From assembly GCA_902573295.1 (NCBI GenBank), contig CACGJB010000005.1:1-49918 (forward strand): a stretch of 49,918 nucleotides of DNA, written 5' to 3'. Numbering within the stretch: position 1 is the stretch's first letter; each line of letters opens with the position of its first letter. The notes below the pieces were generated by a model. That model did no database searches and had not been told where the DNA came from. It saw only the letters and a program-made list of their open reading frames with translations. Both the position numbers and the translations under genes were made by a program. Source of the stretch: an uncultured Pelagibacteraceae bacterium. Lineage in GTDB: Bacteria; Pseudomonadota; Alphaproteobacteria; Pelagibacterales; Pelagibacteraceae. Below are positions 1 through 49,918 of the stretch, in pieces.

Positions 1-1347
1 GTAACAGTGGTACTGATGTTTTTAATTCACGTCGGTTTCTGTATGTATGAAGTTGGAGCTTCTCGATACAAACACCATCAACATACTCTAATGAAAAATA
101 CTATGCTGATACCTTTGGTAACAGTAACTTGGTTTTTCTTTGGTTGGTGGATTTACTGGGCATTCCCAACAGGACCGGGAATTGCACCTTCAATAATGAA
201 TGAAAGTACCGCGCTTATAACAGATGAATCTGCTTTTAGTGCTACATGGTACACAGCAACAAGTGAGTTAATGGCTGTCAATCTGGGAGACCACATTTCT
301 GGTGTTTTCTGGGCTGCATTCCTATTATTCTCATGGACTGCTGCGTCTATTGTTTCAGGAGCAATCATTGAAAGAATTACAACTTTTGCATTTGGCATAT
401 TAGCCATAGCAATAGGTTCTGTATTTTGGACAATTGATGCTGCTTGGGGATGGCACTTTGATGGATGGATGCTTAAAATTTTAGGATACCACGATGCTTA
501 TGCATCAGGAGTAATTCACGCAATTGCGGGTGGATTTGCTTTAGGTGTTCTTATGGTTTTAGGACCAAGAATTGGTAAGTTTTCATCAAGTGGTGAACCA
601 AGAAACATTGGACCAAGAAATCCTTGGCTAGTTACAGTTGGATTATTTTTAATTTATACTGGATTCTGGGGATTTTATGCAGCGTGTAACATACCAATCT
701 TTGACCTTGGACCTGAATACGGGATGGAAGGTGTAACTTATTGGACAGCTACAAACATATATGTAACCCCTACTACACTTAGTGGTATTACTTTTAACTT
801 CTTGATGTCGTTATCAGGAGGATTATTAGCTGGTTATTGGATTGCTAAAGGTGATCCTTTCTGGACATACTCAAGTGGACTAGCAGGTGTTATCTGTGCT
901 TCAGCTGGAAATGATTTATATCACCCAATTCAAGCAATGATCATTGGTATGATCGGTGTTGTGATTGCATACAAACTACATTACTGGGTTGAACGTAAGT
1001 TCAAAATTGATGATGCAGTTGGTGCAGTAGCAGTACATGGTTATGCTGGATTTGTTGGTCTAGTAATTTGTGGTTTTGTTTTAAATGGTTATCCATCATC
1101 TGGTTACAGTGTTGGAGCTATGTGGGATGGAACTACTTATGCTACTATTAACCCATTAGGACAATTTCTAGGAGCAATAATTATGTTCGTAGTTCTTGGA
1201 CTAATACCAGGCTATATCATAGCTAAAGTACTTAACGGTATGGGCAAACTAAGAATCCCACGTGAAGTAGAAATAGCTGGATTAGACTATGAAATGATGG
1301 AATCTGCTAAAGAAGACGAAAAAGCAGTTTCATCCGCAACCAGGTAA
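1..1347 (+). CDS. amt: Ammonium transporter (Amt family), 5' end outside the window
   Basis: Inner-membrane Amt/MEP/Rh channel that imports ammonium. The frame is open from base 1, so the N-terminus lies upstream of the window; about 448 residues remain. Two features identify the family. The paired pore histidines are present: the first in VIHAIAGG (codon 517-519), the second in AVHGYAGF (codon 1036-1038). The many hydrophobic segments fit the last 9-10 helices of an 11-helix Amt. It ends in a short acidic cytoplasmic tail. A small membrane protein gene follows after 12 bases with a strong ribosome site, where many bacteria have glnK; no PII gene is visible here. Function is secure; affinity and methylammonium use cannot be read. 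Confidence 0.95.
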   Translation, partial: VTVVLMFLIHVGFCMYEVGASRYKHHQHTLMKNTMLIPLVTVTWFFFGWWIYWAFPTGPGIAPSIMNESTALITDESAFSATWYTATSELMAVNLGDHISGVFWAAFLLFSWTAASIVSGAIIERITTFAFGILAIAIGSVFWTIDAAWGWHFDGWMLKILGYHDAYASGVIHAIAGGFALGVLMVLGPRIGKFSSSGEPRNIGPRNPWLVTVGLFLIYTGFWGFYAACNIPIFDLGPEYGMEGVTYWTATNIYVTPTTLSGITFNFLMSLSGGLLAGYWIAKGDPFWTYSSGLAGVICASAGNDLYHPIQAMIIGMIGVVIAYKLHYWVERKFKIDDAVGAVAVHGYAGFVGLVICGFVLNGYPSSGYSVGAMWDGTTYATINPLGQFLGAIIMFVVLGLIPGYIIAKVLNGMGKLRIPREVEIAGLDYEMMESAKEDEKAVSSATR

Positions 1348-1359
1348 AGGAGATACAAT

Positions 1360-1590
1360 ATGGCAACAGTTACAAATTGGATCGATCACCTAAACAAACC
1401 TGCTGAAGAAGTTGTAGGTGCTGTTTATCCTGGTGCTGGATCCGTAGAAGGAATACTAGTTATAGTTGGTATTATTTTATGGGTTGGTTGGCATGTTTTA
1501 ACAGCTAAATCTGAAAGTGAAGAGCTTGATAGACTAGCTAGAAAAAGACATAGTGCTAACGATCATAAAAGCAATATTACTGACTGGTAA
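1360..1590 (+). CDS. Small single-pass membrane protein linked to amt
   Basis: I recognise no named family. The 76-residue protein has a soluble N-terminus of about 27 residues, one hydrophobic helix (about 28-48, rich in Ile, Val and Gly with two Trp) and a charged tail with a Lys/Arg/His cluster. The ATG is preceded by an AAAGGAGA ribosome site 12 bases after the amt stop, so it is almost certainly co-translated with the transporter. A strong terminator at 1606 closes the unit. By position it could be an accessory or regulatory subunit of the ammonium transporter, standing where GlnK normally stands. That role is inference from context only. Confidence 0.75.
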   Translation: MATVTNWIDHLNKPAEEVVGAVYPGAGSVEGILVIVGIILWVGWHVLTAKSESEELDRLARKRHSANDHKSNITDW

Positions 1591-1605
1591 TTTAAATTAA
1601 AATTT

Positions 1606-1638
1606 GGGCGCTACTTAAATGTGGCGCCCTTTTTTTTT
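1606..1638 (+). terminator. Rho-independent terminator after amt and its small partner
   Basis: A 9-bp stem (1606-1614 with 1621-1629, one G-T pair) around a six-base loop TTAAAT is followed by nine consecutive T residues. It ends the amt transcript 16 bases after the 76-residue gene. An upstream in-frame ATG for the next small gene lies inside this hairpin, which argues against using that ATG. Confidence 0.9.
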
Positions 1639-1648
1639 ACAAAAAATT

Positions 1649-1801
1649 ATGACTGATAAAGACAACGAAGAACTAAGACCCTCAAAAATGAGAGGTGTAG
1701 CATTTCCTAAGGCTAAGTATGGTGTAATACTAGCTGTAATTGTAATTATTGTTGTGAATTTAATTTATTATAAAGAAACAATTTTATCTTTTTTTAAATA
1801 A
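1649..1801 (+). CDS. Small membrane protein, 50 residues
   Basis: No recognised family. The start at 1649 is preferred over an in-frame ATG at 1619 because the latter lies within the terminator hairpin and would add a poorly fitting ten-residue leader. The protein has a charged N-terminus (about residues 1-26, many Asp, Glu, Lys and Arg) and one C-terminal transmembrane helix (about 27-44, almost all Val, Ile, Leu and Tyr). It lies between the amt unit and the glutamine synthetase, 17 bases before the GTG of the latter. Such short tail-anchored proteins are hard to call; the clean helix and the spacing favour a real gene. Confidence 0.55.
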   Translation: MTDKDNEELRPSKMRGVAFPKAKYGVILAVIVIIVVNLIYYKETILSFFK

Positions 1802-1818
1802 TTGTGTTAACCTAAGTT

Positions 1819-3144
1819 GTGGCTAAAAATTTATTTCAAATTGCTAAACAAAAAAAAATTAAATATTTTTTAATAAGTTTTGTAGACTTATTTGGTGTAC
1901 TAAGATCAAAATTAGTGCCTGCTCACGCAATAAAGGATATGCAGAGTGCAGGAGCTGGTTTTGCTGGTTTTGCTGCTTGGCTAGATATGACTCCAGCAGA
2001 TTCTGATATGTTTGGAATTCCTGACCCAGATAGCTTAATTCAACTTCCATGGAATAAAGAAGTTGGATGGTTAGCATCTGACTTATGGATGAATGGTAAA
2101 CCAGTAGATGCATCACCCAGAGTTATGTTAAAAAATCAGATAAAAAAACTTAAAAAACAAAATTTAACAATGAAATCAGGTGTTGAATGTGAATATTTTT
2201 TGATTTCACCTGATGGCAACTCAATTGCAGATCCAAGAGATACACAATCCAAACCTTGTTATGACCAATCTGCATTAATGAGAAGGTATGATTTAATTAA
2301 GGAAATTTGTGACTGTATGATTGAAATGGGATGGGGCCCATATCAAAATGATCATGAGGATGCTAACGGACAATTTGAAATGAATTGGGATTATTCAGAT
2401 TGCCTAAAAACAGCAGATAGACATACCTTTTTTAAGTTTATGGTAAAAACAATTGCTGAAAAGCACGGATTAAGAGCAACATTTATGCCTAAACCATTCG
2501 GAAATTTAACCGGGAATGGTTGTCATGCCCATGTATCTGTTTGGCAAGGTAGTAAAAATAAATTCTTAGACAATAAAGATAAGCTTGGTTTAAGTAAAAT
2601 GGCGTATAATTTTTTAGGTGGAGTAATTAAAAACGCATCATCTTTATCTGCATTTTTTAACCCAACAATCAATAGTTACAGAAGAATAAACGCACCACCT
2701 ACAAAATCTGGAGCATCATGGTCACCGAGTAGTATTTCTTACACAGGTAATAATCGAACACACATGATAAGAATCCCTGATCCTGGAAGATTTGAATTAA
2801 GATTAATGGATGGTTCTGCTAATCCTTACTTATTGCAAGCAAGTGTTTTAGCAGCTGGTCTATATGGTTTAAAAAATAAAGTTGATCCAGGTAAGCCTTT
2901 AGATTGCAATATGTATGAAGATCATCATAAATATCCCAACTTACCTAAACTACCTGATGAACTTGAGCAGTCATTAAATTTATTAAAAAATAATAAAGAT
3001 ATAAATGATGCTTTTGGCAAAGATGTAGTTGAAAGTTACATAAAGTTAAGAAGTTCAGAAATGAATGAATTCAAGTCAAAAGATAGTTTTGATAAAACAA
3101 AAGATGTTACAAAGTGGGAAAAAGATAATACTCTAGATTGTTAG
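1819..3144 (+). CDS. Glutamine synthetase family protein, GlnT / gamma-glutamylmethylamide synthetase-like
   Basis: An ATP-dependent ligase joining glutamate with ammonia or an amine. The 441 residues carry the glutamine synthetase signatures: an N-terminal half with a VDLFGVLRSK segment near 24-33, GVECEYFLI (about 121-129), the NDHEDANGQFE metal-site stretch (about 175-185) and the NGCHAHVS nucleotide/glutamate loop (about 233-240). The N-terminal wording resembles the GlnT/GmaS branch, which makes gamma-glutamylmethylamide from methylamine, more than housekeeping GlnA. The start is GTG 17 bases after a small membrane gene. Three bases separate it from the diaminopropionate lyase-like gene. 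No N-methylglutamate synthase genes are in view, so ammonia and methylamine both remain possible substrates. Confidence 0.85.
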   Translation: MAKNLFQIAKQKKIKYFLISFVDLFGVLRSKLVPAHAIKDMQSAGAGFAGFAAWLDMTPADSDMFGIPDPDSLIQLPWNKEVGWLASDLWMNGKPVDASPRVMLKNQIKKLKKQNLTMKSGVECEYFLISPDGNSIADPRDTQSKPCYDQSALMRRYDLIKEICDCMIEMGWGPYQNDHEDANGQFEMNWDYSDCLKTADRHTFFKFMVKTIAEKHGLRATFMPKPFGNLTGNGCHAHVSVWQGSKNKFLDNKDKLGLSKMAYNFLGGVIKNASSLSAFFNPTINSYRRINAPPTKSGASWSPSSISYTGNNRTHMIRIPDPGRFELRLMDGSANPYLLQASVLAAGLYGLKNKVDPGKPLDCNMYEDHHKYPNLPKLPDELEQSLNLLKNNKDINDAFGKDVVESYIKLRSSEMNEFKSKDSFDKTKDVTKWEKDNTLDC

Positions 3145-3147
3145 TGC

Positions 3148-4278
3148 ATGACTATATTATCTAACGGTCATCAGTGGAAATATACGGAATTTACAGACAA
3201 TAAAAATTACTTATTTAATAAAAAAGAAATTCTAAGTTCTCTAACTTCAAAAGAAATTGATGATGCTTATAAGAGTATTTCTAAGTGGAAAGATTATTCT
3301 CCTACCCCCCTACTTTCTTTAAATAAACTTTCGAAGGAATTAAATTTAAACAAAATTTTTTATAAAGATGAAAATAAAAGATTTGATTTAAAATCTTTTA
3401 AAGCTTTAGGTGGAGCTTATGCAGTAGAAAAAGTGACCAAAGGAAATAAAGATATAGTCGTAGCAACAGCTACTGCTGGCAATCATGGAAGATCAGTTGC
3501 CTGGGGAGCTAGACGATTGGGATTAAAATGTAAAATATTTATTAGTGAATTTGTAAGTGATGCAAGAGGCAAAGCTATGTCTGCACTTGGAGCAGATGTA
3601 ATAAAAGTAAAAGGTAATTATGAAAAATCATTGATGGAATGTATAAAGCAATCTACTGAAAATAATTGGCAAATAGTTCAGGATGTTGCTTGGAAAGATT
3701 ATATGATTGTACCTAAGTATACGATGGCAGGTTATACAGTCATGATGAAAGAAATAGCTGATCAAATCCAAGAGGAGAAAATAACCCACATTATTTTACA
3801 GGCAGGTGTTGGTGGCATGGCTGCTGCCATGGTTGCGGGTATTGCAAGATATTTGAACTATGTTCCAACAATTATAGTTGTTGAACCGGATAGTGCCGCG
3901 TGTGTAATGGAAAGCATTAAAACTGGTAAAATAGAAAAAATAGATATTAAAAGAGAAAGCTTAATGGGTGGAATGTCTTGTGGTGAAGTATCATTAGTCC
4001 CATGGGAAATACTCAAAAATTCAGTTAAACATTGTATTAGTTTACCAGATGATGATATTGCAAAAACTATGAAACAACTTGGAAATTCTAGCTTTAGTGA
4101 TGAAAAAATAATTGCAGGAGAAAATTCAGCGCCTGGAGTAATCAGTCTGATTGCAAGTTGTGAAGACCAAGCAATTAAAGAAAAATTGGATCTAAATGAA
4201 AAATCTAATGTTTTGGTTTTTGGTTGTGAGGGAGATACTGACCAAGAAATGTATCAAAAGTTAATTAACCAAAATTAA
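3148..4278 (+). CDS. Diaminopropionate ammonia-lyase-like PLP enzyme
   Basis: Fold type II PLP enzyme of the tryptophan-synthase-beta family, closest by eye to diaminopropionate ammonia-lyase (DpaL/YgeX), which converts 2,3-diaminopropionate to pyruvate and two ammonia. The PLP lysine is in RFDLKSFKALGG (Lys85). ATAGNHGRSVAWGARRLG is the substrate-carboxylate loop, and AGVGGMAAAMVAG is the glycine-rich phosphate loop. The length of 376 residues is slightly under the usual 400. It starts three bases after the glutamine synthetase stop and is probably in the same transcript, so ammonia release and assimilation may be coupled. A threonine/serine dehydratase or a lyase for another diamino acid is the alternative. 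Confidence 0.8.
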   Translation: MTILSNGHQWKYTEFTDNKNYLFNKKEILSSLTSKEIDDAYKSISKWKDYSPTPLLSLNKLSKELNLNKIFYKDENKRFDLKSFKALGGAYAVEKVTKGNKDIVVATATAGNHGRSVAWGARRLGLKCKIFISEFVSDARGKAMSALGADVIKVKGNYEKSLMECIKQSTENNWQIVQDVAWKDYMIVPKYTMAGYTVMMKEIADQIQEEKITHIILQAGVGGMAAAMVAGIARYLNYVPTIIVVEPDSAACVMESIKTGKIEKIDIKRESLMGGMSCGEVSLVPWEILKNSVKHCISLPDDDIAKTMKQLGNSSFSDEKIIAGENSAPGVISLIASCEDQAIKEKLDLNEKSNVLVFGCEGDTDQEMYQKLINQN

Positions 4279-4282
4279 ACCA

Positions 4283-5704
4283 ATGAGTAGCACAGGTATT
4301 TTTTGGATAAGAGAGGATTTTAGAATTGAAAATAATCCTGCACTATCGTTTGCAACACAAAATCATGAAAGCGTAATTGCATTATATATTTATAATAATA
4401 ATGATTTTGATGATAAAAGAGAAGCTCAAAAATGGTGGGTTTTTAAATCTCTAGAAAATTTAAAAAAAGAATTATCAGAATTTAAAATTAATCTTGAAAT
4501 AGTAAAAGGTGATGAATTAGAGATTTTTTCTAAATTAAATAAAAAAGATAAAATTTCAATTTATTGGAACAAAATTTATGAGCCAGATGTTATAGCTAAA
4601 GGAAAAAAAATACGTGACTTATTTATTAAAAATGAAATTAATTATAAATATTTCAAGGGAAATATTTTAAATGAATTTCAAGAGATAACAAAAAATGATG
4701 GAACTCCCTTTAAAGTGTTTACCCCTTTCTGGAGAAATGCTGAACAAGTGTATTTAAATCAGCCTCCAAGTAAAAATTATATTGTTAAAAAGAAAACAAA
4801 AAAGATTTCATATTTTAAAAAGTGTATTGAACCAAAGGATATTTTACCAAAGAAAAATTGGTATGAAAAATTTGAAAAATATTGGAAAGTTTCAGAAAAT
4901 GACTCAAAAAAAATACTTAAAAACTTAATTGAAAATAAAATTAAGGATTATGGAACAGTTAGAGACATACCTTCTGTAGAGGGTACTTCAAGATTGTCCC
5001 CTTACATCAAACATGGCCAAATTCATGTAGGGAATATTTGGAAGAAATGTTCTGAAATTAAATCAAAAGGAATTGGTTATAGAAAATATATTAATGAGCT
5101 TGGTTGGAGAGAGTTTTCACATAGTTTAATTAATTATTTTCCAGAATTCTTAAAAGGAAATTTTAGAAAGGAATTTGATAAATTCCCTTGGGTAAAAAAC
5201 GAGAAATTCTTAAAAACATGGAAAAGAGGAATGACCGGTTATCCTATTATCGATGCTGGTATGAGAGAATTATATGAGACTGGATGGATGCATAATAGAA
5301 TAAGAATGGTTGTTGGCTCATTTTTAGTCAAACATTTGAGAATTAATTGGACCGAAGGTGAGAAGCATTTTAGAAATTGTCTACTAGATTTTAATAAAGC
5401 AAATAATGTTGCTCAATGGCAATGGGTTGCTGGTTGTGGTGCAGATGCAGCACCCTACTTTAGAATTTTCAATCCAATTCTTCAGGGTGAAAAATTTGAT
5501 AAAGAAGGGATTTATGTAAAAAAATGGGTTCCTGAACTCAAAAATGTTCCTAATAAATTTATACATAAACCATGGGAAATGGAATTAAAGTATCAAGAAG
5601 CTATAAAAACAATTATTGGTAAAGACTATCCTAGCCCTATTGTGATTCATGAAAAGGCAAGAGCTGCAGCTCTTGAAGCATTTCAATCATTAAAGAAAAA
5701 ATAA
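4283..5704 (+). CDS. phr: Deoxyribodipyrimidine photolyase (cryptochrome/photolyase family)
   Basis: Light-driven DNA repair flavoprotein that splits cyclobutane pyrimidine dimers. The 473 residues start with a Rossmann-like antenna domain (FWIREDFRIENNPAL) and end with the all-helical FAD domain. Diagnostic segments are SRLSPYIKHGQIHVGNIW, LGWREFSHSLINYFPEF, TGYPIIDAGMRELYETGWMHNR, and AQWQWVAGCGADAAPYFR followed by RIFNPILQGEKFD. This matches class I CPD photolyases in length and motif order. It begins four bases after the lyase gene and converges with the YjbQ gene eight bases on. Surface marine bacteria commonly keep one. A cryptochrome or a 6-4 photolyase is less likely. Confidence 0.93.
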   Translation: MSSTGIFWIREDFRIENNPALSFATQNHESVIALYIYNNNDFDDKREAQKWWVFKSLENLKKELSEFKINLEIVKGDELEIFSKLNKKDKISIYWNKIYEPDVIAKGKKIRDLFIKNEINYKYFKGNILNEFQEITKNDGTPFKVFTPFWRNAEQVYLNQPPSKNYIVKKKTKKISYFKKCIEPKDILPKKNWYEKFEKYWKVSENDSKKILKNLIENKIKDYGTVRDIPSVEGTSRLSPYIKHGQIHVGNIWKKCSEIKSKGIGYRKYINELGWREFSHSLINYFPEFLKGNFRKEFDKFPWVKNEKFLKTWKRGMTGYPIIDAGMRELYETGWMHNRIRMVVGSFLVKHLRINWTEGEKHFRNCLLDFNKANNVAQWQWVAGCGADAAPYFRIFNPILQGEKFDKEGIYVKKWVPELKNVPNKFIHKPWEMELKYQEAIKTIIGKDYPSPIVIHEKARAAALEAFQSLKKK

Positions 5705-5712
5705 ATATAATT

Positions 5713-6132
5713 TTATTCACCAATAAAATGATGAACTATAATCCTTTTTTGAATCTCTAATCTATGCTCAAACAAATATATGCCCTGCCAAGTGCCAAGC
5801 AACAATTCACTATCTTTCACACTTAGAGAAATTTGATTATTTGTTAATGCGGATTTAATATGTGCAGGCATATCATCTTTTCCCTCAGTAGTATGAACAT
5901 ATAGTTTGTTATCCATAGGAGCTAATTTATCAAAATAATTTATTAAATCTGTTTGTACATCTGGGTCTGCATTTTCTTGTACAACTAATGAAGCACTTGT
6001 ATGCTGAATACTTAAATTAAGTATACCATTTTTAAATTTATTTTGACTAATCCATTGAATTGTATCATTAGTAAACTCATATAACTTTTGACCGCTAGTA
6101 TTAATTTGAAAATTATAAAATTCTTGTTTCAT
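5713..6132 (-). CDS. YjbQ / UPF0047 family protein
   Basis: Small (139 residues) soluble protein of the YjbQ family, some members of which have weak thiamine-phosphate synthase activity; the physiological role is unsettled. The family blocks are plain: QHTSASLVVQENADPDV (about 43-59), the TEGKDDMPAHIKSAL block in the middle, and GTWQGIYLFEHR near the end. The conserved histidines and acidic residues of the putative metal site are all present. Its ATG overlaps the stop of the ATPase gene (TAATG). It is the last gene of the eight-gene minus-strand run that begins at csaA. Confidence 0.88.
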   Translation of the reverse strand: MKQEFYNFQINTSGQKLYEFTNDTIQWISQNKFKNGILNLSIQHTSASLVVQENADPDVQTDLINYFDKLAPMDNKLYVHTTEGKDDMPAHIKSALTNNQISLSVKDSELLLGTWQGIYLFEHRLEIQKRIIVHHFIGE

Positions 6133-7187
6133 TAATTATACTCCTTCGATGTAAGCTCATACAAACGACTAATGGTTCGTTTAAATGGTTTTTCTAAAAA
6201 TTTAGAAGAGGTAAGTTGATCTAAATTTTGATCAGCTGTAACTGCTAATAAAATATTTTTATCATAAATTACATCTAACAAAGTGATAAACCGTTGTTGT
6301 TGATTTGAATTCACATCATTAAACTGAGGTATTTGCTCAATTACCATAAATTTACAATTTTTAGTTATCTCTAAATAGTCTTCAGCACCTAAATTTTGAT
6401 CACATAATTTATCAAATTTTATTCTTAATATGCCATCATAAAAATTTTCTATTTTTAAATTTCTACCTTTTACATTAATTGAAATTGTAGATTTTTTTTT
6501 ATTTTTAGTAATTGTTCTAAAAAATTTATTAATTTTAAAGTTAGTTTCTTGACTCAAAGGGTAAAAATATCTTTGCTGTTGATTGTCATTTGATTTTCTA
6601 TAATCATCTTCAATTTTAAGTTCATGTTCTATAGATTGTTGCTGCATTTTTTTTATAAAGGGCATAAATTGTTCCCTTTGAAGACCATCTTTATAAAGTT
6701 CTGAAATTTTAGTATTAGAGGTTACAATTATTTTAATATTCTCTTTAAATATTTGATCAAATAATTTTCCTAAAATCATAGCATCTACAATATTAGTTAC
6801 TTGAAATTCATCAAAATAAATTAGAGAAGTCTTTGATTTTAAATCTTTAACAAATAAATCGATTATGTTTTCTTCACTATTTTCTTTTCTTTCATAAGCA
6901 AAATCATGAAAATTTAACATAAATTCATTAAAATGTTTTCTTAATTTTTTTTTATTTAACAAATCAAAAAAAAAATTTAAAATCATAGTCTTTCCTACCC
7001 CAACATCTCCATAAAGATAAAAACATTTTTGAGATGATTTTTTTGAAAATAATTTTGAAAAAAATGATGTGAAATTAATTTGATAATATTCTTCTAATAT
7101 TTTAATAACATTAATTTGATTTATGTTTATCTCTAAATCCTGATTTTCACAAAAAGATATAAATTCTTTTTCAAATGATTTAGACAT
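6132..7187 (-). CDS. zapE: AFG1/ZapE family ATPase
   Basis: P-loop ATPase of the AFG1/ZapE family, which acts at the division ring in E. coli and in inner-membrane protein quality control in mitochondria. Walker A is GDVGVGKT (60-67) and Walker B is LIYFDEFQV with the DE pair at 126-127. SNTKISELYKDGLQREQFMPFI contains the family-typical segment after sensor 1. The 351 residues are normal for the family. The start overlaps the cupin gene stop as TAATG and the end overlaps the YjbQ start in the same way, so translation is coupled on both sides. Family is clear; which cell process it serves here is not visible. Confidence 0.9.
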   Translation of the reverse strand: MSKSFEKEFISFCENQDLEININQINVIKILEEYYQINFTSFFSKLFSKKSSQKCFYLYGDVGVGKTMILNFFFDLLNKKKLRKHFNEFMLNFHDFAYERKENSEENIIDLFVKDLKSKTSLIYFDEFQVTNIVDAMILGKLFDQIFKENIKIIVTSNTKISELYKDGLQREQFMPFIKKMQQQSIEHELKIEDDYRKSNDNQQQRYFYPLSQETNFKINKFFRTITKNKKKSTISINVKGRNLKIENFYDGILRIKFDKLCDQNLGAEDYLEITKNCKFMVIEQIPQFNDVNSNQQQRFITLLDVIYDKNILLAVTADQNLDQLTSSKFLEKPFKRTISRLYELTSKEYN

Positions 7188-7618
7188 TAATTTTTTTTAG
7201 TTTTAAAATCGATACCATATTCTGATCGTGGACCTTTTCTCAATCCAAATGGACCAGGGATAAATAGTGTCATTGGATTAGTTCCTTGTTCAAGATCTAC
7301 TCTATGAAAAGTATTTGCTGATCTGAAACCAATATAACCTGGCTTTCTCCAAAATTTTCCGTATTTTGTGGTCTCCCAATATCCTCCCCTTAAAATAATT
7401 GTGATATAAGGACATAAATGATTGTGAACACCGTCACCATGATCGTCATCTAGCATCTCATGAATTAATATATTGAACGGAAACCATTTAGGTCTATTTC
7501 TGAACAATACATAGTATCTATTCATCCAGGGTTTTGCTTCTTTAAAATTAGGATGAGAAGGTCCTCTATCTAATACAACTTTTTTTCTTCCAATTTTTTC
7601 TAAAAATTTTAGAAACAT
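7187..7618 (-). CDS. Cupin-fold protein, function unknown
   Basis: A 143-residue protein without a named function. The centre has a cupin-type metal signature: an acidic run DDDHGDG, then HNH, about ten residues of beta strand, and GGYWETT. The spacing of His-x-His to Glu fits cupin motif 1. A later histidine in NTFHRVDLE would be motif 2. The tail has a Pro/Gly-rich stretch (FIPGPFGLRKGPRS). There is no signal peptide. It is joined by one-base TAATG overlaps to bamB upstream and zapE downstream. A single-domain dioxygenase or sugar isomerase role is possible, but nothing in view decides. Confidence 0.75.
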   Translation of the reverse strand: MFLKFLEKIGRKKVVLDRGPSHPNFKEAKPWMNRYYVLFRNRPKWFPFNILIHEMLDDDHGDGVHNHLCPYITIILRGGYWETTKYGKFWRKPGYIGFRSANTFHRVDLEQGTNPMTLFIPGPFGLRKGPRSEYGIDFKTKKN

Positions 7619-8931
7619 TAATTAAGTCTAATGATTGCATTATTTTTAACTACAAACATTTTTTCATCAAAAAATACTGGTTTTAATATTTTTTCATTAT
7701 CAATTTTTAAAGTAGAAATAGTTTTTCCATTGGCTATATCAATTACTAACAACCTACCATTGTTTGTTGAAAGATAGATATTGTCTTTACCAATAATAAA
7801 TCCTGTTGGTTTAATTAAATTACGTTTTTTTAATTTAAAATTATCAAATATATCGGTAACCCTTATTATGCTTCCTTTATTTTTATCAATTAAAAAAAGA
7901 TAACCTTCTAACGATATTGTAAATAAGATATTTCCTATGATTATTGGTCTTAAATTAGAATTTATTTTTGTTTCCCAATTAAAATTTCCACTATCAATAT
8001 CTATTGAAAAAAATTGATTCTGATTATTAGAAAAGTAAAGCGATTTATTATCTGTAACGATATCAGAAGTTTCTAACGAAAATGACGACTCATAAATTAA
8101 CGTATTTTGTGTAGGGAGTTGCCATAATAATTGACCATTATTTAAATCGACTGCACTTATATCCCCAATTGAATTATTAAAATAAACAATGTCTTTCACA
8201 ATAACAATTGATAATTTTTTTTGTGATCTTATCAAAGAATTTTGTGTTTTTACGCTCCATAATTCATCACCATTTTTTAAAGAGAAACATCTTAGGGTAT
8301 TGGAAAAATCAACTGTAAAAAATTTATCCTGATATATTTTGATCTGAGAATTGAAAGGAGCAACATTTCTTTTTGACCAAATTATTTCACCAGTTTCAAT
8401 ATTTAACATATAATATTTTGCTAAATTGTCTGTTGCAATCAAATAATTTTCATTATTTGAAAATTGCAAAATAGGTTTTAATTTTTTTTCAGATTTTGAG
8501 TAATAATTTTTTTTCCATTCTAACTTTGACTCTTCGTTAAATTTTAAAATAGTACCTTTGTTATCAAAAAAAATTAAACTTTTATTATGAAAAACGATTT
8601 CAGGTTCATATTGATAGAAATTTTTAATTTTCGAAAATTTATATTTAGATAAAGTTTTAAGTTTTCCATCAAAATTTACCCTACCATTGTTATTGGTTAA
8701 ATAATCTATTTTTTTATTTGCGTTAAAATTTCCCTCAAGTTTTATTTTAAGATTTTGATTAAACTCTTTTTCATAAACTGAACTTTTCTTAAGAATTTCC
8801 TCAGACTTAGATGTATTTATAGTATTGGTGTCTTCATTAATTGTTTCTGATGTTGACCAAAACTTAGAATTTTTGTTTAGTGAACATCCTGTTAAAATAA
8901 TTAAAATAAATAAATATATAATCTTATTCAC
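7618..8931 (-). CDS. bamB: Outer-membrane assembly lipoprotein BamB-like beta-propeller
   Basis: A 437-residue lipoprotein: a short hydrophobic signal ends in the lipobox LTGC with Cys16 as acylation site. After a low-complexity linker (about 17-100, Lys/Asn/Ser rich) come repeated PQQ-type blades with the Asp-x-x-x-Gly-x-x-x-Trp pattern, such as NIETGEIIWSKR, SLKNGDELWSVK, DLNNGQLLWQLP and DIDSGNFNWETK. This is the layout of BamB, the propeller scaffold of the outer-membrane protein insertion machine. It overlaps by eight bases the TPR membrane protein gene upstream, a pairing that echoes yfgM-bamB in other proteobacteria. Here der (engA) does not follow. Confidence 0.85.
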   Translation of the reverse strand: MNKIIYLFILIILTGCSLNKNSKFWSTSETINEDTNTINTSKSEEILKKSSVYEKEFNQNLKIKLEGNFNANKKIDYLTNNNGRVNFDGKLKTLSKYKFSKIKNFYQYEPEIVFHNKSLIFFDNKGTILKFNEESKLEWKKNYYSKSEKKLKPILQFSNNENYLIATDNLAKYYMLNIETGEIIWSKRNVAPFNSQIKIYQDKFFTVDFSNTLRCFSLKNGDELWSVKTQNSLIRSQKKLSIVIVKDIVYFNNSIGDISAVDLNNGQLLWQLPTQNTLIYESSFSLETSDIVTDNKSLYFSNNQNQFFSIDIDSGNFNWETKINSNLRPIIIGNILFTISLEGYLFLIDKNKGSIIRVTDIFDNFKLKKRNLIKPTGFIIGKDNIYLSTNNGRLLVIDIANGKTISTLKIDNEKILKPVFFDEKMFVVKNNAIIRLN

Positions 8932-9574
8932 TAAAATCTCTATTCAATCTCTTTTGAACTTCTTTATTTATATCGGGATTAGTATTTTCTAATGAAATAA
9001 TTTTTTCATAGAATTCTCTAGATTTTTGTTTTTGGTTTTTTGAATAATAATACTCAGCCATTAAATATAAAGCGTGTGATTTCCATACGCTTTCTGAGTT
9101 TATTAATGGATTTAAAATATCTAACAATTCATTCTCATTATCATCAATTTCAGCTGCATAAAATAAAGCTTTTTTATAGATAACTAAATTTTTAATTTCT
9201 TTATCGAGGGATGTGTCATTAATAATTGTTTGAAACAACTCAAATACAACTTTTTTATCCAAAACTAAATCGTTATCGATAATAAAATATAATGATAATG
9301 GAGAATAAGTTGGATCTTTTTTACCTATAATTTCAATTAATTTATTTGCCGTTTCATCTTTTGATTTTTCTGAGTACTCTATGATTATTGAATTATAATT
9401 ATCTGAAGTTTCTTTTTTTTTATTTGTTAAGTATTTGTCAAAGCCATAAACGGCTGTCACAATAATTACTAAAATTATTATTCCTAATGTTATTTTATTT
9501 TTATTGTTTATAAAAAAATTTCTAATTTTTTCGTTTCTAGTATTTGCGTTTATAATTGATAATTCTTCATCCAT
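8924..9574 (-). CDS. Membrane-anchored TPR-like protein (YfgM/DUF2659-like)
   Basis: A 216-residue bitopic protein: a cytoplasmic N-terminus of about 27 residues, one helix (about 28-47, ITLGIIILVIIVTAVYGF), then a helical periplasmic region with tetratricopeptide-like repeats. A clear TPR is near the C-terminus: SHALYLMAEYYYSKNQKQKSREFYEKII is the region around 170-200. The size, topology and position directly before bamB match YfgM, an ancillary periplasmic chaperone partner of the Sec translocon. Sequence identity to YfgM is not obvious by eye, so the assignment rests on architecture and synteny. Confidence 0.7.
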   Translation of the reverse strand: MDEELSIINANTRNEKIRNFFINNKNKITLGIIILVIIVTAVYGFDKYLTNKKKETSDNYNSIIIEYSEKSKDETANKLIEIIGKKDPTYSPLSLYFIIDNDLVLDKKVVFELFQTIINDTSLDKEIKNLVIYKKALFYAAEIDDNENELLDILNPLINSESVWKSHALYLMAEYYYSKNQKQKSREFYEKIISLENTNPDINKEVQKRLNRDFSE

Positions 9575-9576
9575 AA

Positions 9577-12246
9577 CTAAATCATATTCCTTAAAACGTA
9601 CTGCAGAATACCTCCATTTTTATAATACTCTAATTCATTTTTTGTATCAATTCTGCATAAAGTTTTAATTTTCTTTATTTCGCCAGAAGCATATTTAATT
9701 TCGACTGTCACTTCATCTGAGGGATTAACGCCCTTTTCTATATTTAGAATACTAATTAATTCAGAACCAATTAATTTAAGATTTTTTCTATTTACATCGT
9801 TGATAAATTGTAATGGCAATATTCCCATTCCAATTAAATTAGATCGGTGAATTCTTTCAAAGCTCTCAGCAATTACTGCTTTTATACCTAATAATTTTGT
9901 TCCTTTAGCTGCCCAATCTCTAGATGATCCAGTTCCGTATTCTTTTCCACCAATTACAACTAAATCTGTTCCTCTTTTTTTATATTCAACAACTGCATCA
10001 TAGACAGGAAGAACTTTTTCTTCTGGATATAACTTCGTAAAACCGCCTTCCGTACCAGGTGCCATTTCATTTCTAATTCTTATATTCGCAAAAGTTCCTC
10101 GCATCATAACTTCGTGGTTACCCCTTCTTGAACCATATGAGTTATAATCTTTAGGTAAAATTTGATGTTCCATAAAATATTCACCAGTTGGACTATCTTT
10201 TTGAATGCTGCCTGCTGGTGATATATGGTCAGTGGTAACCATATCACCTAAAATTAATAATGGTCTTGCATCCTTAATTTCTTTAAATCCTTCTGGTTTA
10301 TCTGATAGCGATTCAAAAAACGGAGGTTTTTTTACATATGTTGATCCCTCATCCCAATTATAGATACTGCTTTTATCAGTTTTAATTGTTTGCCACTGTT
10401 TTGGGCCCTCAGAAACATTTGAGTATCTTTTTATAAACATCTCTGCATTAAGTGACTCTTTTAGGGTATCTTCTATCTCTTTATTTGAAGGCCAAATATC
10501 TTTTAAAAATACATCGTTTCCCTCTTTATCTTTTCCTAATGGATCTTTGTATAGATCAACTTCCATATGTCCCGCTAATGCATATGCAACAACTAGTGGA
10601 GGTGATGCTAAATAGTTAGCTTTAATATGTGGAGAAATTCTTCCCTCAAAATTTCTATTTCCAGATAAAACTGAAACAGCATAAATATTTTCTTTTTGGA
10701 TTGCTTCAACAATATTTTCTGAAAGTGGTCCTGAATTTCCTATACAAGTTGTGCAGCCATACCCAACTAAATTAAAACCAAGCTGATCTAAATATGTGTT
10801 TAATCCAGCTTTTGCCAAATAGTCTGTAACTACTTGAGACCCAGGTGCTAAAGATGTTTTTACCCAAGGTTTAACTTGCAAACCTTTTTTAATAGCTTTT
10901 TTAGCTAATAGTCCAGCTCCAATTAGAACATTTGGATTAGAAGTGTTAGTACAAGAAGTTATTGCTGCAATTAATATTGAGCCATCTTTAATTTCATAAT
11001 CTGTACTTGATACTTTTGAAATTGACTTTTCATTTTTATTTGTAGCTTCCTGCAATACTTTTTGAAATGATCCAGGTGCATCTGTTAAAAGAACTTTATC
11101 CTGAGGTCTTTTGGGTCCTGAAATAGTTGGTACAACCGTGGACATGTCTAAAGATATAATGTCACTAAATTCTATTTCTTTACTCGCCCAAAGACCTTGT
11201 TCTTTGGCATAATTTTCAACAATATCGACCGTTTGCTGATCTCTTCCAGAAAATTTTAAATACTTTAATGTTTCTTCATCGATAGGAAAAAAACCACAAG
11301 TAGCACCATATTCCGGTGCCATGTTTGCAATTGTAGCTCTATCTGCAAGAGTTAAATTTTTTAAACCCTCTCCATAAAACTCAACAAACTTACCAACAAC
11401 TCCTTTATCCCTCAACATTTTAACAACAGTTAATACTAAATCAGTTGCAGTGGTTCCTTCTGGCATTTTGTTTTTCATTTCAAAACCAATAACTTCTGGT
11501 ATTAACATAGAAATTGGTTGACCTAACATTCCAGCTTCAGCTTCAATTCCTCCAACGCCCCATCCTAAAACGGATAAACCATTTACCATTGTCGTATGAC
11601 TGTCTGTTCCAACTAAAGTATCTGGAAAAAGATATTTTTGTCCTTTAAATTCTTCGGACCAAACAACTTTTGACAAATATTCTAGATTTACTTGATGACA
11701 AATTCCTGTTCCTGGTGGAACTATTCTAAAATTATCAAATGCCTGCTGTCCCCACTTTAAAAAAGAGTACCTTTCACCATTTCTTTCAAATTCTATATCG
11801 ACATTTTTTTCAAAAGAATCTGCTTTTGCAGACTGGTCAACTTGTACAGAATGATCAATTACAAGATCAACTGCAGATAATGGATTGATTGTATTTGGAT
11901 CTTTATTTTTTTCTTTAACTGCTTCTCTCATTGCAGCCAAATCTGCAACTGCAGGTATTCCTGTATAATCTTGAAGCAAAACTCTTGCTGGTCTATATGC
12001 AATTTCAGTCTTAGATTTTTTTGTCTTTAGCCAGTTTTTAATCGCCTCGATTTGAGATTTTGTTACACTTAAGTCGTCTTCATATCTTAATAAATTTTCT
12101 AATAAGACTTTAAGAGATTTTGGAAGTTTATTTATTCCTTCAAGTCCATTTTTTGCTGCTTCATTTAAAGAATAATAATTATACTCTTTGTCATTAACTT
12201 TTATTTTTCTGAGTGAATTATAAGAATTTTTGTTCCCTGGGGTCAT
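9577..12246 (-). CDS. acnA: Aconitate hydratase A
   Basis: TCA-cycle enzyme that isomerises citrate to isocitrate with a 4Fe-4S cluster. The 889 residues match AcnA/IRP1-type aconitases. The cluster cysteines appear in TSCTNTSNP (near 432) and GCTTCIGNSG (near 497-500). Substrate-binding motifs include the GTDSHTTMVNGLSVLGWGVGG region and, in the swivelling C-terminal domain, GGKEYGTGSSRDWAAKG. The start gives MTPGNKNSYNSL, directly adjacent (1 base) to the LysE-type exporter gene. Its membership in an operon with envelope and tRNA-binding-fold genes looks like packing for compactness, not shared function. Confidence 0.97.
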   Translation of the reverse strand: MTPGNKNSYNSLRKIKVNDKEYNYYSLNEAAKNGLEGINKLPKSLKVLLENLLRYEDDLSVTKSQIEAIKNWLKTKKSKTEIAYRPARVLLQDYTGIPAVADLAAMREAVKEKNKDPNTINPLSAVDLVIDHSVQVDQSAKADSFEKNVDIEFERNGERYSFLKWGQQAFDNFRIVPPGTGICHQVNLEYLSKVVWSEEFKGQKYLFPDTLVGTDSHTTMVNGLSVLGWGVGGIEAEAGMLGQPISMLIPEVIGFEMKNKMPEGTTATDLVLTVVKMLRDKGVVGKFVEFYGEGLKNLTLADRATIANMAPEYGATCGFFPIDEETLKYLKFSGRDQQTVDIVENYAKEQGLWASKEIEFSDIISLDMSTVVPTISGPKRPQDKVLLTDAPGSFQKVLQEATNKNEKSISKVSSTDYEIKDGSILIAAITSCTNTSNPNVLIGAGLLAKKAIKKGLQVKPWVKTSLAPGSQVVTDYLAKAGLNTYLDQLGFNLVGYGCTTCIGNSGPLSENIVEAIQKENIYAVSVLSGNRNFEGRISPHIKANYLASPPLVVAYALAGHMEVDLYKDPLGKDKEGNDVFLKDIWPSNKEIEDTLKESLNAEMFIKRYSNVSEGPKQWQTIKTDKSSIYNWDEGSTYVKKPPFFESLSDKPEGFKEIKDARPLLILGDMVTTDHISPAGSIQKDSPTGEYFMEHQILPKDYNSYGSRRGNHEVMMRGTFANIRIRNEMAPGTEGGFTKLYPEEKVLPVYDAVVEYKKRGTDLVVIGGKEYGTGSSRDWAAKGTKLLGIKAVIAESFERIHRSNLIGMGILPLQFINDVNRKNLKLIGSELISILNIEKGVNPSDEVTVEIKYASGEIKKIKTLCRIDTKNELEYYKNGGILQYVLRNMI

Positions 12247-12247
12247 A

Positions 12248-12841
12248 TTATAAATAAAAAGTTATTATGCTTGTTAAAAGAAGCAGTGACATAGCATAAT
12301 TAAAGTAATTAATAAATTTCTGATTTGTCGCAAATTTCCTAAAAAATTTACCTAAAAAGGTCCATAGAGTTATGCTCGTCACTGAAACAATTAAAGCCAT
12401 TATGATAATTTGAGTCGTATAACTAACAAAAGTTTCTCCTGGATTAATATAAGTTGAAACAAGAATAATTGATGCAATAACACCTTTAGGATTTAAAAAT
12501 TGAAAAATAAAAGTTTCATGAAACTTAATTGGATTTTTGTTTTTATTTTTCTGATCAGAAGGTCCTGAAAAAGAGATTTTGTATGCTAAATAAATTAAAA
12601 ATAGAGTTCCTAAATATTTTAATACTTCTTGAATTAAAGGATAAAGCTTAAAAATATTTATCAGACCTAGAGCTAAACATAATAACAAAAAAGGAAATCC
12701 TAAAGTTACACCAGTTATATGAGGTAGCGTTCTTAGAATACCAAAATTGAAACCAGAATAGAATGCAACGAAATTATTTGGTCCAGGAGTAAATGCAGCA
12801 ACTATTCCAAATAAAGTTATAGAGAGAATTTCAGGATGCAT
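12248..12841 (-). CDS. LysE/RhtB family amino-acid exporter
   Basis: A 197-residue inner-membrane protein with about six hydrophobic segments and the RhtB/LysE N-terminal signature FTPGPNNFVAFYSG (about 17-30), where the PGPN turn is highly conserved. A second family landmark, FLNPKGVIASIILVSTY, lies mid-protein (about 110-127). Members export amino acids such as threonine, homoserine, lysine or arginine. It sits between csaA (2 bases) and acnA (1 base). No substrate clue is visible; in a cell that imports and degrades many nitrogenous osmolytes, a relief exporter would make sense, but that is inference. Confidence 0.88.
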   Translation of the reverse strand: MHPEILSITLFGIVAAFTPGPNNFVAFYSGFNFGILRTLPHITGVTLGFPFLLLCLALGLINIFKLYPLIQEVLKYLGTLFLIYLAYKISFSGPSDQKNKNKNPIKFHETFIFQFLNPKGVIASIILVSTYINPGETFVSYTTQIIIMALIVSVTSITLWTFLGKFFRKFATNQKFINYFNYAMSLLLLTSIITFYL

Positions 12842-12843
12842 TA

Positions 12844-13188
12844 CTAAGCAATCGGTAATCCATTTTCTGCTTTTTGAGAGGGATGAACAAGTGTAACCTT
12901 GCCATCGACATCAATTGCTCCTAAAACCAATACTTGAGAAACTATTCCAGCAATATTTTTTTCAGTAAAGTTACAAACAGCAATAACTTGTTTTCCTTTT
13001 AAATTCTCCTCATTATAATAATGAGTAATTTGAGCCGAAGACTGTTTAATGCCAATTTCGCTTCCAAAATCAACTTCAATAACTAATGAAGGTTTCCTAG
13101 CTTTTTCATTTTTTTTAACAGAAATTACAGTACCAATTCTAATATCTACTTTATCAAAATCATTATAGGTAATTTGCTCTTTAATCAT
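12844..13188 (-). CDS. csaA: CsaA-type tRNA-binding domain protein
   Basis: A 114-residue OB-fold protein matching CsaA and the C-terminal tRNA-binding domain of MetRS and Arc1p: FDKVDIRIGTVISV at the start, SSAQITHYY in the middle, VCNFTEKNIAGIVSQVLVLGA after it. CsaA is described as a small chaperone or protein-export helper with tRNA-binding ability. It is the first gene of the eight-gene minus-strand run. Only 24 bases separate its ATG from the divergent argE-like gene, so its transcript must be leaderless or nearly so, or the promoter lies inside its neighbour. Confidence 0.9.
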   Translation of the reverse strand: MIKEQITYNDFDKVDIRIGTVISVKKNEKARKPSLVIEVDFGSEIGIKQSSAQITHYYNEENLKGKQVIAVCNFTEKNIAGIVSQVLVLGAIDVDGKVTLVHPSQKAENGLPIA

Positions 13189-13212
13189 AATATAATATAG
13201 TGTTTTAATTTT
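13189..13212. promoter_or_regulatory. 24-bp divergent promoter region
   Basis: The whole space between the ATG of csaA (minus) and the ATG of the ArgE-like gene (plus). It holds a perfect TATAAT at 13191-13196 on the plus strand and TATATT (13198-13193) on the minus strand in overlapping positions. For the plus gene this predicts a start near 13203 and a leader of about ten bases without a Shine-Dalgarno sequence. For csaA it predicts a leaderless message. Both -35 regions would fall inside the opposing coding sequences. Motifs are seen; the promoter function is inferred. Confidence 0.5.
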
Positions 13213-14394
13213 ATGAGTATAGATAACAATTTATATGAAAAATCAATCAAGATTTTAACTGACTTAATCGCATTTAAAACTATCTCAGGTCAAGATAACA
13301 GTAATTTAATTGATTATTGTGAAAAAATTTTAAAGAACATCGGTATAGATACTTTCAAAGTTTATGATGATGATAAAAAAAGAGTTAATCTTTTTGGAAC
13401 TTTAAAAGCAAAAAATCGAAGCACAAAAAAACCCATCATATTATCTGGACACACTGATGTTGTTCCAGTGTCTAAAGGTTGGAGCAGTGATCCATTCGTT
13501 GCAACTATTAAAAATGACAAATTATATGGAAGAGGCTCATGTGATATGAAAGGTTTTATTGCATGTACACTTGCTTATGCACCAATCTTTAAAGAAAGTA
13601 ATTTAGATAGAGACTTACATTTCTGTTACACATTTGACGAAGAGACTGCATGTATTGGAGCTCCTTTATTAATAGAAGAATTGAAAAAAAGAGATATAAA
13701 AAATGGAATTTGTATAATTGGTGAACCAACTAAAATGAAAATTATTGATGCCCACAAAGGTATGAATGAATATACAGTTCACTTTGGTGGACTTGCAGGA
13801 CATAGTTCTAAACCACATTTAGGAGTAAATGCAGCTGAATATGCTACTAGATATGTTGGAAAACTTTTAGAAATTAGAGAAGAATTAAAAAAAAGAGTTC
13901 AAAAAGATAGTATTTTTGATCCTCCGCACTCAACTTTATCAGTTGGAGGTATCAAGGGTGGTATTGCTCATAATGTCATTGTAGATAAATGTAGTGTTGA
14001 ATGGGAAACAAGACCGGTTATTAAAGAGGATGGAGAATTTGTTTCGAATGAAATTGATAAATATGCAAATGAAGTACTCCTGCCAGAAATGAAAAAAGTA
14101 TTTCCAGATTCTTATATTAAAAAAGAAGTGATAGGTGAAGTTGTTGGTTTTAACAGATTAGATGAGTCTGAAGCATGTGAATTTGTGTCAAATATAACTG
14201 GTGATAATTCTAGAGAAGTAGTTTCTTTTGGAACAGAAGCTGGTTTATTTCAAGAACTAGGAATTAGTACAGTAGTTTGTGGACCTGGATCTATAGAACA
14301 AGCTCACAAAATTGATGAGTTCATAGAATTAAATGAAATAAAAAAATGCCTTAAGTTTTTAGAAGGTGTAAAATCGAAATCTACTTTGAATTAA
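13213..14394 (+). CDS. argE: M20 family deacetylase, ArgE (acetylornithine deacetylase)-like
   Basis: Zinc-dependent amidohydrolase of the M20/ArgE/DapE family, 393 residues. Metal and catalytic residues are in place: SGHTDVVPV (His80, Asp82), GRGSCDMKG (bridging Asp111), TFDEETACIG (Glu143 catalytic, Glu144 metal), GEPTKM, and a late His in EQAHKIDE. The dimerisation domain lies around 185-300 with HKGMNEYTVHFGGLAGHSS. The best match in wording is proteobacterial ArgE, which removes acetyl from N-acetylornithine. Another N-acyl amino acid, such as N-acetyl-diaminobutyrate, is a realistic alternative given the catabolic neighbourhood. It has its own divergent promoter and ends in a bidirectional terminator. 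Confidence 0.85.
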   Translation: MSIDNNLYEKSIKILTDLIAFKTISGQDNSNLIDYCEKILKNIGIDTFKVYDDDKKRVNLFGTLKAKNRSTKKPIILSGHTDVVPVSKGWSSDPFVATIKNDKLYGRGSCDMKGFIACTLAYAPIFKESNLDRDLHFCYTFDEETACIGAPLLIEELKKRDIKNGICIIGEPTKMKIIDAHKGMNEYTVHFGGLAGHSSKPHLGVNAAEYATRYVGKLLEIREELKKRVQKDSIFDPPHSTLSVGGIKGGIAHNVIVDKCSVEWETRPVIKEDGEFVSNEIDKYANEVLLPEMKKVFPDSYIKKEVIGEVVGFNRLDESEACEFVSNITGDNSREVVSFGTEAGLFQELGISTVVCGPGSIEQAHKIDEFIELNEIKKCLKFLEGVKSKSTLN

Positions 14395-14398
14395 TAAA

Positions 14399-14426
14399 AA
14401 AGCCCATCACATAAGTAATGGGCTTT
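14399..14426. terminator. Bidirectional terminator between convergent genes
   Basis: AGCCCAT (14401-14407) pairs perfectly with ATGGGCT (14418-14424), extended to nine pairs by the flanking AA and TT, around a ten-base loop. Short A and T tracts flank it on both sides. It lies between the stop codons of the plus-strand ArgE-like gene and the minus-strand NCS1 permease gene and can serve both. Confidence 0.85.
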
Positions 14427-14453
14427 GTTATAACTAAATTAAAGGTTTAATTG

Positions 14454-15902
14454 TTATCTTTTAGATATAGCCAGATGAACAACAGCACCTAATGATGCTC
14501 CTATTATCCAGGCATATCCTCCACCACCACCTAAATTAGCGAAGAAATCACCTAAACCTAAAACTAAGATGTTTGGCCAAACCGTTCCAACAGCAATATA
14601 TCCTGATAGGATCCATGCTAAAATTGCTTTACGATTAAACCCACCGTTATAATGATATTTTGCATTTGCGCTATCATTAAACAAAGCATCAACATCTAAA
14701 TGTTCTTTTTTGATAATATAATAATCTACAATCATAATACCAAAGACTGGAGCTAAAATAGCACCAAGTGTATTTACAAATGGAAATAATCCCATTTGAG
14801 TAATAACAGCTACCCACATACCACCAATTACAAATCCAAAACCAGCAGTTATTAGTCCACCAATTTTAAAATTGATTTTGCTTGGCATTAAATTAGCTAA
14901 GTCATATGCAGGAGGTATAAAGTTTGCAACCATATTAATACCAACTGTTGCAGCAAAGAAAGCAAATGCAGCAATTATTGTTAAACCTAGGTTATCAACT
15001 TTAGCAACCATTTCTGTTGGGCTTGCGACGTACTCACCAAAAATCGCGATTGTTCCACCAGTTATCATTAAAGTAATAAAAGAGAATAAAACTACATTTC
15101 CTACTAATCCCCATAGGTTTCCTTTTTTCATTTCATCTTCATTTTTAACAAATCTAGCAAAGTCACCAAAATTGATTACTACAGCAGCAAAATATCCAAC
15201 CATAATTGAAAATACTGCTAGGAAAGCTCCAAATGATCCTAAACCTTCAAAACCACCTGATCTTTCTCCACCAGAGAATATATTTCCAACTTCTGAAAAT
15301 AATCCACCACCAGCTTTAACCCATATGACAATCATTAACAGTATCATAACAGCATAAACTGCTGGTCCTGCAAAGTTTAAAAACTTTTTAACAAGATCTA
15401 CACCTTGCCAAAATAGATAAACTTGGAACAATGAAACAAATATAAATGAAATCCACATTACACCTGTCATTCCTAGTAGCATTACCTCACCTTCAATGCC
15501 TGTAATACCTGTTATTAAAAGTGCCACAGCTGTAGAAGCAGCATAGGTTTGTGCTCCATACCAAAACATTGCAACAAGACCTCTGGCCATTGCTGGAAAG
15601 TTTGCACCAAAGACACCCATGCTTACTCGAGCGAATACTGGATACGGAATTCCATGTTTTACACTTGGTTTACCCGATAGGTTTACTAGCCACATTATAA
15701 AAATTCCTGCAAGAATTAATGCAGCAAATACAGCCCAACCATTTAATCCTGAAGCTAAAAACAAAGATGCTGCCAAAGTATAACCAAATAAACTTTGAAC
15801 ATCATTTGCCCACACGTTAAAGATTTCAAACCACCCCCAATTCTTTTTATTAGCTGGAGTCGGCGCTAAATCTGAATTGTAGAGTTTTGACGATCTACTC
15901 AT
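14454..15902 (-). CDS. NCS1 family nucleobase/hydantoin/allantoin-type permease
   Basis: A 482-residue inner-membrane transporter of the NCS1 family (Mhp1/PucI/CodB fold, sodium- or proton-coupled symport). The N-terminal half has the family block NKKNWGWFEIFNVWANDVQSLFGYT (roughly 18-42) and GIPYPVFARVSMGVFGANFPA (about 84-104), followed by about ten more hydrophobic helices. The start ATG at 15902 follows an AGGAG ribosome site. The C-terminus has a glycine run (about 455-460) before the last helix. Allantoin, hydantoins, cytosine, uracil or thiamine-type cargo are all possible. Its upstream neighbour pair releases urea or guanidino products, so a nitrogen-source role fits. Confidence 0.88.
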   Translation of the reverse strand: MSRSSKLYNSDLAPTPANKKNWGWFEIFNVWANDVQSLFGYTLAASLFLASGLNGWAVFAALILAGIFIMWLVNLSGKPSVKHGIPYPVFARVSMGVFGANFPAMARGLVAMFWYGAQTYAASTAVALLITGITGIEGEVMLLGMTGVMWISFIFVSLFQVYLFWQGVDLVKKFLNFAGPAVYAVMILLMIVIWVKAGGGLFSEVGNIFSGGERSGGFEGLGSFGAFLAVFSIMVGYFAAVVINFGDFARFVKNEDEMKKGNLWGLVGNVVLFSFITLMITGGTIAIFGEYVASPTEMVAKVDNLGLTIIAAFAFFAATVGINMVANFIPPAYDLANLMPSKINFKIGGLITAGFGFVIGGMWVAVITQMGLFPFVNTLGAILAPVFGIMIVDYYIIKKEHLDVDALFNDSANAKYHYNGGFNRKAILAWILSGYIAVGTVWPNILVLGLGDFFANLGGGGGYAWIIGASLGAVVHLAISKR

Positions 15903-15921
15903 ATTGATCTCCTATTGTTAT

Positions 15922-15941
15922 GGTTTAAGAAAATTTAAACC
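15922..15941 (-). other. Hairpin in the leader of the NCS1 permease gene
   Basis: Seven perfect pairs (15922-15928 with 15935-15941, GGTTTAA/TTAAACC) around a six-base loop lie about 20 bases before the permease start, just upstream of its ribosome site. The full 216-base gap (15903-16118) is otherwise AT-rich with no open frame of note and no riboswitch class I can name. The hairpin may affect translation or message stability. There is no T-tract, so it is not a terminator. Confidence 0.35.
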
Positions 15942-16118
15942 TGTTATCTCATCTAATTTCGAGACATTAGTTGTTTTGAGGTTCGTGTAAATAAAAATAA
16001 TCTCAACTAAAAATAGAAATTAAAATTTTTAAAAAAATTTGAATAATACAATTTATAAAGAATTAAGACCTAAATGAACGATAAAGATGATTTATTTAAA
16101 TTACAAAATAAATTGATA

Positions 16119-17555
16119 TTAATTGCTCCAACCACCTACTGCTTTTACTTCCAAAAATTCTTCAAGACCATGTTCGCCCGCTTCACGTCCTATTCCTGAA
16201 TGCTTAAAACCACCAAATGGCGCATCAACTGCGATACCTGCTCCATTCACATCAACCATTCCAGATCTTAGTTTTCTAGCAACTCTTTGTACTTTTTTCG
16301 AATCTTGGGTTTGAATATAGTTTGTTAATCCATAAGCAGTATCGTTAGCAATTTTTATTGCATCTTCTTCTGTCTCAAATGGTATTACAGATAAAACAGG
16401 TCCAAAGATTTCCGTCCTTGCAACTTCCATGTCGTTATTTACATCTGCAAATACTGTCGGTTTAACAAAATAACCTTTGTCTAACCCATCTGGTTTGCCT
16501 GTTCCTCCAGCAACTAATTTTGCACCCTCATCAATACCTTTTTGGATTAAAGTTTGTATTTTGTTATATTGAGTTTCTGAAATAACTGGACCAATATGTT
16601 CACCTTCTTTTTTAGGATCACCAACTTCAAATGTTTCAGTATATTTTTTTAATCTTTCAATAGCCTCATCATACATTGATTTTTCGACAAGCATTCTTGT
16701 TGGTGCATTACAAGACTGTCCTGAATTTCTAAAACATCTTAAAGCACCTCTTTCAATTGCTTCTGAATCTGCATCTTTAAAAATTATATTTGCTCCTTTG
16801 CCACCCAATTCTAAGCTTACTCTTTTAAAATCTTTAGCAGCATTTTGTGAAATCAAAGCTCCTGCCCTTGTTGAGCCTGTAAAAGAAATCATATTAATAT
16901 CTGGATGGCTTGTAAGAGCATCACCTGTGGTTGCTCCATCACCATTAACTAAATTAAACACACCTTTTGGAAATTTTACCTCATCAATAATTTCTGCAAG
17001 TATTATTGAGGATAACGGTGCTAATTCTGATGGCTTTAAAACCATAGTGCATCCTGATGCGATTGCTGGCATTACTTTTAAACAAACTTGGTTCATCGGC
17101 CAATTCCATGGTGTTATTAACGCACAAACACCTTTTGGTTCATAAATTAATCTTTGGTTAGGAGCGTGTTCTCCTAATGGTTTTTCAAATTCAAAATTTT
17201 TTAAATATCTAATGAATGATTTAATATGACTTGCTCCTGTTCCTGCTTGTAATTTTGTAGCAAAATCTTTTGGAGCTCCCATTTCAAGAGTTATAGCTTC
17301 TGCAATATCTGCCCATCTTTTTTTATAATTTTCATAAAGTTTTTCTAATAGTAAAATTCTTTCTTCTTTAGAGGAAAAGGCCCAAGACTCGTAAGCATCT
17401 TTTGCTGCACTAACTGCTAAATCAACATCTACTTTATTTCCTAAAGAAATTACAGCACAATTTTCTTCAGTAGCAGGATCAATGACTTTAATTTCCTCAG
17501 CACTATTTGGTTTAACCCATGCTCCATTAATATAAAAATTTTTTTTATCTAACAT
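16119..17555 (-). CDS. Aldehyde dehydrogenase (NAD(P)+), paralogue 1
   Basis: A 478-residue class-I-like aldehyde dehydrogenase. The catalytic cysteine is Cys282 in NSGQSCNAPTRM and the general base is Glu249 in LELGGKGAN; the nucleotide loop FTGSTRAG (225-232) and ITPWNWPMNQ (147-156) are intact. It follows the agmatinase/guanidinobutyrase gene by 20 bases on the same strand. The pairing suggests oxidation of an aminobutyraldehyde or guanidinobutyraldehyde from polyamine or agmatine breakdown, the job of KauB-type enzymes. It is closely similar to the second aldehyde dehydrogenase at 30576 (same start MLDK, same motif spacing). Substrate is inferred from context. Confidence 0.93.
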   Translation of the reverse strand: MLDKKNFYINGAWVKPNSAEEIKVIDPATEENCAVISLGNKVDVDLAVSAAKDAYESWAFSSKEERILLLEKLYENYKKRWADIAEAITLEMGAPKDFATKLQAGTGASHIKSFIRYLKNFEFEKPLGEHAPNQRLIYEPKGVCALITPWNWPMNQVCLKVMPAIASGCTMVLKPSELAPLSSIILAEIIDEVKFPKGVFNLVNGDGATTGDALTSHPDINMISFTGSTRAGALISQNAAKDFKRVSLELGGKGANIIFKDADSEAIERGALRCFRNSGQSCNAPTRMLVEKSMYDEAIERLKKYTETFEVGDPKKEGEHIGPVISETQYNKIQTLIQKGIDEGAKLVAGGTGKPDGLDKGYFVKPTVFADVNNDMEVARTEIFGPVLSVIPFETEEDAIKIANDTAYGLTNYIQTQDSKKVQRVARKLRSGMVDVNGAGIAVDAPFGGFKHSGIGREAGEHGLEEFLEVKAVGGWSN

Positions 17556-17575
17556 GTTTTGAAACTATCCTTTCT

Positions 17576-18535
17576 TTACGATTTTGCAAATAAATTTGTT
17601 AATTCATAAACTATTGTTGCGGCAGCAAGTGATGTAACCTCTGCATGGTCGTATGCAGGAGAAACTTCTACTACATCAGCAGAAACTAAATTTAATCCAG
17701 ACAAACCTCTTAAAACATTTACCATTTCTCTCGTTGTCATCCCTGCAATTTCTGGTGTTCCTGTCCCAGGTGCAAATGCGGGATCCAACACATCAATATC
17801 TATTGATAGATAAAGTGGATTGTCTCCTACTCTCTTTTTAATCCTTTCAGCAATTTTATCTGTCCCCTCTGTTTGAAATTCATCACAATGAATTATTTTA
17901 AAGCCAAAACTTTCATCATTTTTAATATCATCTCTACTATAAAGAGGTCCTCGAATTCCAACATGCATAGAAGCATCATCTAAAAATAAACCCTCTTCTC
18001 TAGCTCTTCTAAATGGAGTGCCATGTGTATAGGGCGCTCCAAAATAGGTATCCCAGGTATCAAGATGAGCATCAAAATGGACTAGAGAAACTGGCCCATT
18101 ATTTTTTTTATTGATCGCCCTTAACAAGGGCACTGCAATTGTATGATCTCCACCTAAACTAATTATTCCACCTACTTTATTTAATAAATCGGTTGCTCCC
18201 TCTTCTATTTGTTTAATAGCTTCATCAATACTAAATGGGTTACATGAAATATCTCCAGCATCAGCAACCTGTTGGATTTTAAAAGGCTCAACATCATAAT
18301 TAGGATGATAATTAGTTCTCAAATGTCTAGAAGCTTGTCTGATGCTTTGTGGACCAAATCTTGCTCCTGGCCTGTAACTTGTACCAGCATCAAACGGAAT
18401 TCCAACAATTGCAACATCACAACTTTCTACATCTCTTAGTTCGGGAAGTCTTGCAAAAGTACTTGGACCAGCGAATCTTGGAACTTTAGTTCCGCTAACT
18501 GGTTGAATTGGATTTTTGTTTCTTTCTTTTTTCAT
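17576..18535 (-). CDS. Agmatinase / guanidinobutyrase-type ureohydrolase
   Basis: A binuclear-manganese ureohydrolase of 319 residues that removes urea from a guanidino compound. All canonical metal motifs are present: SLGGDHTIAVP, VHFDAHLDTW, and SIDIDVLDPAFAPGTGTPE, with the late glutamate motif ADVVEVSPAYDH. Its length equals that of agmatinases and of Pseudomonas GbuA-type guanidinobutyrases. The neighbouring aldehyde dehydrogenase (20 bases downstream) favours a pathway in which agmatine or 4-guanidinobutyrate becomes a C4 amino acid plus urea. A divergent promoter region with a 14-bp palindrome precedes it. Choosing between agmatine and guanidinobutyrate is not possible by eye. Confidence 0.88.
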   Translation of the reverse strand: MKKERNKNPIQPVSGTKVPRFAGPSTFARLPELRDVESCDVAIVGIPFDAGTSYRPGARFGPQSIRQASRHLRTNYHPNYDVEPFKIQQVADAGDISCNPFSIDEAIKQIEEGATDLLNKVGGIISLGGDHTIAVPLLRAINKKNNGPVSLVHFDAHLDTWDTYFGAPYTHGTPFRRAREEGLFLDDASMHVGIRGPLYSRDDIKNDESFGFKIIHCDEFQTEGTDKIAERIKKRVGDNPLYLSIDIDVLDPAFAPGTGTPEIAGMTTREMVNVLRGLSGLNLVSADVVEVSPAYDHAEVTSLAAATIVYELTNLFAKS

Positions 18536-18549
18536 TTTTTAATAATCTA

Positions 18550-18563
18550 AGATAATATTATCT
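18550..18563. promoter_or_regulatory. 14-bp perfect palindrome in a divergent promoter
   Basis: AGATAATATTATCT is its own reverse complement. It sits 15 bases upstream of the ureohydrolase start and 26 bases from the divergent gene at 18589. Such a site could bind a dimeric regulator or double as -10 sequence on both strands. AT-rich DNA yields palindromes by chance, so confidence is limited. Confidence 0.35.
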
Positions 18564-18588
18564 AATCTAATTCGTCTATAATAATTTA

Positions 18589-19317
18589 ATGAAAATTTTA
18601 TTTTTATTTATTCTTATTTTTCATATTTTGCATGTAAATGCTGATGAAATTTATAATCTGATAAAAATTCCAAATTTAGAAATTTATAAATTAAAAAACG
18701 ATAATGATATTCGTTATTTAAGTACCAAAGGTAATTTTAAAATTGGTATAAATAAGAATATTACTTGTGACAAAGTTGATATAAATAATTTAAATACAAA
18801 ATTTCCTTTAATTGAAAAAAATCTTTATCGATATAATTCTAGTTTTCTTAAAAAGATAAAACTAAAATATATTGTATTTTGTGAAAATTTATTCATCTCT
18901 GAAATTAATACCGGAGGAATACCTGATAATAAAAATAGAACCTTAATTTTAGATATCAATTTTAATAAAAAATATTTTGAAAGAATGATACATCATGAAA
19001 TTTTTCATATGATTCAAAATACACATGTTGAATATTTTGATGAGGATAAATTTTCATCTTTTAATCAAACATCATTTAATTATGCTGAATGTTCAACTTG
19101 TTCTGATAGATTAAATTTAGATCTATATGAAAAAACTGATGGTTTTTTGACAGAATATTCTAAATCTATCCCATCTGAAGATATGGCAGAAATTTTTTCA
19201 TTTTTAATGACTGACAAGGAATCAATTGAAGATAAAATTAATAGTGACAAAATCCTTAAAAATAAAGTGAATTTTATAAAATTAAACTTGGCTAAAATAG
19301 ATAAAAATATTTTATGA
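18589..19317 (+). CDS. Secreted gluzincin-like putative metallopeptidase
   Basis: A 242-residue protein with a signal peptide (residues 1-18, cut near HVNA) and a zinc-binding HExxH site, HHEIFH (His136, Glu137, His140). About 60 residues later comes FLTEYSKSIPSEDMAEIFSF, whose Glu in EDMAE is placed like the third zinc ligand of gluzincins. A Cys pair (CSTC) between them may form a disulfide. I recognise no named family. It should act in the periplasm or outside. It overlaps the cyclophilin gene by four bases (ATGA), so the two are translationally coupled. Peptidase activity is inferred from motifs. Confidence 0.65.
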   Translation: MKILFLFILIFHILHVNADEIYNLIKIPNLEIYKLKNDNDIRYLSTKGNFKIGINKNITCDKVDINNLNTKFPLIEKNLYRYNSSFLKKIKLKYIVFCENLFISEINTGGIPDNKNRTLILDINFNKKYFERMIHHEIFHMIQNTHVEYFDEDKFSSFNQTSFNYAECSTCSDRLNLDLYEKTDGFLTEYSKSIPSEDMAEIFSFLMTDKESIEDKINSDKILKNKVNFIKLNLAKIDKNIL

Positions 19318-19964
19318 TCAGAACTATTAAAGCCTCAAAATCAGAAAAAATTTTATTTATATTTTTAATTGGTCTTTCAATTTTTGCTTTTACATCTTTT
19401 TTTTTATTAAAAAATAAATGTCTATTTGTTGAAAAAAATAATTTAAGTAAACTTAATTTTAATGAACCAAATAATATTGCCGTAATGAATGTTGAGTGTG
19501 GAAATGTAATAATTGAACTTTATCCAGACATTTCTCCTAAAGCAGTAGAAAGATTTAAAATTTTAATTAAACAAAAAATGTATGATGGTTCCGCTTTTTA
19601 CAAAGTTTCAGAAAATACTTTTGTACAAGCTGGAGATATTGAGTATGGAAATATAAATAACTTAGATTATTCCAAAATTGGTAGCGGGAAGTCTGGATTA
19701 GGATTGTTAAAATCTGAACTGAATAATGATTTTAAATTTACAGAGGGAAGCGTAGGTTTTGCTAGAACAACAGAATTTGATACAGAAGATAGTGAATTCT
19801 TTATTACATTGAAAGAAATTCCAATTTATCAAGGCGAATATACTCCAATTGGTAAAGTAGTTTACGGTTTAGATATTTTAACTAAAATTAAAACAGGTAA
19901 TAAAGCAATTTATGTTTTAAGACCAAATTATATTAATACCTTTAGAATGTTTAATTCTAATTAA
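19314..19964 (+). CDS. Membrane-anchored cyclophilin-type peptidyl-prolyl isomerase
   Basis: A 216-residue protein with a short cytoplasmic tail, one transmembrane helix (about 14-32, IFLIGLSIFAFTSFFLL) and a periplasmic cyclophilin domain from about 53 on. Domain landmarks: VIIELYPDISPKAVERFKILIKQKMYDGSAFYKV is the region at 64-97; later GSVGFAR, DSEFFITL, and FTPIGKV-like YTPIGKVVYGLDIL. The usual catalytic Arg of the F-H-R-V motif is replaced (SAFYKVSEN has Tyr-Lys instead of His-Arg), as in many reduced bacterial cyclophilins, so activity may be low. Its start overlaps the gluzincin gene; its end overlaps the opposing FadN-type gene by eight bases. Confidence 0.85.
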   Translation: MIRTIKASKSEKILFIFLIGLSIFAFTSFFLLKNKCLFVEKNNLSKLNFNEPNNIAVMNVECGNVIIELYPDISPKAVERFKILIKQKMYDGSAFYKVSENTFVQAGDIEYGNINNLDYSKIGSGKSGLGLLKSELNNDFKFTEGSVGFARTTEFDTEDSEFFITLKEIPIYQGEYTPIGKVVYGLDILTKIKTGNKAIYVLRPNYINTFRMFNSN

Positions 19965-22179
19965 CCAAAGGTAAACCTGTCAATAATGTGTGTTTAATTC
20001 TTTCTTGAGTTTGTTTTGTTTCTATCAACCTCATAAAAGAGTCTAGTTCTAATTTATAAAGATCATCCTCTGACAATACTTTTTCAATAGTAGTATCTCC
20101 ACCACTTAAAACATTTGCAAGCTCAGTTCCTACATGCATACCGTGATCTAAAATTATCTTTTCGTTGTATAATTTCTCTAAAACCTTAATCATTTTATCT
20201 TTCAAAGGCTTTCCAGAAAGCTTAAATTTACACTCATCTGGAGGAACAAAATCAGTATTTTGATTAATTAGCTTTTTTGCTTCCTCAAAAAGACTGTTTC
20301 TGTTCATTATTTTTCTATCTTCTGGTCTTAAATACTTTAATGGCTCAGCCTCGATTGGAGATGTAGCTGTTTTAGCATAACCAATAATATCAAAAACTTT
20401 TAATGGAGCATAATCTGGGTCCGATTTTGCTTCCTCTGTTTGAGACCATCTCCACAACATTTCTTTACATCCTCCACCTGCTGGAACTAATCCAACAATA
20501 GTTTCAACCAAACCAATAACTAAATTTGTATGTGAGGCAACAAAATTACTTTGAACTAAAACCTCAAAGCCTCCTCCAAGTGTAAGTCCAGAAGGAGCTG
20601 ATACAACCGGGTACTTAGAGTATTTTAATGTTTTACAAGTATCTTGAAAATATTTGATGAATTTTTCAATTGATTTGAAATCTCCTTTTTCAGCAAAATT
20701 CATAGTATAACTTAAATTGACACCTGCTGAAAATTGCATGCTCTCATTTATTATAATTAAAGGTTTATCAGTTGCATTTTTCAATGCATCCATTGAATCG
20801 TAATCTAATGCACAAGCTTTTGTTGTAAATTCAACAATATTAAAATCTTTAAATCGATGAATATCAGCTGAATTGTTTTTATCTAGTTTAATTGCTGATG
20901 GTCTTATTTTTCCTAGAGTTTGAATATCCGTATAAAGTTGTCTTTCTCCGTAGAAGTTTTCATCTTTTGTTTTGGATAAATTTTTTAAAAATTTATTATT
21001 TTCAAAGCTATCAATTCTTTCAAAGAAATTCTTAACACCTATCGATCTCAACATTTCAAATGGACCCATCGCCCAATTAAAACCTAGTCTCATAGCTTCA
21101 TCAATATCGTTAAATTTATCAGTAATTCCTGGAACAAGTGAGGATGCATATTTAATTATTTTTGAAATTACAATCCAGGCATATTCACCAAACTTATCTT
21201 TTCGATTAATTAAATTACTAATTTCAACTGTCTCAATTCCTAAATCTATTTTTTTTGTTGCCGAATACTCTCCTGTTTCTAAATTTATTGCTTCTAAAAT
21301 TTTTTGATCTCCACTTTTATTCATTCTATAAAAGCCACCTTTCCCTTTACGACCTGTGTAACCTGTCTCAATTAATTTTTTGACTAATGGAATTTCTTTT
21401 GCAACAATTTGAAATTCATCTTTATCTGAAAGTTCTTTTATAAAGCTTTTTAATACATCGGCCATCAAATCAATTCCAATAAGATCATACAATCCAAACA
21501 CTCCTGTTTTAGGTATTCCCATTGGTCTACCAAAAACTGCATCAGCTTCTTCTATTGAAAGTTTCATTTTGAATGCTTCTGTCATAGCAACTTGCATTGC
21601 ATAAACACCAATTCTATTACCTAGAAAACCTGGGGTATCGTTGCAAACTATAGCTCCCTTACCTAGCTCTACTTCACAAAATTTCTTTAAAGAATTGATT
21701 TTATTTAAATCGTTATTTTCATTTTTAACAATTTCTAACAATCCCATGTATCTAACTGGATTAAAAAAGTGAGTGATACAAAAATCTTTTTTTTCTTCGT
21801 CATTTAATTTTTCTGATAAAACTTTAATTGGAATTGATGATGTGTTTGATGAAACTATCGCACCTTTTTTTCTGTTCTTAAATATCTTCTCATAAATATT
21901 ATGTTTAATATCAATTCTTTCTACTACTGCCTCTACCACCCAATCTGCATCTTTTACTACATCAAAATTTTCTTCAATATTTCCAACATTGATATTGTTT
22001 ATTTTACTTTTATCTATTAGCAAAGGAGGTCTAGATTTATGAATTCTTTCTCTAGCTTTTTCACTGATTTTAGTAGTTAAATCTAAAAGAGTAACTGGTA
22101 CGCCTGCATTACATAAGTGGGCAGCTATCCCACTACCCATTGTACCAGAACCAATGACTACAACTTTTTTAATTTCCAT
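19957..22179 (-). CDS. 3-hydroxyacyl-CoA dehydrogenase / enoyl-CoA hydratase fusion, FadN-type
   Basis: A 740-residue bifunctional beta-oxidation enzyme with the dehydrogenase at the N-terminus and the hydratase at the C-terminus, the order of FadN and not of FadB/FadJ. NAD site VVVIGSGTMGSGIAAHL (7-23); catalytic segment THFFNPVRYMGLLEIV near 137-152; second dehydrogenase domain up to about 400. The crotonase part carries NESMQFSAGVNL and the oxyanion stretch SAPSGLTLGGGFEV, then GLVETIVGLVPAGGG. It is 36 bases downstream of potC and probably ends that operon. In this setting it could degrade acyl-CoA products of the same catabolic route or ordinary fatty acids. Confidence 0.9.
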   Translation of the reverse strand: MEIKKVVVIGSGTMGSGIAAHLCNAGVPVTLLDLTTKISEKARERIHKSRPPLLIDKSKINNINVGNIEENFDVVKDADWVVEAVVERIDIKHNIYEKIFKNRKKGAIVSSNTSSIPIKVLSEKLNDEEKKDFCITHFFNPVRYMGLLEIVKNENNDLNKINSLKKFCEVELGKGAIVCNDTPGFLGNRIGVYAMQVAMTEAFKMKLSIEEADAVFGRPMGIPKTGVFGLYDLIGIDLMADVLKSFIKELSDKDEFQIVAKEIPLVKKLIETGYTGRKGKGGFYRMNKSGDQKILEAINLETGEYSATKKIDLGIETVEISNLINRKDKFGEYAWIVISKIIKYASSLVPGITDKFNDIDEAMRLGFNWAMGPFEMLRSIGVKNFFERIDSFENNKFLKNLSKTKDENFYGERQLYTDIQTLGKIRPSAIKLDKNNSADIHRFKDFNIVEFTTKACALDYDSMDALKNATDKPLIIINESMQFSAGVNLSYTMNFAEKGDFKSIEKFIKYFQDTCKTLKYSKYPVVSAPSGLTLGGGFEVLVQSNFVASHTNLVIGLVETIVGLVPAGGGCKEMLWRWSQTEEAKSDPDYAPLKVFDIIGYAKTATSPIEAEPLKYLRPEDRKIMNRNSLFEEAKKLINQNTDFVPPDECKFKLSGKPLKDKMIKVLEKLYNEKIILDHGMHVGTELANVLSGGDTTIEKVLSEDDLYKLELDSFMRLIETKQTQERIKHTLLTGLPLVN

Positions 22180-22215
22180 ACTAACCTCTATATATGATTA
22201 AATTATTTGGGTAAA

Positions 22216-23070
22216 TTATCTATTTATTCCTCTTAATCGCTCAGATCTTCTTCTTAATAGTTCGGCAGTTACAAGAATTAAAGTTGATAAAATAATTAAA
22301 CATGTGGCTACTGCGAGAATAGTTGGACTCAATTGCTCTCTTAATCCAGTCCACATCTGAACAGGTATAGTTGTGTTTTCTAAACCTGCTAAAAACAAGA
22401 CAACTACAACTTCATCAAACGAAGTTACAAAAGCAAACAATCCTCCTGAAATAACACCAGGTAATATTAATGGAAGAGTAATTTTCATAAATGTGTTTAC
22501 TGGATTACTACCTAAGCTTGCTGCGGCTCTTGTCACACTATGATCAAAACCAGAAAGTGTAGCTGTTACGGTAATCACAACAAATGGAGTACCTAAAATT
22601 ATATGTGCTAATACTATACCAGTATGTGTTGCGGCCAAACCAACCTTTGCCATAAAAAAGAAAATAGCAACCCCAGAAATAATTAAAGGAACAATCATTG
22701 GTGAAATTAAAGTAGCCATTATAATTCCTTTGTATGGCATATGCCTACTACTCAAACCTAAAGCGGCCAAAGTACCTAAAATAATTGAACCGATAGTTGC
22801 AAATATTGCAATAATAAAACTATTTTTTGCAGCTAGTCCCCAAGGATTTTTAGTTCCATAAATCATATCTTTATACCACCTTAAAGAAAAGGCATCCGGA
22901 TCTAGATTTTTCATTCCTTCTGAAAAAACTAAAAATTCTTCTGCATTAAATGAAAGTGGAAAAATTACAAACAAAGGCGCTATTAAAAAGAAAAATACAA
23001 AAGCACAAATAGAGAGATAAATATAATGCCAAATTCTATATCTCGTTTCTGTATAACTTGGTAATGCCAT
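22216..23070 (-). CDS. potC: Polyamine-type ABC transporter permease, PotC-like
   Basis: A 284-residue inner-membrane permease with six hydrophobic segments and the ATPase-contact EAA loop near the C-terminal third (SVTRAAASLGSNPVNTFMKITLPLILPG contains it, about 180-207). The N-terminal extension RYRIWHYIYLSICAF leads into helix 1. It is two bases downstream of potB and 36 before the FadN-type gene. With PotA, PotB and PotD it forms a complete spermidine/putrescine-type importer. Related transporters carry other cationic amines, so the cargo may not be a classical polyamine. Confidence 0.9.
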   Translation of the reverse strand: MALPSYTETRYRIWHYIYLSICAFVFFFLIAPLFVIFPLSFNAEEFLVFSEGMKNLDPDAFSLRWYKDMIYGTKNPWGLAAKNSFIIAIFATIGSIILGTLAALGLSSRHMPYKGIIMATLISPMIVPLIISGVAIFFFMAKVGLAATHTGIVLAHIILGTPFVVITVTATLSGFDHSVTRAAASLGSNPVNTFMKITLPLILPGVISGGLFAFVTSFDEVVVVLFLAGLENTTIPVQMWTGLREQLSPTILAVATCLIILSTLILVTAELLRRRSERLRGINR

Positions 23071-23072
23071 AA

Positions 23073-24335
23073 TTATCCTAATTTAATATTGTCAACTCCA
23101 ACCAGTTTGTTGTAAATCCAGTAAATAACTAAAACTCCACTAAGCAACATTAATCCCATAGCTGATGCAAAACTCCAATCTAAAGTTTGTTTCATATGGA
23201 ATGCAATTTGATTACTTATTAAAGTTCCAGATGCTCCACCTACTAATGCTGGTGTAATGTAATAACCAATTGCTAAAATAAATACCAATAAGCATCCTGC
23301 TCCAATTCCTGGGATTGTTAATGGAAAATACACTTTCCAAAATGCCACAAAAGGTGTTCCACCCAACGATTTACCTGCTCTCATCAAGCTTGGAGATATA
23401 GTTTTCATTACACTATAAAGCGGAAGAACCATAAATGGCAGTAGTATTTGGGTCATCGCAACATAAGTCCCTACTTTATTATACATCATCTCTGGCCTAC
23501 TATCATCAGCCACTAGACCTATCATCACAAAAAAATCGTTTACTATTCCTTGTTGCTGAAGCAAAATCATCCAACTAGCAGTTCTTACAAGCAAAGAGGT
23601 CCAAAAAGGCAATAGGACACAAATCATCAATAAGTTTGAATATTTCATTGGTAATGTTGCTAACAAATGTGCGATTGGATACCCCATTAAAAAGCAGAAT
23701 AAAGTTACAAAAAATGCAATTTCCAATGTTCTGAGCCAAAGTATTCTATGAATTCTTCTATCCTCGTCCACCTGAGCAACGCTTCCGTCTGGAGCATAAT
23801 ACATATCCATACCTTTAAGATATTTAGCCAAAGTGTAGGGTGGCGCAGTTCTTTTGATCGCCTGCCAATACTCTACCTTGTTCCAATTTGGATGCACTTT
23901 GATCATTTGTTCTTTTATACTTACAGATTCATCAATTTTTTTTCTTTTAATATTTCTAAACAGTCTTTTTGTTGTTGAATTGAAACCATTCTTTTCTTTA
24001 TTTAATCTTTGACCAAGTTTTCCATGCTCTTGTTTCTCAACAAGGGCTTTGTAATCATAATAAAAACCAGCAAAAACTTCCTCTGGTGGTAATTCTTTTC
24101 CGTCCCACGTTTCCATTTCTTTAAATGTTTTAGGAAGCATATTTGTGATCATTTTATCGTCTATACTTCTGCTAAACATCTCACCTATAGGAAAGACATA
24201 AGTAATAACTAAAAATAAAAGTAATGGAGCTACAAGAAGAAATGCTTTTATTTTATTTTTCTTCTCAGCTTTTTTTAAACTTACCTCTAAGGGTATTCCG
24301 TCAGTTGTTAAAATTTGTTTTGTTTCAGAGCTCAT
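23073..24335 (-). CDS. potB: Polyamine-type ABC transporter permease, PotB-like, with long insert
   Basis: A 420-residue permease, about 130 longer than E. coli PotB. Helix 1 is at about 30-50 (FLLVAPLLLFLVITYVF); then comes a hydrophilic stretch of roughly 140 residues (about 55-200, charged, ending DEDRRIHRILWLRTLEIA) before the remaining five helices. The EAA loop is near 330-345 (MRAGKSLGGTPFVAFWKVYFPL contains it). The insert should face the periplasm, where it could contact the binding protein. A terminator hairpin lies directly between this gene and potD; its T-tract ends at the start codon. Confidence 0.88.
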   Translation of the reverse strand: MSSETKQILTTDGIPLEVSLKKAEKKNKIKAFLLVAPLLLFLVITYVFPIGEMFSRSIDDKMITNMLPKTFKEMETWDGKELPPEEVFAGFYYDYKALVEKQEHGKLGQRLNKEKNGFNSTTKRLFRNIKRKKIDESVSIKEQMIKVHPNWNKVEYWQAIKRTAPPYTLAKYLKGMDMYYAPDGSVAQVDEDRRIHRILWLRTLEIAFFVTLFCFLMGYPIAHLLATLPMKYSNLLMICVLLPFWTSLLVRTASWMILLQQQGIVNDFFVMIGLVADDSRPEMMYNKVGTYVAMTQILLPFMVLPLYSVMKTISPSLMRAGKSLGGTPFVAFWKVYFPLTIPGIGAGCLLVFILAIGYYITPALVGGASGTLISNQIAFHMKQTLDWSFASAMGLMLLSGVLVIYWIYNKLVGVDNIKLG

Positions 24336-24368
24336 AAAAAAATAGGGCGGCTATAAATAACCGCCCTA
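24336..24368 (-). terminator. Terminator/attenuator between potD and potB
   Basis: On the minus strand TAGGGCGG (24368-24361 complement) and CCGCCCTA (24350-24343) form an eight-bp GC-rich stem with a ten-base loop, followed by seven T residues that run up to the potB start codon. It lies within the pot operon, so partial read-through would give more PotD message than permease message. Confidence 0.88.
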
Positions 24369-24403
24369 AATATATTATATAAATTCAGTGTTTAAAACTG
24401 AAA

Positions 24404-25522
24404 TTATAGTCCTGCTTTCATTGCTTCCCACTTCTCACCAATTTCTGTTCCATAATCAGCCCAGAAAAAAGGATCAACTAAGAAATAACTCTTAGTGTTT
24501 GCAGGAGCAGTAGGCATTTGAGGCATCATGTTAGTTTTGCCATCTTTGTACCATGGCTCACCAGCTTTGATTATATCAAGAGATGATTTTCTCCATGGAG
24601 CGTATGCAATGTACTTCGCGCTACCAGCTAACATTTCTGTGTTAGTCATCATAGCTAAAGCTTTTTTAGCATTTGCTTCATCTGGCCCACCTTTAACAAG
24701 TGCGAAATATTCATAGTCAAGACCTTGTCCATCCCATACTTGTTTGATTGGAGCATTTTCACCTACTTCAGCATTAAAGAATCTTCCGTTCCATCCAGTT
24801 GCCATTACAACTTCACCAGCAACTAATAATTCAGGTGGTTGAGCACCTGCAGACCAGAATACACATCCACCATTAGGATCTGTACAAAGCTTTTTGATTT
24901 TATTCATAGCTCTGTCAATTCCACCATCAGCTAAAAGTTTTCTGTAAAGTAATTCTCCACCTTTACCCATTTTAACACCGTCAGCAGCTAAAGCGATTTC
25001 TAAATTAGTTAAAGCACTTTTGTAAATTGCTCTTTTTCCTGGGAATCTTTTTGTGTTAAAGAAGTCCTTAATTGTTTTAGGTTCTTTACCATCGAATGCT
25101 CTTGTATCAAAAGCATAGTTCCAAGAATATAAAATGTTACCTACAGCACATTCACTAGGCATTCCTGTGAAGAAATCTTCACTTGCAGGAGTTCCATCTG
25201 GTGCAGCTGGGAAGTCTTTGTCAAAATCAAATTTAACAAATAAACCTTCATCACATCCGTTAATAGTATCGAATGCAAATAAGTCTATAATATCCCATGT
25301 TATAGCACCCGCTTCTTTTTGTGCTTTGATTTCTGATAAACCACCAGAATAGTCAACCCAGTTGATATCTATTCCAAGTTTTTTAGCAGTAGGATCACCA
25401 TACCCAAGCTTTTGTGACTCCGTGTAAGCTCCACCCCAAGATGCAACAGTAACTGCAAATGCTGATGAAGTTATTGAAAGTACAAAAGAAAGAGTAAGTA
25501 ATAATTTACTTAGTTTTTTCAT
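24404..25522 (-). CDS. potD: Periplasmic polyamine-type binding protein, PotD-like
   Basis: A 372-residue solute-binding protein. The signal peptide MKKLSKLLLTLSFVLSITSS plus AFA is cut after residue 23, leaving VTVASWGGAYTESQ, the typical start of PotD/PotF-type proteins. INWVDYSGGLSEIKAQKEAGAITWDIIDL and the aromatic residues near the C-terminus (VDPFFWADYG) fit the amine-binding cleft of cluster D proteins. It has its own promoter signals and an 18-bp palindrome upstream, and a terminator downstream, so it can be made in excess of the permease. The ligand is a polyamine or a related cation; the sequence alone does not say which. Confidence 0.9.
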   Translation of the reverse strand: MKKLSKLLLTLSFVLSITSSAFAVTVASWGGAYTESQKLGYGDPTAKKLGIDINWVDYSGGLSEIKAQKEAGAITWDIIDLFAFDTINGCDEGLFVKFDFDKDFPAAPDGTPASEDFFTGMPSECAVGNILYSWNYAFDTRAFDGKEPKTIKDFFNTKRFPGKRAIYKSALTNLEIALAADGVKMGKGGELLYRKLLADGGIDRAMNKIKKLCTDPNGGCVFWSAGAQPPELLVAGEVVMATGWNGRFFNAEVGENAPIKQVWDGQGLDYEYFALVKGGPDEANAKKALAMMTNTEMLAGSAKYIAYAPWRKSSLDIIKAGEPWYKDGKTNMMPQMPTAPANTKSYFLVDPFFWADYGTEIGEKWEAMKAGL

Positions 25523-25543
25523 TATTCCTCCGTTTAAACGTTG

Positions 25544-25561
25544 ATATAAATTAATTTATAT
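25544..25561. promoter_or_regulatory. 18-bp perfect palindrome, candidate operator of potD
   Basis: ATATAAATTAATTTATAT equals its reverse complement over all 18 bases. It starts right at the predicted transcription start of potD and ends before the GGAGGA ribosome site. The placement at about +1 to +18 suits a repressor operator. The sequence is pure A and T, so chance or a structural role cannot be excluded. Confidence 0.4.
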
Positions 25562-25568
25562 AAGTAAA

Positions 25569-25597
25569 AGTACAACAAATAGCTAAAGTGAAGTCAA
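25569..25597 (-). promoter_or_regulatory. Sigma-70-type promoter of potD
   Basis: On the minus strand TTGACT (25597-25592) and TGTACT (25574-25569) are separated by 17 bases, giving a near-consensus -35 and a moderate -10. The predicted start is near 25562, about 40 bases before the potD ATG. The 117-base potA-potD gap holds nothing else that I can name. Confidence 0.55.
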
Positions 25598-25639
25598 CAG
25601 CTGATTTTGTCTTTGATATATATAATTTTTAATTGAAAA

Positions 25640-26725
25640 TTATTTTGGATCTAGCGCTCTTGCATCAGTGCTGTTCCAGCCTATATTTATATCTTGGCTG
25701 ACTTTGAGCTCTAAATTAGATGTGCTATTAGGCACTTTAAGAATAAATTCTGAACTTCCCAAAAGATTAAGCCTTACTCTAGTATGATCACCGTGATAAA
25801 TTACTTCCTCAATCTTTCCAGTAAACATATTATCCATTTTATCAGTTGGATTTATCAATGCTCTCTCAGGTCTCAATGACACAGTTGTTTTTTCTCCTTT
25901 TGAATTAACAGATATTGGGTTTGCTAGTATCTCTGAGTTTGCTAATTTAACTTTACATTTGTCTTTGTCGATATCCACAACTTCACCATTGAAAGTATTA
26001 TTCTCACCTATGAACTCAGCAACAAAAGAATTAACAGGTTTTTCATAAAGCTCAGCTGGGTCTGATAACTGTTGAACTTTTCCGTCATTAAATACTGCAA
26101 TTCTATTTGACATAGTTAATGCCTCACTTTGATCGTGGGTAACATACACAACCGTTACACCAATACTTTCGTGAATATGTTTAATTTCATATTGCATACT
26201 TTCTCTCAAATTTTTATCTAATGCTCCTAGAGGTTCGTCCATTAATACTACTGCTGGATCAAACACCAAAGCTCTAGCAACTGCCACACGTTGTTGTTGA
26301 CCACCAGAAAGTTGAGCTGGCATTCTAGATTCAAAACCATTTAGAGAAACCATTGATAGAGCCTTATCTACTTTTTTGTCAATTTCATCTTTTTCAACTT
26401 TTCTTACTCTTAGAGGAAAAGCTAAATTTTCATAAACTGTCATGTGTGGAAACAAAGCATAGTTTTGAAAAACCATCCCAATTCCTCTTTTATGAGGAGG
26501 AATATTGGAGATTATATTTCCATCTAATAAAATTTCACCATTGGTTGGGGTTTCAAAACCTGCCAACATCATCAGACATGTTGTTTTACCTGAACCAGAT
26601 GGACCAAGCATTGTTATGAACTCACCTTCTGCAATATCTAATTGAAGATCTTTAACGACGAGAACTTTACCGTCATAACTTTTATCTACTTTATCGAATT
26701 TTACAAATTCTGGATTTTTAGACAT
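25640..26725 (-). CDS. potA: Polyamine-type ABC transporter ATPase, PotA-like
   Basis: A 361-residue ATP-binding subunit. Walker A GPSGSGKTT (41-49), Q-loop VFQNYALFPH (85-94), ABC signature LSGGQQQRVAVARA (139-152), Walker B VVLMDEPLGALD (159-170) and H-loop YVTHDQSEA are all intact. The last 120 residues form the TOBE-type regulatory domain found in PotA and MalK relatives, with the SLRPERALI strand. It precedes potD by 117 bases and follows the creatinase/ectoine-hydrolase-like gene by 45, so it may be transcribed with the latter while potD has its own promoter. Confidence 0.92.
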   Translation of the reverse strand: MSKNPEFVKFDKVDKSYDGKVLVVKDLQLDIAEGEFITMLGPSGSGKTTCLMMLAGFETPTNGEILLDGNIISNIPPHKRGIGMVFQNYALFPHMTVYENLAFPLRVRKVEKDEIDKKVDKALSMVSLNGFESRMPAQLSGGQQQRVAVARALVFDPAVVLMDEPLGALDKNLRESMQYEIKHIHESIGVTVVYVTHDQSEALTMSNRIAVFNDGKVQQLSDPAELYEKPVNSFVAEFIGENNTFNGEVVDIDKDKCKVKLANSEILANPISVNSKGEKTTVSLRPERALINPTDKMDNMFTGKIEEVIYHGDHTRVRLNLLGSSEFILKVPNSTSNLELKVSQDINIGWNSTDARALDPK

Positions 26726-26770
26726 AAAGTTGAATATAAAACATTTGTATAAATAGATTTCAATAGCTAA

Positions 26771-27940
26771 TTAACTCTTTATATGAAGCTCTTTTGGAAA
26801 ATTACAGAATAATTCTGAACCGTTCTCAGTAACTCTAATAGCCTCAGATGCCTCAACGCCCCAGTCTCCAAACTGCATTACAGCTATCATATGAAAACAA
26901 ACATTGGGCTCAAGCACTGTCATATCCCCTTTATATATATTAAGAGTATGTTCTCCCCAATCAGGTGGATAACCAATACCAATTGAATAACCTGTTCTAG
27001 ATTTTTTTTCTATTCCGTATTTATCTAAAATTTTCCAAAAAGCTTGGGCCACATCATCTGCTGTATTCCCTGGTTTGATTGCACTAATTCCAGCATTTAA
27101 AGCCTCAATAGTTTTATTCATTGTATCAATCTTTAATTGATTAGGTTTTCCAAGCAAAACTGTTCTAGCCATTGGGGCATGATATCTTTTATAAACTCCA
27201 GATAATTCAATAATTGTAGCCTCGCCCTCTACAAATTTATCTTGAGTTGCTGTTAAATGTGATGCTGAAGTACCTTTTCCGGTTGGTAATAAAGTTGCAA
27301 TACTAGAGTATTCACCTCCAAATTCTTCTGTACCATAAAATAATGTTTTTTGAATTTCTCCTACTGCATCACACTGTCTAACTCCTGGCTTAATAACTTC
27401 CATAGCAGTTTTCATTCCTTTTTCTGATATTTTTGCTGCAGATTTCATGAAACCTATCTCTGCATCTGATTTAACTAATCTTGCCCAATTAACTAGACGT
27501 TCGCTATCTTTGATTTTTGCATTAGGTAATCCTTGTTTTATTTTTTCATAACAGAATGCAGTGAAATAATGTGCGTCCATTTCAACACCTATATTAAGCT
27601 TATCCCATTTTCTCTCTTTAATTATTTCAACTAAATAATCATAAGGATGTTTTGGCCATGTATGAATATAATTTTCGTCATAAACTAAAATATTCTCATC
27701 CTTTAAATAAGTTTTAATATATGCACCACCTGCATCTTGAGCCCTAACAAAACATAAAGGCTCGTCTGCATCTATGTGAACAATTGCACATTGAGCATAG
27801 TAAAAAGACCAGGCATCATAACCTGTTAGGTAATTCATATTGTTGGTATCATGTGCGATTAAAAGTTCGATGCCTTTTTCTTGCATCATTTTTTTAACTT
27901 TTTTTAATCTTTGATTATATTCTTCTTTTGTAAATAACAT
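26771..27940 (-). CDS. Ectoine hydrolase / creatinase-like M24-fold protein
   Basis: A 389-residue pita-bread-fold protein. The creatinase N-domain is about 1-150 (NNMNYLTGYDAWSFYYAQ near 33-50) and the C-domain follows. The metal aspartates of true M24 peptidases are missing: the site reads IELSGVYKRYHAPMART, and the usual GHGIG histidine block reads TGYSIGIGYPPDWGEH. That is the pattern of metal-independent creatinase and of ectoine hydrolase DoeA/EutD. LPTGKGTSASHL and the PPDWGE block resemble DoeA/EutD most. It would open the ectoine ring to N-acetyl-diaminobutyrate. It overlaps the EutA-like gene (TAATG), the same pair as in ectoine-use clusters. Creatine or another cyclic amidine is the alternative substrate. 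Confidence 0.75.
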   Translation of the reverse strand: MLFTKEEYNQRLKKVKKMMQEKGIELLIAHDTNNMNYLTGYDAWSFYYAQCAIVHIDADEPLCFVRAQDAGGAYIKTYLKDENILVYDENYIHTWPKHPYDYLVEIIKERKWDKLNIGVEMDAHYFTAFCYEKIKQGLPNAKIKDSERLVNWARLVKSDAEIGFMKSAAKISEKGMKTAMEVIKPGVRQCDAVGEIQKTLFYGTEEFGGEYSSIATLLPTGKGTSASHLTATQDKFVEGEATIIELSGVYKRYHAPMARTVLLGKPNQLKIDTMNKTIEALNAGISAIKPGNTADDVAQAFWKILDKYGIEKKSRTGYSIGIGYPPDWGEHTLNIYKGDMTVLEPNVCFHMIAVMQFGDWGVEASEAIRVTENGSELFCNFPKELHIKS

Positions 27941-28686
27941 TAATTTTCTTTAAATAATTTACCAAATCCCTCGACAGAATTATTTTTATTAATTTTTACA
28001 AGCGTATCCCAAATCAAAGCCTGATTGCTAGATAAAACTGTAGTGTTTAATTTTTTCTCTAATTTATCAATTATTGGCAATACTGGTAAAGCTGTACAAG
28101 AAACAAAGAGTGCCTCTGCCCCATTTAAGTCAATTTCAGATAGAACATTATATAAATAATTCTGATCAACTTTTCCTATATCGTAATCAGCTTCTATATC
28201 AAAGTAAGAATTTGACGTAACTTCAAATCCTTCCTCTTTAAAATATTCCAAAACTTCATCATTAAGTTTTTTGCTATAAGGTGTAAATAGACTTATTTTA
28301 TTTATATTTAATTTTTTTAAAGCTTTGATTGCAGCAGTACTTGGGGTTGTCACTTCTGCCATAGGTTTTGCAGCTTTTACTTTTTTCTCAATAGATTCAT
28401 AACCTACAGCTATCGTTCCAGATGTACAACCATAAACAACACAATCAATATCCTGATCAGGTAATATATCTTTTGTTACCTCAGTTACTTTGTTTGACAT
28501 TTTAATTAAATTTTCCTTTGTTAGTGGGTTGTAGCATTCGATACGATTTACAAAGAAATCAACTTCTCTATCTTTAATTACTTTTATAAAATCTCTTTCA
28601 ATCATAAAATCGCTTGCAAGCGCAATAAGTCCAATTCTTGGATTTGATTTAGTGATATATTTAGGATCTATTTTTGTTGAATTCAT
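27940..28686 (-). CDS. Asp/Glu racemase superfamily protein (EutA / arylmalonate decarboxylase / maleate isomerase-like)
   Basis: A 248-residue protein of the maleate isomerase/arylmalonate decarboxylase branch. The two catalytic-type cysteines are both present: VYGCTSGT near 87-90 and FVSCTALPV near 197-200. SLFTPYSKKLNDEVLEYF is the second-domain landmark. In ectoine-degradation clusters a protein of this family (EutA) accompanies EutD, and here it is the first gene of the unit, overlapping the EutD-like gene by one codon edge. That supports, but does not prove, an ectoine-type substrate. EutB, EutC and DoeB equivalents are not in the window, unless the ArgE-like gene at 13213 serves as deacetylase. 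Confidence 0.72.
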   Translation of the reverse strand: MNSTKIDPKYITKSNPRIGLIALASDFMIERDFIKVIKDREVDFFVNRIECYNPLTKENLIKMSNKVTEVTKDILPDQDIDCVVYGCTSGTIAVGYESIEKKVKAAKPMAEVTTPSTAAIKALKKLNINKISLFTPYSKKLNDEVLEYFKEEGFEVTSNSYFDIEADYDIGKVDQNYLYNVLSEIDLNGAEALFVSCTALPVLPIIDKLEKKLNTTVLSSNQALIWDTLVKINKNNSVEGFGKLFKEN

Positions 28687-28743
28687 ATTTTAAAAAGTGA
28701 ATATATCAGAAGTTCATTAATAATCATTAATATAAAAATAGGT

Positions 28744-29616
28744 ATGAATATTAAAGATACTTTCGTAGCATCCTTGGTGCCTATTTTTTTAGGCTTTGGT
28801 TTTGTAATAGCTAAACCAGCTTTTGAATCTTTTCCCCCCATTCTTTTGATGGGTATCAGATTTACGTTTGCTGCATCATTATTAATTTGGTGGTTTCCAA
28901 TTCCAAAAGGATATTTAAAAAGAATTTTTGCGGCATCATTAGTAGCTAATACGTTGCAATATAGTATTACATATACTGGTTTAGATTTAATTGATGCATC
29001 TTCAGCAGTTCTTTTGGTTCAGATGGAAGTTCCGTTTGGAGTAATTTTTGCTTACTTCATGCTTAACGAAAAACCAACTATTAGAGCTTTGATTGGTATA
29101 GCTATCGCTTTTGTTGGTGTTTATATTTTAACTGGATCTCCTAACTTAGATGGAAAATTTATTGGAATCGGTCTTACAATATTAGGATCTGCTGTATGGG
29201 CTCTCGGACAAGTTATGGTTAAACCACTAAGCAAAGAAATAAATCCTTTAGCATTAGTTGCTTGGTTAGCATTATTCTCTGGACCGGTTTTAGTAATGCT
29301 ATCTGCAATAATTGATGGGAATACAATTAATTATCTAACAAATGCAAAATTTGATCATTGGATTATTGCTATTTATATTGGTTTCATCATGCAACCAATT
29401 ACATACGGTTGTTTCTATTATGTTTTAAAAAACAACCCACTTTATAAAGTGCTTCCTATCGTTACCATGGGTATACCCCCAACAGGATTATTGGCTGCAA
29501 TTTTTCTTTTAGGTGAAAAACCAACACAAGAATTATTTATAGGTGGTGCAATAATAATAGTAGGTGTGATTTTAATTGTATTTACAAAAAATAAAAAAGA
29601 AGAGGAAATAAAATGA
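28744..29616 (+). CDS. EamA/DMT-family membrane transporter
   Basis: A 290-residue membrane protein with about ten hydrophobic segments in two EamA repeats: the first ends near SPNLDGKFIG, the second starts IGLTILGSAVWALGQVMVK. The family moves amino acids, nucleobases, amines and many other small solutes, usually outward. It starts 57 bases from the divergent EutA-like gene. It overlaps the following 3-hydroxyisobutyrate-dehydrogenase-like gene by four bases (ATGA), so it begins a four-gene plus-strand operon. No substrate can be named. Confidence 0.88.
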   Translation: MNIKDTFVASLVPIFLGFGFVIAKPAFESFPPILLMGIRFTFAASLLIWWFPIPKGYLKRIFAASLVANTLQYSITYTGLDLIDASSAVLLVQMEVPFGVIFAYFMLNEKPTIRALIGIAIAFVGVYILTGSPNLDGKFIGIGLTILGSAVWALGQVMVKPLSKEINPLALVAWLALFSGPVLVMLSAIIDGNTINYLTNAKFDHWIIAIYIGFIMQPITYGCFYYVLKNNPLYKVLPIVTMGIPPTGLLAAIFLLGEKPTQELFIGGAIIIVGVILIVFTKNKKEEEIK

Positions 29617-30554
29617 AAATAGGTTTTATTGGTTTAGGAAATGTAGGTGGTAAACTAGCTGGAAGCTTAATAAGAAATAATTTTGATGTTACTGTGAGAG
29701 AAATAGATGAAAGTTTAACAAATGAATTTAAAAAGCTAGGTGCTAAAGTTGCAAAGTCTCCTAAAGAATTGGCAGAACAAACTGATCTAATTATTACTTC
29801 ACTTCCTTCACCTGAAGTTTCTGCAGAAGTTATGGAAAGTGAAGATGGAATTCTAAATGGTTTATCAGAAAATAAAATTTGGTTAGAGATGAGCACAACA
29901 GATGAAAACGAAGTTAAGAGACTTGGTGAAAAAGTAATCTCGAAAAAAGCTATCCCACTAGATGGACCTGTTAGTGGAGGATGTCATAGAGCAGCCACAG
30001 GTAATATTGCTATATTTGTTGGAGGAGATAGAAAAGCTTTTGAAAAAATATTACCTACCTTAACTGTAATGGGTAGAAAAGTTTTACATACTGGGGAGTT
30101 AGGTAGTGCGTCAGTTCTTAAAGTTATAACAAATTATTTGGCATCAGTTCATTTGGTAGCTTTAGGTGAGGCATGGACTATTGCTAAAAAATCAAATTTA
30201 GATCTAACTAAAACATTTAAAGGTATAGAAGTTTCATCTGGAAATTCATTTGTTCATGAAACAGAAAGTCAGGTTATTTTGAATGGTTCTTATAATATTA
30301 ATTTTACAATGGATCTTGTTTTGAAAGATACTAGTTTATTCGATAATTTAGCTAAGAAATTAAATGCTCCTTTGGAAATTTCTCCAAAGATAGTTGAGAT
30401 ATTTAAAGATGGACAAAAAAAGTATGGTTCAAGAGCATGGTCATCAATGATTGTAAAAAGAATGGAAGATTTAAATAAAATTGATTTTAGAGCTAAAGGT
30501 TTTCCTGATGAGCTTGTGGATAATGAACCAGAAGAAAAAGGTTATGAAATTTAA
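29613..30554 (+). CDS. 3-hydroxyisobutyrate dehydrogenase family oxidoreductase
   Basis: A 313-residue NAD(P)-dependent beta-hydroxyacid dehydrogenase. The Rossmann motif GFIGLGNVGGKLA is at 4-16. The substrate signature DGPVSGGCHRAATGN (about 116-130) and the catalytic lysine in KVITNYLASVH (about 169) are intact. Members reduce or oxidise 3-hydroxyisobutyrate, tartronate semialdehyde, succinic semialdehyde and similar compounds. The next gene is an aldehyde dehydrogenase 21 bases on, so the two may act in sequence. An AGAGGAA ribosome site lies within the end of the upstream transporter gene. Confidence 0.88.
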   Translation: MKIGFIGLGNVGGKLAGSLIRNNFDVTVREIDESLTNEFKKLGAKVAKSPKELAEQTDLIITSLPSPEVSAEVMESEDGILNGLSENKIWLEMSTTDENEVKRLGEKVISKKAIPLDGPVSGGCHRAATGNIAIFVGGDRKAFEKILPTLTVMGRKVLHTGELGSASVLKVITNYLASVHLVALGEAWTIAKKSNLDLTKTFKGIEVSSGNSFVHETESQVILNGSYNINFTMDLVLKDTSLFDNLAKKLNAPLEISPKIVEIFKDGQKKYGSRAWSSMIVKRMEDLNKIDFRAKGFPDELVDNEPEEKGYEI

Positions 30555-30575
30555 TTAATATGTTAAAATTAAAAA

Positions 30576-32006
30576 ATGTTAGATAAAAGGAAATTTTACA
30601 TAAATGGGAAATGGGTTGACCCAATCGAAAAAAAAGATTTTGAGGTAATCAATCCTTGTAATGAAGATCCTTGTGCAATTATTTCTTTAGGTTCAAAAAA
30701 AGACACAGATAACGCAGTTAAAGCTGCAAAAACTGCATTTGAAACCTGGAAAGAAACTAGCAAAGAAGAAAGATTGGATTTGTTGGAAAAATTATTAGTA
30801 GTTTATAAAAAAAGATTTGGAGAAATGGCAGAAGCTATTTCGCTAGAAATGGGAGCTCCAATGGATTGGGCCACTGATGTTCAAACTGGATCAGGACAAG
30901 CACATTTAGAAGATTTTATTTTAAGATTGAAAGAATTTAATTTTGATGAACACTTTGATAAAAAATCAAACAACCATATTTGTTATGAACCAATTGGAGT
31001 ATGTGGATTAATTACTCCATGGAATTGGCCAATAAACCAAATAGCTCTTAAAGTGGTCCCAGCATTTGCAACTGGTTGTACGATGATACTTAAACCATCT
31101 GAAATAGCTCCTATCTCTGGAATGTTGTTTGCAGAAATGATTGATGAAGTTGGATTTCCTGATGGTGTATTTAATCTAGTAAATGGTGATGGCGCAGGTG
31201 TTGGAACACAAATATCAAGTCATCCTGATATTGATATGGTTTCATTTACAGGATCAACTCGTGCTGGAAGACTTATTTCAAAAAATGCAGCCGAAACAAT
31301 TAAAAGAGTTTGTTTAGAGCTTGGAGGTAAAGGTGGAAATATAGTTTTCGCAGATAGTTACAAAAATGCTGTTCGAGACGGCATAAGAAATGTTATGAGT
31401 AATTCTGGTCAATCTTGTGATGCACCAACAAGAATGTTGGTTGAAAAATCTATTTATAAAAGAGCAGTTGAGGAGGCAGTTGATGAAGCAAATAAAATAA
31501 ATGTAGATCAAGCCTCAAAGAAAGGTGATCATATAGGACCTGTAATATCAAAAACTCAATATGATAAGATCATCAATTTAATTGAAAGCGGAATTTCTGA
31601 AGGCGCAACGTTAGCAGCCGGGGGTCCAGAGTTACCTAATGGATTAAATAAAGGTTATTTTATAAAACCAACAATTTTTACAGATGTTACAAACGATATG
31701 AGAATTGCAAAAGAAGAAATCTTTGGTCCAGTTCTATCAATTATTCCATTTGAGACTGAAGACGAAGCGGTGAACATTGTGAACGATACTTCATATGGTT
31801 TGGGAAATTATTTACAAACAGAAGATAGAGAAAAAGCACATAGAGTTGCTAAAAAATTAAGATCTGGTTGTGTTTATATTAATGGTAATGCAGCTGATGC
31901 TGGAACCCCTTTTGGAGGTTACAGACAATCAGGAAATGGTAGAGAAGGTGGAGTTTGGGGTCTTGATGAGTATCTAGAAGTTAAAACTGTTACTGGGTGG
32001 AAATAA
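30576..32006 (+). CDS. Aldehyde dehydrogenase (NAD(P)+), paralogue 2
   Basis: A 476-residue aldehyde dehydrogenase with catalytic Cys281 (NSGQSCDAPTRM), general base Glu248 (LELGGKGGN), FTGSTRAG at 224-231 and ITPWNWPINQ at 146-155. It aligns with paralogue 1 at 16119 almost without gaps, both starting MLDK and YINGxWV, which points to an old duplication. It lies between the 3-hydroxyisobutyrate-dehydrogenase-like gene and the glycerophosphodiesterase gene. A betaine-aldehyde or aminoaldehyde substrate is plausible because the next 10 kb encode quaternary-amine catabolism. This is inference only. Confidence 0.92.
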   Translation: MLDKRKFYINGKWVDPIEKKDFEVINPCNEDPCAIISLGSKKDTDNAVKAAKTAFETWKETSKEERLDLLEKLLVVYKKRFGEMAEAISLEMGAPMDWATDVQTGSGQAHLEDFILRLKEFNFDEHFDKKSNNHICYEPIGVCGLITPWNWPINQIALKVVPAFATGCTMILKPSEIAPISGMLFAEMIDEVGFPDGVFNLVNGDGAGVGTQISSHPDIDMVSFTGSTRAGRLISKNAAETIKRVCLELGGKGGNIVFADSYKNAVRDGIRNVMSNSGQSCDAPTRMLVEKSIYKRAVEEAVDEANKINVDQASKKGDHIGPVISKTQYDKIINLIESGISEGATLAAGGPELPNGLNKGYFIKPTIFTDVTNDMRIAKEEIFGPVLSIIPFETEDEAVNIVNDTSYGLGNYLQTEDREKAHRVAKKLRSGCVYINGNAADAGTPFGGYRQSGNGREGGVWGLDEYLEVKTVTGWK

Positions 32007-32012
32007 AAATTT

Positions 32013-32651
32013 ATGCATCTAATCCATCGAGGGATTGTAAACAAAAAATATAAAGAAAACCTTTTAAATTCATTTAAACAATCATTTAAAAAAGGATTTG
32101 GAATAGAAACTGATATACACGCAACTAAAGATAATAAATTTGTCTGTTATCACGACTTTACTTTAACAAGGATTTTCAAAAAAAAACAAAGTGTTAAAAA
32201 CTTAAATTATCAAAAATTAAAAGAAATAAGTCTCAAACAAAATAAACCAATTCCCTTACTCCAAGATTTATTAAAGATATCAAAAAATAAATTCTATTTA
32301 TTTATTGAAATTAAGCCCAAATTCTCAACAGAATTGCTTAAAAAACTAATTAATGAAACATCTAAATATTCAAAATGTGTATTTATTTCGTTTAAACATC
32401 AAAATATTTTTAATCTTTTAAAACTAAATAAGAAAATAAAAGTGGGTTTATCTTTTTCACCACCAAGAACTGTGAAATCAATAGAAAAAAAATCAATAAA
32501 TAAAAATATAGATTGCTTAATTCTTGATAAATCATACATCAAAAACAAAAAAATTCAGAAACTAAAGATTAAAAAATATTTTTACACAATTAAAAATAAT
32601 TCTGAATTCAAAAAATATAAAAAAAATAATCTTATATTCGAAAACTTATAA
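32013..32651 (+). CDS. Glycerophosphodiester phosphodiesterase family protein
   Basis: A 212-residue TIM-barrel phosphodiesterase of the GDPD/UgpQ family. Catalytic pieces are present in order: HRG with His5, the ETD pair Glu32/Asp34, His47 in CYHDFTLTR, and a downstream EIKPK metal segment near 97. It has no signal peptide and so acts in the cytoplasm. It would release glycerol-3-phosphate and an alcohol such as choline or ethanolamine from deacylated phospholipids, which could supply choline to the betaine genes nearby. Somewhat short for the family (usually 230-250). It overlaps the opposing hydroxylase gene by six bases. Confidence 0.82.
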   Translation: MHLIHRGIVNKKYKENLLNSFKQSFKKGFGIETDIHATKDNKFVCYHDFTLTRIFKKKQSVKNLNYQKLKEISLKQNKPIPLLQDLLKISKNKFYLFIEIKPKFSTELLKKLINETSKYSKCVFISFKHQNIFNLLKLNKKIKVGLSFSPPRTVKSIEKKSINKNIDCLILDKSYIKNKKIQKLKIKKYFYTIKNNSEFKKYKKNNLIFENL

Positions 32652-33776
32652 TTGTTGCTTAAGATAATTTAATCTTCCAATTATTTCGTCTCTATCCATA
32701 TAATAACCTTGAAGGTGCCTATGTCCTGAGTTTGGATCAAATTCCGTTCTGCCGTGCAGTAGTCTTCTGTTATTAAATGAAAAAATATCACCTGCTTCTA
32801 ATCTAAAATTAATTTGAAATTTACTATCATGTAATAGATTACCAAATCGATGATGTGCTTTATAAACTGAGTCCATTACATCTGGGTGACAATCAAGTGC
32901 ATCTAGGGTTGCAATACTGTAACGAATATCATTATAATCTCCATCTTTTGTAAGTGAGATTGCTGTGCCGTGAACACTTCTAATTGCTTCTTGAGTATAA
33001 TCTTTATCTCTAAATTTTAGCGGAGTGTTGACCAAAATATCAAAAGTTTCTTTTTCATTTTTTCTTAAAAAGTCTGCAACTGCAAAAGCATCAACTGCGG
33101 AAGAGTCTCCTCCTTTTGCAGAATTTATTAAACAATGTAAAAATTGATATCCTGGAGGATTTTCAAACCAAGGTAAATCCATATGATTTCTCAATGCATG
33201 AGCTGTGTATGCTGAATTATTTGGTTTTGGAATGTTAATTACTTCAAAAGGTGTTTTAAAAAATGTTTCACGAGTATGACTTATTCGGTTTAATACATTT
33301 AATCCTGAATTTTTTTCAACAGGTGCATTCTTGACAATTGCTATCCCGGTGTGATGCAAAAGTTCCAACCATTTAATTAATCCCTCATCAGAACTTATAA
33401 TTTCGTCATGATCGATTTGAATAGACTCTAAATTTTTTTCAAGTGAACTGTCCCAAAGTTTATAAGGAGAAATATACTTATGTTTGTGTTTTAAAGTATA
33501 ACAATTTTCTCTTAGCCATTTAGGGTCATAATAACTTGTGTGATCTCCTTCGCTCCATTCAATCTCTAATTTTCCATCTGGACTTAGAGAATATTTTTTT
33601 GGGTTAATATCTTGTGAGACTTTCAAGATATTAAACATTCGATGTCTTGAGTCTTTGTCATGAGCAGTTGGGCAATTATCTCTCAACCAAAGATAATTGA
33701 ATTTGCTCTCTTCGCCATCACTCCAAATAACTTTTAAATAAGTAGAATTTTTTTCAAGTTTAGAAATTACACTCAC
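32646..33776 (-). CDS. Gamma-butyrobetaine hydroxylase-like 2-oxoglutarate dioxygenase (BBOX/TmpA group)
   Basis: A 376-residue Fe(II)/2-oxoglutarate oxygenase with an N-terminal DUF971-type domain (1-100, YLWLRDNCPTAHD near 28-40) and a TauD-type C-domain. Iron ligands are His198, Asp200 (RNHMDLPW) and His341 (RRLLHGRTEF). In carnitine synthesis this enzyme hydroxylates gamma-butyrobetaine to carnitine. The related TmpA hydroxylates 2-trimethylaminoethylphosphonate. The N-terminal zinc site is degenerate: of the three cysteines known in human BBOX1 only the first remains. It is divergent from proX (131 bases). The carnitine genes downstream favour butyrobetaine as substrate; the PhnZ/TmpB-like gene at 41735 keeps TmpA activity in play. 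Confidence 0.85.
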   Translation of the reverse strand: MSVISKLEKNSTYLKVIWSDGEESKFNYLWLRDNCPTAHDKDSRHRMFNILKVSQDINPKKYSLSPDGKLEIEWSEGDHTSYYDPKWLRENCYTLKHKHKYISPYKLWDSSLEKNLESIQIDHDEIISSDEGLIKWLELLHHTGIAIVKNAPVEKNSGLNVLNRISHTRETFFKTPFEVINIPKPNNSAYTAHALRNHMDLPWFENPPGYQFLHCLINSAKGGDSSAVDAFAVADFLRKNEKETFDILVNTPLKFRDKDYTQEAIRSVHGTAISLTKDGDYNDIRYSIATLDALDCHPDVMDSVYKAHHRFGNLLHDSKFQINFRLEAGDIFSFNNRRLLHGRTEFDPNSGHRHLQGYYMDRDEIIGRLNYLKQQL

Positions 33777-33828
33777 TCTTAATCTTTATATAAATGGATA
33801 TCCAAATCAACTCAATTAATGGTTGTAT

Positions 33829-33840
33829 TTTGAATTCAAA
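33829..33840. promoter_or_regulatory. 12-bp palindrome in the hydroxylase-proX divergent region
   Basis: TTTGAATTCAAA is a perfect inverted repeat about midway in the 131-base gap between the divergent hydroxylase and proX genes. A shared operator for both directions is possible. The rest of the gap holds AT-rich promoter-like sequence and an AAGGAGA ribosome site just before proX. Confidence 0.35.
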
Positions 33841-33907
33841 GCTTGTTTTTTATCTTTATTCATTATTAAATCTTCATATTAAAACTTAACCTTAAGGAGA
33901 TAATTTA

Positions 33908-34924
33908 ATGAAGTTTTTAAAAAGATTAACTATCTCGATTTTCCTTTTATCATCTTTGGTTGTGTCTAACGCAAACGCAGGTGACTGTAAGGCTAGATTG
34001 GGAGATTTTGACTGGAGTAGTGCTAATATTCATACAGCTATTACTACTTTTATTCTTGAAAAAGGATACGGTTGTGAAGTTTCTGTAACTAAAGGAAGTA
34101 CTACACCTATCATGGCTGCACACTACGATAAGCAATTAGATGTCATCACTGAAGTTTGGTACGACAACATTATCGCAAACTACGAGCCACATGAACAAGC
34201 TGGGACAATCCAAAATATTGGAGTGAACACACCAGACTCACAACAAGCATTTTATGTTGATAAGACTACAGCTGATAAATACAACTTAAAATCTGTAGAA
34301 GATATGAAAGATCCAAAAATAGCTGCGCTATTTAAAGATCCTGAGGATCCATCTAAAGGTAGAATGACTAGCTGTATTTCTGGTTGGACTTGTTACACAG
34401 TTAATATGGTTAAACAAATAGAGTATGGTTTAGACAAATACTATACTAATTTTGATCCAGGTTCTGGTGGTGCGTTAGATGCTGCTATTGCTGGTGCTTT
34501 CGCTAAGAAAAAACCTATCTTTACTTACTACTGGGCACCAACTGGTTTAATGGGAAAAGTTGACCTTGTAAGATTAAGTGAACCTGCTTTTGATGCTGAT
34601 TGTTGGAATAAAATGTCTGCAGTTGTAGAAGATATTAAAGCTAACGGTCCTGACGCTTATAAAGCAAGTTGTGCATGTGAATATAGAGATATGGCTTTAA
34701 CAAAGTCTGTTTTAACTGATTGGGCAAAAGCTCACCCAGCTGAAACTGAGTTTTTAAAGAAATATACTATTCCAACAGCTACAGTTAACAAAATGTTAGC
34801 ATTCTACGAAGATGAGTCAGATGGTGATATGGAATTAACTGCTAAGCAGTTTTTAAAAACAGAGTCAATGTGGAAAAGCTGGGTTCCAGCTGATGTAGCT
34901 TCTAAAGTTACTGCTGCGTTGTAA
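33908..34924 (+). CDS. proX: Glycine betaine-type periplasmic binding protein, ProX-like
   Basis: A 338-residue solute-binding protein of the ProX/OpuAC family for quaternary amines. The signal peptide is cut after SNANA (residue 24), leaving GDCKARLGDFDWSSANIH. Tryptophans that could build the cation cage occur at DFDW, EVWYDN and YYWAPTG. Cysteines pair up in three places (DCKA, GCE, SCISGWTC, CACE), suggesting disulfides in the periplasm. A good AAGGAGA ribosome site precedes it, and a terminator follows before proW, so it is likely made in large amount. Because a gamma-butyrobetaine hydroxylase gene is divergent to it, carnitine or butyrobetaine may be ligands besides glycine betaine. Confidence 0.93.
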   Translation: MKFLKRLTISIFLLSSLVVSNANAGDCKARLGDFDWSSANIHTAITTFILEKGYGCEVSVTKGSTTPIMAAHYDKQLDVITEVWYDNIIANYEPHEQAGTIQNIGVNTPDSQQAFYVDKTTADKYNLKSVEDMKDPKIAALFKDPEDPSKGRMTSCISGWTCYTVNMVKQIEYGLDKYYTNFDPGSGGALDAAIAGAFAKKKPIFTYYWAPTGLMGKVDLVRLSEPAFDADCWNKMSAVVEDIKANGPDAYKASCACEYRDMALTKSVLTDWAKAHPAETEFLKKYTIPTATVNKMLAFYEDESDGDMELTAKQFLKTESMWKSWVPADVASKVTAAL

Positions 34925-34941
34925 TCTATAATTAAATTTAG

Positions 34942-34968
34942 AGAGAGCCCTTTTAAGAGGGCTCTTTT
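34942..34968 (+). terminator. Terminator/attenuator between proX and proW
   Basis: AGAGCCCT (34944-34951) pairs with AGGGCTCT (34958-34965) around a six-base loop, followed by TTTT. It lies 19 bases after the proX stop and 25 before the proW ATG. Partial read-through would lower permease message relative to binding protein, the same arrangement as in the pot operon. Confidence 0.88.
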
Positions 34969-34993
34969 GTTATAAGAATAAAAAATTCATCTA

Positions 34994-36019
34994 ATGGATA
35001 TAAAAAAAAATAAAAAACTATTTTTTAACATAGGTCTTATGGTCTTTTTTGTTTGGCTACTGATAATTAGTTATAGCTCTTCAAAAAGAAAGCCTGATAA
35101 CGTAGGTGAATTACTAAACGATTTTTCTTGGCTACAAAAATGGCCTAAATGGCTAGACCTTCCGTTAATGAAATGGATAAATATTGGTTTTAAAAAATTA
35201 AACGAAACTTATGGTTTTATTTTTGAGGCGATAAATAATTTTTTACTAGCTATGCTGATGGCTTTAAAAAATTTTTTAATATTAGCTCCATGGCCAGCTG
35301 TAGTATTAGGAGTTACAGTTATAGCTTATTTTGCAAGTGGAAGAAAAATAAGAACAACTGTATTTGTAGGTTTCTGCACTTTCTTTATTGGCTTTTTACA
35401 TCCAATATTTTGGCAAAAAGCAATAGAAACTACGGCTATAATGTTAATAAGTATTTTTCTTTGTTTGGTATTTGGAATGCCTGTAGGAATTTTAATGTCT
35501 AGAGCCGAAAAGATAAGAAACAAAATACTTCCAGTACTTGACTTAATGCAGACAATTCCTGCATTTGTATATTTAATTCCAGGAATAATGCTTTTTGGAT
35601 TAGGGGCCGTTCCTGCAATTATTGCTACATTTATTTATGCAGTCCCTCCATTGGTCAGACTAACAGATTTAGGAATTAGACTTGTAGATAAAGAGGTAAT
35701 TGAAGCAGCAGATGCTTTTGGTGCAAGTAAAAAACAAAAATTATGGGGTGTGCAAATGCCCTTGGCCCTTCCTAATATTATGCAAGGTATTAACCAATGT
35801 ACAATGATGGCTTTATCAATGGTGGTTATTGCATCCATGATTGGTACTAGAGGTTTAGGTGACGAAGTTCTGCTAGGTTTACAGCAGCTAAATGTTGGTA
35901 GAGCTGCAGAAGCAGGAATTGCGATAGTGCTTTTAGCTATCGTGCTTGATAGAATAACTCAATCTTACGGAGAAACTTTACAAGAAAGACGAGCTCCAGA
36001 AAAAAAGAAAGGTAAATAA
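34994..36019 (+). CDS. proW: Glycine betaine-type ABC transporter permease, ProW-like
   Basis: A 341-residue permease. After a first helix (about 10-28) and a soluble stretch with amphipathic segments, a cluster of six further helices starts near 80. The permease core carries the EAA-type loop VIEAADAFGASKKQKLWGVQMPLALP (about 234-260). The PGIMLFGLGAVPAIIATF segment is typical of the OpuAB/ProW family. The end overlaps the start of proV by one base (TAATG), so both subunits are made together. It imports quaternary ammonium osmolytes from the periplasmic ProX. Confidence 0.92.
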   Translation: MDIKKNKKLFFNIGLMVFFVWLLIISYSSSKRKPDNVGELLNDFSWLQKWPKWLDLPLMKWINIGFKKLNETYGFIFEAINNFLLAMLMALKNFLILAPWPAVVLGVTVIAYFASGRKIRTTVFVGFCTFFIGFLHPIFWQKAIETTAIMLISIFLCLVFGMPVGILMSRAEKIRNKILPVLDLMQTIPAFVYLIPGIMLFGLGAVPAIIATFIYAVPPLVRLTDLGIRLVDKEVIEAADAFGASKKQKLWGVQMPLALPNIMQGINQCTMMALSMVVIASMIGTRGLGDEVLLGLQQLNVGRAAEAGIAIVLLAIVLDRITQSYGETLQERRAPEKKKGK

Positions 36020-37044
36020 TGTCTAAAATAGAGATTAAAAATGTTTACAAAATTTTTGGAAACAATCCTCAATCTGTAATGCCGATGGTAAAAGATGGAG
36101 CAAACAAAGAAGAGGTTTTAGAGCAAACTGGACACACAGTTGGACTTGATAATGTTTCTTTAAATATTGAAGAAGGCGAAACGTTCGTATGTATGGGTCT
36201 CTCAGGCTCAGGTAAATCTACACTGATTAGACATCTCAACAGGTTAATTGACCCAACAGATGGAGAAATTTTAGTTGAGGGAACAAATGTGATGTCATTC
36301 AACAAAGAACAACTTATTGATTTTAGAAGACATAAAATGAGCATGGTGTTTCAAAGATTTGGTTTATTTCCTCACAAAACTGTTTTGCAAAATGTTGGTT
36401 ATGGTTTGGAAATGCAGGGTAAACCTGAAGATGAAAGAGACAGAACTGCTATGGAAAAAATTGAAGCTGTTGGGCTAAGCGGTTTTGAAAATCAATTTCC
36501 TAATCAATTATCAGGTGGTATGCAACAACGTGTAGGTTTAGCAAGAGCTTTGGCTACAGATAGTGATATAATGTTAATGGATGAAGCTTTTAGTGCATTA
36601 GATCCTTTAATTAGAAGTGATATGCAAAAACAATTACTTGATCTTCAATCAGAATTAAAAAAAACAATTGTATTTATTACTCATGATTTAGATGAATCAT
36701 TAAGGCTTGGAGATCATATTGGAATATTAAATGCTGGTAAATTAGTTCAAGTTGGAACTCCAGTAGAGATCATAATGAACCCAGCAGATGATTATGTAAA
36801 AGCTTTTGTTAAAGACGTGAATAGAGCAAAAGTAATTAAGGCTAAAGTTGTTATGAAAAATATAAATGAATCAAATGACATAGACAAAACTAGTTTAATT
36901 AAAGTTAACGAAGATCAATTTATAGAAGAATTTTTGCCTCAAATTGTTTGCTCAAATTCAAATTGTGAAGTTGTTGATAAAAGTGGAAATGTTAAAGGTT
37001 ATATATCTAATAAAGAATTGCAGACGTCATTAACAAAATCATAA
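36019..37044 (+). CDS. proV: Glycine betaine-type ABC transporter ATPase, ProV-like
   Basis: A 341-residue ATPase with the ProV/OpuAA N-terminal extension before the core (about 14-45). Walker A GLSGSGKST (60-68), Q-loop VFQRFGLFPH (110-119), signature LSGGMQQRVGLARA (164-177), Walker B IMLMDEAFSALDP and the H-loop ITHDLDE are present. The last 70 residues are shorter than a full CBS pair, so ionic-strength sensing of the OpuA type may be reduced or absent. It follows proW with a TAATG overlap and is three bases from the short-chain dehydrogenase gene. Confidence 0.93.
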   Translation: MSKIEIKNVYKIFGNNPQSVMPMVKDGANKEEVLEQTGHTVGLDNVSLNIEEGETFVCMGLSGSGKSTLIRHLNRLIDPTDGEILVEGTNVMSFNKEQLIDFRRHKMSMVFQRFGLFPHKTVLQNVGYGLEMQGKPEDERDRTAMEKIEAVGLSGFENQFPNQLSGGMQQRVGLARALATDSDIMLMDEAFSALDPLIRSDMQKQLLDLQSELKKTIVFITHDLDESLRLGDHIGILNAGKLVQVGTPVEIIMNPADDYVKAFVKDVNRAKVIKAKVVMKNINESNDIDKTSLIKVNEDQFIEEFLPQIVCSNSNCEVVDKSGNVKGYISNKELQTSLTKS

Positions 37045-37047
37045 TTA

Positions 37048-37836
37048 ATGGTTAACCAATCATTAAAAAATAAAAAAATAATAATATCTGCAGGAGCATC
37101 TGGAATAGGTTTAGCGACAGCTAAAATTTGTCTTTCAAGGGGAGCATATGTTTACCTTTGTGATATTGACACTAAATCTCTAAATAAACTTAACAAGCAT
37201 CCGTTAAAAAGTAAAAAACTATTTGCATTCGAATGTGATGCCTCAGATGAAAATCAAGTTTCAGATTTATTTAAAAAAATAAACAAGAAAACAAAAAAAA
37301 TTGATGCTTTAATAAATAATGTTGGAATTGCAGGACCTACTGGATATATTGAAAAATTAAAATCTAAAGATTGGGAGAGAACTATTCAAGTAGATGTTAA
37401 TAGTCATTTTTATTTTACTAAAAAAGCTATTCCCCTAATTAAAAAGTCTAAAAATGGATCAATCATAAACATATCATCAACAGCTGGGATACTAGGTTTT
37501 CCTTTAAGATCACCTTATGCAGCAAGCAAATGGGCAATCATTGGAGTTACCAAAACTTTAGCAATGGAACTTGGAAAATTTAATATAAGAGTTAATGCAG
37601 TATGCCCTGGTTCAATAAAAGGCAAAAGAATGAAAAGAGTAATAAGGGATAAAGCAAAGTTTACAAAAGTTTCTTCTAAAAAAGTTGAAAAAGAATTTAT
37701 TTCAATGAGTTCTATGAAAAAATGGATCTTAGAGGAAGATATAGGAAAAATGTGTGCTTTTTTAATATCAGATGATTCAAGTAAAGTTTCAGGACAGGTA
37801 ATTTCTGTAGATGGACATACAGAAAGAAATGATTAG
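37048..37836 (+). CDS. Short-chain dehydrogenase/reductase (SDR)
   Basis: A 262-residue classical SDR. The cofactor motif is SAGASGIGLA (about 14-23); NNVG lies near 90; the catalytic triad is Ser in NISSTAG, Tyr and Lys in YAASKWA (about 153-159). The C-terminal SVDGHTERND end is usual for the family. It is three bases after proV, so it belongs to the transporter operon, and converges with the carnitine dehydrogenase-like gene after one base. It may oxidise or reduce a hydroxylated quaternary amine brought in by the transporter; for example it could act on D-carnitine or a related alcohol. The substrate is unknown. Confidence 0.88.
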   Translation: MVNQSLKNKKIIISAGASGIGLATAKICLSRGAYVYLCDIDTKSLNKLNKHPLKSKKLFAFECDASDENQVSDLFKKINKKTKKIDALINNVGIAGPTGYIEKLKSKDWERTIQVDVNSHFYFTKKAIPLIKKSKNGSIINISSTAGILGFPLRSPYAASKWAIIGVTKTLAMELGKFNIRVNAVCPGSIKGKRMKRVIRDKAKFTKVSSKKVEKEFISMSSMKKWILEEDIGKMCAFLISDDSSKVSGQVISVDGHTERND

Positions 37837-37837
37837 C

Positions 37838-38779
37838 TCATCTTAATTTTTTTTCATATTTCTTTCTGAGTTTTTGAATTTCTACTAAATATTGATCTCT
37901 TATATTTGAAATCTTAGCAACTGATTTTCCTTTTGCTTGATTTCTAGTTCCTGAAATAAGTCTTGAAGATAATTTCTTAGATAACTTTGGAGCTTTTAAT
38001 TTTGTCCAAGGTAATTTTAAAGCAGGTCCAAATTGTTCAAGCATATGTTTCATTCCTGCTTTTCCACCCGCAAGATGAAAAGTTAAAAATGTACCCATCA
38101 AAGACCATCTTAATCCTGGTCCATCTTCAATTGCTCTATCTAATTCTTCTGTGGTTGCATAGCCTTCATTTATAATATGAAGCCCTTCCCTCCATAAAGC
38201 CTCTTGCAATCTGTCAGATAAATATCCAGGTAATTCATTTTTAACCATGATCGGATTCATAGAAATTGATTTGTAAAATTTTCTAGCTAAATTTAAATTT
38301 TTACGTGTAGTTCTTTTACCTGGAACAATTTCAACAGCAGGTAATAAATAGACAGGATTAAATGGATGTCCAATTATCCCTCTCTCCGGATTTTTACATT
38401 TTGAATAAATTCTTGTAGGTAATAAACCTGATGAACTTGAAGAAATTATTGAATTTGATTTTGCATATTTTCCAATGGTACTCATCAATTTAGTTTTTAA
38501 AGAATAATTTTCCGTTGCACATTCTTGAATAAAATCTGCCTCTTTTAGTGTTTGTTCTATAGAGGTAAAAAAGTGAAAATTTTTTAAATTTAATTTTTTT
38601 TTGTTAAAAAGGTTTTTTACAAATGGCCAAGTTCTTTTGATTTCTAATATTAAATTTTTTTTTAAATTAATATCTTTATCGAACGCATAAACAATTTTAT
38701 TATGAGCTAAACAACGTATAACCCATCCTGCTCCAATTACTCCAGTTCCAATTATCGCAACTTTTTTAATTGATGACAT
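37838..38779 (-). CDS. L-carnitine 3-dehydrogenase-like enzyme
   Basis: A 313-residue NAD-dependent dehydrogenase of the 3-hydroxyacyl-CoA dehydrogenase fold. Rossmann motif IIGTGVIGAGW (9-19), catalytic pair His138 (GHPFNPVYLLPAVEIVPG) and Glu150, then SDRLQEALWREGLHIINEG (about 187-205), where carnitine dehydrogenases differ from acyl-CoA enzymes. It would oxidise L-carnitine to 3-dehydrocarnitine. Its start touches the end of the BKACE gene (last base shared, TAATG), the same dehydrogenase plus cleavage-enzyme pair as cdhA and cdhC in Pseudomonas. Confidence in the carnitine assignment comes from this pairing. Confidence 0.82.
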   Translation of the reverse strand: MSSIKKVAIIGTGVIGAGWVIRCLAHNKIVYAFDKDINLKKNLILEIKRTWPFVKNLFNKKKLNLKNFHFFTSIEQTLKEADFIQECATENYSLKTKLMSTIGKYAKSNSIISSSSSGLLPTRIYSKCKNPERGIIGHPFNPVYLLPAVEIVPGKRTTRKNLNLARKFYKSISMNPIMVKNELPGYLSDRLQEALWREGLHIINEGYATTEELDRAIEDGPGLRWSLMGTFLTFHLAGGKAGMKHMLEQFGPALKLPWTKLKAPKLSKKLSSRLISGTRNQAKGKSVAKISNIRDQYLVEIQKLRKKYEKKLR

Positions 38780-39666
38780 TACTTGTGTTTAACAAGTTTT
38801 AATTTTTCTCTAGTTTCAGATGGGGTCATTGGAGTATAGCCAAGTTCATCTATAATTCTTACAGCTTTTTCTACTAGTTGAGCATTAGTAGCTAATTTAC
38901 CTTTGGATAAATATAAATTATCCTCTAATCCAACTCTTGGGTTTCCTCCCATTAAAACAGTTTGAGCAACGAATGGCATTTCGTTTTTCGAAATTGCAAA
39001 CCCTGACCAAATACCTTCTTTTGGCATAATATCTTTCATAGCTTGCATAGCTAATGTTGTGGCAGGTGCTCCCCATGGAATTCCTAAACACATTTGAAAC
39101 ATTGGCGGATCACTTAACAAGCCCTCTTTATATAACTGTGCGCCAAACCACATATTTCCTAAATCAAAAGCTTCTATTTCAGGCTTAACTTTTATCTCTT
39201 TTAATTTCTTTGCTGCTTTTCTTAAATCATTTGGGGTATTAACGGTAATAACTGAGCTATCACCAAAATTTAAAGTACCCGCGTCTAAAGTACAAATTTC
39301 TGGGAGAAATTGTTCTGCATTTGCAATTCTTTCCATGACATTTGCCATATCGGTCATAGGGCCAAATTCTAAAGGGTTTTTACCTTGTCCAATATCAAGG
39401 TCACCTCCCATACCTGTTGTTAAGTTTAATATTACATCTGTGTCACTTGATCTAATTCTATCAATCACCTCTTTATATAATTCTAATCTTCTACTTGGAG
39501 TTCCATCTTCTTCCCTAACATGAATATGAGCAATAGCAGCTCCAGCTTTTGCAGCTTCTATTGATGCTGTAGCAATTTGTTCAGGTGTTTTAGGTAAATC
39601 TGGATGTTTGCTAGCAGTGTCACCTGATCCTGTTACTGCACATGATATAAAAACCTTATTGCTCAT
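38779..39666 (-). CDS. BKACE-family enzyme, likely 3-dehydrocarnitine:acetyl-CoA trimethylamine transferase (dehydrocarnitine cleavage)
   Basis: A 295-residue TIM-barrel zinc enzyme of the beta-keto acid cleavage family. Zinc ligands His47 and His49 are in AHIHVRE; GLEDNLYLSKGK near the C-terminus is the family signature. Such enzymes exchange the acetyl part of a beta-keto acid with acetyl-CoA. With dehydrocarnitine this yields betainyl-CoA and acetoacetate. It is directly followed by the carnitine dehydrogenase gene, while the matching thioesterase is 764 bases away on the other strand. Another 3-keto acid, such as 3-keto-5-aminohexanoate of lysine fermentation, is far less likely in this setting. 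Confidence 0.85.
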   Translation of the reverse strand: MSNKVFISCAVTGSGDTASKHPDLPKTPEQIATASIEAAKAGAAIAHIHVREEDGTPSRRLELYKEVIDRIRSSDTDVILNLTTGMGGDLDIGQGKNPLEFGPMTDMANVMERIANAEQFLPEICTLDAGTLNFGDSSVITVNTPNDLRKAAKKLKEIKVKPEIEAFDLGNMWFGAQLYKEGLLSDPPMFQMCLGIPWGAPATTLAMQAMKDIMPKEGIWSGFAISKNEMPFVAQTVLMGGNPRVGLEDNLYLSKGKLATNAQLVEKAVRIIDELGYTPMTPSETREKLKLVKHK

Positions 39667-39701
39667 AATTTGTAATTTAAATATAGTTTAATTTAGTAAA
39701 A

Positions 39702-40430
39702 ATGGAAATAACAGAATTACAAAGAGATCTAGCAGCCACTTTTAGATGGACGGCAAGACTAAACATGCACGAAGGTGTTGCTAATCATTTTAGCGCTTGT
39801 GTTCCCGGTTCAACAACTGATTTCTATGTAAATAAAGCTGGTATCCATTTTAGCCAAATAAAAGCTAGTGATTTGATTTTGGTTACCAAAGAAAACATTA
39901 ATGACATAAAAAATGAACCTGATTTAATTGACCCTACTGCAATAAGTATTCATGGAGCTATTCACCAAAAAGTTCCACATGCAAAATGTATTTTTCATTG
40001 TCATTCAAAATATGCAACAGCTTTATCTACTTTAAAAGATCCAATTATGAAACCTATAGATCAAAATACGATGATATTTTATAATAGAGTTTCAGTTTTT
40101 AATGAATTTGGAGGATTAGGATTTGAAGATGAGGCTATAAAGATGGCTAATGCTTTAGGAAATAAACAACATATGTTACTTGCTAATCATGGAATTATTA
40201 CAACAGGAGAGACCGTTGCCGAGGGTTTTAATTATTTATATTATTTTGAAAAAGCAGCAGAAACCTACCTTACTGCTTTATCAACTAATAAAGAATTAAA
40301 TATTGTAAGTGATGAAGTTGCGGAAAAAACAGCTCAAGAGACAGCAAATTACCCTATTGATTTAGCTAAGTTACATCTTGAGCAAATAAGATTAATTTTA
40401 GATAAAGAAGAACCGGAGTATAAAAATTAA
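39702..40430 (+). CDS. Class II aldolase/adducin domain protein
   Basis: A 242-residue protein of the class II aldolase fold. Metal histidines are in CIFHCHSKYATALS (about 101-106) and in ANHGIITTGETV (about 159), and the N-terminus has the NHFSACVPG block seen in this family. The usual active-site acid near GSxE-G is not obvious, so aldolase activity is unproven; many such proteins in catabolic operons remain uncharacterised. It is the first of five genes that run without gaps over 3 bases to the GMC flavoprotein, and it abuts the thioesterase gene directly. Confidence 0.82.
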   Translation: MEITELQRDLAATFRWTARLNMHEGVANHFSACVPGSTTDFYVNKAGIHFSQIKASDLILVTKENINDIKNEPDLIDPTAISIHGAIHQKVPHAKCIFHCHSKYATALSTLKDPIMKPIDQNTMIFYNRVSVFNEFGGLGFEDEAIKMANALGNKQHMLLANHGIITTGETVAEGFNYLYYFEKAAETYLTALSTNKELNIVSDEVAEKTAQETANYPIDLAKLHLEQIRLILDKEEPEYKN

Positions 40431-40898
40431 ATGTCAGTGCATATAGCTAATCAAGTAATTAAAAAAGAATGGACCGATTATAATAACCATATGAATATGG
40501 CTTATTATGTATTGGTTTTTGACCGATTATGGGAAATAATTTTAGAAAAATTTAAAATGGGTGAACAGTCTGCAAAAACAACTAAAATGAGTACAATGGT
40601 TGTGGAGACCCATACCACATATAATAATGAGGTCAAAGAAGGTGATGAAGTAGAGGTTAATCTTACATTTTTTGATCATGACAAAAAAAGATTACATTTT
40701 AAAATGGAAATGATTGAAAAATCATCACAAAAGCTATCTGCTACACTTGAAATGCTGTCTTTATACATAGATTTAAATAGAAGAAAAGTTGCAGAGTTTG
40801 AAAATGAAAAAGTAAAATTAATGGATGATTTTATAAATCTAAATAAATCAAATTTTAAAGATAATGATTTGGTAATTATTGGAAAGTTAAAAAAATAA
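40431..40898 (+). CDS. Hotdog-fold thioesterase, probable betainyl-CoA thioesterase
   Basis: A 155-residue single-domain hotdog protein of the 4-hydroxybenzoyl-CoA thioesterase type. The catalytic motif is EWTDYNNHMNMAYY with Asp16 as nucleophile or base. MSTMVVETHTTYNNEVKEGDEVEV forms the next strands. The same fold serves as CdhB in the carnitine pathway, releasing glycine betaine from betainyl-CoA, and CdhA- and CdhC-like genes lie immediately on the other side of the divergent promoter. The stop overlaps the start of the TauD-family gene (TAATG). Other acyl-CoA substrates cannot be excluded. Confidence 0.82.
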   Translation: MSVHIANQVIKKEWTDYNNHMNMAYYVLVFDRLWEIILEKFKMGEQSAKTTKMSTMVVETHTTYNNEVKEGDEVEVNLTFFDHDKKRLHFKMEMIEKSSQKLSATLEMLSLYIDLNRRKVAEFENEKVKLMDDFINLNKSNFKDNDLVIIGKLKK

Positions 40899-41731
40899 TG
40901 GAAATTAAACTGTTATCAGGAGCTTTAGGTGCAGAAATAAAAGGAATAGACTTAACTGATGTTTCTGATGAAAATTTTAAAAAAATTAATGATTTACTTT
41001 TAGAACATAAAGTAATTTTTTTTAGAGACCAACCAATTACTAAAGAACAACAAATAGCACTTGCTGAAAAATTTGGACCTTTAGAAACTCACGCTTACGT
41101 CAAAGGATTAGAAAATTACCCAGAAATTGTAAGAATTATCAAAGGTAAAGAAGAAAAAAACCAATGGGGCGAAAATTGGCACAGCGATGTAAGCTATAAT
41201 GCTAAACCAACCAAAGCTGTAATATTAAAGTCATTAAAAATTCCTCCAGTTGGCGGAGATACTTGTTTTTCTAACATGGAATTAGCATGGGAAACTTTAA
41301 ATCCTAAATTACAAGAAAAAATTAAGGATAAAAAAGCAATTCACAGCTCACTTGGTGCTGAATTTTTTATAGATAACTACAAATATATGGAGGGAAATGA
41401 GAAAAGAAATTATGACTCATACTCAAACGAGCATCCGATTGTCAGAACTCATCCTGAAACAGGTAAGAAAATTTTATTCGTTAACTGGACTTATACAAAA
41501 CAGATTATTGGTATAGACAAAAAAGAAAGTGATCAAATATTAAAAGAAATATTTGAACATCAAGCAAGGTTAGATCTTACCTGTAGATTTAGTTGGACAG
41601 AAAATGCTATCGCTATATGGGACAACAGAAGTGTTATACATTATGCCATAGCTGACTTTTTTCCAGGTAGAGGATTAGGTTACGAAAGAATAATGGATCG
41701 TATTGCTATTGAAGGGGATCATCCGCAATAA
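40898..41731 (+). CDS. TauD/TfdA-family 2-oxoglutarate dioxygenase
   Basis: A 277-residue Fe(II)/2-oxoglutarate oxygenase. Iron ligands are His95, Asp97 (NWHSDVSY) and His248 (SVIHYAIADF); the 2-oxoglutarate arginine is in GYERIMDRI (Arg264 or Arg268). The family oxidises taurine, alkyl sulfates, herbicides and other acids. Here the next gene, three bases on, is a PhnZ/TmpB-like HD oxygenase, so the likely job is to hydroxylate the carbon next to phosphorus of a phosphonate, handing the product to the HD enzyme. Taurine dioxygenase function is possible but there are no sulfite-handling genes in this operon. Confidence 0.85.
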   Translation: MEIKLLSGALGAEIKGIDLTDVSDENFKKINDLLLEHKVIFFRDQPITKEQQIALAEKFGPLETHAYVKGLENYPEIVRIIKGKEEKNQWGENWHSDVSYNAKPTKAVILKSLKIPPVGGDTCFSNMELAWETLNPKLQEKIKDKKAIHSSLGAEFFIDNYKYMEGNEKRNYDSYSNEHPIVRTHPETGKKILFVNWTYTKQIIGIDKKESDQILKEIFEHQARLDLTCRFSWTENAIAIWDNRSVIHYAIADFFPGRGLGYERIMDRIAIEGDHPQ

Positions 41732-41734
41732 TAA

Positions 41735-42271
41735 ATGAAAATAATTTATAAAATCATTTCAAATTTTATAAATAACAAATCATTATACATTGGTGAAAAT
41801 ATAACTATGTCAGAACACATGATTCAATCGGCAATGCTTGCTGAGAAAGCTAAATGTAATGACGATTTAATTTGTGCTTGTTTGCTTCACGACTATGGGC
41901 ATTTTCTTTTAGAGGATCCTGATGAACTAGTTATCAGTAAGCTAGATGGAGAGCATGAAAATATTGGGTATCAATACCTAAAAAAATTTTTTGGACAAAA
42001 GATAGTTGAACCAATTAAATTTCATGTTTTAGCAAAACGTTATCTGGCTAGGGACAAAAAATATTTTGATTTTTTATCAGATGCGTCAAAAATAAGCCTC
42101 AAATTACAAGGAGGAGTTTTAAACGATAAAGAGAGTAAAGAATTTGAAAATAAATCTTACTTTAAGCCATCAATTCTTGTTCGAAAATTTGATGAAGCTG
42201 CTAAAAGAACTGATATGAAAATGAAATCTATTCATGACTATGAAAAGTTGTTAAGTTCCAAACTTATATGA
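41735..42271 (+). CDS. HD-domain mixed-valent diiron oxygenase, PhnZ/TmpB-like
   Basis: A 178-residue HD-domain protein. Its residues match those I recall for PhnZ, which cleaves the C-P bond of 1-hydroxy-2-aminoethylphosphonate: a Tyr-x-x-Glu pair (Tyr18, Glu21 in YIGE), His28, His52-Asp53 in LLHDYGH, His74, His97 and Lys101 in FHVLAKRYL, and Asp153 in RKFDEAAK. The spacing of the residues follows PhnZ within one or two positions. The gene lies three bases after the TauD-family gene and overlaps the GMC gene by four. An aminoethyl or trimethylaminoethyl phosphonate would give phosphate plus glycine or betaine aldehyde. An ordinary HD phosphohydrolase is less likely given the Tyr/Glu and Lys. 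Confidence 0.8.
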   Translation: MKIIYKIISNFINNKSLYIGENITMSEHMIQSAMLAEKAKCNDDLICACLLHDYGHFLLEDPDELVISKLDGEHENIGYQYLKKFFGQKIVEPIKFHVLAKRYLARDKKYFDFLSDASKISLKLQGGVLNDKESKEFENKSYFKPSILVRKFDEAAKRTDMKMKSIHDYEKLLSSKLI

Positions 42272-43848
42272 ATTTCGATTATTTAATTATTGGCGCAGGA
42301 AGTGCAGGATGTGTGCTTGCAAATCGATTAACTGAAAATGGAAAAAACAATGTAGCAATATTTGAAGCAGGAAAACCAAGTGATATTTGGAAAGTTAACA
42401 TGCCACTTGCAATTTTATATACAATGCATGATCCAAAATATAATTACAAATATTATTCAGAACCAGAACCTCATCTTAATAACAGAAGATTATTTTGTCC
42501 AAGGGGAAAAATGATTGGAGGATGTTCTGCTCATAATGGAATGGTATTTGTGAGAGGAAATCCAAATGATTATCAAAGATGGGCATCTTTTGGATTAGAT
42601 GATTGGTCTTATGAAAAAGTTCTTCCCTATTTCAAAAAAATTGAAACATGGTCTGAAGGAGAAAATGAGTTTAGAGGAGGGAATGGAATATTGCCAGTAA
42701 ACCAATCTAAAAATAAAAATCCTTTATTTAAAGCATTTGTAGACTCAGCTGGCGAGGCTGGTTACAAAATAAACAATGACATGAATGGTAAAGAACAAGA
42801 AGGTTTTGGAATGTACGATGTTACTATTCATAAGGGAGAAAGAGCAAGTGTATCTAAGTATTATTTAAATCCTGCTAAAAAAAGAAAAAACCTAAAAGTA
42901 TTTACAGAAGCTTTTGTTGAGAGAATTATTTTTGATGGAAAAAAAGCAATTGGAATTGAAGTAAAAATAAAAAATAAAATCGAAAAGATTTATGCCAAGA
43001 AAGAAGTAATTTTAAGTGGAGGTGCAATTAATTCACCACAATTACTTATGCTTTCTGGAATTGGTCCAAGCCAACACTTAAAAGATAAAGGAATTGATAT
43101 TGTTCATAACTTAGAGGGTGTTGGAAAAAACTTACAAGATCATTTAGAAACTTATGTTCAGCAAGAATGCAAAACTAAAGATACTTTATACTCATACATT
43201 AATAAGTTAAATATGGTTAGAATTGGAATTCAATGGTTTTTGAGTAGAAGTGGTCCATGCTCTACCTCTTTTTTAGAAGCTGGCGGTTTTTGTAAATCGT
43301 CTCCAGAAAGGGAATATCCAAATATTCAATTTCATTTTTTTCCTGCTTTTGTAATTGACCACGGATTAGTTGATCCAGATAGGCATGGTTACCAGTTGCA
43401 TGCTAGTCCAAACCATCCAAAAAGCAGAGGTCATATAACTTTAAACAGCTCAAACCCTTATGATTATCCAAAAATTCAATTTAATTATCTAGAACATGAG
43501 GATGATTTAAAACAAACAATAGAATGTATTCATGTAGCTAGAAATATTTTAGGACAAGACTCTTTAAAACCTTTTGCTGGAAAAGAGATTGGGCCAGGTG
43601 AGCATGCTCAAACAAATGAAATTTTTGAAGAATATATTCGTTCAAAGGCTGAAACTGCTTATCACCCGTCTTGTACCCTAAAAATGGGATTAGATAATAT
43701 GGCAGTAGTTGATCAAAAACTTAAGGTTCATGGTGTAGAAAATTTAAGAGTAGTTGATGCTTCTGTAATGCCTGAGATTACAAGTGGAAACCTAAATGCT
43801 CCAACATTAATGATTGCTGAAAGAGCTTCCGAATTTATTTTAAATTAA
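42268..43848 (+). CDS. GMC-family flavoprotein, choline dehydrogenase-like
   Basis: A 526-residue FAD enzyme of the glucose-methanol-choline family. FAD site IIGAGSAGCVLANRL (7-21); second signature RGKMIGGCSAHNGM (about 81-94); GGAINSPQLLMLSGIGP (about 251-267); catalytic histidine in TAYHPSCTLKMG (about 466); C-terminal GNLNAPTLMIAERA (about 507-520). It resembles BetA-like alcohol dehydrogenases, which turn choline into betaine aldehyde and on to glycine betaine. It is the last gene of the aldolase-thioesterase-TauD-HD operon. If the HD enzyme makes betaine aldehyde, this protein or the aldehyde dehydrogenase at 30576 could finish the oxidation. Substrate unproven. Confidence 0.88.
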   Translation: MNFDYLIIGAGSAGCVLANRLTENGKNNVAIFEAGKPSDIWKVNMPLAILYTMHDPKYNYKYYSEPEPHLNNRRLFCPRGKMIGGCSAHNGMVFVRGNPNDYQRWASFGLDDWSYEKVLPYFKKIETWSEGENEFRGGNGILPVNQSKNKNPLFKAFVDSAGEAGYKINNDMNGKEQEGFGMYDVTIHKGERASVSKYYLNPAKKRKNLKVFTEAFVERIIFDGKKAIGIEVKIKNKIEKIYAKKEVILSGGAINSPQLLMLSGIGPSQHLKDKGIDIVHNLEGVGKNLQDHLETYVQQECKTKDTLYSYINKLNMVRIGIQWFLSRSGPCSTSFLEAGGFCKSSPEREYPNIQFHFFPAFVIDHGLVDPDRHGYQLHASPNHPKSRGHITLNSSNPYDYPKIQFNYLEHEDDLKQTIECIHVARNILGQDSLKPFAGKEIGPGEHAQTNEIFEEYIRSKAETAYHPSCTLKMGLDNMAVVDQKLKVHGVENLRVVDASVMPEITSGNLNAPTLMIAERASEFILN

Positions 43849-43850
43849 AA

Positions 43851-44837
43851 TTACTTGTTACGATAAACTGAAATTAAACAAATAATTTCAAACATTATAG
43901 AAGCTGCAACCATTGCTGTAATTTGATTTGGACTATCTTTTGTTGGCATTAAACAAGCAACATCTCCACCTATTACATTTTTTCCTTTTAAACATTGAAT
44001 AAGTTTTCGTGCTTCATCCATATTAAATCCTTTATATGCAGGTTCTATATTCGCTACCCCAGGTGCAACTGTTGGATCTAAACAATCTAAATCAAATGTA
44101 ACATAAATAGGATTGTCTCCTAGTCTATCTAAAATCTTTTTCACACATTTTTCATGACCCCACTCCCTGTATTCATCCATTGTAATTACTTGATAACCAA
44201 TATCGTAACTTGCTTGTAACCAATCTAATGTTCTTGGATTTCCTCTTATTCCTATCTGAGTACTCGTGTGTGGGTCAACATTTCCTTGTTTAACTAAATA
44301 AGATGCCCAATGTGCTGCTGATTTTTTCGCACCTAGAAAATGATCTAATTTCTCAAAGCAATCAGTGTGCGCATCAAAATGAAGAAATGTGATTTTTTTT
44401 CCTTTGGTTAATTTTGAATTTTTTTTTGCTAAACTTTGAACAATTCCTCCAGTTACTGAGTGATCTCCACCAATTGAAACAACTGGTTTTTCAGCTTGCT
44501 CTATATGATCATAAAAAGCTGAAATTCTTTCTATACATTTTTCATTATCATTAGCTTCTGGAAACGGAACGTCTCCCAGGTCGTGTATTTTATTATCTTT
44601 CCATGGATCAATTTTGTAATCAAAGTGAGAACGTCTAAGCATTGCAGAAATATTTCTAACTGCTCTTGGACCTAAATGCTGATCTCTTTCAGTGGTTCCA
44701 TTTCCTGTGCTATGAGGAACGCCAACTAACGCAATGTCACAATTCTTAGGATCTGGATCATTTTTACATCTAAATAAAGTTGGAATACCCCACCAATAAA
44801 GGGTTTCCATCATTATTTTATCCTCTTCAGAAATCAT
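43851..44837 (-). CDS. Divergent ureohydrolase of the arginase/agmatinase superfamily
   Basis: A 328-residue binuclear-metal hydrolase. Metal motifs SIGGDHSVTGG, LHFDAHTDC and VTFDLDCLDPTVAPG are intact. Two substrate-side motifs depart from agmatinases: after DCLDP the usual PGTGTPE is PGVANIEPAYKG, and the late EVSPAYDHAE motif reads ACLMPTKDSPNQ, losing the conserved glutamate. The N-terminus also has an extra WWGIPTLFRC segment. These changes suggest a different guanidino substrate, such as guanidine itself, guanidinopropionate or a quaternary-amine-linked guanidine. It converges with the GMC gene two bases away and is divergent from the DMT pair. The canonical counterpart is at 17576. 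Confidence 0.82.
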   Translation of the reverse strand: MISEEDKIMMETLYWWGIPTLFRCKNDPDPKNCDIALVGVPHSTGNGTTERDQHLGPRAVRNISAMLRRSHFDYKIDPWKDNKIHDLGDVPFPEANDNEKCIERISAFYDHIEQAEKPVVSIGGDHSVTGGIVQSLAKKNSKLTKGKKITFLHFDAHTDCFEKLDHFLGAKKSAAHWASYLVKQGNVDPHTSTQIGIRGNPRTLDWLQASYDIGYQVITMDEYREWGHEKCVKKILDRLGDNPIYVTFDLDCLDPTVAPGVANIEPAYKGFNMDEARKLIQCLKGKNVIGGDVACLMPTKDSPNQITAMVAASIMFEIICLISVYRNK

Positions 44838-44900
44838 GGATTAAATATGACATAAATTTAATAAATTTAAAAACATATTCTTTTTTGATATATACCGATA

Positions 44901-45851
44901 ATGAGCACTCCAAACAATAATCCTAAAGGAATAGTTTACATATTAATAGCCATGATGGTTTTTTCTGTTCAGGATGGAATTATGAAACATATTTATAATT
45001 TTGTTTCACTTTATGAAGTTTACTTAATTAGAACAGTGGTAAGTTTTATTCTTATCTTAGCATTTTTAATAATTACAAAAAAACCAATAGTATTTAAAAG
45101 CCAATATCCTCTTTTAACTTTTACTCGTGTAATACTTTTTTTCTTTGGTTTTAGTTCTTTTTATGTTTCTTTGACCGTGTTACCACTTGGTACTGCTACA
45201 GCTTTATTTTTTGTTACTCCATTTTTAATTACAATATTTGCTCATTTTTTTTTAAAAGAAGAAATAGGATTAAGAAGATGGTCTGCTGTGGTTGTGGGAT
45301 TTATTGGGGTTTATGTGACATTAAATCCTGATTTCAGTAATTTTAACTATTTAAGTCTATTACCTATTTTATGTGCATTTTGTTATTCCTTATCAATGAT
45401 AATTATTAAAAAAACATCTGATAAGGATAGCGTTTATACCCAAACGTTTACATTTTATATTGGTGCAATTATTCTAAGTATAATTTTCTATTTTGTTATT
45501 GGTGACGGTCAATACAACACTTCAAATCATCCAGCTTCTCAATTTATATTTAGAGAATGGTTTATTGATTTTAATTCCAATATCCTATTAATGACTGCAA
45601 CTGGTGTTACAGCTACTATTGCTTTCTTTTTTTTGTTTACAGCTTATAGTATTGCCTCTCCATCAGTGGTTTCACCTTTTGAATATTCAATATTATTTTG
45701 GTCGCCGCTTGTAGGATGGTTATATTTTGATGAAATACCTTCATTAAATACAGCGATTGGAATTTTAATAATAGTATCGAGTGGTATTTATATTTTTATT
45801 CGTGAAAAAGCACAAAACCAATCTATAGCTACAGAAAAACCTCTTAGATAA
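44901..45851 (+). CDS. EamA/DMT-family transporter, first of a tandem pair
   Basis: A 316-residue ten-helix membrane protein with two EamA repeats. VLPLGTATALFFVTPFLITIFAHFF and LGRRW-like LRRWSAVVVGFIGVYVTLNPDF are conserved S-adenosylmethionine-uptake-type family segments. The last helix ends with a short IREKAQNQSIATEKP tail. The next gene is a clear paralogue starting on the base after this stop codon. Direction and cargo are unknown. The position beside ureohydrolase and dioxygenase genes suggests a nitrogen compound. Confidence 0.88.
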   Translation: MSTPNNNPKGIVYILIAMMVFSVQDGIMKHIYNFVSLYEVYLIRTVVSFILILAFLIITKKPIVFKSQYPLLTFTRVILFFFGFSSFYVSLTVLPLGTATALFFVTPFLITIFAHFFLKEEIGLRRWSAVVVGFIGVYVTLNPDFSNFNYLSLLPILCAFCYSLSMIIIKKTSDKDSVYTQTFTFYIGAIILSIIFYFVIGDGQYNTSNHPASQFIFREWFIDFNSNILLMTATGVTATIAFFFLFTAYSIASPSVVSPFEYSILFWSPLVGWLYFDEIPSLNTAIGILIIVSSGIYIFIREKAQNQSIATEKPLR

Positions 45852-46805
45852 ATGACAAAAGATAATAATTCTAAAGGTATTATTTTAATAATCATTGCAA
45901 TGTCATTATTTGCGATGCAAGACTCTTTAATTAAATATATTTTTGAAAAAGCTTCGCTTTATGAAATTTTTTTTGGAAGATATTTCGTTGCAGCTATTTT
46001 GCTTTTTAGTTACATAAAATTTAGAAAACAAAAAGTTTCACTAAAAACTTACTATCCTGTTTTAACAATTATTAGAGTTGTTCTTCACTTTTTGGCATTT
46101 TCAGCTTTCTTTATTTCTCTCACTTACATGCCCTTAGCAACTGCAAATGCCCTATTCTTCTCTTGTCCTTTTTTTGTATCTATTTTTGCTAAATTTTTTT
46201 TGAAAGAATTTATTGGGATAAGAAGATGGTCAGCAATTGTATTTGGTTTCATAGGAGTTTTTATTGTACTTGACCCAAACTTTTCTGACTTTGAATACAA
46301 AAGTTTGCTGCCTGTAGTATGTGCATTTTTTTATGCTGCATCCATGACCATAACAAAATACACCTCCGATAAAGATGATGTGAATACTCAACTATTTTAT
46401 TTTTATTTAATAGCCTTAATTTTATGTGTTCTTATTTATTGGTTTATGGGAAATGGACAATTGAATAACCCAGACTTTGATCCAACTACACAGTTTATTT
46501 TTAGAGAGTGGTTTTCAAACATTGAATATACTTGGAAATTTATCTTATTTTTTGGTTTTGTCGCTTCGATTGCATTTCTCTGTATATTTTCAGCTTACAT
46601 AGTAGCTTCACCTTCTGTAGTTTCTCTGTTTGAATATTCACTAATTATAATGTCTATGATACCTGGGTATTTTTTATTTAATGAAATTCCATCAGGTAGA
46701 ACTTTTTTTGGAGTTGCGTGTATTATAGCAGCAGGAATTTATATTTACTTTAGAGAAAAAGCCAGAGATCAATATATTGCAACAGAAACACCAGTAAGAA
46801 GATGA
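45852..46805 (+). CDS. EamA/DMT-family transporter, second of a tandem pair
   Basis: A 317-residue paralogue of the gene before it, with matching segments throughout: the RRWSAIVFGFIGVFIVLDPNFSDF stretch and the tail IYFREKARDQYIATETP line up residue for residue with IFIREKAQNQSIATEKP. It starts directly after the TAA of its neighbour and overlaps the next gene by four bases. The pair could form a heterodimer, since some DMT proteins work as two-gene pairs, or may have diverged to different cargo. Confidence 0.88.
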   Translation: MTKDNNSKGIILIIIAMSLFAMQDSLIKYIFEKASLYEIFFGRYFVAAILLFSYIKFRKQKVSLKTYYPVLTIIRVVLHFLAFSAFFISLTYMPLATANALFFSCPFFVSIFAKFFLKEFIGIRRWSAIVFGFIGVFIVLDPNFSDFEYKSLLPVVCAFFYAASMTITKYTSDKDDVNTQLFYFYLIALILCVLIYWFMGNGQLNNPDFDPTTQFIFREWFSNIEYTWKFILFFGFVASIAFLCIFSAYIVASPSVVSLFEYSLIIMSMIPGYFLFNEIPSGRTFFGVACIIAAGIYIYFREKARDQYIATETPVRR

Positions 46806-47770
46806 GTAAAACATATATACCAACCATCAATATATCTTCACTAATAAAAAATAATTTTGAAACTCATAGAGCGTTTAAAACAATTAAAGAAATTGAAAAA
46901 GCTTGCGTTGATATTGGCTTTTTTCAAGTTATAGGTCATGGAATTAATTTAAAAGTAATTAAAAAAACATGTGGGGTTGGTAATAACTTTTTTAATTTAC
47001 CAGAAAGGAAAAAAAGGAAATTGTCACCAAAAAAATGGAATAAAAAAAATAAAAATCTATACAGAGGATATTTTCCTAATGATGTAAATGGAAAAGAAGG
47101 TTTGGATATAGGTGATTTAAAGGTAACTAAAAAATATTCCTCAAATCTAAACAATCAATACATAGAGTATCTTAATCTAGAGACATGTCTAAATAAAACC
47201 TCAATAAGTATTTTAAATAAATATTTTGATAACATTTATAAATTGAGTGAGACATTGTTTAAAAGTGTAATAAAACTTAATAAAAAAAATCCTGATATTT
47301 CCGTTAAAGCTTTTTCAAGATTAAAAACATTAAGCACATTAAGATTCAATTATTACCCTAACCAAACAAAACCAGTGGAAATATCAAAACAAGATGGGGT
47401 TGCTCTTGGATGTGAAACACATGTTGATAGTGGAATATTTACAGTTCTCTATCAAGATAGAAAAGGTGGATTACAGGTACAAAATAGAAAAAACAAAAAA
47501 TGGTATGATGTACCATTCAACAAAAATGCTCTAGTAGTAAATACGGGAAGAGCATTAGAATTTCTTAGCAAAGGTAAATTTAAAGCAACTAATCACAGAG
47601 TTTTGTGGAATAAAAGTAAAAGACTGTCTGTTCCCTTTTTCTTTGAACCTTCCTATGATTTCAAAATGAACCAATCATTTCTAAATGGAAGGAAATTCAA
47701 AAATAATGGTCAAATTTATGAGAAATTTCTTAACAAATCTTTAAAGAAATTTATTGAATATCAGCGTTAG
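46802..47770 (+). CDS. Isopenicillin-N-synthase-fold 2-oxoglutarate/Fe(II) oxygenase
   Basis: A 322-residue oxygenase of the isopenicillin N synthase / plant 2OG oxygenase group. The N-terminal domain has the DIGFFQVIGHGI signature (37-48). The jelly-roll holds His207 and Asp209 (ETHVDSG), His265 (TNHRVLW) and the 2-oxoglutarate Arg274-x-Ser276 pair. Lysine-rich loops (70-84) are AT-bias driven. It overlaps the second DMT gene by four bases, so it is made with the transporters. Substrate is unknown; relatives hydroxylate amino acids or make ethylene, and the transporter link suggests a small imported or exported molecule. Confidence 0.85.
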   Translation: MSKTYIPTINISSLIKNNFETHRAFKTIKEIEKACVDIGFFQVIGHGINLKVIKKTCGVGNNFFNLPERKKRKLSPKKWNKKNKNLYRGYFPNDVNGKEGLDIGDLKVTKKYSSNLNNQYIEYLNLETCLNKTSISILNKYFDNIYKLSETLFKSVIKLNKKNPDISVKAFSRLKTLSTLRFNYYPNQTKPVEISKQDGVALGCETHVDSGIFTVLYQDRKGGLQVQNRKNKKWYDVPFNKNALVVNTGRALEFLSKGKFKATNHRVLWNKSKRLSVPFFFEPSYDFKMNQSFLNGRKFKNNGQIYEKFLNKSLKKFIEYQR

Positions 47771-47782
47771 TAATTATAAAGT

Positions 47783-47804
47783 TTATGTATAAAGCGATAC
47801 ATAA
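47783..47804 (+). other. Hairpin in the leader of the LLM-family oxidoreductase gene
   Basis: TTATGTA (47783-47789) pairs with TACATAA (47798-47804) around an eight-base loop. It lies in the 105-base space before the flavin oxidoreductase gene, followed by a GC-richer stretch (AAGTGGGATCGGTCG at 47830-47844) that stands out from its AT-rich surroundings. I cannot match it to a named riboswitch. The leader may be structured. Confidence 0.35.
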
Positions 47805-47875
47805 CTCGTCGTTAAATTCATAGATTTACGAAAGTGGGATCGGTCGTCTTTAAATTAATTTTTAAAGGAGGCTTT

Positions 47876-49045
47876 ATGAAATTTGGATATTTCTGCAATA
47901 CTACAAACTGGACACACAAACCTTATCATCAATTATTAGATGAGACTAAAGAGATCACAGAATACTGTGATCAAAATAAATGGAATTCAATTTGGTTTAC
48001 AGAACATCACTTTAATCATGAAGGAATGGAGTCTTGTACTAATCCATTGATGATGGGTGCAGATGCAGCTGCTAGAACGAAAAATATTAGAATAGGTCAG
48101 GCAGCAAACGTTATTACTTTCCATAATCCAATAAGATTAGCAGAAGATATTGCAACATTAGACCAACTTTCAAAAGGGAGAGTTGAGGTTGGTGTAGCAA
48201 GAGGAATCTATGGTAGAGAAGCAATAAATTTAAACAAAGAGGCTGATTTAAAAGATCAGGCTAAAAATTTCAGATTATTTGCTGAGACTTTAGAAGTATT
48301 AAAAAAAGCATGGAGTGAAAAATTTTTCAGTCACCAAGGGGAATTTTATACTTATCCATCTCCAAATTATGTTTGGCAGCATGATATGAGTCCTCCTAGC
48401 GAAGAATTTATGAATATGGAAGACAGTACTATGAAAAAAATTAGTGTTGTTCCGCAGCCTTATCAACAGCCACATCCTCCAATTCATCAAGTCGTTGATG
48501 GAATAAGATCAATTGAGTGGGCTGCTGAAAATAATATTAACGTTATCATGTGGATACCAACAGTTAAAGCTTTGAAACCAAAATTTGAAGCTTATAAAAA
48601 TAAAAGATCAGAGGTAACAAAGAAAAATATACCTCTTGGCGAAGGTGTTTCGCTTGTGAGAGATATGTTTGTTGCAGATACGATGGAGGAAGCAAAAGAG
48701 AAGGCTGGTGAACATATGGTAAATTATATGAGATGGGTTTGCCACTGGAGAGGCTTAGGAAATCATATGGATCCAGGTGAAGAATTACCAGAGACAAAAG
48801 GTAAATTAGATTTATTAAATTATGAATTTTTACATAAAAGAAACATGTTATTTGGAACACCAGAATATGTGATTGATAAAATTCATGAATTAAAATCTGA
48901 ATTGAATTTACAAAATTTACAAGTTTGGTCTAATTTTCCAGGTGTGAAGCATAAAGATTGTATGAAAAGTATAAAACTTTTCACAGAAAAAGTTATGCCT
49001 CACTTCCAAGATGATTTTGATACTGAAGTTAAAAAAGTTTCGTGA
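47876..49045 (+). CDS. Luciferase-like (LLM class) flavin-dependent oxidoreductase
   Basis: A 389-residue TIM-barrel flavin monooxygenase family protein. The start at 47876 is chosen because an AAAGGAGG ribosome site lies seven bases before it; an in-frame GTG at 47834 would add an unlikely leader. Landmarks: IWFTEHHFNHEG (about 39-50), LDQLSKGRVEVGVARGIYGREA (about 98-119) and the C-terminal GTPEYVIDKI. Members use reduced FMN or F420 and oxygen on alkanes, sulfonates, aminopolycarboxylates or aldehydes. The stop overlaps the GTG start of the thiamine-diphosphate enzyme (GTGA), so the two act in one pathway by inference. Substrate is unknown. Confidence 0.88.
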   Translation: MKFGYFCNTTNWTHKPYHQLLDETKEITEYCDQNKWNSIWFTEHHFNHEGMESCTNPLMMGADAAARTKNIRIGQAANVITFHNPIRLAEDIATLDQLSKGRVEVGVARGIYGREAINLNKEADLKDQAKNFRLFAETLEVLKKAWSEKFFSHQGEFYTYPSPNYVWQHDMSPPSEEFMNMEDSTMKKISVVPQPYQQPHPPIHQVVDGIRSIEWAAENNINVIMWIPTVKALKPKFEAYKNKRSEVTKKNIPLGEGVSLVRDMFVADTMEEAKEKAGEHMVNYMRWVCHWRGLGNHMDPGEELPETKGKLDLLNYEFLHKRNMLFGTPEYVIDKIHELKSELNLQNLQVWSNFPGVKHKDCMKSIKLFTEKVMPHFQDDFDTEVKKVS

Positions 49046-49918
49046 ATAAAAAACGAAAAAGAATTAGCGGCGGACAAGCTGCTGTTCAATCATTAAAAAA
49101 AGAAAGAGTAAAACATGTTTTTGGACTTATTGGTTCAGCAACAATGGAAATGTTTGATGCTCTTTATCATGAAAAAAATATTAAATTTATTGGTGTCAGA
49201 GATGAGAGAACAGGTACTCATATGGCTGATGGGTACGCAAGAGCCTCAAACAAACCTGGTGTAATTATTGCAGGACAAAATGGACCTGGTGCTACAAATT
49301 TAGTTACAGGCATTGCTCAAGCAAAAGCAGCTTTTTCACCAGTAGTTGCGCTTGCAGGTTCCTATTCAACTAAAGATAAAATGGAAGATGCATTTCAAGG
49401 TTTAGATCAACAGTCTTTGTTTTCACCGATTACAAAAAAAACTTGGACTATAAAAAATTCAAAAATAATTCCAAAAATTATGAGTGATGCTTTTAATTTA
49501 GCAATGAAACCGAGGAGAGGTCCGGTATGCGTAAATTTACCAAGGAATATTTTAGCAGCTTCAAACAATTATAATATCAATACAAAAAAACCATCATTCA
49601 CAAATGAGAATAAACAAAAAGGAAATAGAGAAAATATTAAAAAGGCAGCTAAATTAATTGGATCTTCAAAATGTACAGTTATTATTGTTGGTGCAGGAAT
49701 AAAATATAATTCTAAATATAAAGAAGTAATAAAATTAGCTGAACTATGTAACCTACCTATTGTTACAGCAGCAGGTCATGGGGATGCAATTCCATTTGGT
49801 CATAAATTAAATGCAGGACAAATGGGACCTAGAGGAAATCCTGTTGCATCGAGATTAGTTAAGAACGCAGATGTAATTTTAGCAATTGGAACACGACTTG
49901 GATTTAATTCAACTTTTT
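49042..49918 (+). CDS. Thiamine-diphosphate enzyme, acetolactate synthase/Xsc-like, cut by the window end
   Basis: The first 292 residues of a ThDP-dependent enzyme, starting at GTG within the stop of the flavin oxidoreductase gene. N-terminal PYR domain: HVFGLIGSATMEMFDAL (about 25-41), the catalytic glutamate in VRDERTGTHMADGYARAS, and IIAGQNGPGATNLVTGIAQA. The central domain begins near 190 (VIIVGAGIKY). The QNGPGxTN and GLIGSA wording recalls sulfoacetaldehyde acetyltransferase (Xsc), but acetolactate synthase and other decarboxylases share most of it. The cofactor-binding C-domain lies beyond the window, so the reaction cannot be decided here. Confidence 0.85.
   Translation, partial: MNKKRKRISGGQAAVQSLKKERVKHVFGLIGSATMEMFDALYHEKNIKFIGVRDERTGTHMADGYARASNKPGVIIAGQNGPGATNLVTGIAQAKAAFSPVVALAGSYSTKDKMEDAFQGLDQQSLFSPITKKTWTIKNSKIIPKIMSDAFNLAMKPRRGPVCVNLPRNILAASNNYNINTKKPSFTNENKQKGNRENIKKAAKLIGSSKCTVIIVGAGIKYNSKYKEVIKLAELCNLPIVTAAGHGDAIPFGHKLNAGQMGPRGNPVASRLVKNADVILAIGTRLGFNSTF

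Follow-up and report, generated by a model that had tools for sequence, protein, structure and literature searches.

Relation to described phosphonate oxygenases

The described systems closest to the locus investigated here are the TmpA/TmpB pathway of Leisingera caerulea, the PhnY/PhnZ pathway for 2-AEP, the GmPhnY/PhnZ1 pathway for methylphosphonate, and the HD proteins encoded in C-P lyase islands of SAR11, here termed D type. In the account given by PMC10574752, the products of TmpB are phosphate and glycine betaine, not betaine aldehyde. The PDB entries of PhnZ carry the deposit title "Predicted HD phosphohydrolase PhnZ". Among the papers searched by whole-word matches, none combined PhnZ, TauD and phosphonate, and nothing was found there that combined SAR11, TmpA and phosphonate, or SAR11, carnitine and HD domain.

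The HD gene studied here is encoded in a window of 49,918 nt, meaning the whole stretch of DNA analysed, from a member of the Pelagibacteraceae (SAR11, common bacteria of the ocean; contig CACGJB010000005.1 of GCA_902573295.1, positions 1-49,918, forward strand). Its product resembles TmpB in having a YxxE lid and a diiron set, and the PhnY/PhnZ system in its catalytic residues and in following a 2-oxoglutarate (2OG) dioxygenase gene. In contrast to the TmpA/TmpB pathway, the neighbouring dioxygenase is a 277-aa protein of the TauD/RdpA type rather than a GBBH-type TmpA, and the HD gene sits in a carnitine/betaine operon. The D-type HD proteins belong to the same HD family and the same bacterial family but form a separate clade near PhnJ: the C-P lyase gene was found in 5/6 genomes with the D type, within about 10 kb of the HD gene, and in 0/20 tested genomes with the HD clade described here, some of them incomplete. 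Judged by score and neighbourhood, this clade is present in 31 of 297 Pelagibacteraceae genomes and accounts for 31 of 37 strong hits. No relative was found in a scan of viral contigs with two peptide patterns.

Genomic context of the HD gene

The HD gene (41735-42271, 178 aa) is placed between genes for a TauD-type dioxygenase (40898-41731, 277 aa) and a choline-dehydrogenase-like GMC flavoprotein (42268-43848, 526 aa), all on the plus strand, with 3 nt separating the first two and an overlap of 4 nt between the latter; coordinates and order are as given in an earlier, sequence-only reading of this DNA. The TauD gene directly precedes the HD gene in 37 of 38 loci (a 40-locus set minus L034 and L042, both cut off upstream of the HD gene), the sole exception being L040, so the array is not due to chance. 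The HD gene is under purifying selection, with dN/dS values relative to the window of 0.036-0.115 (six relatives); those of the TauD gene were 0.022-0.044 (four relatives). Some dS values in these comparisons were near saturation.

A hot-dog thioesterase (40431-40898, plus strand; PF13279), probably acting on betainyl-CoA, matches the C-terminal part of the carnitine 3-dehydrogenase model NF005716. The class II aldolase/adducin-type gene before it (39702-40430, plus strand; PF00596, NF005689 over cut-off) is facultative in the operon and was not detected in loci L003-L042. The minus strand encodes a beta-keto acid cleavage enzyme (BKACE, 38779-39666; PF05853), which may cleave 3-dehydrocarnitine, and a carnitine dehydrogenase-like protein (37838-38779; NF005471, 348 bits, below the cut-off of 414). 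Farther out are the binding protein, permease and ATPase of a glycine betaine/choline-type ABC transporter (33908-37044, plus strand; PF04069, PF00528, PF00005), a divergent GBBH/TmpA-family 2OG dioxygenase (32646-33776, minus strand) and an aldehyde dehydrogenase (30576-32006, plus strand; PF00171). From these families, the island is predicted to be one of quaternary-amine catabolism. The flavoprotein scored 746.9 bits against NF002550 (cut-off 605), in keeping with its earlier description, and 683.9 bits against the betA model, under that model's 732.1; its gene is found in 61/297 genomes.

Sequence features and phylogeny of the HD protein

All four PDB matches of the HD protein were TmpB or PhnZ entries (TmpB 6npa, E 4e-31; best PhnZ entry, 6e-27). 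The metal set (H28, H52, D53, H74, H97, D153) and the YxxE lid (Y18-E21) are complete, and H56, K101 and R150 are also present; all nine residues listed in the sequence-only reading (the metal set, Y18, E21 and K101) are among these. Matches and residues identify the product of 41735-42271 as a predicted PhnZ/TmpB-type HD oxygenase within a betaine/carnitine gene island, as had been proposed, and by analogy it would hold a mixed-valent Fe(II)Fe(III) cofactor. The structure prediction suggested as a check gave no usable model, the AlphaFold2 models of the HD protein (pLDDT 49.9, 10 sequences) and the TauD-type protein (49.3, 8 sequences) being too poor for use.

The profile scores were under all curated cut-offs: 163.7 bits against the Phn-HD model TIGR03276 (cut-off 214.6, passed by 0/297 Pelagibacteraceae genomes), 152.6 against the TmpB model NF049941 (about half of the cut-off of 300) and 138.6 against the PhnZ1 model NF052439 (cut-off 300). 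PhnZ1 is a member of the same HD family. The TmpB proteins of two plasmid TmpA-TmpB pairs, used as controls, scored 351.8 and 357.6 bits against the TmpB model, above its cut-off. Over aligned fragments, the window HD shares 42.7% identity with TmpB and 34.6% with PhnZ.

Phylogenetic trees were built with 72 and then 61 of 101 HD sequences (98 distinct sequences from the loci, plus the window HD, TmpB and PhnZ), mostly near-copies having been dropped. Locus L068, first labelled C because its TauD gene is not adjacent, was placed with the A/B rows by the trees and counted there for identities and residue signature. A quick tree joined the SAR11 clade weakly to TmpB (76); the careful tree, whose bootstrap was not fully settled, lacked this join and gave the SAR11 clade a support of 100/100 with no settled sister. 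Constraining SAR11 and TmpB into one clade was not rejected (AU p 0.371). The phylogeny proposed earlier as a check returned a distinct SAR11 clade, with the window HD outside the TmpB clade proper (100/99). The A/B rows have a mean identity of 37.5% to TmpB and 36.6% to other alphaproteobacterial HD proteins, which puts them no closer to the former; the C rows average 36.5% to TmpB vs 40.0% to the others and are closer to the latter.

M29 and F57 are common to TmpB and 30/30 SAR11 rows and occur in 0/37 and 2/37 other rows, respectively; position 25 is Met, Ile or Leu in 29/30 SAR11 rows and Gln in 36/37 others. Over 25 TmpB-diagnostic columns, SAR11 rows share 2-5 and other rows 0-4. The HD proteins adjoining a TmpA over cut-off in loci L106 and L120 keep Gln25 and lack the signature at 25 and 29, so the 25/29/57 signature is not needed for pairing with TmpA, and it was reduced from an apparent marker of trimethylammonium substrates to supporting evidence.

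Candidate hydroxylases

The TauD-type protein (PF02668, 200 bits), a candidate alpha-hydroxylase, matched RdpA (6d1o, 4e-57) and TauD (1gqw, 1e-48) in the PDB and scored 228.4 bits against the taurine dioxygenase model NF007104, under its cut-off of 313. Its iron ligands H95, D97 and H248 are intact, as read earlier, as is the 2OG-binding R264; H65 and R268 are present, and the His and Arg aligned with H70 and R270 of E. coli TauD are kept.

An obligate TauD-HD pair was rejected, since 16 genomes have a TauD but not this HD, the TauD mostly adjoining the GMC gene where the locus was fetched, and several have the HD but not TauD. HD-GMC arrangements with neither TauD nor TmpA found are carried by G069, G123, G224 and G274; TauD is not directly upstream of the HD gene in G057 and G104, and in G073 it is broken into two frames, with HD and TmpA whole. 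In locus L080, which lacks TauD, the gene preceding the thioesterase was considered as a possible dioxygenase and turned out to be an HpcH/HpaI aldolase. Among GMC genomes, the strict table of HD against TauD gave no significant association (p 0.19), or p 0.03 when three TauD genes truncated at the ends of contigs were counted; TauD or TmpA was present in 25/29 genomes with the HD vs 16/32 GMC genomes without it (p 0.003). TauD pocket variants were seen both with and without the HD, and the window TauD and HD track different operon haplotypes. What holds of the partnership proposed earlier is the position directly upstream, the coupling across SAR11 being partial, and a role of the TauD-type enzyme as alpha-hydroxylase for the HD protein is plausible, not secured.

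In the related loci L076 and L078, an HD gene of the SAR11 clade lies head-to-head with TmpA (541.9 and 531.7 bits, cut-off 400; control plasmid TmpA-TmpB pairs, 578/352 and 596/358). TmpA over cut-off was found in 6/297 genomes, all of one genus and all carrying this HD (Fisher 8e-7), and was found neither in the window genome (75% complete) nor elsewhere in its genus. The 32646-33776 protein, an alternative hydroxylase candidate, matches TmpA (6npb, 9e-51) and GBBH (7e-50) below both NCBIfam cut-offs. TmpA-family proteins also fall in PF02668 (seen for two of them), which together with this homologue lessens the novelty earlier attached to a TauD-type partner; that the short TauD/RdpA-type protein is unlike TmpA stands. 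PhyH-family (PhnY-type) genes, for which the window contig gave no match, are found elsewhere in 8/13 genomes tested, the genome of the window having two, and may also be candidates for the hydroxylase of the HD protein.

Proposed function and alternatives

We propose, with a probability of roughly one half, that the HD protein acts as an oxygenase with a mixed-valent diiron centre, cleaving an alpha-hydroxylated, TMAEP-like quaternary-ammonium phosphonate to phosphate and glycine betaine, with the alpha-hydroxyl supplied by TmpA or the TauD-type enzyme. The phosphonate would be taken up via the betaine-type ABC transporter. TmpA would probably add the hydroxyl in related SAR11 loci, and in the window's genus the TauD-type enzyme directly upstream would be its likeliest substitute. 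The compound then cleaved at its C-P bond would most probably be (R)-1-hydroxy-2-(trimethylammonio)ethylphosphonate or something closely related to it. Cleavage would yield betaine directly, and this would enter a pool also fed by choline, through GMC, and by carnitine, through the dehydrogenase, BKACE and thioesterase. As TmpB makes glycine betaine (PMC10574752), the GMC protein, probably a parallel betaine entry, was set aside as the step following the HD protein, and betaine aldehyde, the product suggested in the sequence-only reading, was dropped. The quaternary-ammonium phosphonate suggested there is retained as the likeliest substrate, given the TmpA neighbour in related SAR11 loci.

This function is favoured by TmpB as the best solved match, the head-to-head TmpA genes and the HD in every TmpA genome, the broken TauD beside whole HD and TmpA in G073, the surrounding island, the residue signature, the TauD-like His and Arg, the enrichment of TauD or TmpA with the HD, and the lack of PhnJ in the tested genomes. 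Against it count TauD without the HD, HD-GMC without TauD or TmpA, L040, the strict table, the pocket variants and haplotypes, the score at half the TmpB cut-off, the identities and few diagnostic columns shared, the weak and unstable TmpB join, Gln25 in L106 and L120, and the PhyH genes elsewhere.

A doubtful but serious alternative keeps the HD protein as a TmpB-like C-P oxygenase, with the 32646-33776 protein or another enzyme as hydroxylase, and makes TauD and GMC a separate unit, for example desulfonating trimethyltaurine or a similar analogue to betaine aldehyde and sulfite, with GMC finishing. The GBBH-like gene is present in 30/31 HD genomes, a few copies being fragments at contig ends, and the four HD genomes without TauD are among these; the genomes with TauD and GMC without the HD, and the TauD-like His and Arg, also fit. 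The GBBH-like gene is, however, likewise found in 43/266 genomes without this HD, the FNN stretch of GBBH and TmpA is YSI in the 32646-33776 protein, and TauD directly precedes the HD gene in 37 of the 38 loci, though not in G057 or G104.

Cleavage of a C-C bond in a hydroxylated carnitine-type acid, as by MIOX, appears very improbable. The alignment of Lys101, His56 and Arg150 with phosphonate-contacting residues of PhnZ counts against it. The carnitine genes adjoin and MIOX is a precedent for such chemistry in this fold, but the HD protein keeps the YxxE lid, a feature that the review PMC8177086 ascribes to PhnZ and TmpB but not to MIOX.

We consider it very unlikely that the HD protein is a 2-AEP PhnZ, the label that marine surveys would give it, with TauD standing in for PhnY and with phosphate and glycine as products. 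It has the catalytic residues of PhnZ, but nearly all 72 aligned Phn-HD rows share these, which makes them uninformative about the substrate, and they were rejected as proof of it. The lower identity to PhnZ than to TmpB, Met, Met and Phe at positions 25, 29 and 57 where PhnZ has Gln, Ser and Tyr, two related HD genes adjoining TmpA instead of PhnY, and the quaternary-amine island all argue against it. An ordinary HD phosphohydrolase would agree with Pfam, which yields the broad HD domain and nothing narrower, but is extremely improbable given the exclusively PhnZ and TmpB matches in the PDB and the complete diiron set and lid.

Implications for SAR11

More tentatively, a TauD/RdpA-type dioxygenase may have replaced TmpA as alpha-hydroxylase before a new TmpB-like HD clade in SAR11, giving a quaternary-amine operon a phosphonate-to-betaine route that supplies carbon and nitrogen, and this clade may constitute much of the Pelagibacterales "phnZ" surveyed as 2-AEP catabolism. 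Published accounts disagree on how common phnZ is in the surface ocean: across PMC10574752, PMC9381506 and PMC8316502, its rank among the genes of phosphonate catabolism runs from near the rarest to the most abundant. As described by Lockwood et al., phnZ sequences were verified by conserved residues and Pelagibacterales made up 45% of the marine ones, and Murphy et al. count a trimethyl-type clade. Ocean gene surveys may have credited this HD to a different compound; if the proposed function is right, part of the marine "phnZ" assigned to Pelagibacterales is not 2-AEP PhnZ. With shared catalytic residues and a SAR11 clade of its own in a betaine island, the substrate of SAR11 phnZ is directly testable with few enzymes. 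Trimethylated phosphonates would be a possible food of SAR11, whose HD protein most likely serves the harvest of a choline-like phosphonate.

The HD oxygenase gene and its operon

Among solved structures, TmpB and PhnZ were the sole matches to the 178-residue HD protein encoded at 41735–42271, and alignment gave letters identical to both at 12 PhnZ positions, presumably metal, lid or phosphonate residues; the PhnZ-like residue set proposed in the sequence-only reading was borne out. Together with a TauD-type dioxygenase (40898–41731) and a choline-dehydrogenase-like flavoprotein (GMC; 42268–43848), it forms a tightly packed trio of genes located 3' of a class II aldolase-type gene and a thioesterase gene. 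BKACE and carnitine-dehydrogenase-like genes lie on the strand opposite to this operon, and a betaine-type ABC transporter, a GBBH/TmpA-family dioxygenase and an aldehyde dehydrogenase are encoded farther upstream. The aldolase-type gene (39702–40430) is a facultative operon member; in some relatives an HpcH/CitE-type lyase takes its place or accompanies it.

The genome to which the window belongs, as contig C5, measures 943 kb and is 75% complete. The 40 relatives, from a search reaching close relatives only, were all titled Pelagibacteraceae or Candidatus Pelagibacter. TauD was found directly 5' of HD in 37 of the 38 close-relative loci with upstream sequence; the two genes are apart in genomes G057, G104 and G130. 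Both are under purifying selection. The HD gene and its arrangement are real and conserved.

Distribution and phylogeny

Among 297 sampled Pelagibacteraceae genomes, 37 carried a strong hit to Phn-HD (E at most 2.1e-47), and the curated cut-off was passed by none of them. Score and neighbourhood were the basis for placing 31 of these in the window's clade; two of the 31, G025 and G119, are outside the tree. The careful tree, built from 61 HD proteins, recovered both the SAR11 HD clade (support 100/100) and the TmpB clade (100/99), and a union of the two was not rejected (AU p 0.371). Within the SAR11 clade, a 100/100 branch separates the 21 rows from A/B loci from five C-type rows, which show no resolved order among themselves.

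Another type, D, was found in the remaining six genomes (G035, G140, G166, G262, G286 and G288), scoring 199–202.5 bits to Phn-HD and forming its own clade. The C-P lyase gene phnJ lies within about 10 kb of HD in five of the six, and was found in none of 20 genomes tested out of the 31 of the window's clade; several of those 20 are incomplete (down to 55%). At locus L073, the D-type gene is surrounded by a phosphonate-binding protein, permeases, an ABC ATPase and a GntR regulator; this gene (L073 9520–10074) and that at L075 (9411–9962) have C-P lyase genes and a transporter for phosphonate in their vicinity. A Phn-HD oxygenase gene also lies within the C-P lyase operon of a Nostoc plasmid (L149 2989–3549).

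Candidate hydroxylase partners

TauD retains the iron ligands, as the sequence-only reading had stated, the 2-oxoglutarate arginine, and the two residues that line up with H70 and R270 of E. coli TauD, which we take to form the taurine sulfonate site, but Y73 and N95 are replaced by Val and Gly. Pocket variants of TauD (NWTY or NSMY; Phe or Ala at 156) are seen in operons that have HD as well as in operons that lack it. The operon is a recombination mosaic: window 40601–41500 shares 79–88% nucleotide identity with L084/L144 and 73–77% with L014/L004, whereas 41801–42400 shares 89–90% with L014/L004 and 72–82% with L084/L144. TauD and HD alleles have therefore been exchanged separately, and TauD is the likeliest, not a proven, hydroxylase partner of HD.

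TauD was present in 37 of the 297 genomes and GMC in 61, the latter comprising 20 with HD and TauD, nine with HD only, 16 with TauD only (four of these with D-type HD) and 16 with neither. TauD runs off the contig end in three of the nine (G092, G116 and G268); the others are G042 and G082, both with TmpA, and G069, G123, G224 and G274, of which the three present in a quick tree have near-identical HDs. The short contig L040, which sits on a different branch, also encodes thioesterase-HD-GMC without TauD. Among GMC genomes, Fisher tests gave p 0.19 for HD with TauD (0.03 counting contig-end cases) and 0.003 for HD with TauD or TmpA, values that are guides only because the genomes are related.

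The most constant dioxygenase companion was the GBBH-like gene (32646–33776), found in 30 of 31 HD genomes versus 43 of 266 others. Its product scores below both curated cut-offs and reads YSI where GBBH and TmpA have an FNN stretch, to which we ascribe a pocket role; its true substrate is uncertain. PhyH-family genes occur elsewhere in eight of 13 genomes tested, including two in the window's genome; of the four HD genomes that lack TauD, three yielded none at E 1e-8.

Substrate and product

HD is a new variant within the PhnZ/TmpB kind. A substrate resembling 2-trimethylaminoethylphosphonate (TMAEP) is likely, judging from a TmpA neighbour in two related loci, the quaternary-amine island, TmpB as best solved match, and the resemblance to TmpB at residues 25, 29 and 57. 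At two of the C-type loci, L076 and L078, HD is head-to-head with TmpA (541.9 and 531.7 bits; cut-off 400). Six of the 297 genomes, from a single genus, have a TmpA above the cut-off, and each of the six carries a window-clade HD; the stop reported in the TmpA match of G042 coincides with the end of L078's 377-residue frame. In four of the six (G073, G092, G116 and G122), HD adjoins GMC and a TauD gene or piece. The G073 TauD is split into two frames (L139 844–1670), which may be an assembly fault, and this genome has TmpA and a whole HD. Three observations count against overreading the evidence for a TMAEP-like substrate: HDs adjoining TmpA at L106 and L120 retain Gln25, SAR11 HDs share only 2–5 of 25 columns diagnostic of TmpB, and on average they are no more identical to TmpB than to the HDs of other alphaproteobacteria.

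The products of TmpB are phosphate and glycine betaine, according to a review (PMC10574752), so the betaine aldehyde product proposed earlier falls away, along with a linear role for GMC. Choline oxidation by GMC would instead be a parallel route feeding the same betaine pool.

Two further HD pairings were observed. A single open frame at the start of its contig (L093 3–1046; Pfam: HD only) seems to combine the end of a GBBH/TmpA-like protein with a subsequent HD oxygenase, possibly a natural fusion. At L077 10324–11975, a TmpA-like gene scoring below the cut-off (333.9 bits) precedes one for a highly divergent HD protein (36.9 bits to Phn-HD), a further unassigned pair.

Relation to phnZ surveys

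In the literature extracts consulted here, Lockwood et al. (PMC9381506) verified phnZ sequences through conserved residues, assigned 45% of marine phnZ to Pelagibacterales and interpreted phnZ as the dominant strategy for 2-AEP. Murphy et al. (PMC8316502) divided phnZ into subclades; very few of their sites had the 2-AEP form, and the types for methylphosphonate and trimethyl-AEP were about as abundant as phnJ. The review describes consensus on phnZ abundance as difficult (PMC10574752). A SAR11 study mentions carnitine metabolism for offshore genera (PMC12636525), and the extract of another paper mentions Pelagibacterales solely for C-P lyase and formate use (PMC6581173). No earlier description of the SAR11 TauD-HD pair was found in the extracts searched, which covered one library. 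The SAR11 HD clade would offer a ready candidate explanation for the conflicting phnZ survey results.
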